From Cytophagaceae bacterium (GTDB taxonomy: Bacteria; Bacteroidota; Bacteroidia; Cytophagales; Flexibacteraceae), in the NCBI GenBank assembly GCA_027485575.1, contig JAIXQU010000045.1, forward strand, positions 1 to 35,688: 35,688 bases of DNA. The letters are read 5' to 3'. The notes beneath the pieces are model-generated. The model searched no databases, was not told the DNA's origin, and saw only the letters and a program-made list of their open reading frames with translations. A program made the translations under genes and the position numbers. How positions within the stretch are numbered: position 1 is the stretch's first letter; each line of letters starts with the position of its first letter. This document shows, one piece after another, positions 1 through 35,688 of the stretch.

Positions 1-180
1 AAGGAAAAAAAATAATACGTCTTGCGAGGGGAACCAGAAGTATCCACTTCTTGGTTTCCTTCAAAAGAAAATTAGGGGTGTAAACTCCCTCAGCTTACAC
101 ACTTTTTTGAACACTACCTTCGGTAAAAAGGCAGTTGGTCTTGAAGACATATGTGCCTGAAAGGAATAATTCTTCAAAAC
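1..180. other. Left-edge region with hairpins; no gene assigned
   Basis: No complete gene is visible. On the + strand a frame from base 3 is open to a TAA at 81-83 (26 codons, basic C-terminus) and another from base 2 is open to a TGA at 158-160. Either could be the tail of a gene cut by the window edge, but neither is recognisable. Hairpins are visible: 30-59 (about 10 bp, bulged, loop TATCCA), 78-100 (GTGTAA/TTACAC followed by six T at 103-108, a weak terminator shape), and TTGAAGA 141-147 with TCTTCAA 171-177. They could belong to a small RNA or to the 3' end of an upstream transcript. I do not match them to a known RNA family. Confidence 0.25.
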
Positions 181-190
181 AGAAAAATAA

Positions 191-228
191 AAAAAGGCCG
201 GAAATTTATCTCCGGCCTTTTTTTTAAT
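191..228. terminator. Bidirectional rho-independent terminator
   Basis: A perfect 7-bp stem, GGCCGGA (196-202) with TCCGGCC (211-217), has an 8-base loop. It is followed by a run of T on the + strand and preceded by a run of A, which reads as T on the - strand. It lies just past the tonB stop codon, so it most likely ends the leftward exbB-exbD-exbD-tonB transcript; it could also stop a rightward transcript from the window edge. Confidence 0.85.
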
Positions 229-238
229 CTAGGAATAA

Positions 239-1057
239 CTATCGGGCAAGCTTAAATACAATAGGAATATTCATCCTAACCTTTACTTCCCTACCGCCAT
301 TTTTACCAGGTGTCCATTTTGGCATAGCTTTAACAACACGAAGTGCTTCTTCATCACACCCATAACCTATACCTTTTAAAAGCTTAACATCATCAACTTC
401 TCCTGAAGAAGTAACGACAAAGGTTACAAAGACTTTTCCTTCAATATCTTGGTTAATAGCCTTTTGAGGGTACTTTATATTTTTTGCAAAATAACTTTGA
501 AGGTCCCCTCCCGGTGGTTGAGGCTCTTGCTCAACAAATGAAAATTCTGGCTCTGGCTCAGGCGGCGCACCAATAACTTCACCTGTTCCTGCTGCATCTA
601 CTACCAACTCATTTGGATCTGCTGTTGGGTCACCCTGAACGGTTTCTGTGCCAGCAACAACCGCTTTCAGTTCTTCTTGCTTTGGTGGATCTTCCTCAAT
701 GATTTCTTCATCAGGTGCAACTTCCGGTGGCACAAACCTAACCGTAGAAACCTGCGGTGGCGGTGGTGAAGAAGGCAACGGTGGTGGAGGCGGAGTCTTT
801 GGATCAATCGGTGGTGGTTCAATCATTTTTGGATCCACCGTCACAATTTCCTGCTCTTCAATATCGGCTTCAGGTTTAATTTTTTCCCAGATTACCGGTC
901 CACCAACAAATAGACCAAAACCAAGGATTGCAAATAAAACCGCCCTTAAAACATAATCATCATAAATCCTTCTCAGATCATATGCCCCATACTGCTTATT
1001 ACGACCTTCGAAAATGAGGTCGTTTAGGCTGGCATCTTTATAATTTATTTTTTCCAT
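239..1057 (-). CDS. tonB: TonB family energy-transducing protein
   Basis: TonB carries proton-motive energy from the ExbB-ExbD motor to outer-membrane TonB-dependent receptors. The 272-residue protein starts with the Bacteroidota-type segment around FEGRNKQYGAYDLRR (16-30), then one membrane helix at about 37-57. A proline-rich periplasm-spanning linker follows (about 76-116), then an acidic stretch, and a TonB C-terminal domain from about 185 to the end containing YPQKA and a WTPG motif. It is the last gene of the leftward operon, 13 bases after the exbD stop, and is followed by the terminator at 191-228. Family assignment is firm. Which receptors it serves cannot be told, since none lies in the window. 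Confidence 0.95.
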   Translation of the reverse strand: MEKINYKDASLNDLIFEGRNKQYGAYDLRRIYDDYVLRAVLFAILGFGLFVGGPVIWEKIKPEADIEEQEIVTVDPKMIEPPPIDPKTPPPPPLPSSPPPPQVSTVRFVPPEVAPDEEIIEEDPPKQEELKAVVAGTETVQGDPTADPNELVVDAAGTGEVIGAPPEPEPEFSFVEQEPQPPGGDLQSYFAKNIKYPQKAINQDIEGKVFVTFVVTSSGEVDDVKLLKGIGYGCDEEALRVVKAMPKWTPGKNGGREVKVRMNIPIVFKLAR

Positions 1058-1070
1058 TCTTCAATGCCAG

Positions 1071-1550
1071 TTAGAAAGGTGCTTTTTCCAATAATTCCAA
1101 ATCTGAGGGAGTAATATCTACAAGAGCGTAGATTCGAATCCCTGTAATTGCCATTTCATCTATACAATCCACAAGGTTTTTATACTTGGATTCCTTTTTT
1201 GCTTTGATGATTACAATAGGCTCCTTAATTGTTTTAACTTTATTGAGGAGTACTTTTCTCAAACCACTTTCAGAAAAATTAGTCAATTGAATGTCCGGAT
1301 TTTCTGGATCTGTATAGTAGTATATTTTATCGTTTTCAGCCAAAATCAAAGTTGTAGTTCTGGATTTGGCGACTTTCATTGTTTCATTTTTATCCGTTTT
1401 GTCGGGCATGTTCACTTCCATAGTTTGCGGTTTGCTAAACGTCGTGGTGAGCATGAAAAACGTGACCAGCAAAAATGCAAGGTCAACCATGGGGGTCATA
1501 TCTACTTTTGTGGAGACCTTTTTCCCCCCCCCGGTGTCTATATCTGCCAT
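1071..1550 (-). CDS. exbD: ExbD/TolR family biopolymer transport protein (second ExbD)
   Basis: ExbD is the single-helix partner of ExbB in the proton-driven motor that energises TonB. The 159-residue protein has a short basic cytoplasmic N-terminus with a GGGKK segment, a membrane helix at about 21-38 and a periplasmic domain. The proton-pathway aspartate conserved in the family is Asp23, in MTPMVDLAFLL. It lies 33 bases after the first exbD and 13 bases before tonB, so co-transcription is nearly certain. A run of nine C (G on the coding strand) near codon 7-9 is a possible slippage or sequencing-error site, but the frame is intact as read. Confidence 0.94.
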   Translation of the reverse strand: MADIDTGGGKKVSTKVDMTPMVDLAFLLVTFFMLTTTFSKPQTMEVNMPDKTDKNETMKVAKSRTTTLILAENDKIYYYTDPENPDIQLTNFSESGLRKVLLNKVKTIKEPIVIIKAKKESKYKNLVDCIDEMAITGIRIYALVDITPSDLELLEKAPF

Positions 1551-1583
1551 TTTCTTATGTCTTTAAAAAGGTTGACAATATTT

Positions 1584-2183
1584 TTAGAGAACTTTAGGCT
1601 TGGCCTTCATGTTCGTTATCAGATTAAACTTATTGATGTTTTGGTCCTGCAAAGTTGAAATCACTTTTCCAACAGTTTCATAACTTGCATTTACATCACC
1701 TTTTATGGTAATCCGCAGTTTTGGATTCGCATATCGGGCATAAGCTACCCAATCTGTCAATTCATTTTGTGCAGAATCGCATGGAATGCCCATCTGAGGA
1801 AACTTGGCTTTATCCTTGGTTCCCAAAAGTTGCCTTAGATTTCCTATTGGCAAACCAAATGAACTCAAAAGAGAAAACTGTTTGATTTCCTCCTGGGTAA
1901 AACCCACTTTATATTTTCCTGCGACATACTCAAGCATTTTTTCCCTGTCAAACTGACCATCTATCCCAAAATAAACACGGTTTTGTTTATCAATGGCGAT
2001 GGTCATAATGTCTTTGTCGGGCAACTTAACATCTGAAATAGATGCTGGAGTATCAACAACCACGGGGTCGTCTGCTTTGAATTTTGCAGTTAATATAAAG
2101 AAGGTCAGGAGTAGAAAAGCCATATCGCACATGGCTGTCATGTCGAGCGATATACTTTTCCTTGCTATTTTTACTTTAGACAT
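1584..2183 (-). CDS. exbD: ExbD/TolR family biopolymer transport protein (first, long ExbD)
   Basis: This is a second, distinct ExbD homologue of 199 residues, about 40 longer than its neighbour. The helix is at about 18-35, with the conserved channel aspartate at Asp20 in MTAMCDMAFLL. The extra length lies in the periplasmic part (about 80-150), which is unlike the other ExbD. Bacteroidota operons often encode two different ExbD proteins, which could form a heterodimer in one ExbB ring (inference). It starts 29 bases after the exbB stop. Confidence 0.93.
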   Translation of the reverse strand: MSKVKIARKSISLDMTAMCDMAFLLLTFFILTAKFKADDPVVVDTPASISDVKLPDKDIMTIAIDKQNRVYFGIDGQFDREKMLEYVAGKYKVGFTQEEIKQFSLLSSFGLPIGNLRQLLGTKDKAKFPQMGIPCDSAQNELTDWVAYARYANPKLRITIKGDVNASYETVGKVISTLQDQNINKFNLITNMKAKPKVL

Positions 2184-2212
2184 TTTATTGGCTCCTGAGC
2201 TTTAAAAATGAA

Positions 2213-3031
2213 CTATTTAGTTTTTGACCCGAAAGTCTGGATGATGCTGAAACCAACTTCATCAATGCTGTAGGTAAGATTGTCGATTTTGCTGGTAAAC
2301 AAATTGTAGAAAATGATAGCAAAAGCGGATGAACCGATACCAAGAGCTGTATTAATCAAGGCTTCAGAGATACCCGTTGAAAGGGCTGAGGAATCAGGAG
2401 CGCCAGCGGCTGCAAGAGCCGAGAAGGCCTTGATCATACCCAAAACAGTGCCTAAAAGACCCACAAGCGTTGAAACGGAAGCGAGGGTCGCAAGTATGGT
2501 TAAGTTCTTTTCTAACATTGGAAGTTCAAGAGAGGTAGAGTCTTCAAGTTCTTTCTGAATAGATAGTACTTTCTGGTCTTTGGCCATGTTGGTTTCAACC
2601 TGCATTTCTTTATATTTATGCAATACCGATTGAATTACATTTCCAACAGACCCTTTTTGTTTGCTGCACTCAGCAATAGCGCCATCTACGTTGTCAGAAT
2701 TAAGAAGAGATTTAACTTTTCTTACAAATTCATCAACGGAACCAGTACCAGAGGCTTTTCCAATAGTTAGCATTCTCTCAATAGAAAAAGTAATTACCAT
2801 TAAGAAAAAAGACATCAATATGGGTACGATTACTCCACCTTTATATACTGTTCCCAGCCATTTTCCTACCCCTTCTTCGATTGGGTGATTGTTCAAATCT
2901 CCTCCTTGAAAGTTTGCTGGATTTCCCAAAACAAACATGTAAAAAACGATTGCGAATACGAAAATGATCACCATGGTGATACTTGCGAAAAACGATTTGG
3001 CCTTACTGGCCTGCGGTTGCTGATTAGCCAT
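2213..3031 (-). CDS. exbB: ExbB/TolQ/MotA family proton-channel protein
   Basis: ExbB forms the inner-membrane ring around the ExbD helices and conducts protons to drive TonB. The 272-residue protein has helices at about 15-36, 63-84, 170-200 and 217-240. The strongest family marker is the segment with STLVGLLGTVLGMIKAF near 188-205, the MotA/TolQ/ExbB proton-channel domain. The N-terminal extra helix (15-36) is typical of Bacteroidota ExbB. It is the first gene of the operon; the ATG at 3029-3031 is preceded by about 70 bases of leader after the likely promoter at 3103-3110. Confidence 0.93.
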   Translation of the reverse strand: MANQQPQASKAKSFFASITMVIIFVFAIVFYMFVLGNPANFQGGDLNNHPIEEGVGKWLGTVYKGGVIVPILMSFFLMVITFSIERMLTIGKASGTGSVDEFVRKVKSLLNSDNVDGAIAECSKQKGSVGNVIQSVLHKYKEMQVETNMAKDQKVLSIQKELEDSTSLELPMLEKNLTILATLASVSTLVGLLGTVLGMIKAFSALAAAGAPDSSALSTGISEALINTALGIGSSAFAIIFYNLFTSKIDNLTYSIDEVGFSIIQTFGSKTK

Positions 3032-3093
3032 TGATTTTTGTTTTTTTAAGAATTGACTTATTTGAAAAAATTAAAGAAGTGCACAAGTAAAAT

Positions 3094-3110
3094 TTGCGGT
3101 CGCAAGTATA
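3094..3110 (-). promoter_or_regulatory. Possible exbB operon promoter -7 box with overlapping palindrome
   Basis: On the - strand TATACTTG (3103-3110) matches the Bacteroidota -7 consensus TAnnTTTG at all but one position, about 70 bases before the exbB start. No good TTG -33 element is seen at the expected distance. A short palindrome, TTGCG-GT-CGCAA (3094-3105), overlaps the box and could be an operator. Confidence 0.3.
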
Positions 3111-3228
3111 TCAAATATTCTCTTTGGATAAGAACGATATTAAATCAAAATTATTTTAAATACATGTGAAATAGGTAAAATTAAGTGTCAAGTGTATTTT
3201 TTAAGTGGTAAAATATAAGACACTGCGC

Positions 3229-3258
3229 TTTGAAAAGAGGTTCAAAACTCTTTTCAAA
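3229..3258. repeat. 11-bp perfect inverted repeat in the exbB-smc gap
   Basis: TTTGAAAAGAG (3229-3239) pairs perfectly with CTCTTTTCAAA (3248-3258) across an 8-base loop. No T-run follows on either strand, so a classical terminator is unlikely. The rest of 3111-3631 shows no convincing gene; a 61-codon - strand frame at 3424-3609 has no recognisable features. Confidence 0.6.
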
Positions 3259-3631
3259 ATAATTATAATAGTCTGTATTACTGAACATTAAACTCCGTAT
3301 CCACATTTGTAATGGTTGTTAATGAAGCAAGTGAAGAGTTCGAAGAAACCTCAATGAAACACCAATAGAATTTTTCAAATAACTTAAAAAAGATTTAATC
3401 GTTTGGTAACCAGAATTTTCAATTCAATACCCCCATTGCCTTGTACATATTATTAATCGACCGATTCCCCTCTTTTCAAAATTCAAATAACAATGGCTAG
3501 CCCCATGAAAAAATGACTCCCGAAACTCATAACAACCACAAAAAGGTGCAGTGTAAAATTGAAAACCATAATTTAGAAAATGAATAAGAAACTGTGAAAT
3601 CTTAAACAACGAATTAGACAGGTTGATTTTG

Positions 3632-3661
3632 TTGAAACCTCAGTCGAAAACACTATTTTTG
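3632..3661 (+). promoter_or_regulatory. smc promoter, Bacteroidota type
   Basis: TTG (3632-3634), then exactly 19 bases, then TATTTTTG (3654-3661) fits the Bacteroidota primary sigma-factor consensus TTG-N19-TAnnTTTG. Transcription would begin near 3668, giving a leader of roughly 90 bases before the smc ATG. Confidence 0.65.
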
Positions 3662-3758
3662 CTTCCTTTTTTTAAAGAGAAACTCTCACATTTTTTTCTG
3701 TTTTTTATATCCCTTTAAAAGCGATATTTCTGAGAAAAGTGTTGAGAAAAAAATAGAG

Positions 3759-6700
3759 ATGCAACTTAGCAAACTGGAAATCAGGGGCTTCAAAAGTTTT
3801 GGAGACAAAATAACCATTCACTTTGACAAAGGAGTGACAGGTATTGTGGGCCCAAACGGTTGCGGAAAATCCAATGTGGTAGATGCCATTCGCTGGGTAC
3901 TTGGGGAACAAAAAACCAGGAATCTGCGCTCAGATAAGATGGAAAACCTCATCTTCAACGGCACAAAGAACCGCAAACCATTACAAATGGCAGAGGTAAG
4001 TCTCAGTTTCCTCAACAATAAAAATATTCTGCCTACGGAGTATACAACGGTAACCATCAGCCGGAGGTATTACAGAGATGGCGAAAGCGAGTATCTTCTC
4101 AATGGGGTAACCTGCAGACTAAAAGACATAACCAGCCTTTTCCTTGACACAGGAATTGGGCCGGATAGTTATGCCATCATCGAACTTAAAATGGTAGACG
4201 ACATCCTTTCTGACCGTGAAAACAGCAGAAGGGCATTGTTGGAAGAAGCAGCTGGCATATCCAAATTTAAAATCCGTAAAAAGGAAACTTTCCGCAAACT
4301 GGAAGACACAGAGGCCGACCTTACCCGTTTGGAGGATGTCCTTTTCGAAATAAGGAAAAATATGAAGGCCCTGGAAAAGCAGGCCAGACAAGCAGAAGAA
4401 TACTACCAGATAAAAGAAGGTTACAAACTGGCAGCCATAGAACATGCCCGTTTCAGCATGGCCTCGAAGGCTGAAATTTTAACTGCGCTTAAAGGCAAAA
4501 CTACTGAATGTCAATCTCTTAGAACCGAGTATTCAGCCAAAATAGCCAGCCAGGAAGCTGAATTGGAGGAGATAAAAGCTAAATTGCTACAGGAGGAAAA
4601 AACCCTTTCCGGAAGACAAAAAACCCTGAATGAATATGCAACCAAAATCAGGGAAATAGAAAGTCAAAAGAAAATTCGGGAAGACAGGCACAAGTTTTAT
4701 ACAGAACGAACAGGAAAACTCAATCTGGAAATCGGACAAATAGCGGAACAGAAAAAACTGATTGAAAAATCCATCCAACAAACCACCAAGGTGAAAAGTC
4801 TGGAAGAAAAACAATTGGAGGAACTAAAGACAGATTTGGAAATCGCCCAGGAAAATCTGGCCATTGCCCGGGAAGAAACAGAAAGGTTAAGGGCACAGCT
4901 TGACATTGAGCAGGAACAGCTGCGCAAAAAACAGCAGGAGTTATACCAATTAGAAAAATCACTGGAATATGCCGAAACACAAAAAGCCGATTTAGAAAAC
5001 GAACTCAAAAAGGCGGTTGTCGCCACAGAGGACCAAACTGTTTTCCTTGAAAATTTTGAAAAAAAATTAAGCTCCATTTCTGAAATGGCCACTGAAAAGT
5101 CGGCCCAGATTATTGAAATGGAAAAAAAAGAAATAGAACTTACTGAGAACATAGCGTACAAAATTCAGGAAGGGGAGGAAATTAAACAAAAACTGGCAGA
5201 TAAACACCGAAAACTGGATGCAAGGTCAAATGAATTGAGCCTGATAAAAGCAATGGTAGAAAATCTTGAAGGCTTTCCAGAGGCTGTTAAGTTTTTAAGA
5301 AAAAATAAATCATGGAGTAAAAAAGCCCCATTAGTTGCTGATATCATTAACATAGAAGAGAAATATAAAATGGCACTGGAATCTGTTCTGGAGCCTTTTT
5401 TGAATCACTATGTGGTACAAACAGAAACTGAAGCCTATCTGGCGATGAAGCTTTTATCAGAAGGGCAGAAAGGAAAAAGCAGTTTTTTGGTACTTGATAA
5501 TTTAAAAAACTTCACAAATAAAAAACAAGAGATACTAGTAGATGCCATTTCAGCAGCAGGGCTTGTAGAATATGACCAGATATACGAAAAATTGGTGACA
5601 TATCTGCTGGATGATGTGTACATAACCGACAAAACCATACCATTCACGGCAGCAGCATCCACCGAAACCCCAATGCTATTTGGAGAAATGGCCTGGGACT
5701 GGGCAGAGCATACCGTAGTTTCTATTTCTGGTGCCATGACCAAACGTAAGTTTAGTCTTTCTGGCGGCTCTACCTCCGTATTGGAAGGCAATAAGATAGG
5801 CAAAGCCATACAAATCAAGAAGTTAGAAACAGAAATAGCTGACTTAAACACCTCTGTTCACAATGAAAAAATAGCCTTGGAAGCAAACCTGGAGGCCATT
5901 ATTCAACTAAGGGAAAGCACGGGTAAGAGTCTGATTGACCACCTGCAAAAGGAGGTAAACCAACTCCGCCAGGAAGAAGCAGCCCTGTCCGCCAGAAAGG
6001 AACAATCTTTGGAGCTACTGAGAAGCTCGGCTGCCCGAAAAGAAGACATCCAACAAAAGATTCTCCAGCTTACGGAATCTTCGGCCCAGCAATTTCCACA
6101 AATGGAAGAAACAAAGTTCCACGTGGAACAGTTGACCAAAAGAATAGAGGAAAACCAAACGAGTTTTAAAATACGCTCTGAGGAAACAACAATGACCTCA
6201 GGAAAATTCAACCAATTGAATATTCAGAACATTCAATTGATGAACAGTATGAAGTCCAGACAACAGGAGGAAGATTTCAGAAAAAAGGAATTAGAACAAC
6301 TAAATGAACGGGAATTTCAAGCAAGCACAGAAGCAGAAACTGTTAAGAAAGAACTTTTAGGCTTAACGGAAATTGACGATTCAACCAATAACGAACTTCC
6401 GGACCTGTACGAAGAAAAACGAGCCATAGAAGAAGGCTTAAACGAATCAGAAAAACTATACTTTGAAACCAGAGGCGGAATTGACATTCGGGAAAAAGAC
6501 ATCCGGGAATTGAACAGAAAGCGTGAACAAGTAGCGGTTCTGATAACCGAATCCCAGGAAGAAATGAACAATGGCCAGAGCCAGCTCATTGCAATCCAGG
6601 AACGCATCAATGTTGAGTTTGAAGTTTTTATAAGTTGGGAAGAAGGTTTGCCAGAACCCAATGCCAAAGAGGAAGAAAGTTTCAGGCAAAAAATGCAGAC

Positions 6701-7328
6701 GATCAAAAATCAACTGGAAAAAATGGGGCCAATCAACCTGATGGCCAGAGAGGCATATCAGGAAATAAAAGAACGACACGACTTTATAGAAGCACAGAAA
6801 AAAGATTTGTTGGATGCTAAAGCATCTCTGGCAAACACAATAACTGAAATAGAAAAAGTTGCCAAAGAGCATTTTTCTGCCACCTTTCAAAAAGTTCAGG
6901 AAAATTTTAAGTTGGTATTTCGTTCTTTGTTTACAGAAGAAGACACCTGTGACTTGGTTTTTCAAGACCCGTCTGCGCCCCTGGAAAGTCCGATAGACAT
7001 AATGGCTCGACCTAAAGGAAAGCGCCCTTTAACCATCAACCAGCTTTCCGGAGGCGAAAAAACGCTGACAGCCATCTCTTTGTTGTTTGCAATTTACCTA
7101 ATTAAACCAGCGCCATTCTGTATATTTGATGAAGCCGATGCACCTTTAGATGATACCAACATAGACAAGTTCAATAAAATCATTAGAAAGTTTTCAAACG
7201 AAAGTCAGTTTATTATTGTTACCCACAACAAAAGAACTATGGCAAGCACAGATGTTATTTATGGAGTGACTATGCCGGAGCAAGGCGTGAGTCGTGTAAT
7301 ACCTGTAGATTTAAGAGAACTAGCCTAA
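3759..7328 (+). CDS. smc: Chromosome segregation protein SMC
   Basis: SMC is the ATPase core of bacterial condensin; with ScpA/ScpB it loops and resolves the newly replicated chromosome. The 1189-residue protein has a Walker A motif GPNGCGKS at 31-38 and a long coiled coil (about 165-500). A hinge domain follows at about 500-670, then the returning coiled coil (about 670-1000). The C-terminal head carries the signature LSGGEK at 1096-1101 and Walker B CIFDEAD at 1121-1127. Length and order are normal for the family. The coding sequence contains a perfect parS-like palindrome at 6116-6129. scpA and scpB are not in the window. Confidence 0.98.
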   Translation: MQLSKLEIRGFKSFGDKITIHFDKGVTGIVGPNGCGKSNVVDAIRWVLGEQKTRNLRSDKMENLIFNGTKNRKPLQMAEVSLSFLNNKNILPTEYTTVTISRRYYRDGESEYLLNGVTCRLKDITSLFLDTGIGPDSYAIIELKMVDDILSDRENSRRALLEEAAGISKFKIRKKETFRKLEDTEADLTRLEDVLFEIRKNMKALEKQARQAEEYYQIKEGYKLAAIEHARFSMASKAEILTALKGKTTECQSLRTEYSAKIASQEAELEEIKAKLLQEEKTLSGRQKTLNEYATKIREIESQKKIREDRHKFYTERTGKLNLEIGQIAEQKKLIEKSIQQTTKVKSLEEKQLEELKTDLEIAQENLAIAREETERLRAQLDIEQEQLRKKQQELYQLEKSLEYAETQKADLENELKKAVVATEDQTVFLENFEKKLSSISEMATEKSAQIIEMEKKEIELTENIAYKIQEGEEIKQKLADKHRKLDARSNELSLIKAMVENLEGFPEAVKFLRKNKSWSKKAPLVADIINIEEKYKMALESVLEPFLNHYVVQTETEAYLAMKLLSEGQKGKSSFLVLDNLKNFTNKKQEILVDAISAAGLVEYDQIYEKLVTYLLDDVYITDKTIPFTAAASTETPMLFGEMAWDWAEHTVVSISGAMTKRKFSLSGGSTSVLEGNKIGKAIQIKKLETEIADLNTSVHNEKIALEANLEAIIQLRESTGKSLIDHLQKEVNQLRQEEAALSARKEQSLELLRSSAARKEDIQQKILQLTESSAQQFPQMEETKFHVEQLTKRIEENQTSFKIRSEETTMTSGKFNQLNIQNIQLMNSMKSRQQEEDFRKKELEQLNEREFQASTEAETVKKELLGLTEIDDSTNNELPDLYEEKRAIEEGLNESEKLYFETRGGIDIREKDIRELNRKREQVAVLITESQEEMNNGQSQLIAIQERINVEFEVFISWEEGLPEPNAKEEESFRQKMQTIKNQLEKMGPINLMAREAYQEIKERHDFIEAQKKDLLDAKASLANTITEIEKVAKEHFSATFQKVQENFKLVFRSLFTEEDTCDLVFQDPSAPLESPIDIMARPKGKRPLTINQLSGGEKTLTAISLLFAIYLIKPAPFCIFDEADAPLDDTNIDKFNKIIRKFSNESQFIIVTHNKRTMASTDVIYGVTMPEQGVSRVIPVDLRELA
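6115..6130. promoter_or_regulatory. parS: parS-like ParB-binding site inside smc
   Basis: AGTTCCACGTGGAACA has a perfect 14-base palindromic core and matches the ParB consensus TGTTNCACGTGNAACA at 15 of 16 positions (first base A). It lies in the second coiled-coil half of smc, encoding Phe-His-Val-Glu. A perfect 14-mer is very unlikely by chance, and a second copy lies 1.26 kb away. parS sites are commonly intragenic and origin-proximal. Confidence 0.8.
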
Positions 7329-7374
7329 CTAAAAATGAAACCCAATAATTCCAAAAAAACAAAAACCGCTCAAA

Positions 7375-7390
7375 CGTTCCACGTGGAACA
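7375..7390. promoter_or_regulatory. parS: parS-like ParB-binding site between smc and mnmG
   Basis: CGTTCCACGTGGAACA carries the same perfect 14-base palindrome (7376-7389) as the copy in smc and matches the parS consensus at 15 of 16 positions (first base C). It occupies the 77-base gap before mnmG, ending 15 bases upstream of its ATG, so bound ParB might also affect mnmG expression. Confidence 0.82.
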
Positions 7391-7405
7391 CCTAGAAACC
7401 AAAAC

Positions 7406-9277
7406 ATGTTTTCAAAATACGATATCATAGTTGCAGGGGCAGGACATGCCGGATGTGAAGCAGCCGCAGCCGCAGCAAACATGGGCTCCAAAGTTCTATT
7501 GGTAACCATGAATATGACTACAATCGGTCAAATGAGTTGCAACCCAGCTATGGGCGGTGTAGCCAAAGGCCAAATTGTAAGAGAAATAGACGCTCTGGGT
7601 GGATTGTCCGGAATCATAACCGACAAAACTACCATACAGTTTAGAATGTTGAACCGCTCTAAAGGTCCGGCAATGTGGAGCCCAAGAGCCCAAAACGACC
7701 GTTGGCGGTTTGCCGAAGAATGGCGTTTGGCATTGGAGAGAATTCCCAATGTTGACTTTCTGCAAGATACCGTTACCGAACTAATTGTAAAAGATGACCG
7801 GGTGACAGGAGTCAAAACCCAATTGGGTTATGAACTTTCAGCCAATGCAGTTGTGTTAACCAATGGAACATTTTTAAATGGCCTGATACATATTGGTGAA
7901 AAACAACTGACAGGTGGCCGAATATCGGAATCATCGGCCACAGGAATAACTGGTCAATTGGTTGAACTTGGCTTTGAAACCGGCCGCATGAAAACAGGAA
8001 CTCCACCAAGAATAGACGGTCGAAGCATGGATTACTCGAAAATGGAAGAACAGGCCGGTGATGAGAATCCTTCCAAGTTTTCATTTTCAAAAGAAACCAG
8101 CGCAATTCAAAACCAACGAAGTTGCTGGATAACTTATACAAACGATAAAGTCCATACCATTTTAGAAAAAGGATTTAGCCAGTCACCCATGTACACAGGG
8201 AGAATCCAAGGCCTTGGTCCAAGATATTGCCCTTCCATTGAAGATAAAATAACACGGTTTGCTGATAAGGACAGACACCAGATTTTTATAGAGCCGGAGG
8301 GATGGAACACTGTAGAAATATACGTGAATGGTTTTTCAACATCTTTGCCCTATGAGGTCCAAACAGAAGCCCTCCGACATATTCCTGGATTGGAGAATGC
8401 AAAAATATTCCGACCTGGATATGCAATCGAATACGACTACTTTCCGCCAACACAACTGAAACCAACCCTTGAAACCTATCTGGTTGAAAACTTATATTTT
8501 GCTGGCCAAATCAACGGGACCACAGGATATGAAGAAGCAGCATGCCAGGGCCTGATGGCAGGAATGAATGCCCATCTGAAAGTGAAAGAAGAAAACCCTT
8601 TTGTCCTCAGTAGATCTGAGGCTTATATAGGTGTACTCATTGATGATTTAATTACAAAAGGCACAGAAGAGCCTTACCGCATGTTCACCTCAAGGGCAGA
8701 ATTTAGAACCTTGCTCAGGCAAAACAATGCCGATTTCAGATTAACTGAAAAAGGAAATAAAGTCGGATTGGCAAGTCAGGAGAGATTGGATGTACTTCGG
8801 GGCAAAGAACAAAAAATTGCTGAAACCCTGGAACTCTGGAAAACTTTAAAACTGCCATTGGAAGAATTAAATCCCTTGTTAGAGACAAAAGGAACACCGC
8901 TGCTTACAGAAAAGATGAGCATTGAAAATCTATTAAAAAGACCGCAACTTGCTGTTACCGATTTCGCTCCATTTTTTGACAAGGTGAATCCCCATGGAGC
9001 AGATTCAGAGGAATTGGAGGAAGCAGAAGTCCTCATTAAATACAAGCCTTACATAGAAAAAGAAAACCAGATTGCCATTAAAATTACAGACAGCGAAAGC
9101 AAAGAACTTCGAAGAAATATTGATTTTAAGGCCATCAAAACTTTATCGAACGAAGCCCGGGAAAAGTTAACCAAGCTAAAACCGAAAACCCTTGGAGAGG
9201 CAAAGAAAATATCAGGCATCTCACAATCAGACCTTTCTATTCTATTACTTTATGCAGTAAATTCCGATGAAAACTGA
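7406..9277 (+). CDS. mnmG: tRNA uridine-5-carboxymethylaminomethyl modification enzyme MnmG (GidA)
   Basis: MnmG, with MnmE, uses FAD, NADH and methylene-tetrahydrofolate to install the carboxymethylaminomethyl group on U34 of certain tRNAs. The 623-residue protein is of normal family length. The FAD-binding motif AGAGHAGCEA is at about 10-19, followed by the MSCNPAMGGVAKG segment. The family signatures GPRYCPSIEDKI (about 271) and GTTGYEEAACQGLMAG (about 371) are present, as is the C-terminal helical MnmE-binding domain. The start ATG is clear. It overlaps the next gene by 11 bases, so the two are translationally coupled. mnmE is not in the window. Confidence 0.97.
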   Translation: MFSKYDIIVAGAGHAGCEAAAAAANMGSKVLLVTMNMTTIGQMSCNPAMGGVAKGQIVREIDALGGLSGIITDKTTIQFRMLNRSKGPAMWSPRAQNDRWRFAEEWRLALERIPNVDFLQDTVTELIVKDDRVTGVKTQLGYELSANAVVLTNGTFLNGLIHIGEKQLTGGRISESSATGITGQLVELGFETGRMKTGTPPRIDGRSMDYSKMEEQAGDENPSKFSFSKETSAIQNQRSCWITYTNDKVHTILEKGFSQSPMYTGRIQGLGPRYCPSIEDKITRFADKDRHQIFIEPEGWNTVEIYVNGFSTSLPYEVQTEALRHIPGLENAKIFRPGYAIEYDYFPPTQLKPTLETYLVENLYFAGQINGTTGYEEAACQGLMAGMNAHLKVKEENPFVLSRSEAYIGVLIDDLITKGTEEPYRMFTSRAEFRTLLRQNNADFRLTEKGNKVGLASQERLDVLRGKEQKIAETLELWKTLKLPLEELNPLLETKGTPLLTEKMSIENLLKRPQLAVTDFAPFFDKVNPHGADSEELEEAEVLIKYKPYIEKENQIAIKITDSESKELRRNIDFKAIKTLSNEAREKLTKLKPKTLGEAKKISGISQSDLSILLLYAVNSDEN

Positions 9278-10154
9278 AAAATTAATTCATTGTCCGTCTT
9301 GCGACTCAGATAAAATAAAACACATTCTGGATATTCCGGATTACTATTTTAGTAAACAGGTTTTTCCAATAGATGAGTGCCAGAATTGTGGGCTTAGATT
9401 TACCCAAAGCCGACCAACAGCAGATGCCATTGGTGAATATTATGATTCAGAAAACTATGCCAGCCACGACTCGGGTAAAAAATCAAGTCTGTTCTTAAAG
9501 GCTTACCAATTGGCCAGAGACTATATGCTGGAACAAAAATTTAAACTTGTACGGCAGTTTAAACCGGAATGGAAACAAGTTTTAGATTACGGAACAGGGG
9601 AGGGGTTTTTTACTGAATTTTTGCAAAAAAAAGGAAAAGAGGCCTTTGGAATAGAACCCTCAGCTGTGGCCAGAAGCAATTTTAAAAATAGAACTGGCAA
9701 CGATTTATATCCCGATATTTCAGCTTTGCCCCCTGGTAAAAGCTTTCAGGTAATCACACTTTGGCATGTTTTGGAGCATATCCATAGCCTGAGGAACACG
9801 ATGGAGGAATTGGTTGAGAGGCTCCAAAGCAAGGGTATTGTTGTTATTGCTGTCCCAAACCAAAAATCTACCGATGTAAAAACCTTTGGCAAAGAATGGG
9901 CAGCGTGGGATGTACCCAGACATTTGTACCATTGGGATGAAAACAGCCTGGAACATTTTATGAAAAGTCTGGGTTTGCAAAGAATTTACACAACACAGCT
10001 ACCACTGGATCCCATATACATCGGAATGATATCCTCAAAATATCAGGAAAAAAGTCCCCTGGAAGGCGTAATAAAAGGCATTAAATCTTATTTCCATGGG
10101 CGGAACAATCCTGCTGAAGGGTCAACGCTTTTGACAATATGGATGAAAAATTAA
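9267..10154 (+). CDS. Class I SAM-dependent methyltransferase with N-terminal zinc ribbon
   Basis: The 295-residue protein starts with a likely zinc-binding domain: Cys9/Cys12 and Cys38/Cys41 in CPSC and CQNC pairs. A Rossmann methyltransferase domain follows, with SAM-binding motif I VLDYGTGEGFF at about 104-114 and the WHVLEHI motif near 165-172. This is the Methyltransf_23-like architecture; substrates in this group are diverse and cannot be assigned here. Its ATG lies inside the end of mnmG (11-base overlap) and its own end overlaps the next small gene by 16 bases. This tight packing suggests one operon, but not necessarily a tRNA substrate. Confidence 0.9.
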   Translation: MKTEKLIHCPSCDSDKIKHILDIPDYYFSKQVFPIDECQNCGLRFTQSRPTADAIGEYYDSENYASHDSGKKSSLFLKAYQLARDYMLEQKFKLVRQFKPEWKQVLDYGTGEGFFTEFLQKKGKEAFGIEPSAVARSNFKNRTGNDLYPDISALPPGKSFQVITLWHVLEHIHSLRNTMEELVERLQSKGIVVIAVPNQKSTDVKTFGKEWAAWDVPRHLYHWDENSLEHFMKSLGLQRIYTTQLPLDPIYIGMISSKYQEKSPLEGVIKGIKSYFHGRNNPAEGSTLLTIWMKN

Positions 10155-10318
10155 TCAGGAAAGACACGAGTCAATTGTGGATAGAAACAGATTCTTTGAG
10201 CCTGAGCAAAAGCAACAATGCATTGCCATCAAGCAAAGGGCAATGGCTAACCGGAGCAGCAATCGTATTGGGAATCAGTGTTTTACTTTTTGTTTTATTC
10301 AACACCAGAAGTAAATAA
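10139..10318 (+). CDS. Small single-pass membrane protein, 59 residues
   Basis: ATG at 10139-10141 opens a 59-codon frame ending in TAA at 10316-10318. The product has a charged and polar N-terminal half (about 1-34) and one hydrophobic helix at about 36-55, ending in NTRSK, so a tail-anchored or single-pass inner-membrane protein is likely. It overlaps the methyltransferase end by 16 bases, and its stop codon shares one base with the ATG of the lipoprotein gene. Filling the gap exactly between two real genes is the main evidence that it is real. No family recognised. Confidence 0.7.
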   Translation: MDEKLIRKDTSQLWIETDSLSLSKSNNALPSSKGQWLTGAAIVLGISVLLFVLFNTRSK

Positions 10319-11808
10319 TGCTTAAAATATTCCTTTTATCCCTTGTCGGCCTGTTGTTATATGGATGTGCAAGCGTTCAGGCCCCAGAAGGGGGTCCACG
10401 AGATACAACTGCACCAAAATTGGTTGCGATTTTCCCATTAAGTGGAACAACCAACTTTAAAGGCAAAAATTTAGTAATGGAATTCAATGAAGATGTGTCA
10501 GAAGACAACACAAAAATTCAGTTCATTTCCCCTTTAACACCTTTAACCGTAACCACAGGAACAAGACGATTAAAAATAAGCCCCGACTCGGGATGGCAAC
10601 CCAATACAACTTATGTGATGAAGCTCCTGAAGAAAATAAAAGATGACCGGGAAGGCAACAACATGAAAGATACCACCATCCTTTTTTCAACAGGTGCAGC
10701 CATAGATACACTTAAAACCAGTTTTACTATTCTTGATAAAAGCGGAAAAGTCAGCCAACAAAAATTTACAGCCTTATTTAACAAGGAAAAAAAGGTGGTC
10801 TTTTCTTCAACGACTGACAGTTTAAGACCTCTGCAAATAAGGGGATTGAGTACAGGAAAATACAATGTGGAGATTTTCAACGATAAAAATGAAAACTACA
10901 AATACGAAGAAGACGATGGTTTATTATTTTTTGATTCTGTAAAGGTGGATTCAAATCTACAGATTAGTGTGACGCCTCTACCTCAAAAATATAAACCAAC
11001 AAAACTTTTTAAACAGCGAAAAGGGGACACAGTTGTCATTGAAGCCAGCCAGTGGATTTTCCCAAACGGAAAGTTCAAAAACAACATCATTGCAGAAAAC
11101 GAAGAACATACCCAATTCTGGCTTTATCCTGTAAAAAACAGTTATTTCCACAGTTTCGCTGATTCATTACAAAATTGCTATCAGGATACCATTGATTTAG
11201 TAAAGATAGATACAAGCAGAACACTGGATTTAATACCCATCAAAAAAACGATAACCCTGGAAAAAGACGGCAAAACTCTTAATCTGAAATTGAAATGGAA
11301 TTGGGCCATTTACCGATATCCAGATTCCTTATTTGTGACACAGGACACCGTTTGGAAACAAATTCCATTTATTACTGGTAACAATCAAATCGTTATTCCT
11401 TTTAAAGAACTGAAACCGGGCAAACTTAAAATGCGCTTTGATACAGTTACTTTTTATAACCTACAGGGTTTCAAAAGGGACTCAATAGACATAAGCAAAG
11501 CCGACATGGAACCAAAAGGAATGGTTTCAGGCTCGATAGAAAACGCTGGTAATAAGACTCTTGTATTAGAAATACTAAACAGTAAAAAAGAAGTCGAAGC
11601 AAGGTCGATTGGAAAAACGTTCAACTATTTGCTAAAACCAGGACGGTACACTTTTCAGATTTTTGACGACCTGGATAAAGATGGATTCTACACTGGTGGA
11701 AACAAAGAAGCCCGACGAAAAGCCGAGCCTCTTTATGTGCATCCCGAACCTGTAGAGCTGAAGCTGGGTTGGGATTTGGAGAATATTGTGTTGAAACCTG
11801 GCTTTTAA
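10318..11808 (+). CDS. Ig-like domain lipoprotein (SbsA-like Ig, Bacteroidota type)
   Basis: The 496-residue protein begins with a lipoprotein signal peptide: basic start, hydrophobic stretch, then lipobox LYGC with the lipidated Cys17. Residues after it include the segment [14 protein letters not shown], characteristic of a widespread Bacteroidota family with an N-terminal SbsA-like Ig domain (Big_5) at about 30-115. The rest is beta-rich, with a [11 protein letters not shown] loop near 460 resembling a calcium-binding or prealbumin-like module. It is probably anchored in the outer membrane or facing the periplasm; function unknown. It is the last gene of the smc-side block and converges on fumC with a 4-base overlap of the two stop codons. 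Confidence 0.88.
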
Positions 11809-13187
11809 ACCATCTCCTCAGGCTTCACCCAGGCGTCAAATTCCTCTGAGGTTACATAACCCAAGGCCATGGCAGATTCCTTTAAAGTTAGGTTTTCTTT
11901 ATGCGCTTTCTTAGCAATCTCCGCTGCTTTATAATAACCAATGTGGGTGTTTAAAGAAGTTACCAACATAAGTGAATTATCAAGGTGTTTTTTGATGAAT
12001 ATATGGTTTGGTTCAATCCCAACTACACAGTGTTTCCGGAATGAATCACAGGCATCTGCAATCAGATTGGCCGACATAAGGAAGTTAAAAATAATAACCG
12101 GTTTAAATACATTCAATTCAAAATGACCGTTCATGCCACCCACCGATATTGCTGCATCGTTCCCAATAACCTGAGCACAAACCATAGTAAGAGCCTCAGA
12201 TTGAGTAGGATTAACTTTCCCTGGCATAATAGACGATCCCGGTTCGTTTTCAGGAATTAAGATTTCACCAAAACCAGAACGTGGTCCGGACGATAACAAA
12301 CGAATGTCATTGGCAATTTTCATCAACGACACAGCAAGTGTTTTTAATGCACCTGAACCAAAAACCATGGCGTCGTGTGCAGCCAGAGATTCGAACTTAT
12401 TTGGTGCAGTTACAAACTGAAAACCAGTAAGTTCAGAAATCTTTTTAGCAACCAGAACATCATATCCTTTTGGAGCATTCAAACCAGTTCCAACGGCAGT
12501 GCCTCCCAAAGCCAATTCAGACAAATGCGATAAGGATTGATCAATATGCTTTAACCCATGGGTTAACTGGGCCGCATAACCAGAAAATTCCTGTCCCAAT
12601 GTCAAAGGGGTAGCATCCATTAAATGCGTTCGTCCTATTTTAACTACTGATTTAAAAGCCTCTGCCTTAGAAGAAATCTCATCCCTTAACTCAGAAACCC
12701 GGGGTAAAACCTTTTCTTTCAATATTTTAACAGCGGCAATGCTCATGGCCGTCGGAAAAGTATCGTTAGAAGACTGAGATTTATTTACATCGTCATTTGG
12801 ATGCAAGACTTTCTTATCATCCAATAAATTGCCACCTTGCAACACATGTCCACGATTTGCAATTACCTCATTTAAATTCATATTAGACTGTGTACCAGAG
12901 CCTGTTTGCCAAACAACCAATGGAAATTGGTCATCCAGTTTACCAGTCAAAATTTCATCACAGACCAGGCCAATTAAATCTGATTTCTCTTTTGATAAAA
13001 CCCCTAAATCGCAATTTGCCTGAGCAGCTGCTTTCTTCAAATACGCAAAAGCATATACAATTTCCTTTGGCATGGTATGCCCGCCAATCTGAAAATTTTC
13101 CCTTGACCGCTGGGTTTGTGCTCCCCAATACGCCTGAGCTGGTACAGTTACCTCACCCATCGTATCTTTCTCTATCCTATATTCCAT
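11805..13187 (-). CDS. fumC: Class II fumarate hydratase
   Basis: FumC reversibly hydrates fumarate to L-malate in the TCA cycle, without an iron-sulfur cluster. The 460-residue protein has normal length and the superfamily signature [11 protein letters not shown] at about 313-323, which carries the catalytic serine. The [20 protein letters not shown] segment near 183-202 holds the conserved histidine. Early [10 protein letters not shown] is the fumarase substrate-binding loop, which separates it from aspartase or argininosuccinate lyase with good confidence. Its start borders the DnaA-box region, so its promoter lies within the putative origin. Confidence 0.96.
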
Positions 13188-13530
13188 TGATTTTTAATAA
13201 CTTAACTTTTATGAAAATCTATATAAATTTGTTGACAAGTGTAAGACAGAATGTGGATAAAGTAAAAGCTATCCACAAAAAGTTATTTGACGATCAAAGT
13301 CTATCCACAAAGCCGGACTTATTCACAATTCAAAATAAATTGATGCACAATTTTAGAGCTAAAAGTTTAGAGTTAAAAGTTTAGAGTTAAAACTATGATT
13401 ATGAAGCGTAAAAAGAATAGCCAGTTGAAGTCTTACTTTAATTATCCACAAAACTTATCCACATATCAACACCCTTAGCAATAAGTACAATAAATAATTA
13501 AATATTTGTAATTCTATTATTGATGTGTGT
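13188..13530. other. oriC: Candidate chromosomal replication origin (oriC): DnaA-box cluster
   Basis: A non-coding gap between the leftward fumC and the rightward TPR gene. Perfect TTATCCACA boxes lie at 13252-13260 (- strand), 13442-13450 and 13455-13463. One-mismatch boxes lie at 13269-13277 (CTATCCACA), 13301-13309 (CTATCCACA) and 13319-13327 (TTATTCACA), with another (TGTGGAAAA) at 13535-13543 just inside the TPR gene. Between the two box groups sit three tandem AT-rich 14-mers (13351-13392). After the last perfect box comes an AT-rich tract (about 13481-13520) that could be the unwinding element. By eye I find no other perfect box in the window. Proximity of smc and parS-like sites supports the call; dnaA itself is absent, which is common for Bacteroidota. 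Confidence 0.75.
13351..13392. repeat. Three tandem 14-base repeats within the candidate oriC
   Basis: TTTTAGAGCTAAAA (13351-13364), GTTTAGAGTTAAAA (13365-13378) and GTTTAGAGTTAAAA (13379-13392) lie head to tail. The last two are identical; the first differs at two positions and has 6-base inverted arms. They sit between the left and right DnaA-box groups, where iterons or the DNA-unwinding element would be expected. Confidence 0.85.
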
Positions 13531-15387
13531 ATGATGTGGAAAACTGAATTTCAAGTAAAAAGGCGGAACTCAAAAATCAAAAGTGGTTTTCTGACTGGTT
13601 TTCTGATTTTGTGTTTCGTTACAATTTCATTCGGCCAAACAAAGACTGAGAAAAAAGATCTGGCGGATGAGTATTTTAAAAGAGAAAATTATCAGAAAGC
13701 CCTGGAAAATTATGAGGCTTTAGCTGGTGATGAAAATTGGGATGCCCAGATTTTTAACAAGTATATCCTCTCGCTTGACAAGGTAAAACCGGCGAAAACA
13801 GAAGCGGTAATTAAAAAATATTTAAAGAAGTATCCCAATGAAATGGTCTATCAGACTTTTCAGTTTACTTATTTGAAAAACACAAAAAAAGACGAAAAGG
13901 AACTTGAAAAATTTACCAACGGAAAATTGATTCCCTGGTTTTTGAAAACAAGTGAAAGAACGAAAGCTGGCTATATGTTTTTCCTGGAGAATGCTTCCCC
14001 TGCTTATGCAGGACAGTTATTGGATGCCGGAATAAAAACATTTGGTCTTTCAGTACTTTGGAAGGAAATGTTTCAGATTCAGTTGTTGGAAAAGAAATAT
14101 GCGGATTTGGCAATTACAATTGTAAAACTCCTGGAGCAAAGAGTGATGGAAGAGGTCGAGCTGGAAACCTTTTTGCAGGAACCGATTGGGCAGGATGAAC
14201 TATCAAAAAAATTGCAGATTGAACTATTAAAGCAAATTCAAACCAAGCCAAATGAAGCAGTTTATCCTTCATTTCTGGCCTGGATTTACATGCAAAAAAA
14301 GGATTTTGAAGGTGCCCTCATTCAATACAAGGCATTGGATATGCTTGAAAACACGGGAGGAACGCGGGTGTATCAATTGGGCGAATTTGCCATTAACAGT
14401 GATTTGAACAGGGTGGCCATCAAATGTTTTGAGTTTGTGATCCAAAGTTTTCCTGCAAGTCAATATAGATTTCTTGCCCAGCAAAAGTTGGTTCAGCTTA
14501 GGGAAGATGTGGTTAAAAATACCTATCCAGTTAAAAAACAAGATGTAAAAGAACTCATTCAGGAATATAACAATCTGGCAAACAGCCAATATTTAAATGT
14601 GTACGACCTCACCATGAAAGTCGCTGAACTGTGTGGAAAATATCTCAATAAACCAGATTCAGCCATTGTCATTTTAGAGGAAAGTTTTAAAACCCGACGT
14701 TGGCCGTTCAATCTTCAGAACAAAGCCAAAATAATGTTGGGTGATATGTACATTTTAAAAGATGAACCTTGGGAAGCAAGTTTGTTGTACGGCCAGGTTG
14801 AAAAAGATGAGGCCGAAAGTTTGGTTGGATATGAGGCCAAACTGAAAAACGCCAAGGTTTTTTATTTCAAAGGAGAATTTGAACTTTGCCAGGAACAGCT
14901 TGATGTTTTGAAACAAGGCACCAGCCGCGATATAAGCAACGATGCCATTGAATTGGGACTACTTCTTCAGGACCTGCTGGCCGAAGACACCACGGGCTTC
15001 TTCCTGTCTAAATTCGCGGATATTGACTTGCTTATCTTTCAGGGAAATTACGCAGCCTCCATCGACCAGATTGAAAAGCTCACTTTTACCATTTCCAACC
15101 CCGTGGTTTTGGAAAAACTGAAATTCCGCTTGTACAAAAATTTTGCCGCCACCCGCCAGCTGGACAAAGCCCTCGAGCAGCTTGACCAGATATATAAAAC
15201 CAAGGCCTCAGAACTGTATCTCGATGATGCTCTGTTTTTTAGCGGCGTTATCTACTCTGACAATCTGAAAGACAAAGAAAAAGCGATGGGCTATTTTCTG
15301 TCCTTGATAAAAGAAATTCCGGGCTCCGTATTTGTGGCCGAGGCAAGAAAACGATTGAGGATTTTGAGGGGAGATGCCGTGAATTGA
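13531..15387 (+). CDS. Secreted or periplasmic TPR-repeat protein
   Basis: About 618 residues. I prefer the ATG at 13531 (or 13534) over an in-frame GTG at 13525. The N-terminus has many basic residues, then a hydrophobic stretch ending near SFGQ, consistent with a Sec signal peptide. The mature protein is helical with tetratricopeptide-like repeats. The first (about ADEYFKRENYQKALENYEAL) is clear, and others follow near DFEGALIQYKALD, LDKALEQLDQIY and the C-terminal KDKEKAMGYFLSL. TPR proteins act as protein-protein scaffolds; Bacteroidota encode many of this kind with no assigned role. The gene starts at the edge of the putative origin, and one weak DnaA box overlaps its first codons. Confidence 0.9.
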   Translation: MMWKTEFQVKRRNSKIKSGFLTGFLILCFVTISFGQTKTEKKDLADEYFKRENYQKALENYEALAGDENWDAQIFNKYILSLDKVKPAKTEAVIKKYLKKYPNEMVYQTFQFTYLKNTKKDEKELEKFTNGKLIPWFLKTSERTKAGYMFFLENASPAYAGQLLDAGIKTFGLSVLWKEMFQIQLLEKKYADLAITIVKLLEQRVMEEVELETFLQEPIGQDELSKKLQIELLKQIQTKPNEAVYPSFLAWIYMQKKDFEGALIQYKALDMLENTGGTRVYQLGEFAINSDLNRVAIKCFEFVIQSFPASQYRFLAQQKLVQLREDVVKNTYPVKKQDVKELIQEYNNLANSQYLNVYDLTMKVAELCGKYLNKPDSAIVILEESFKTRRWPFNLQNKAKIMLGDMYILKDEPWEASLLYGQVEKDEAESLVGYEAKLKNAKVFYFKGEFELCQEQLDVLKQGTSRDISNDAIELGLLLQDLLAEDTTGFFLSKFADIDLLIFQGNYAASIDQIEKLTFTISNPVVLEKLKFRLYKNFAATRQLDKALEQLDQIYKTKASELYLDDALFFSGVIYSDNLKDKEKAMGYFLSLIKEIPGSVFVAEARKRLRILRGDAVN

Positions 15388-15402
15388 AAGATTAGAAAAT
15401 TT

Positions 15403-15558
15403 ATGAAAGGCCATCTAATTACCAACGATTCAGAGGAAAAGAAACTACAACGGCGTTTGGCATTGACGCATGAGGAAAGATTTTTTTTAATGATGAAATT
15501 GATTCGGGCTCAAAAGTTGATGAAAGAGGCGGTGATTGTTCATAAAAAAGACGAATAG
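15403..15558 (+). CDS. Small protein (51 residues) upstream of nucleotidyltransferase
   Basis: ATG at 15403 opens 51 codons to TAG at 15556-15558. The product is highly charged and helical, with a central RLALTHEERFFLMMKLIR segment (19-36) and a basic end. It ends 2-11 bases before the nucleotidyltransferase start, so the two are almost surely co-transcribed. I recall similar short proteins containing an ALT-x-EERF-like motif placed just upstream of nucleotidyltransferase genes in Bacteroidota; a database search is needed to confirm it. It may be the partner (antitoxin-like) of the next gene, by inference only. Confidence 0.7.
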   Translation: MKGHLITNDSEEKKLQRRLALTHEERFFLMMKLIRAQKLMKEAVIVHKKDE

Positions 15559-15560
15559 CT

Positions 15561-16040
15561 GTGGATATTATGGATGAAGAAATCATAAATCTTTGGTCCA
15601 AGTTTCATCAATTAGGCTTGAAATACATAATGGTAGGAGGATTTGCAACCACTCTTCATGGCCATATCCGAACCACAGAAGACGTTGATGACTGGATTGA
15701 GAACTCTTTGGCGAATCGAAGAAAACTTAGAACCGCATTATTACAACTGAGCATTGGAGATTTTGAAGCAATTGAAACCATGGATTTTATTCCAGGTTTG
15801 TCAACGATAAGACTTAACTCAGGAATAGATTTGGATATAATGACATATCTTAAAGGTTTTCCACAAGAGAAATTCGAATCGTGTTTTTCTATGGCGTCCA
15901 TTGCAACAATCAAGAATATTCCAGTACCGTTTTTGCACATCAACCATTTAATCGCTGAAAAAACAAAAGTTGGCAGGGATAAACATAAAAGCGATGTATT
16001 TGCTTTGGAGAAAATTAAAAAGGAGCAAGAAAGCGCCTAA
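15561..16040 (+). CDS. Nucleotidyltransferase-fold protein (MNT/AbiEii-like)
   Basis: The protein is 159 residues from a GTG at 15561, or 156 from the ATG at 15570. Numbered from the GTG, it shows the pol-beta type nucleotidyltransferase pattern: MVGGFATTLHG (24-34), the metal-binding pair Asp41/Asp43 in TEDVDDW, and a third acidic position in SGIDLDIMTY (Asp90/Asp92). A C-terminal RDKHKSDVFAL motif (139-149) is also present. Such stand-alone enzymes resemble the AbiEii toxin and MNT antitoxin groups, which transfer nucleotides to tRNA, protein or other targets. Target unknown. It converges on tcdA with a 4-base overlap. The small upstream gene makes a two-gene module. Confidence 0.85.
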   Translation: MDIMDEEIINLWSKFHQLGLKYIMVGGFATTLHGHIRTTEDVDDWIENSLANRRKLRTALLQLSIGDFEAIETMDFIPGLSTIRLNSGIDLDIMTYLKGFPQEKFESCFSMASIATIKNIPVPFLHINHLIAEKTKVGRDKHKSDVFALEKIKKEQESA

Positions 16041-16777
16041 CCAACTTCGCCCATCAAATCCCTGATAACCACACTTGCCATGGCGCAGCCAAAAACTGCA
16101 GGCATATAGCTGATGGTGCCAATCAGAGATTTTTTTGGATTTCCCTCCGGAGCAAGTATAATTCTTTTTTGGTCGGCTAGTTCCGGGCTCCAAACCACAG
16201 TTAACTTTCTGTTTTTCAATCCCATTTGACCCAATCGCTTTCGCACATAATAAGCCAGATTGCAATTATAGCTTTTCCATAGATTCCCAATCTGGACTTG
16301 CGTAGGGTCCACTTTTCCGCCGGCACCCATGGAAGAAACAATGGGCAAACCCAATTCAAAACTTTTTTTGATGAGAAAAACCTTAGGCGAAAGGGTATCG
16401 ATACAATCCACCACATAATCATATTTTTCCGAAATCAGGATGTCAAAAGTGTGATGCTCCCGTAAATATTCAGGAACCGATCGAAGTTTTATATCTGGGT
16501 TAATATCCAGAATTCTTTCTGCCAGGACTTCAGATTTCAATTTATTTTCTGTGCTTACCAACGCCGGAAGTTGTCTGTTTCGGTTGCTTGCTTCTACTGT
16601 GTCTGCATCCACAATGGTCATTCTGCCTACACCAGCCCGGGCAATCATTTCGGCACAAATACCACCAACTCCCCCTAGCCCTACGACTAAAACATTGGCA
16701 TTCATTAACTTGCGAATGGGCTCTTCGCCAAGCATAAGTTCAGTACGGCTCATCCAGCCCGGTATTTTTTCAGTCAT
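16037..16777 (-). CDS. tcdA: tRNA threonylcarbamoyladenosine dehydratase (TcdA/CsdL, ThiF superfamily)
   Basis: TcdA is an E1-like ATP-dependent enzyme that cyclises the t6A37 modification of ANN-decoding tRNAs to ct6A. I choose the ATG at 16777 (246 residues); an in-frame TTG three codons earlier (16786) is possible but would overlap the upstream gene. The nucleotide-binding motif GLGGVG is at 33-38, then DADTVEASNRNRQ (57-69). The DCIDTLSPK segment near 123-131 is typical of TcdA rather than ThiF or MoeB. No CxxC zinc pairs are seen, as expected for TcdA. It lies five bases after the TatD-family gene, in one leftward operon. Confidence 0.9.
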   Translation of the reverse strand: MTEKIPGWMSRTELMLGEEPIRKLMNANVLVVGLGGVGGICAEMIARAGVGRMTIVDADTVEASNRNRQLPALVSTENKLKSEVLAERILDINPDIKLRSVPEYLREHHTFDILISEKYDYVVDCIDTLSPKVFLIKKSFELGLPIVSSMGAGGKVDPTQVQIGNLWKSYNCNLAYYVRKRLGQMGLKNRKLTVVWSPELADQKRIILAPEGNPKKSLIGTISYMPAVFGCAMASVVIRDLMGEVG

Positions 16778-16782
16778 GTTTT

Positions 16783-17502
16783 TCAAAAATGGAGTAATGC
16801 TTTTTGTCCAAAAAATTCTAAAGTATTATTTTTTATCAGGAGTTGGAGGTTCTTCATTTCTATTTTAAGAATACAAGAAGCCGTTTCATAAATTTCAATA
16901 ATTGAAAATTTGCCTGCATCGGTTTCAAATAAAAGCCGGTTCAAAGGAATTTTAGAAATGAGTTCCTGAATCATTTTATTTTTTAGCAAATGAGGACCAA
17001 TTGAAAAATAAGAATGCTCATATTTTGAAAGCTGTTTTAAAACATCTGAATTGCCTGAAAAACCATGAAACATCATCGGAACGTTTGTTTTGGCACAAAA
17101 AGGAACAAACTCATAATATGCTTTTACACAATGTATAATTAGCGGAAGTTTAAGCGTTTGTGCCAGGCCAAATTCGAATTCCCATGTTTTCAATTGGCAA
17201 TTCCAATCAACTGAAGACGCTTTGTCCAAGCCAACTTCTCCAATGGCAGCAACATTATTGGCCAACGAATTTTCACGAATTTTTTTTTCAAGCTCCGGCG
17301 AAAACAACCCGGAGTGCCATGGATGAAGGCCTACCGAAACAGAATATTTTAAGGCAGATAAACTTTTTTTATTAGAAAAATGAAATGCATTTCTGCAAGC
17401 CCACACATTTTGAAATTGCGGCTTTTTGTGCGTATGGGCATTGAAATATTGAGACTCCTCCATTCTTAATGGCCGAAAACTAATAAAAGGAACAACATGC
17501 AT
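16783..17502 (-). CDS. TatD family metal-dependent hydrolase
   Basis: A TIM-barrel metallohydrolase; family members are DNases or exonucleases, though the substrate of this subgroup is uncertain. Of 239 residues from the ATG at 17502, metal ligands are visible: His23 and His25 (AHTH), Glu89 (GEVGLD), His124 (IIHC), His146 (HGFSG) and Asp195 (ETDAG). An internal ATG at 17463 (residue 14) may be the true start, because the divergent flippase would otherwise begin only 8 bases away and leave no room for promoters. At about 226-239 residues it is somewhat short for TatD (about 260). Likely co-transcribed with tcdA. Confidence 0.88.
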   Translation of the reverse strand: MHVVPFISFRPLRMEESQYFNAHTHKKPQFQNVWACRNAFHFSNKKSLSALKYSVSVGLHPWHSGLFSPELEKKIRENSLANNVAAIGEVGLDKASSVDWNCQLKTWEFEFGLAQTLKLPLIIHCVKAYYEFVPFCAKTNVPMMFHGFSGNSDVLKQLSKYEHSYFSIGPHLLKNKMIQELISKIPLNRLLFETDAGKFSIIEIYETASCILKIEMKNLQLLIKNNTLEFFGQKALLHF

Positions 17503-17510
17503 TTCAAAAC

Positions 17511-18884
17511 TTGTATTTTTGTTGCAGTTTGGAAAATCCTATTATCGGCCGGATTTTAAGGCAATTGTCGCGAAACCAGCGATTTATATATGAGCTTGGC
17601 AGTAGCTATGCCTTGTTGGGACTCAACATGGTTACTATGTTTGTGCTTACTCCTGCTTTGGTTAGAAATCTTGGTAAAGAAAGTTATGGAATTTGGCTTG
17701 TCCTGTTTGGGATTACTAATTTTTTTAATCTTTCATCTTTTGGTTTTGGTCAAACATTCATTATTGAACTCATAAAAAAACAAGATAAACTAAAGGAAGT
17801 CAACAAGTTGGTTAATACCTTTTTGTTTTCAATGTTCTTATTTGGATTAGGGACTTTTCCAATTTTTCTTCTAATTCAATTTTTTCTCCTTGGACCCATC
17901 ATAAAAATTTCAAGTGAACTTTTGCCAGAAGCTTCCAAATCGTTTTGGTTGATTTATTTGGTTTTTTTCCTCAATTTCATTTCTCAATTGCCTTTCAATA
18001 TATTGTTTGCCAGGCACAAACTTTCTCTTAGGAATGGGCTTGAAATGTTTCGGATTGCCTCTATTTTTTTAGCCTCTATTTATGTGCTTAAAACAGGGGG
18101 AGGTCTTTTGCAATTATCCTCTGTTACCCTATTAGGTACGATTGTATATACCATCGCTTTATTTGTTGTGAGTAAATATCAAATGGTCTATGATTTGCAT
18201 TACAGCCATTTTTCAAACAAACAATTTCGAAGATTTCTCAAACCCAGTTTTCACTTTTTCCTCATGGGTTTGGCCCAGCAGATTATTGTTCACTCCTATA
18301 GTATTTTGGTTTCATCTCTCCAGAATGCATCCTTAGTTGTAATGTATTCTGTGGCCTTGCGAATTCCGGATACCAGCATGCGTTTGATATTTAAATTTTC
18401 AGATGTAAAGGTGCCCAAGATCACAAGCCTTTATCACAAAAGGGATTGGTTTGGATTGTGGTTGTTGCATAACAGGTTGCTTTGGTTGACGCTAGGATTG
18501 GCAGCAATAGGTGCCCTTGGATTGGTGTTTTTTGGTCCCTGGATTATAGACCTTTGGATGGGAAAAGACTTTGGTTTAAACTATTTTTTGCTGGTAGTAT
18601 TTACCATCAATATGTTCGCTCTTTGTGTTATTCACATTCCTTCCGTTTTTCTTCAAAGTATGGGCATCCACGAGCGATCTTCGATTATTTCAATGATTGG
18701 GGCCCCAATTTCAATTGTAGCCGCCTGGTATTTTAGCAAGTTATATGGTTTGGAAGGAATTGCAGTTGCCCTTTGTGGGATCCAATTGTTGGTGCAGATA
18801 TTGATTATTCCAGAGTTTTACAGCCTGGTAAAAAATGGACTCAAGGAGAAGAATATTAATATAAACCCATTCCTAATAAGATAA
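17511..18884 (+). CDS. Polysaccharide/lipid-linked oligosaccharide flippase (Wzx/MATE-like)
   Basis: A polytopic membrane protein of up to 457 residues with about 12 helices, starting near MVTMFVLTPALVRNLG and ending near IILIPEFYSLV. It includes the LGKESYGIWLVLFG segment of the polysaccharide-biosynthesis (MurJ/Wzx-like) family. These proteins move lipid-linked sugar units across the inner membrane. No ATG lies upstream of the first helix; TTG codons at 17511, 17529 and 17565 are candidates. Family comparison favours a start near 17529-17565, since the conserved part begins around RFIYELGSSYALLGLN. No other polysaccharide genes adjoin it; the next gene follows 17 bases later. Confidence 0.88.
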   Translation: MYFCCSLENPIIGRILRQLSRNQRFIYELGSSYALLGLNMVTMFVLTPALVRNLGKESYGIWLVLFGITNFFNLSSFGFGQTFIIELIKKQDKLKEVNKLVNTFLFSMFLFGLGTFPIFLLIQFFLLGPIIKISSELLPEASKSFWLIYLVFFLNFISQLPFNILFARHKLSLRNGLEMFRIASIFLASIYVLKTGGGLLQLSSVTLLGTIVYTIALFVVSKYQMVYDLHYSHFSNKQFRRFLKPSFHFFLMGLAQQIIVHSYSILVSSLQNASLVVMYSVALRIPDTSMRLIFKFSDVKVPKITSLYHKRDWFGLWLLHNRLLWLTLGLAAIGALGLVFFGPWIIDLWMGKDFGLNYFLLVVFTINMFALCVIHIPSVFLQSMGIHERSSIISMIGAPISIVAAWYFSKLYGLEGIAVALCGIQLLVQILIIPEFYSLVKNGLKEKNININPFLIR

Positions 18885-18901
18885 CTCCACGTTTTTCAAC
18901 A

Positions 18902-19126
18902 ATGAATATAATAAATTTAACAGAAGCATCCTGGCAAAAACTTGAAGAAATTAAAACCCTGGTTCCAGAAGTGGAAGAGGACTTTTTAGTGGAAACAGCA
19001 CTTTCTCTGACCTTGGTCCTTTACCAGAAAGTTTCAGAAGGCGCTGTAATCCAGGTTAAATCTCCTGAAGGGAAAGTGGAAGAACTTCGGTTTAAAGTGA
19101 AAAAATCCAGTAAAAGAAAATCCTGA
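18902..19126 (+). CDS. Conserved-looking small soluble protein, 74 residues
   Basis: A 74-residue acidic then basic protein with no signal peptide or membrane helix. The middle (about 25-45, FLVETALSLTLVLYQKV) is an amphipathic or hydrophobic helix, and the tail is lysine-rich (KKSSKRKS). It lies 17 bases after the flippase gene. Its stop codon TGA overlaps the ATG of pyrD by one base, which supports real translation and coupling with pyrD. Family not recognised; the pattern of a short helix-rich protein would fit a DNA-binding or antitoxin-like fold, but nothing specific shows this. Confidence 0.75.
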   Translation: MNIINLTEASWQKLEEIKTLVPEVEEDFLVETALSLTLVLYQKVSEGAVIQVKSPEGKVEELRFKVKKSSKRKS

Positions 19127-20184
19127 TGTCTCATTTTTATAGTTCTGTTTTTAAACCGCTTCTTTTTAGTTTAGACCCGGAAACTGCCCATGAATTAACC
19201 GTATCGGGCCTTAATCTAGTTGCTTCTCTACCTTTTTTCAGAGTGGGTTTGAAATCAATATTTTCTCCGGAAAACAATAAAGATCAATCATTCCAAATGG
19301 CTGGTTTGAAGTTTAAAAACCCGGTAGGAATGGCTGCCGGATTTGATAAAAATGCACATTTAATTAATGCACTACCGTTATTAGGATTCGGTTTTGCAGA
19401 AATTGGAACAGTAACACCAAGGCCACAATCAGGAAATCAAAAACCGAGGCTATTTCGGCTTCCAATAGATGAAGCGATAATCAACCGAATGGGCTTTAAC
19501 AATGATGGGATGGTTGAAATTGCAAAAAGACTCTCAAGAAGAAAAGATCCGGGATTTATCATTGGTGGAAACATTGGAAAAAATAAGGATACACCAAATG
19601 AATTGGCATTTGAGGACTACAGGTCCTGTTTTTTATGTTTGAATGAGTTTGTTGATTATTTTACAATAAATCTTAGTTCGCCCAACACACCAGGTTTACG
19701 ACAACTTCTTGAAAAAGAATCTCTTGGAAAGATTTTGTATACGGTTCAGGAAGAAAACCAAAAGTTAAATAAACCAAAACCTCTTTTTCTTAAAATCTCT
19801 CCTGATATGGAAGAAATGGCAATAAATCAGGCCGTAGAGATTTGCAAAGAATTGAAAATAGCTGGTATTGTGTCCAATAACACAAGTATTCAGCGAGATG
19901 GTTTAAAAACCAATCAGGAGAAAATTAATGCAATTGGCCCGGGCGGTTTAAGTGGAAGGCCAATCCAATCACAATCAAAAAATGTACTTTCCGGTTTGAA
20001 AAAACTTGTAGGGTCAGACCTGTTTTTAATGGCCTCTGGTGGAATCATGAGCGGCCCGGACGCAAAAGAAAGAATGGATTTGGGCGCCAATGCCATCCAG
20101 ATTTATACGGGTTTGATTTATAGAGGGCCAGGTTTGGTTCCAGAGATTTTAGATTATTTGGCAAAATCAAATACGGTTAACTGA
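19126..20184 (+). CDS. pyrD: Dihydroorotate dehydrogenase (quinone), class 2
   Basis: PyrD oxidises dihydroorotate to orotate in de novo pyrimidine synthesis, passing electrons through FMN to membrane quinone. The 352-residue length and the N-terminal helical extension (about 1-40) mark class 2. NPVGMAAGFDKN (about 66-77) and RMGFNNDG (about 120-127) are FMN/substrate-binding motifs. TINLSSPNTPGLR (about 178-190) holds the class 2 catalytic serine, and SGGIMSG near 305 binds the FMN phosphate. The ATG overlaps the previous stop. Other pyr genes are not nearby. Confidence 0.97.
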   Translation: MSHFYSSVFKPLLFSLDPETAHELTVSGLNLVASLPFFRVGLKSIFSPENNKDQSFQMAGLKFKNPVGMAAGFDKNAHLINALPLLGFGFAEIGTVTPRPQSGNQKPRLFRLPIDEAIINRMGFNNDGMVEIAKRLSRRKDPGFIIGGNIGKNKDTPNELAFEDYRSCFLCLNEFVDYFTINLSSPNTPGLRQLLEKESLGKILYTVQEENQKLNKPKPLFLKISPDMEEMAINQAVEICKELKIAGIVSNNTSIQRDGLKTNQEKINAIGPGGLSGRPIQSQSKNVLSGLKKLVGSDLFLMASGGIMSGPDAKERMDLGANAIQIYTGLIYRGPGLVPEILDYLAKSNTVN

Positions 20185-20216
20185 AACTGTTTGACTGATT
20201 TTAGTAAAATAGATCC

Positions 20217-20224
20217 TATTTTTG
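20217..20224 (+). promoter_or_regulatory. Possible promoter -7 box for the alpha/beta hydrolase gene
   Basis: TATTTTTG fits TAnnTTTG exactly, 50 bases before the ATG at 20275, but no TTG is present at the best -33 distance (a TTG lies 23 bases upstream). It suggests the hydrolase gene is transcribed separately from pyrD. Confidence 0.35.
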
Positions 20225-20274
20225 GTCCCTAAGTCCAAATCACCAGAAACCAGGTTTTTACCGGAAGTCTACAA

Positions 20275-21066
20275 ATGCTCTATTATAAAACGTATCCAAA
20301 TTCAAATTCCTCTGAGTGGGTAGTTTTTGTGCATGGAGCAGGAGGCAGCTCTTCTATTTGGTTTAAACAGGTAAAAGATTATTGTCAGAATTTTAATGTT
20401 TTGATGGTTGATCTGAGAGGTCATGGCCGGTCACAAACCCAAAAGCCGTATGAACAATACTCATTTAAAGAAATTTGCCAGGACATTATTGAGGTATTAG
20501 ATGAGGCAAAAATTCAATCTGCCCATTTTGTAGGGATTTCTCTTGGGACCATATTGATAAGAAATCTATATGAAATGGTTCCAGACAGAGTGAAATCAAT
20601 GATTCTTGGAGGAGCAATTATGAGACTTAACTTCAGGGCAAAAGTTCTTTCTGCGTTTGGCGATTGGTTCAAAACCTTAATGCCCTACCTTTGGCTATAT
20701 AGTTTTTTTGCATGGATTATCATGCCTAAAAAAAGACACAGACAAAGCCGGCTTTTGTTTGTGAATGAGGCCAAAAAACTATGTCAAAAAGAGTTTATTT
20801 ACTGGTATAGACTGATTTATGAAGTCAATCCTTTATTGAAATACTTTAACGAGAAGCCCATTCCTGTCCCCATTTTATTTGTAATGGGAGATGAGGACCA
20901 CATGTTTTTACCTTTTATAAAGAAACTGGTGCCTCAACATCCCTTCTCCAGGCTTTTTGTTGTTTCCAATTCCGGGCACGTTTGCAATGTAGATCAGCCA
21001 GATGCTTTCAATGAAATAACCATTTCTTTTATCCACGAAATTTCCCAGAGCTCCGGAAAGATTTAG
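20275..21066 (+). CDS. Alpha/beta hydrolase
   Basis: A 263-residue alpha/beta-hydrolase fold enzyme. The oxyanion segment VFVHGAGG is at about 17-24, VDLRGHGRS follows, and the nucleophile elbow GISLG has Ser89. A likely acid, Asp206 or Asp208, lies in MGDEDH, and the catalytic His235 in NSGHVCN. No signal peptide. It could be an esterase, a hydrolase of small acyl substrates or a lipase-like enzyme; the substrate is not predictable. The 3' end overlaps the convergent helicase gene by 38 bases, an unusually long coding overlap for this region. Confidence 0.9.
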   Translation: MLYYKTYPNSNSSEWVVFVHGAGGSSSIWFKQVKDYCQNFNVLMVDLRGHGRSQTQKPYEQYSFKEICQDIIEVLDEAKIQSAHFVGISLGTILIRNLYEMVPDRVKSMILGGAIMRLNFRAKVLSAFGDWFKTLMPYLWLYSFFAWIIMPKKRHRQSRLLFVNEAKKLCQKEFIYWYRLIYEVNPLLKYFNEKPIPVPILFVMGDEDHMFLPFIKKLVPQHPFSRLFVVSNSGHVCNVDQPDAFNEITISFIHEISQSSGKI

Positions 21067-22393
21067 GCTTGAATTTCTTGCCAGTTTTTTTGTCAACAGT
21101 TTTTTCTCTTGGTTTAAGATTAACTGCTTTTTGATTTTTAGCCTTTTTTTCATGAAAGGCTCCTTTAAAGGTCGGGTCTTCTTTTTTCTTCTGGTTATCT
21201 AGTTTCTTAAGAATATCCTGCATTTCTTCGAAAGGAGTTTCTTTGACAACCAGTTTTTCTGTCACTTTTTTGGCCTTAATCTTGGTTCTAATCATTTTTT
21301 CAATCCTTTCCAGGTGGATTTCCTCTGAAGGATCAACAAATGAAATTGCTTTTCCGGGTCGGTTTGCCCTGCCGGTTCTACCTATTCTGTGCACATATTC
21401 TTCATACTTGATGGGAAGATCAAAATTGATCACCATTCCTACCGATGTTATATCTAACCCCCTGGCAGCCACATCTGTACAAACCAAAACTCTGATTTCA
21501 TTATTATGTAATGCGTTTAAAGCGGTGAGCCGGGTATTGGTTCCCTTGTTGGCATGCAGAAATGAAACCGGAAAGGGAAGTTTTCTATCCAAAAACTTAC
21601 TGATATCAGTTGCTGTCTTTTTTGTTTTTACAAAAACAATGGCCGATTCTTCATCTGAAAGATTCTTCAGAATGTCAAGTAAGGTGTTTAGCTTGGTTTG
21701 AAAATTTAAGGTTCTGATAATACTCTGGTCAATGGTTGTAGCAACGGTAGATTGTTCAGAAGCCTCAACCCTCACCGGAAATTCTAAAAACTCTGAAGCC
21801 AATTCTTCAACAGTTGGAGAGAATGTTGCAGAAAAAAGAAGGTTTTGTCGCTTAGACGGGATTTTTTCCAGAATGCTTCGGATTTGAGGCATAAAACCCA
21901 TATCTAACATTCTATCTGCTTCGTCTATCACCAATGTTTTAATTTCTTTGACTTTCCATTCATTGGTTTCATATATTTCAAGAAAACGGCCAGGAGTTGC
22001 AAACACAATATCATTACCTGCTTTTAAGTCAGCCAGTTGTTTGCTTATTCCAATTCCACCAACCAAAACGACATATCTAAAGTTCAAATCCGAATTCAGG
22101 GCCTGGAAATGAATAGAAAGCTGCATTACCAATTCTTTGGTTGGCGCCAAAACAATGGCTCTTGTATGTATTCCCTGAGGAAAATGAAGTTTTGCCATTA
22201 AAGGAAGAAGAAAGGCAGCCGTCTTTCCTGTACCTGTTTGCGCTATCCCAAGAATATCCTTTCCGGCTTTTGCCAATGGAATTGCTTTTTCCTGAATTTG
22301 GGTTGGAACCGACCAGTTTTGGTCGTGGATGGCCTTCTCAAGTTTTTTGTTTAGCTTAAATTTTTCGAAGCCTTGTTCTTGCTCTAATTCCAT
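21029..22393 (-). CDS. DEAD-box ATP-dependent RNA helicase (RhlE-like)
   Basis: The 454-residue protein carries all core helicase motifs in order: a Q motif (WSVPTQIQEKAIPLA, about 28-42), Walker A AQTGTGKT (about 54-61) and PTKELVMQL. DEAD in VIDEADRMLD is followed by SAT, then the second domain with ARGLD and HRIGRTGRANRPG. The C-terminal tail (about 385-454) is rich in lysine, as in RhlE-type cold-shock and ribosome-assembly helicases, and ends RSSGKFRG. It probably remodels rRNA or mRNA structures. Its last 38 bases lie within the convergent hydrolase gene. Confidence 0.95.
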   Translation of the reverse strand: MELEQEQGFEKFKLNKKLEKAIHDQNWSVPTQIQEKAIPLAKAGKDILGIAQTGTGKTAAFLLPLMAKLHFPQGIHTRAIVLAPTKELVMQLSIHFQALNSDLNFRYVVLVGGIGISKQLADLKAGNDIVFATPGRFLEIYETNEWKVKEIKTLVIDEADRMLDMGFMPQIRSILEKIPSKRQNLLFSATFSPTVEELASEFLEFPVRVEASEQSTVATTIDQSIIRTLNFQTKLNTLLDILKNLSDEESAIVFVKTKKTATDISKFLDRKLPFPVSFLHANKGTNTRLTALNALHNNEIRVLVCTDVAARGLDITSVGMVINFDLPIKYEEYVHRIGRTGRANRPGKAISFVDPSEEIHLERIEKMIRTKIKAKKVTEKLVVKETPFEEMQDILKKLDNQKKKEDPTFKGAFHEKKAKNQKAVNLKPREKTVDKKTGKKFKPKSFRSSGKFRG

Positions 22394-22412
22394 TTTTTTC
22401 TTTGAATTTTGT

Positions 22413-22420
22413 CAAAAATA
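22413..22420 (-). promoter_or_regulatory. Possible helicase promoter -7 box
   Basis: On the - strand TATTTTTG matches TAnnTTTG exactly and lies 20 bases before the helicase ATG. The -33 element is not clear. Back to back with the possible siaB promoter at 22459. Confidence 0.35.
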
Positions 22421-22458
22421 GATAAATACTACACTAAAAGCACCAGGTTGTTAAATCA

Positions 22459-22466
22459 TAAATTTG
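22459..22466 (+). promoter_or_regulatory. Possible siaB promoter -7 box
   Basis: TAAATTTG matches TAnnTTTG exactly, 96 bases before the SiaB-family start. No TTG is seen at 19 bases. A second weaker box, TATACTTG, lies at 22489-22496. The gap 22394-22562 holds both divergent promoters and no other feature. Confidence 0.3.
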
Positions 22467-22562
22467 GCGATTACCCAAAAATGGCCTTATACTTGAACTT
22501 GAATCCCCCGATAGAACGATAAAAATTTAATAAAATAGATACCCTACTCGAAACTAAAGAAT

Positions 22563-23102
22563 ATGATTAAGGCATTTGACCAATACCAGATGATGAGAAA
22601 TCATCAATTGATATTTGGATATAGGGGGACTTTAAATAATGAATTGATTACATCTATTCTAAACTTGTCGGAGACAAAATTGAAAGATTTGAAAACTCCG
22701 TTTAAGAAGAAAAAATCGATAATCAATATTTTAATAGAGTGCCTTCAAAACATTCTTTATCATTCAGAAACATTCTCTGAGGAGTTTTTTTCCGGACATC
22801 ATTGTATTTTTTTAATTGGACGACGGGAAGCTGAATTTTTTATACAGATAGGAAACTATATAGCTCCCAGGCAAATACCAGATCTGAAATCCAAATTGGA
22901 ATATGTCAATTCACTGGAAAAAGAACAGGTACACAGTCTTTACCTCGAAATCCTTGACAAAGGGGAAATTTCAAATAAAGGCGGTGCAGGACTTGGAATT
23001 TTAAGAGTTCTTAAGGATTCTGGAAGCAAATTGGATTTCAATTTTCAGGAAATAGAAGAAAACAGGTCTTTTTTTAGTATGGAAATTAAGGTTAAAGATT
23101 AA
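22563..23102 (+). CDS. siaB: SiaB-family protein kinase (GHKL-like)
   Basis: In Pseudomonas, SiaB is a kinase that phosphorylates SiaC on a threonine, and SiaA is the opposing phosphatase. This 179-residue protein has a histidine-kinase-like ATP-binding fold: an N-box-like helix with NILIECLQNILYHSE (55-69), with Glu59 and Asn63 in the right places, and a G-box GGAGLGILRV (140-149). It lacks any dimerisation or phospho-accepting histidine domain, as in SiaB and anti-sigma-type kinases. The next gene, 33 bases downstream, encodes the SiaC-like substrate, so the pair is a kinase-substrate module. The assignment rests on fold motifs and this context. Confidence 0.85.
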   Translation: MIKAFDQYQMMRNHQLIFGYRGTLNNELITSILNLSETKLKDLKTPFKKKKSIINILIECLQNILYHSETFSEEFFSGHHCIFLIGRREAEFFIQIGNYIAPRQIPDLKSKLEYVNSLEKEQVHSLYLEILDKGEISNKGGAGLGILRVLKDSGSKLDFNFQEIEENRSFFSMEIKVKD

Positions 23103-23135
23103 TAGATTTTTTAATGACCACAAATTTGTAATTAA

Positions 23136-23519
23136 ATGGAACGTATCGAAATAGAGCCCACATCAACAACTCCAAAAATCAGCTTTCTGCCACAGGATGG
23201 ATATTTTGAAATATCAGGTAAATCTTTGCCTGAGAATTCTTTTGAGTTCTATAAGCCGTTGATCGACTACATGGAAGCCTATGCTGAAAGTCCTGTTCCA
23301 AATACCTCTTTAGTATTTAAGCTGCAGTATTTTAATACCAGTTCAACATCGCATTTTTTGAGGATGATTAAAAAGTTTGAAAAAATTGGAGCGGATGGTA
23401 AAATAGCGGTTGTTCGTTGGTTTTACGATGAAGACGATGAGGATATGAAAGAGGCTGGAGAAGATTTTAAAGTTCTGTCCAAGTTACCAATAGAAATAAT
23501 TGGCAGTCACGTAGATTGA
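23136..23519 (+). CDS. siaC: SiaC-family regulatory phosphoprotein (DUF1987)
   Basis: A 127-residue single-domain protein. The key segment LQYFNTSSTSHFL (63-75) matches the phosphorylation loop of SiaC; Thr68 falls at the same number as the Thr reported to be phosphorylated in Pseudomonas SiaC. There SiaC activates a diguanylate cyclase (SiaD) when unphosphorylated. No SiaD-like GGDEF gene or SiaA-like phosphatase gene is seen within the window, so the output here must be different or located elsewhere. It lies 33 bases after siaB; the next gene is convergent, 7 bases away. Confidence 0.88.
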   Translation: MERIEIEPTSTTPKISFLPQDGYFEISGKSLPENSFEFYKPLIDYMEAYAESPVPNTSLVFKLQYFNTSSTSHFLRMIKKFEKIGADGKIAVVRWFYDEDDEDMKEAGEDFKVLSKLPIEIIGSHVD

Positions 23520-23526
23520 GTTAATT

Positions 23527-24723
23527 TTAAGATTCTCCCCGACGGCTTCTTTCTTTTTGAATCAAGCTGAGTTCCCTGCTGGTTTGTCCAGCGACAGACG
23601 TGTTTTCTGAAGCCCTTCTTATCAAATAGGGCATAACGGAAAATACAGGTCCATAAGGAACATATTTAGCAACATTATAGCCTTCCCTGGCCAAAGCAAA
23701 ACTAATGTTGTCGCTCATGCCAAAAAGCTGGGCAAACCAAATCCTGTCATCACTTTTGGATAATCCCATTGTATCCATAGTTTCGCTTAAAGCGACATTG
23801 CTTTTTTCATTGTGAGAGCCAAGGCAAAAGTGAATTTCACCGATATGGTCAATACAGTATCTGGCTCCAAGGTCAAAGTCTCTGTCTGTATTTTCTTTGG
23901 ATGTTTGGATTGGGTTTTTTAGCCCATTTTTTGAGGCATAGGCTGCTTCCTTTTCCATATAAGCACCTCTTACCAGTTTTGCCCCCAATACGTATCCAGA
24001 CTGAGTCGCGTCTTCATGGGCTTTTTTCAATTGGGCCAAAACATCACTTCTATACAGTTGATATGTATTAAAAATATATGCCTTCTCTTTGTTGTGAAGC
24101 GCCATTTCTTCATAGGCCCATCTGTCAATTTCATTTTGAATCCAGGATTCTTCTCCATCAACAAAGATTCTTACTTTTTGGCTTGCTGCTGCAGAACAGA
24201 TTTTTGAAAATCGCTGCCGTGCCCTTTTCAATGCATCAATCTCCTTTGTGTCTGTAAGTGTATTTCGCTGGGCTTTTTCTAATAAAGCCACAGAGGCTAT
24301 TCCCGAAGTCTTAAAAACAGCAAAAGGAACCGTTTTTTGCTTTGAGGCAATTTCAATGGTTTTAATTGTCTCGGCAACAACAAAGTCAAAACCAGACTCA
24401 TTCTTTTCGCCCTCAACTGAATAGTCCAGAATGGTACCAATCTTAAATTTTGATAGATTTTCAATGGTTTTTAAACATTCCTCCAAAGTTTCACCCCCAC
24501 AAAAATGGTTGAAGATGGTACCCTTCACCAGGGGTTTTATTGGTAAATGAAGTTTAATTGAAAACAATAACAAATTAATTGCCAATTTATTTAAGCCTGG
24601 GTTATTCATAAGATAGAACATCAAATTCATCTTTAACAACTCGGAATTGCTTCTTGAGGAAAATGCTATTTCTGTATTTTCCAGAGATATAGATTTTCTT
24701 GAAGCCTTGTTTTCATTAATCAT
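23527..24723 (-). CDS. Proline dehydrogenase (monofunctional ProDH/PutA-like domain)
   Basis: The FAD enzyme oxidises L-proline to pyrroline-5-carboxylate, the first step of proline breakdown. The 398-residue protein carries the ProDH beta-barrel motifs: GAKLVRGAYMEKE (about 247-259), then LGSHNEKSN (about 302), and at the end YVPYGPVFSVMPYLIRRASEN, where the paired arginines contact the substrate carboxylate. The stand-alone form without an aldehyde dehydrogenase domain is common in Bacteroidota. The N-terminus has about 30 extra residues before the first helix. The P5C dehydrogenase gene is not in the window. Confidence 0.95.
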   Translation of the reverse strand: MINENKASRKSISLENTEIAFSSRSNSELLKMNLMFYLMNNPGLNKLAINLLLFSIKLHLPIKPLVKGTIFNHFCGGETLEECLKTIENLSKFKIGTILDYSVEGEKNESGFDFVVAETIKTIEIASKQKTVPFAVFKTSGIASVALLEKAQRNTLTDTKEIDALKRARQRFSKICSAAASQKVRIFVDGEESWIQNEIDRWAYEEMALHNKEKAYIFNTYQLYRSDVLAQLKKAHEDATQSGYVLGAKLVRGAYMEKEAAYASKNGLKNPIQTSKENTDRDFDLGARYCIDHIGEIHFCLGSHNEKSNVALSETMDTMGLSKSDDRIWFAQLFGMSDNISFALAREGYNVAKYVPYGPVFSVMPYLIRRASENTSVAGQTSRELSLIQKERSRRGES

Positions 24724-24812
24724 GGCCCAATGTTAAAAAAAAGAACAATATGAATTTGACCAAAAATGAAATAACAGGGTTTCAACGTCATTTTAAATAG
24801 GCTATAAATAAA

Positions 24813-24840
24813 GAAAATCCGGCCAATGGACCGGATTTTC
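24813..24840. terminator. Hairpin terminator upstream of proline dehydrogenase
   Basis: GAAAATCCGG (24813-24822) and CCGGATTTTC (24831-24840) form a perfect 10-bp stem with an 8-base loop. On the - strand the stem is followed by a T-rich tract (TTTATTTATA), so it would stop leftward transcripts from the FG-GAP gene before proline dehydrogenase. Confidence 0.7.
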
Positions 24841-25046
24841 TAGAAATTTGGTTAACCTAATTCGGTTTTTTGGTTATATTGGTATAAAAATCAGGCGGCT
24901 TAAACAGCGTTCCAATTTGACAAATGTAATTTGCCAAGTGCTGATTAACAACTTGTTATATTGTAATTTCGTTTCGAACCAACAATTTGTGGTTTTTGTT
25001 GCGAATTTTTCAAAAAAAAACATCAATTGTTAGAAATTTGTTAACC
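24841..25046. repeat. Direct repeat pair TAGAAATTTG(G)TTAACC
   Basis: TAGAAATTTGGTTAACC at 24841-24857 and TAGAAATTTGTTAACC at 25031-25046 differ only by one G. The 173 bases between them are AT-rich with no gene. The first copy directly abuts the terminator hairpin. They could be protein-binding sites; their palindromic TTAA core fits that idea. Confidence 0.5.
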
Positions 25047-25069
25047 GCTCAAGTCTCGTCTGTTTTTCT

Positions 25070-25292
25070 TTAAACCCTGATTTGTCGTTAGGACTTTGTA
25101 ATGAGAGGCCAATACCGACAGCAAACCTGTGCGGGGCAGGCTTACAAAAAATCAGCACCTTGTATTTGAAATTCATAGCAGGGCAATGGACAAAGAAGAA
25201 ATGTGGGCAAAGCCTCTGATTTGAAGCAGTTTTAGACTCGGAATACCAGCCTGTTGGCAGACAGGGATTTCCTAAGGCAATTCTGGGTTTAA
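25070..25292 (+). ncRNA. Candidate structured RNA with long-range closing stem
   Basis: The ends of this 223-base stretch pair in a nested series: TTAAACCC 25070-25077 with GGGTTTAA 25285-25292, GATTTGTC with GGCAATTC, and TTAGGA 25088-25093 with TCCTAA 25270-25275. Next come CTTTGT with ACAGGG, AGGC with GCCT, and CCGA with TCGG. Inside are AAATCAG with CTGATTT and a CCTG/CAGG hairpin. Three pairs are G-U on the + strand and would be A-C mismatches on the - strand, so a + strand RNA is favoured. The rod with a large asymmetric internal loop recalls 6S RNA, but I see no diagnostic sequence. Alternative: a small inverted-repeat DNA element. The 3' end touches the stop codon of the FG-GAP gene. 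Confidence 0.45.
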
Positions 25293-27565
25293 TTGACTTT
25301 TACTTTAAGAACCCTTTTGTCGCTGGAATTGCTTAGGACAAACACATAAATTCCAGAAGGGCAATTCGGCAATGTGATTCTACCTGTATTTTGGGTGTGA
25401 CCAACATTCCAGGTTTGAATTGGCGTACCTAAAATTGAAGTCATCTCAATCTTTTCCAAGCCCATTCCATACCAATTAATGATTTCGCCTGATTGTGATG
25501 GATTAGGAAAAATTTTCCAGGGTATATTTTTTGAAAGTTTATCTACAGAGTTGGTTCCCAATCTGTTAACCAACAAAACAACACCTCCTCCTTGGGTCCC
25601 AATAGCCAATTCTGGAAATCCATCTCCATTCAAATCAGAAAGAGCAGGTGAGATGGAGTTTCCAAATTTTCTAAACAGTTTTTGATTTAAGAGCAAATTT
25701 TGGTACCAAGAGCTATCTGCTAAAAAGGTATTGGTTGGGCTTAATTTGAAATTCCTGTAGAATTTAACTTTTCCTGTTAAGTCTCCTACTGCCAGGTCGG
25801 GATTGCCATCCTGGTCTATATCAGTAACGGATAGATTGGGATTATTTGAAAAAGGAGCTCTGTTGATATTTCCATAATTATTATTGACCAACTGATATTG
25901 CAAGACAGGCCATGGGTTGGTTTGTCTCCAATATTGAATTCGACCAGTGTATTTGCCCACAAGCATATCCTTTTGATTATCCCCATCAATATCTACAAAT
26001 GCGGGGCAATCGTAAATTGAAAATGTAAAAGGAAATAGGATTGCCTGGTTTAAAGGGGAAAAGGAAAAGGGCTGCCCTAAAGGATTTTGATTGATTAAAA
26101 CATATAAAAAGGTGCTGTCAATTGTATTTCCTGGCGAAGAAATCCAGCCAAAATCTGTAGCGCCATCTCCATTAAAATCTTCAAAAACAGGCCTTAACCT
26201 TTTCCTGAAAAGGGTTGATAACCCAAGATAATCATCGGTTTCAAGTGAAAATTTTGGCAAAAGACTGGTTCCTATATTTTTATAAAATGCAACTTTTGCC
26301 TGAACAAGTGAACCATTTTTTTGCCCCAGATTTCCTACAAAAAGATCCTTATCTCCATCACCATCTATATCGGCAAATGCAGGAACAGACTCCTCTCCTA
26401 CTTCAATGCTTTGATTTTGAAGAAAATCTCGTTCTGCCAACTGAAAATCTGGAACCTGATTTTGACTTTGGTTTAGGTATAAATATGTCCCCTTGGAAGT
26501 GTTGACTTTAAAATCTTCAGAATAATTGCTGAAAAAGGTAGGAGAAATAGCCAGATCTGTTTTGTTGTCAAAATTGAAGTCCATCTGATAGGCAGAAGGG
26601 AAGAATGGGATTTTCACATAACTTGAAGCGGAAGGAAATAATGTGTCGGCGGCAGTAATAATTGCAGATGAAGCGGTTCCTCCATTGGTCAATTTATTCA
26701 GTAAGCTACATCCTATATCCCCAACCAAAAGGTCTTTATCACCATCAGCATCAAGGTCAATTGCTGAAAGCTGAGAACCTATGTGTTGAATTCTTGCAGT
26801 TGGGTCCATCGGATTTCCGGGTCCGGGTCTTTGGCCAAAACAACCTGTATTTAACCTGATTTGTCCACAAATTGGCTTTGTTGCAAATAAGCCAAAAACA
26901 CAGGAATCTTTTTTCAGTTGAAATCCGGCACATTGACCGGAATTTTCAAAAACCTGGTTTTTATGATATTCAACCGTATTTCCGGAAAAATCAAAGGTGA
27001 GGACGTCTAGATCACCATCATTGTCCACATCCGTAATTGCCGGGGCTCCATATGGGTTTACCTGCAGATTAATTGGCCCATTAAAACCAATACTTGTTAA
27101 ACCATCCACCTCCAAGGAAAAGGCAACCTGGCCAGGGGCGCTCGTAACATTTTTAAAAACTTTGATTCCGGCAGAAGTTTGGGTGAAAAGGTCAAGCTTG
27201 CCATCACAATTAAAATCGGCGGTTGCCATCCAGGATTCCATTTCCGGAATTAAGTCTTCAAAATCAGAATTATACTTCCAGAGATAACGCCCATTTTCAA
27301 ATTCCCTCAAATAGGTCAAAACCCGATTTGATGTTTTGTCAAATACAATTAGGTCATCATCTCCATCGTTGTTCAGGTCGCATGGCCAGAATTGGCCAGA
27401 ATTGTAAGAACCTGTCCAGGGATTCGGAAGTAGATTTTCATTTTGCTCGACCCCTAAAGTTTTAAAAGGAGAAAAGGTAAAGAATTGTCCAAATCCTTCA
27501 AGCCTTAAGAGTAGCCCTAAAAAAAGAAAAATGATCCTGTAGTTGGATTGGTTGTGTTTTTTCAT
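25289..27565 (-). CDS. FG-GAP/VCBS-repeat protein with T9SS sorting domain
   Basis: A large secreted protein of 758 residues from the ATG at 27565 (an in-frame TTG at 27580 is less likely). A signal peptide with a long hydrophobic run ends near GFGQ. The body carries at least seven FG-GAP-like calcium-loop motifs of the form DxDxDGDxDL (for example DLNNDGDDDLIVFD, DVDNDGDLDVLTFD, DLDADGDKDLLVGD, DIDGDGDKDLFVGN), expected to form a beta-propeller. The last 80 residues (from about IFPNPSQSGEI) are a type A T9SS sorting domain. It should be exported through the outer membrane by the type IX system and attached to the cell surface. Role unknown; possibly adhesion or ligand binding. Confidence 0.93.
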   Translation of the reverse strand: MKKHNQSNYRIIFLFLGLLLRLEGFGQFFTFSPFKTLGVEQNENLLPNPWTGSYNSGQFWPCDLNNDGDDDLIVFDKTSNRVLTYLREFENGRYLWKYNSDFEDLIPEMESWMATADFNCDGKLDLFTQTSAGIKVFKNVTSAPGQVAFSLEVDGLTSIGFNGPINLQVNPYGAPAITDVDNDGDLDVLTFDFSGNTVEYHKNQVFENSGQCAGFQLKKDSCVFGLFATKPICGQIRLNTGCFGQRPGPGNPMDPTARIQHIGSQLSAIDLDADGDKDLLVGDIGCSLLNKLTNGGTASSAIITAADTLFPSASSYVKIPFFPSAYQMDFNFDNKTDLAISPTFFSNYSEDFKVNTSKGTYLYLNQSQNQVPDFQLAERDFLQNQSIEVGEESVPAFADIDGDGDKDLFVGNLGQKNGSLVQAKVAFYKNIGTSLLPKFSLETDDYLGLSTLFRKRLRPVFEDFNGDGATDFGWISSPGNTIDSTFLYVLINQNPLGQPFSFSPLNQAILFPFTFSIYDCPAFVDIDGDNQKDMLVGKYTGRIQYWRQTNPWPVLQYQLVNNNYGNINRAPFSNNPNLSVTDIDQDGNPDLAVGDLTGKVKFYRNFKLSPTNTFLADSSWYQNLLLNQKLFRKFGNSISPALSDLNGDGFPELAIGTQGGGVVLLVNRLGTNSVDKLSKNIPWKIFPNPSQSGEIINWYGMGLEKIEMTSILGTPIQTWNVGHTQNTGRITLPNCPSGIYVFVLSNSSDKRVLKVKVN

Positions 27566-27616
27566 TGTAGAACCTAACAAAAAAAGGTGTTTAAAGAATT
27601 TTTCAGTTTAATATTT

Positions 27617-27624
27617 CAAAGATA
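27617..27624 (-). promoter_or_regulatory. Promoter -7 box for the FG-GAP gene
   Basis: On the - strand TATCTTTG matches TAnnTTTG exactly, 51 bases before the ATG at 27565. The -33 TTG is not obvious. The rest of the divergent gap to 27784 is AT-rich and holds no other recognised element. Confidence 0.4.
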
Positions 27625-27784
27625 GAGCCAGATTTTAAAAGGGACTTTGAAAAATTATTTTTTTTCAAACCGTAATGCACGTTGATTTGAAAAAGCAATA
27701 ATCCAAAAAACAAAGGTTTTTATACAATGCAATGCTATTTTTTGTTTTTTGCAGGCAGGAAGCAATTCTAAATATATCACCAAT

Positions 27785-29632
27785 ATGGCCAATAACAAAA
27801 AACAAAGAAATGAGACCGTGAGTCCTGAGCTAATTTCTCCAAGGCCAAAACTCCTGATGGAAATTGCCTGGGAGGTATGTAATCAGGTCGGAGGGATTTA
27901 TACCGTTATTCGTTCCAAAGTTCCTGCTGCCGTAGAACATTGGGGAGAGGATTATTTATGTATTGGGCCCCTCATTCATAAAAATTTTTCTTCGGAATTT
28001 GACCCATTGGATGATTACAGCCATCCTTTTGGACAAGCCGTTTTAAAAATGAGAGAAGCGGGTTTTCAGGTTCTTTACGGGAGATGGTTGGTTTCTGGAA
28101 ATCCAAAAGTTATATTATTAAATCCGTATCAGGTGTATGAAAATCTGGCGGTTATAAAATACAATTTATTTGACCGACATGACATAAACTGCCCTGATGG
28201 CGATTCACTTTTTGATCAATGCGCTGCTTTTGGTGAAACGGTTCGGCTTTTTCATTATTTTTTATCTCAGGTTGAAGAGTCCAGCAAATACCAGATGGTA
28301 ACTCATTTTCATGAGTGGATGGCATCAACTTGTATACCAGACATAAGAAGAGAAGGGCTTCCATATCAAATAGTATTTACAACCCATGCCACACTTCTGG
28401 GAAGATACATTGCAATGAATGATGCCTTCTTTTATGACCATTTGCCATTTTTTGATTGGTTGAAAGAAGCGACACATTTTAATGTGGTTGGTACAGTTAA
28501 AATAGAACGGGCGGCAGCACATGGAGCCCATGTTTTTTCCACAGTTTCAGAAGTTACAGCGAGAGAATGTTTTCATCTCCTGGGTCGTCAGCCAGACGTG
28601 ATTGTTCCAAATGGCTTGAACATTGAGCGATTTACGGCGTTGCATGAATTTCAAAACCTTCATAAACAGTATAAAGAAAAAATAAATGAATTCGTGATGG
28701 GTCATTTTTTTCAGAGCTATTCATTTGACCTGGATAAAACGATTTATTTTTTCACTTCTGGCAGGTTTGAATTCAGAAACAAAGGATTTGACATTACCCT
28801 TGAGGCGCTTTCCCGGCTAAACTGGAAAATGCAATTGGAGGGTCTTGATACAACTGTCGTTATGTTTATGGTTACAAAACAGCCATTCAACTCTATGAAT
28901 CCGAATGCCCTACAAAGCCGGGCAATGATGGAAGAAATACGGCAAACCACAAAAGCGATTGAGCACCAGGTGGGTGAAAAGTTGTTTTATTCTGCAGCCT
29001 CAAGCACAGAAAATAAGCTTCCGAATTTGAACGATTTTGTTGATGATTATTGGAGGTTGAGATTACGGCGGATTGTTCAATCATGGAAATCTGACAATTT
29101 ACCCTTGGTTGTAACTCATAATCTGGTAAATGACGGAGCCGACGAAATGTTGAACGCCATTCGCAGCCACGGTCTTCTTAACCATAGAAACCACAAAGTA
29201 AAGGTGGTTTATCACCCAGATTTTATAGCCAGTACAAATCCACTTTTTGGAATGGATTACACACAGTTTGTAAGAGGGTGTCATCTTGGGGTATTTCCAA
29301 GTTATTATGAACCATGGGGTTATACTCCGCTTGAATCCATTGCATCTGGTGTTCCCACTGTTACAAGTGACTTGTCCGGTTTTGGTGATTTTGTGTTAAA
29401 ATCGATGCCCGACCATGAAAAAAATGGGATTTACGTTACAAATCGTAGATACCATAGCTATTATGATGCAGCGGAACAACTTTCTGAACAAATGCTCAGC
29501 TTTGTGAAACAAACCCGGCGAGACAGAATTAATCAAAGGAATTTAACAGAAAGAGCATCCGTTCTATTTGATTGGGAGTATTTATATGAATACTACAAAA
29601 AGTGTTATGAAAAACTGGGAACAGCGTATTAG
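27785..29632 (+). CDS. Glycogen synthase, GT3 family (eukaryote-like)
   Basis: Elongates alpha-1,4-glucan from nucleotide-glucose. I choose the ATG at 27785 (615 residues); a TTG 36 bases earlier is in frame. Hallmarks of GT3 enzymes are visible: EIAWEVCNQVGGIYTVIRSK near the N-terminus (nucleotide-sugar loop), THFHEWMAS, FTTHATLLGRY, VPNGLNIERF and the C-terminal GVFPSYYEPWGYTPLE motif with the catalytic glutamates. This is the family of animal and yeast Gsy, not the GT5 GlgA of most bacteria, and is known in Bacteroidota. UDP-glucose is the likely donor (from the family). Regulatory N- and C-terminal extensions of the eukaryotic proteins are missing. Confidence 0.93.
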   Translation: MANNKKQRNETVSPELISPRPKLLMEIAWEVCNQVGGIYTVIRSKVPAAVEHWGEDYLCIGPLIHKNFSSEFDPLDDYSHPFGQAVLKMREAGFQVLYGRWLVSGNPKVILLNPYQVYENLAVIKYNLFDRHDINCPDGDSLFDQCAAFGETVRLFHYFLSQVEESSKYQMVTHFHEWMASTCIPDIRREGLPYQIVFTTHATLLGRYIAMNDAFFYDHLPFFDWLKEATHFNVVGTVKIERAAAHGAHVFSTVSEVTARECFHLLGRQPDVIVPNGLNIERFTALHEFQNLHKQYKEKINEFVMGHFFQSYSFDLDKTIYFFTSGRFEFRNKGFDITLEALSRLNWKMQLEGLDTTVVMFMVTKQPFNSMNPNALQSRAMMEEIRQTTKAIEHQVGEKLFYSAASSTENKLPNLNDFVDDYWRLRLRRIVQSWKSDNLPLVVTHNLVNDGADEMLNAIRSHGLLNHRNHKVKVVYHPDFIASTNPLFGMDYTQFVRGCHLGVFPSYYEPWGYTPLESIASGVPTVTSDLSGFGDFVLKSMPDHEKNGIYVTNRRYHSYYDAAEQLSEQMLSFVKQTRRDRINQRNLTERASVLFDWEYLYEYYKKCYEKLGTAY

Positions 29633-29653
29633 GGTAAATAATAAAAATCGAAG

Positions 29654-29690
29654 TTGAAAAAGGAGTTGTGAATGATAAATCCTTTTTCAA
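29654..29690. terminator. Bidirectional terminator between glycogen synthase and hflX
   Basis: TTGAAAAAGGA (29654-29664) pairs perfectly with TCCTTTTTCAA (29680-29690) across a 15-base loop, 22 bases after the glycogen synthase stop and 20 before the hflX stop. Its own arms supply the A and T runs, as is usual for terminators shared by convergent genes. Confidence 0.7.
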
Positions 29691-29710
29691 TTAACTAAAG
29701 TCTGAATTAC

Positions 29711-30877
29711 CTAAACCCCTTCCAAAATTTCAGGGTCCAGCCAGTTTGGGAAAATCTGAACATGCGCTTTTTTAATTTCTAAAAGAAGGGCATCTCTCAG
29801 AGGTCCGATATGGGTTTTTTTCTCTGCTGAAATAAATACATTTTTTGTATTAGCGGAATTTTCCCAGGTCATCTTTTCCTCCTCATTATCTGTAGGAACC
29901 AGGTCTATTTTGTTATAGACCAGAATTGTCGGTTTGTCCGAACATTTCAAATCGCCCAAAATTTGATTTACCACAGAAATTTGATTCTCGTGTGAAGGGT
30001 GGGAAAAATCTACGACATGAACCAAAATATCTGCTTCTCTGATCTCATCAAGTGTCGATTTAAAACTCTCAATAAGATGGGTTGGAAGTTTTCTGATAAA
30101 ACCGACAGTATCTGTCAGTAAAAAGGGTAAATTACTCCAGACAACTTTTCTCACAGTTGAATCTACTGTTGCAAATAATTTGTTTTCTGCAAAAACATCT
30201 GATTTTGAAAGTAGATTTAAAAGGGTTGATTTTCCAACATTGGTATATCCAACCAAGGCAATTCTGACAATTTTTTCTCTGTTTTTTCTTCGGGTAATGG
30301 ACTGTTTATCAATTGATTCAAGTTTTTCCTTAAGAAAAGAAATCCTGTCATTTACAATTCTTCTATCTGTTTCCAATTCCTTTTCACCAGGGCCTCGGTT
30401 TCCAATTCCTCCTCTTTGTTTGCTAAGGTGGCTCCAAAGTCGTGTTAGTCTGGGCAACATATATTGATATTGTGCCAATTCTACCTGGATTTTTGATTGT
30501 GCCGTTTGTGCCCTCATTGAAAAAATATAAAGGATTAAAAGGCTTCTATCCAGGATTTTAATTTTTAATTCAGCTTCAAGATTTCTGACCTGGGCAGGAC
30601 TTAGGTCATCATCAAAAACAACCAAATCCGTTGGGTTATCCGCAATCCAAAGAACGATTTCTTCTAATTTTCCTTTTCCTACATAGGTACTGTGGTCTGG
30701 CCTTTCAAGTTTTTGGACAAAATGTTTCGTCACAAGTGCTTTTGCCGTGGTACACAAAAAAGCAAGTTCATCAAGATACTCCTTCGTAATTGATTCTGAC
30801 TGTTGTTTCGGTGTAACAGCAACCAGAATTGCTTTTTCCTGTGGGTTTGTGGTATCGTATAGTTTTCGTTCGATCAT
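29711..30877 (-). CDS. hflX: Ribosome-associated GTPase HflX
   Basis: HflX binds the 50S subunit and splits or rescues stalled ribosomes, particularly under heat stress. In the 388-residue protein the N-terminal HflX domain includes STYVGKGKLEEI (about 64-75). A helical linker with RGPGEKELETDRR (about 164-176) follows. The GTPase domain carries G1 GYTNVGKST (about 212-220), G3 DTVGF, STLDEI and G4 NKID. Family length is normal, without the long C-terminal extension of E. coli. Probably transcribed alone, from the promoter at 30918-30946. Confidence 0.96.
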   Translation of the reverse strand: MIERKLYDTTNPQEKAILVAVTPKQQSESITKEYLDELAFLCTTAKALVTKHFVQKLERPDHSTYVGKGKLEEIVLWIADNPTDLVVFDDDLSPAQVRNLEAELKIKILDRSLLILYIFSMRAQTAQSKIQVELAQYQYMLPRLTRLWSHLSKQRGGIGNRGPGEKELETDRRIVNDRISFLKEKLESIDKQSITRRKNREKIVRIALVGYTNVGKSTLLNLLSKSDVFAENKLFATVDSTVRKVVWSNLPFLLTDTVGFIRKLPTHLIESFKSTLDEIREADILVHVVDFSHPSHENQISVVNQILGDLKCSDKPTILVYNKIDLVPTDNEEEKMTWENSANTKNVFISAEKKTHIGPLRDALLLEIKKAHVQIFPNWLDPEILEGV

Positions 30878-30917
30878 TCTTTTGCAAAGGTCTACCTTTT
30901 TAAGAATTCAAACAGCA

Positions 30918-30946
30918 CAAATTTATTGCCAGGAATATTTCAACAA
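30918..30946 (-). promoter_or_regulatory. hflX promoter, Bacteroidota type
   Basis: On the - strand TTG (30944-30946), 18 bases, then TAAATTTG (30918-30925) fits the TTG-N18/19-TAnnTTTG consensus, 40 bases before the hflX ATG. It lies in the 88-base gap behind the amidohydrolase gene. Confidence 0.5.
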
Positions 30947-30965
30947 AAGAAAAAAGACAATCAGA

Positions 30966-32153
30966 TTATTTATGGATAAGCCCATTAAAAGCCAACCAGG
31001 CAAGTAGGCCACAACCTATTTCCAGGGCATCTTCGTCAATATCAAATGTTGGGGTGTGTACCCCGGAAGTAATTCCTTTTTCTTCGTTTCGGGTACCCAA
31101 TCTGTAAAAGCAACCAGGCATTTCCTGGGTATAGTAAGAAAAATCTTCAGCAGCCATCCAGATATCCAAATCCACAACATTTTCATCCCCAAGATAGGAA
31201 ATGGCATTTTCCTTCATTTGGCTTGTTAATTCTGGGTCATTGAACAAGAACGGATATCCCCTTCTTATTTCCAAATCGGCTTTTGCACCAAACGCACCAC
31301 AAATCCCATGAACGATTTGACTGATTTTTTCATGCGCCATTGACCTCCATCCCTCATCCATTGTTCTAAAGGTTCCTTCCAAATAAATGGAATTTGGCAA
31401 AACATTTGTTGCGCCATGGGCCTGAACCGTTCCAAATGAAAGAACGGATGGAATTTTAGGATCTGCAGAGCGGCTTACAACTTGTTGAAGTGCGGTAATA
31501 ACCTGCGCCCCAATCGCAACAACATCAATGGCATAATGTGGCATTGCTCCATGCCCACCTTTTCCATGGATAGTCAAATAGATTTCATCTGCACTTGCCA
31601 TATAAAGGCCTTCCCGAAATCCGACTTTTCCAACAGGAAGTAGTGGCATAACATGTTGACCAATAATGGATTGAGGAGCCGGATTTTTTAAAACACCCTC
31701 TTTTATTAACAAGGAAGCGCCACCTGGTACCTTTTCTTCACCGGGTTGAAAAATCAATTTTATTGTGCCTTCAAACTGGTCCTTAATTTGATTGAGAATC
31801 CAGGAAGCCCCCAATAATGAGGAAGTATGCACATCATGTCCGCAAGCATGCATTACACCATGGTTTAAGGACTTATAAGGGACATCATTTTTTTCAACAA
31901 TCGGCAAAGCATCCATATCTCCACGTAATGCTATCGTTTTCGAGGATGGGTTTTTTCCTTCAATCAAGCCTACTACTCCAGTTCCGGCGACACCTTTTTG
32001 GTGTGGAATTTCCATTTCCAAAAGCTGTTTTGAAACAAATTCACAGGTGTTAAATTCCTGAAAAGATAGTTCTGGATTGGCATGGATGTGGTGCCTCCAT
32101 GCCTGAACTTTTGGCGCAACTTCTGATGCAAGCTTTTTAATGTTAGAAATCAT
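30966..32153 (-). CDS. M20 family amidohydrolase/aminoacylase-like peptidase
   Basis: A 395-residue zinc metalloenzyme of the M20D group (hippurate hydrolase, N-acyl-amino-acid amidohydrolase, IAA-amino acid hydrolase-like). Typical motifs in order are RHHIHANPELSFQEF (20-34), RGDMDALP (77-84) and MHACGHDVHTS (101-111) with metal-binding Cys104 and His106. GEE (138-140) carries the catalytic glutamate, and AAEDFSYY lies near 335. No signal peptide, so it is cytoplasmic. It removes acyl groups from amino acids or cleaves short amide-linked substrates; the exact substrate is not predictable. Confidence 0.94.
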   Translation of the reverse strand: MISNIKKLASEVAPKVQAWRHHIHANPELSFQEFNTCEFVSKQLLEMEIPHQKGVAGTGVVGLIEGKNPSSKTIALRGDMDALPIVEKNDVPYKSLNHGVMHACGHDVHTSSLLGASWILNQIKDQFEGTIKLIFQPGEEKVPGGASLLIKEGVLKNPAPQSIIGQHVMPLLPVGKVGFREGLYMASADEIYLTIHGKGGHGAMPHYAIDVVAIGAQVITALQQVVSRSADPKIPSVLSFGTVQAHGATNVLPNSIYLEGTFRTMDEGWRSMAHEKISQIVHGICGAFGAKADLEIRRGYPFLFNDPELTSQMKENAISYLGDENVVDLDIWMAAEDFSYYTQEMPGCFYRLGTRNEEKGITSGVHTPTFDIDEDALEIGCGLLAWLAFNGLIHK

Positions 32154-32348
32154 TTTTCAAAAGTAATCAAGAACTGTAAAATCAGCTTTTCATTTTGTTA
32201 TTTTGTGCGGTAATGTTAATTCGTATAATTAAGGCTCTTCTCAATATCAAAATTCAGTGATGTGGATCTTTGCTTTTTCATTTTTTTGATCATCAATATA
32301 TTTAATATTTCCCTTGTTGGTTAAATTATTCATTGTATTTCGATTTGT

Positions 32349-34445
32349 ATGATTGGTCAGTTTATTTTAGTTTTTATATCTGCTCTGATTTTTATTTTTC
32401 TATCTTTTTACATAGGAAGAATAATTTCTAACGTAGTACTCGGGGATATCGTATTTGATAATGGAGTATCTCTTGGATTATTTTTTTTATCTTCTGTTGT
32501 TGGAATATTATATACTAAGGGCTCGTCTATTTATATATTTCCAGTAATACTTTTTATATGGTTTTTTATTGCTAAGAAGGAAAAAAATTATTTTTACTTA
32601 AGCAAGGATATAATAACCAATTCAGGCATTGTTCTTTTATATTTTATTTATTTTTTCTTTTTACAGTACTTTGTATTTTACAGAAGTGGTGACGAGCTCT
32701 CAAAGGCGTATGCTGATGTTTATGCCTACGTTTCTCAAATTAACCTTATGGAGGAATTTGGAAAAGAAACGATATTTACTGAGCTGGAAAAACAGAAATT
32801 TGGTTTTAGTTCTTCCTTTAAACCATATCATTATTTTGAATTCTGGATTGCAATTGGTTCCAGGTTCATATTGGGGTCACGGACATTTTTTGTCTATACG
32901 TTTTTCCTGATTCCCTTACTCGGATCGATATTGATTTTTCAAGCCTTTACAGTACTTAGAACAATTTTTCGGGTACGATTGTCAATTTCATTTTTAATTC
33001 CGCTATTGGTTTTTACCACACTTAGGTATTCTTATCTTGATGAATGGTTATTTTCCTTTCTTGGCCAATTCTTTGAAGTAAAAAGAGAAATTTTGAAAGC
33101 TGCGTTTTTTCAGAACTATGGGGTGTGGCATTTTTTTTCCTATCTTCATGGATTAAAACTATTGGTTTCTTCCCTTTTTCTTTTGCCATTTTTCATATAC
33201 TGCTATCAAAAAAACAGGATAGGAATGGTGGTTATGTTATCGCTATTTCCGTTTGTTTCTGTAACTTATATTCCATTTGTTCTGATTGTATCCGGATTGT
33301 TTTTTATTTTTTCTCCCGGTTTAATCAGATTTAGATTTCTGCTACCTGTTTTTTTTGTCTTTCTTATTTTAGGAGTTTACACCTATTTGGGACGGTCTGG
33401 TAGTTCTGTTGTAGAGGGCTTTTCTTTTTCCCGTTTGTTTTTATCTAATTTTGAGAATTTTAAGTTCAATTATAAGAAAGAGATATTTATTGTTTTGTCT
33501 GATTTTTTTGAAAACTTTTATTGGCTTCTACTGACTCTTTCTGTTTTTATTTTAGTTGGTAAACATAATATTTGGGTTAAAATTTTTTTCGTAGTGGTCG
33601 TTTTATACCCTACAATAAATTTTAATCATATCCTGCTTTTTAAATTTTTTATTGGCTCCCTTTTAATAGTTTTTGCAATAGTTGTCTTTCCCAGGTTAAA
33701 AACCATCTTTCAGAATAAGTATCTTCTTTTGTTTTTTACCTCTTTGGTCTTATTAAGGGTAGCATTGTTTTTTATTGGAGATATCTATGATGTTTTTCAA
33801 TCCTTCTCCTTAATCTGGACTCCTTTCATTTTCATTTTCATTTTGTTCTTGATAGGACGTGAATTTTCTAATCAGATTTCAAGAGTGAGATATTATTTCA
33901 TTGTAGCACTTTCATTGGTTCTGATTTCTGTTCAATCGTACGGATTGATTCAGGAGAACCGGAGGCCCATTCCGGTAATGGATGAAGACAAGGCTTTTTA
34001 CAGGAAAATTTTCAAATGGCTCCCTAACCATGAAATTGTATCTGGATACTATAGTCCTTTTACGCTGGTTCCTTATCTTCATTACGATAGGATAGGGGTT
34101 GAACTTTTACACAGGACAGATAAGTTCTACACCACTTGTTTATCCATGGGTGAGTTGACAAAAAAAGATTCTTCAGTATTGAAATATACAAATGGCTATC
34201 AGTTATTATCCTCAATGCCATTTTCAATTTGGCTAAAAGAGAATAAGAGCCGTGGTTTATCTTATGACCTCGAGCAAGTTGGGTTTATCCGGGATAGGAA
34301 GATTAAAATTATTTTCAGGAAGGACGAGTACGAAAGAGGTAAGATTAACTTTCTCAATCCATATCTGGCAGATTCAGTGTATAACCATCAAGGTAAATAT
34401 TGGGCCTACTTTATTGTTCCAAAAATTAATGCAGACGTTAAATGA
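32349..34445 (+). CDS. Polytopic membrane protein, unknown (GT-C-like layout)
   Basis: The 698-residue protein has roughly 12 or more hydrophobic helices in residues 1-530. An acidic and aromatic-rich loop between early helices (about 113-165, including SGDELSKAYADVYAYVSQ) is followed by a soluble C-terminal region (about 531-698). This layout, with acidic residues in an early external loop and a C-terminal domain, resembles GT-C glycosyltransferases or oligosaccharide transferases, but no catalytic motif is certain. The gene is very AT- and T-rich: a hand-counted line at 33301-33360 has 17 G+C in 60, against 28 at 34681-34740 in the next gene. Part of this comes from the Phe/Leu/Ile-rich protein. 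It overlaps the next gene by 4 bases (ATGA). Confidence 0.85.
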   Translation: MIGQFILVFISALIFIFLSFYIGRIISNVVLGDIVFDNGVSLGLFFLSSVVGILYTKGSSIYIFPVILFIWFFIAKKEKNYFYLSKDIITNSGIVLLYFIYFFFLQYFVFYRSGDELSKAYADVYAYVSQINLMEEFGKETIFTELEKQKFGFSSSFKPYHYFEFWIAIGSRFILGSRTFFVYTFFLIPLLGSILIFQAFTVLRTIFRVRLSISFLIPLLVFTTLRYSYLDEWLFSFLGQFFEVKREILKAAFFQNYGVWHFFSYLHGLKLLVSSLFLLPFFIYCYQKNRIGMVVMLSLFPFVSVTYIPFVLIVSGLFFIFSPGLIRFRFLLPVFFVFLILGVYTYLGRSGSSVVEGFSFSRLFLSNFENFKFNYKKEIFIVLSDFFENFYWLLLTLSVFILVGKHNIWVKIFFVVVVLYPTINFNHILLFKFFIGSLLIVFAIVVFPRLKTIFQNKYLLLFFTSLVLLRVALFFIGDIYDVFQSFSLIWTPFIFIFILFLIGREFSNQISRVRYYFIVALSLVLISVQSYGLIQENRRPIPVMDEDKAFYRKIFKWLPNHEIVSGYYSPFTLVPYLHYDRIGVELLHRTDKFYTTCLSMGELTKKDSSVLKYTNGYQLLSSMPFSIWLKENKSRGLSYDLEQVGFIRDRKIKIIFRKDEYERGKINFLNPYLADSVYNHQGKYWAYFIVPKINADVK

Positions 34446-35563
34446 TAAGTTTTTGGGAAAACCAGTCTTTTCTTAATTACGATCTTATTGTAATCGGTAG
34501 TGGCATAGTCGGCTTATCTACTGCTTGTTCCTTTAAGGAAAGAAACCCTCATTTATCGGTACTAATTTTGGAGAGTGGTATTTTTCCATCTGGCGCAAGC
34601 ACAAAAAATGCCGGTTTTGCCTGTTACGGTTCAGCAGCTGAAATATGGCATGATGTGTCTTTATTGGGCGAAATCAAGGCCCTTGAGGTGGTTTCTTTGC
34701 GGATTGATGGATTAAGAAAACTTCGTCAGCGTCTTGGAGATTCAGCCATCGATTATCAGGAGTTGGGCGGCGGTGAAATATTTCTAAAAGGTGAGGATTT
34801 CAATTTGGAACATATTCCTCTGCTTAACCAATGGCTTTGCCCTTTGTTTGGAAAGGAGGTTTTTGTTCCAGACTTAGCTAAGATCAAAGACCTGGGATTC
34901 CAACCTGAAAATATTCAAAGTTTTGTCATCAATACTGTTGAAGGCCAAATAGATACGGGCAAAATGATGAAAAGTTTAATTTCATATGTCAGGTCAAAAG
35001 ATATTGAAATTTATACAGGTTGCAGGGCCGGGACTCCCGAAAATATTGGTGAAAAATGGCGAATACCAATTGAAAACTCCACTATTGTCTTTAATGCCGG
35101 GCGGGTTGCTGTTTGCACCAATGCTTTTACACCTCGTCTTTTTCCTGACCTTGACATCAAGCCAGGAAGAGGTCAGGTTTTGGTTACAAAACCAATTCCT
35201 GATTTAAAATTTAAGGGCATTTTTCACTTTGATGAAGGGTATTTTTATTTCAGGAATTTTGAAAACAGGGTTATTTTTGGAGGAGGAAGAAATCTTGATT
35301 TCAAAGGGGAGGAGACAGATTTAATAGAATTGAATAATGAGATTCAGGCAAAATTAGATTTCTATTTAGACACCTTGATTTTGCCAAAAAACACCCATTG
35401 GGAAGTGGAACATCGATGGGCGGGTATAATGGCTTTTGGAAAAGAAAAGCTTCCTATCATCAAAGACATGGGGAATGGTTTGGTTGTTGGAGCCAGAATG
35501 AATGGAATGGGAGTGGCAATAGGAACCGAAGTCGGGGAAAAGTTGGCAGATTTTTTAAAGTAA
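34442..35563 (+). CDS. FAD-dependent oxidoreductase (DAO family)
   Basis: The 373-residue protein has an N-terminal dinucleotide fold VIGSGIVGLSTACSF with the GxGxxG glycines at 19-24. A region with SGASTKNAGFACYGSAAE near 48-65 follows, then the DAO-type C-terminal barrel half with HRWAGIMAFG and GMGVAIGTEVGEKLA at the end. It belongs to the D-amino-acid oxidase/glycine oxidase/L-2-hydroxyglutarate dehydrogenase superfamily; which amine or hydroxy-acid it oxidises is unclear. The ATG overlaps the previous stop by 4 bases, so it is coupled with the membrane protein. Confidence 0.92.
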   Translation: MISFWENQSFLNYDLIVIGSGIVGLSTACSFKERNPHLSVLILESGIFPSGASTKNAGFACYGSAAEIWHDVSLLGEIKALEVVSLRIDGLRKLRQRLGDSAIDYQELGGGEIFLKGEDFNLEHIPLLNQWLCPLFGKEVFVPDLAKIKDLGFQPENIQSFVINTVEGQIDTGKMMKSLISYVRSKDIEIYTGCRAGTPENIGEKWRIPIENSTIVFNAGRVAVCTNAFTPRLFPDLDIKPGRGQVLVTKPIPDLKFKGIFHFDEGYFYFRNFENRVIFGGGRNLDFKGEETDLIELNNEIQAKLDFYLDTLILPKNTHWEVEHRWAGIMAFGKEKLPIIKDMGNGLVVGARMNGMGVAIGTEVGEKLADFLK

Positions 35564-35688
35564 TTGTAGTGTAAGCCTCCGGTAAACCACGTTCCGGTCA
35601 TGATTGATTTTCCCCGACCTTTGTTTGATGAAAGAAAGATCGTTTTCAGACAAAGACAAACAGATTCTTCTCAAAAGATACCATCGAA
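35555..35688 (-). CDS. Possible 3' end of a leftward gene cut by the right edge
   Basis: On the - strand a frame open from the right edge runs about 43 codons to a TAA at 35555-35557, ending with a basic helical tail (VVYRRLTLQLL). It would overlap the FAD gene by 9 bases, in the style of the other convergent pairs here. A competing + strand frame begins at ATG 35600 (MIDFPRPLFDERK) and is also open to the edge. Neither is recognised, so only sequence beyond the window can choose. Confidence 0.3.
   Translation of the reverse strand, partial: RWYLLRRICLSLSENDLSFIKQRSGKINHDRNVVYRRLTLQLL

Follow-up and report, generated by a model that had tools for sequence, protein, structure and literature searches.

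Predicted replication origin upstream of a TPR gene

The gap between fumC and a gene for a TPR-repeat protein, at positions 13188-13530 of the window, is very probably the chromosomal replication origin (oriC) of this Cytophagaceae bacterium, of the ordinary DnaA type and located far from dnaA. The window, the whole stretch of 35,688 nucleotides that was analyzed, is contig C35 of a 3.9-Mb assembly of 198 contigs. The features of the gap and of its neighborhood were as follows:

7406-9277 (+): mnmG (gidA); five of the family's six genera have it linked to the gap
10318-11808 (+): gene for a Big_5-domain protein, which directly borders the candidate origin gap in genera g3-g6, where fumC is missing
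11805-13187 (-): fumC, class II fumarate hydratase, adjoining the gap only in the window's genus
13252-13260 (-): perfect DnaA box, part of the block TGTGGATAA, kept in five of five genomes of the genus
13269-13277 (+): one-mismatch DnaA box CTATCCACA, kept in G001 and G003, there too as a one-mismatch box
13301-13309 (+): one-mismatch DnaA box CTATCCACA, its spacing common only to G001
13319-13327 (+): one-mismatch DnaA box TTATTCACA, common only to G001
13352-13392 (no strand): AT-rich 14-mer TTTAGAGTTAAAAG in 2.9 near-perfect tandem copies, present in the window's genome only
13442-13450 (+): perfect DnaA box, invariant across the genus
13455-13463 (+): perfect DnaA box, 13 bp past the box at 13442, invariant across the genus
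13464-13530 (+): short C-rich spacer followed by a conserved AT-rich tract; putative DUE with a layout like that of a basal unwinding system (BUS), a role assigned from published work (PMC8287927)
13531-15387 (+): gene for a TPR-repeat protein, with GTG 13525 as a possible start; conserved neighbor of the box cluster across the order
13535-13543 (-): one-mismatch DnaA box TTTTCCACA, overlying the start of the TPR gene

DnaA boxes and the AT-rich tract

Perfect DnaA boxes (TTATCCACA) occurred three times in the whole window, at 13252 (-), 13442 (+), and 13455 (+), and nowhere else, as the first-pass annotation had judged by eye. The expected number for the window was 0.43, and three or more perfect boxes were reached in none of 100 shuffles. 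With three one-mismatch boxes added, the cluster counted six within 212 bp, recovered at the same positions between 13252 and 13463 that had been annotated previously. Dinucleotide-preserving shuffling of the entire window, repeated 300 times, gave at most four boxes in a cluster, and that once. The DnaA-box cluster of the window is real and beyond chance. A further variant box, at 13535, was present as annotated, but it was not clearly non-coding: with a start at either ATG 13531 or GTG 13525, the opening codons of the TPR gene would run through it.

Alignment of the gap from the five genomes of the genus revealed two kept blocks, with diverged sequence between them. The left block was TGTGGATAA, and the right block comprised TTATCCACA-N4-TTATCCACA, a C-rich spacer, and the AT-rich tract. 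In the four sister species a one-mismatch box, ATATCCACA, was found 8 bp beyond the equivalent of the 13455 box, a position at which the window has ATATCAACA. The gap as a whole (13188-13530) was 73% A+T, and positions 13470-13529 reached 77%, within the top 2.5% of the 60-bp stretches of the window; the AT-rich tract reported at first pass was thus borne out, and it is kept in the genus. The 14-mer repeat at 13352-13392, which recalls the 13-mers of E. coli, is a possible helper unwinding repeat. It was absent from the sister species and was not kept in the genus alignment of the gap, so it cannot be essential genus-wide.

In the proposed mechanism, DnaA would bind the outward pair 13252/13269 and the tandem pair 13442/13455, and a DnaA-ATP filament would grow rightward from the tandem pair, across the C-rich spacer and into the AT-rich DNA at 13464-13530. 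This tract would then melt, and DnaB helicase would be loaded in both directions. Published BUS rules describe tandem boxes and a spacer, followed by trinucleotides whose middle base is fixed (PMC8287927); the form applied here was a DnaA box, a spacer of at most 16 bp, and at least three contiguous DnaA-trios with a conserved middle base. Three such trios were found in three of the four sister species (G002, G003, and G004; CTA-ATA-ATA or CTG-ATA-ATA). Fewer were found in G001 (CTA-ACA-ATA, two trios) and in the window (TTA-GCA-ATA), and the broken canonical DnaA-trio in the window counts against the gap at 13188-13530 as oriC.

Gene neighborhood and conservation in the family and order

The candidate origin had been described as next to fumC, away from dnaA, and flanked by genes pointing away from it on both sides. 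Its distance from dnaA was upheld, but fumC proved incidental, as only the window's genus has it at the gap. The two immediate neighbors do point away from the gap, but the SMC, mnmG, methyltransferase, and Big_5 genes (3759-11808) are all on the plus strand and point towards it. As a marker of the origin fumC was rejected; a scan of named genomes based on it yielded mostly distant fumC copies without boxes. In gene order, fumC is a bystander and the conserved partner is the TPR gene, joined by mnmG within most of the family. Elsewhere in the window (22563-23519), a DUF6272 gene was followed by a gene for a SiaC-family regulatory phosphoprotein.

In each of the six genera examined in the family, the orthologous gap on the upstream side of the TPR gene was dense in boxes. 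The gene order mnmG-(methyltransferase)-Big5-gap-TPR was box-dense in g3 (G006 and G007), g4, g5, and g6. In these four genera fumC was absent from the gap, which contained 6 to 12 boxes with at most one mismatch per 500 bp (12 in g4, nine in g5, and six in g6); the g6 gap had seven perfect boxes in about 540 bp. In g2 (G005) mnmG had moved away and was without boxes, and eight boxes still lay upstream of the TPR gene.

Across the order, which gene content and relatives suggest is Cytophagales, the 30 best-matching TPR homologues from 79 sampled genomes were surveyed, these being best protein matches and not a random draw. Within 1.3 kb upstream, 21 of the 30 TPR loci had 7 to 27 boxes, where shuffled sequence would give 0.2 to 0.7. 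The box-rich loci came from seven families: f1, f4, f5, f10, f14, f17, and f18. Loci of f9, f12, f15, and f20, plus one each of f4 and f14, had 0 to 4 boxes upstream of the TPR gene. Among these loci, the constant neighbor of the box cluster is the TPR gene and neither fumC nor mnmG. No publication in the partial body of literature searched gives a TPR gene as an origin neighbor. Some families (L274, L279, L284, L283, L286, and L293) also had 8-22 boxes inside the TPR gene and just downstream of it.

The complete genome G252, of family f19, had its GC-skew minimum close to another box cluster, one that adjoins a ClC channel gene. The TPR link is therefore not universal in the order; either the origin moved in f19 or the link never existed there. 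The element on the ClC side consisted of three to four boxes with near-constant spacing (about 20, 9-10, and 67-77 bp), was flanked opposite the channel gene by MtgA or thioredoxin, and was found in L131, L132, L120-L130 (family f19), L133 (G252), and L083 (Shiella aurantiaca). Its position near the G252 skew minimum makes it probably the origin of f19. Another three perfect boxes in G252 (L134:9917-10021) lay between the dnaB helicase and Mur-ligase genes, about 3.7 Mb from the ClC-side cluster. In family f2 (L111-L118), about 1 kb of sequence held 7-13 perfect boxes together with 13-18 one-mismatch boxes. These very dense clusters are likely the origins of f2; in G030 and G045 they were not adjacent to the TPR gene.

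GC skew

A change of skew sign was seen on the 897-kb contig C3 of G010, a distant member of the family (genus g6), from 22 samples of 16-20 kb. Skew was negative (mean -0.026; one sample +0.004) to about 686 kb and positive thereafter (+0.021). The fitted change point lay at 680 kb; bootstrapping gave a median of 682 kb and a 95% range of 445-693 kb, wide on one side, and none of 1000 permutations matched the fit. The boxes of the TPR gap were at about 696.7 kb, within about 10-16 kb of the sign change, and dnaA was at 73.6 kb, inside the negative arm. On a 272-kb contig of G008 (g4), the cumulative minimum was at 248.3 kb and the boxes at 251.7-254 kb, 3-6 kb apart, on a contig that ends about 20 kb beyond; dnaA of this genome lies away from the TPR gap.

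Within the window's genus, the skew to the left and right of the gap was -0.007/+0.034 in the window, -0.033/+0.017 in G003, and -0.011/+0.015 in G001, of the right sign and weak. No sharp skew minimum at the gap was found within the window itself. In the complete f5 genome G014, where the TPR gap contained 13 boxes, 20 skew samples gave no switch at the gap (p = 0.57), so the order-wide origin claim rests on box clusters and not on skew. The orthologous boxes in six genera and in other families, with the sign change in G010, support the original reading of the gap as oriC.

A competing box cluster and alternative readings

When every contig was searched for pairs of perfect boxes, two places only were returned, the window and C27:16271-16310. 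The second belongs to cluster B (C27:16252-16310; L001 about 1482-1540), whose four perfect boxes span 59 bp. They lie in a convergent gap that separates dipX (D-Ala-D-Ala-dipeptidase-like) from a BtuF-like gene, both names coming from sequence reading and not from a family search. The window cluster is thus not the sole or the best box cluster of the genome, although uniqueness is usual, not strictly defining, for a DnaA-dependent oriC. Both clusters were present in five of five genomes of the genus.

Cluster B could itself be the true oriC, beside dnaA in the ancestral gene order of the genus, with the window cluster as a former origin or accessory DnaA site. Its four closely packed perfect boxes favor this, as does their conservation throughout the genus with nearly fixed spacing. 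In G001, G002, and G003 it also lies about 2 kb from dnaA, which by the usual rule of thumb would make it the origin. In the window's genome, however, cluster B stays with dipX-btuF and dnaA is on another contig, an arrangement that also led us to drop cluster B as a dnaA promoter; promoter control by cluster B is in any case unlikely in a convergent gap. Further against it as oriC, the BtuF loci of g3, g4, and g5 contained no perfect box, the genus alignment showed no conserved AT-rich unwinding tract beside it, and the flanking skew was inconsistent (+0.030/-0.014 in the window's genome and -0.015/+0.021 in G001). Boxes at the TPR gap in the other genera, set beside the missing counterpart of cluster B, mark the fumC-TPR gap as the conserved cluster of the family and cluster B as a feature of the genus. 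The comparison across genera and the skew switch in G010 both favor the window over cluster B, and we consider cluster B as oriC improbable. The first-pass annotation had named a better box cluster elsewhere in the genome as a finding that would refute the origin; cluster B, denser in perfect boxes, came close to doing so, yet it is confined to the genus and lacks an AT tract, so the window cluster was preferred. From its sequence setting, cluster B is less likely to be an origin than a site at which DnaA is bound for regulation or titration, and we infer that it would most simply be a DnaA sink or a datA/DARS-like site.

Two other readings were weighed. The boxes in the window might serve only the transcriptional control of fumC and of the TPR gene, with DnaA acting as a transcription factor unrelated to initiation. 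The gap is divergent and so holds both promoters, and DnaA boxes do occur upstream of other genes, such as nrdA in G005. Against this, the boxes persist in genera without fumC at the gap, the counts of 7 to 27 boxes are higher than those of promoter sites, and skew switches at the gap in G010; we hold this reading to be very improbable. Slighter still is the chance that both clusters act as origins, or that the gap is the origin in only part of the family. Two conserved clusters in one genus and the unclear skew signal of G014 speak for such an arrangement, but no second skew minimum appeared in the data tested and cluster B has no unwinding tract.

Implications

Order-wide linkage to the TPR gene and the existence of cluster B are the points of interest. 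A tentative history, which we regard as doubtful, is that the origin stayed with one TPR gene across this order of Bacteroidota while its other neighbors changed, and that the genus gained cluster B as a DnaA sink or a datA/DARS-like nucleotide switch. If the origin is attached to the TPR gene and cluster B is a sink, the TPR protein may itself act in initiation control or origin positioning. The candidate provides a sequence-level origin for a lineage known mostly from draft genomes, and the gap upstream of the TPR gene is a marker that, for many related families in which dnaA is a misleading guide, may locate the origin in draft assemblies. With a second conserved, predicted DnaA-binding element, origin control in Bacteroidota would become testable with a defined pair of sites.

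Comparison with known systems

It has already been stated that oriC commonly lies far from dnaA in Bacteroidetes (PMC4755523), and origins linked to gidA are classical, the origin of Y. pestis having been reported between gidA and mioC (PMC10225481). New here is the fumC-TPR gap as a putative oriC locus. Like the predicted oriC of Prevotella intermedia and other Bacteroidetes, its boxes are far from dnaA; those of the published predictions are at a skew transition (PMC4755523), and P. intermedia probably belongs to a different order of the phylum. Similarity to the oriC of E. coli and other enterobacteria, in the gidA-mioC gap, lies in a box cluster and an AT-rich tract in a gene gap near gidA (mnmG) and not beside dnaA. 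It differs in that no mioC homologue was present among the annotated neighbors, the linkage to mnmG holds within the family only, and the constant neighbor in the order is the TPR gene.

The BUS of the Bacillus subtilis oriC is similar in its tandem DnaA boxes, its 11-bp spacer with a C-rich end, and the AT-rich DNA that follows (PMC8287927). It differs from the window, where the required middle base is present in two of the first three trinucleotides (TTA-GCA-ATA). Two perfect boxes just upstream of the ribonucleotide reductase large-subunit gene of G005 (L144:10001-10020) resemble the DnaA-regulated nrd promoter of E. coli. For cluster B, there are precedents in E. coli for groups of DnaA boxes that are not origins (PMC4585315; PMC12371093). 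Cluster B resembles datA, DARS, and the titration sites near the E. coli origin as a short, conserved, and apparently non-origin group of DnaA boxes (PMC4585315; PMC12371093), and it differs from datA and DARS in its convergent gap, its lack of known partner sites, and its restriction to one genus.
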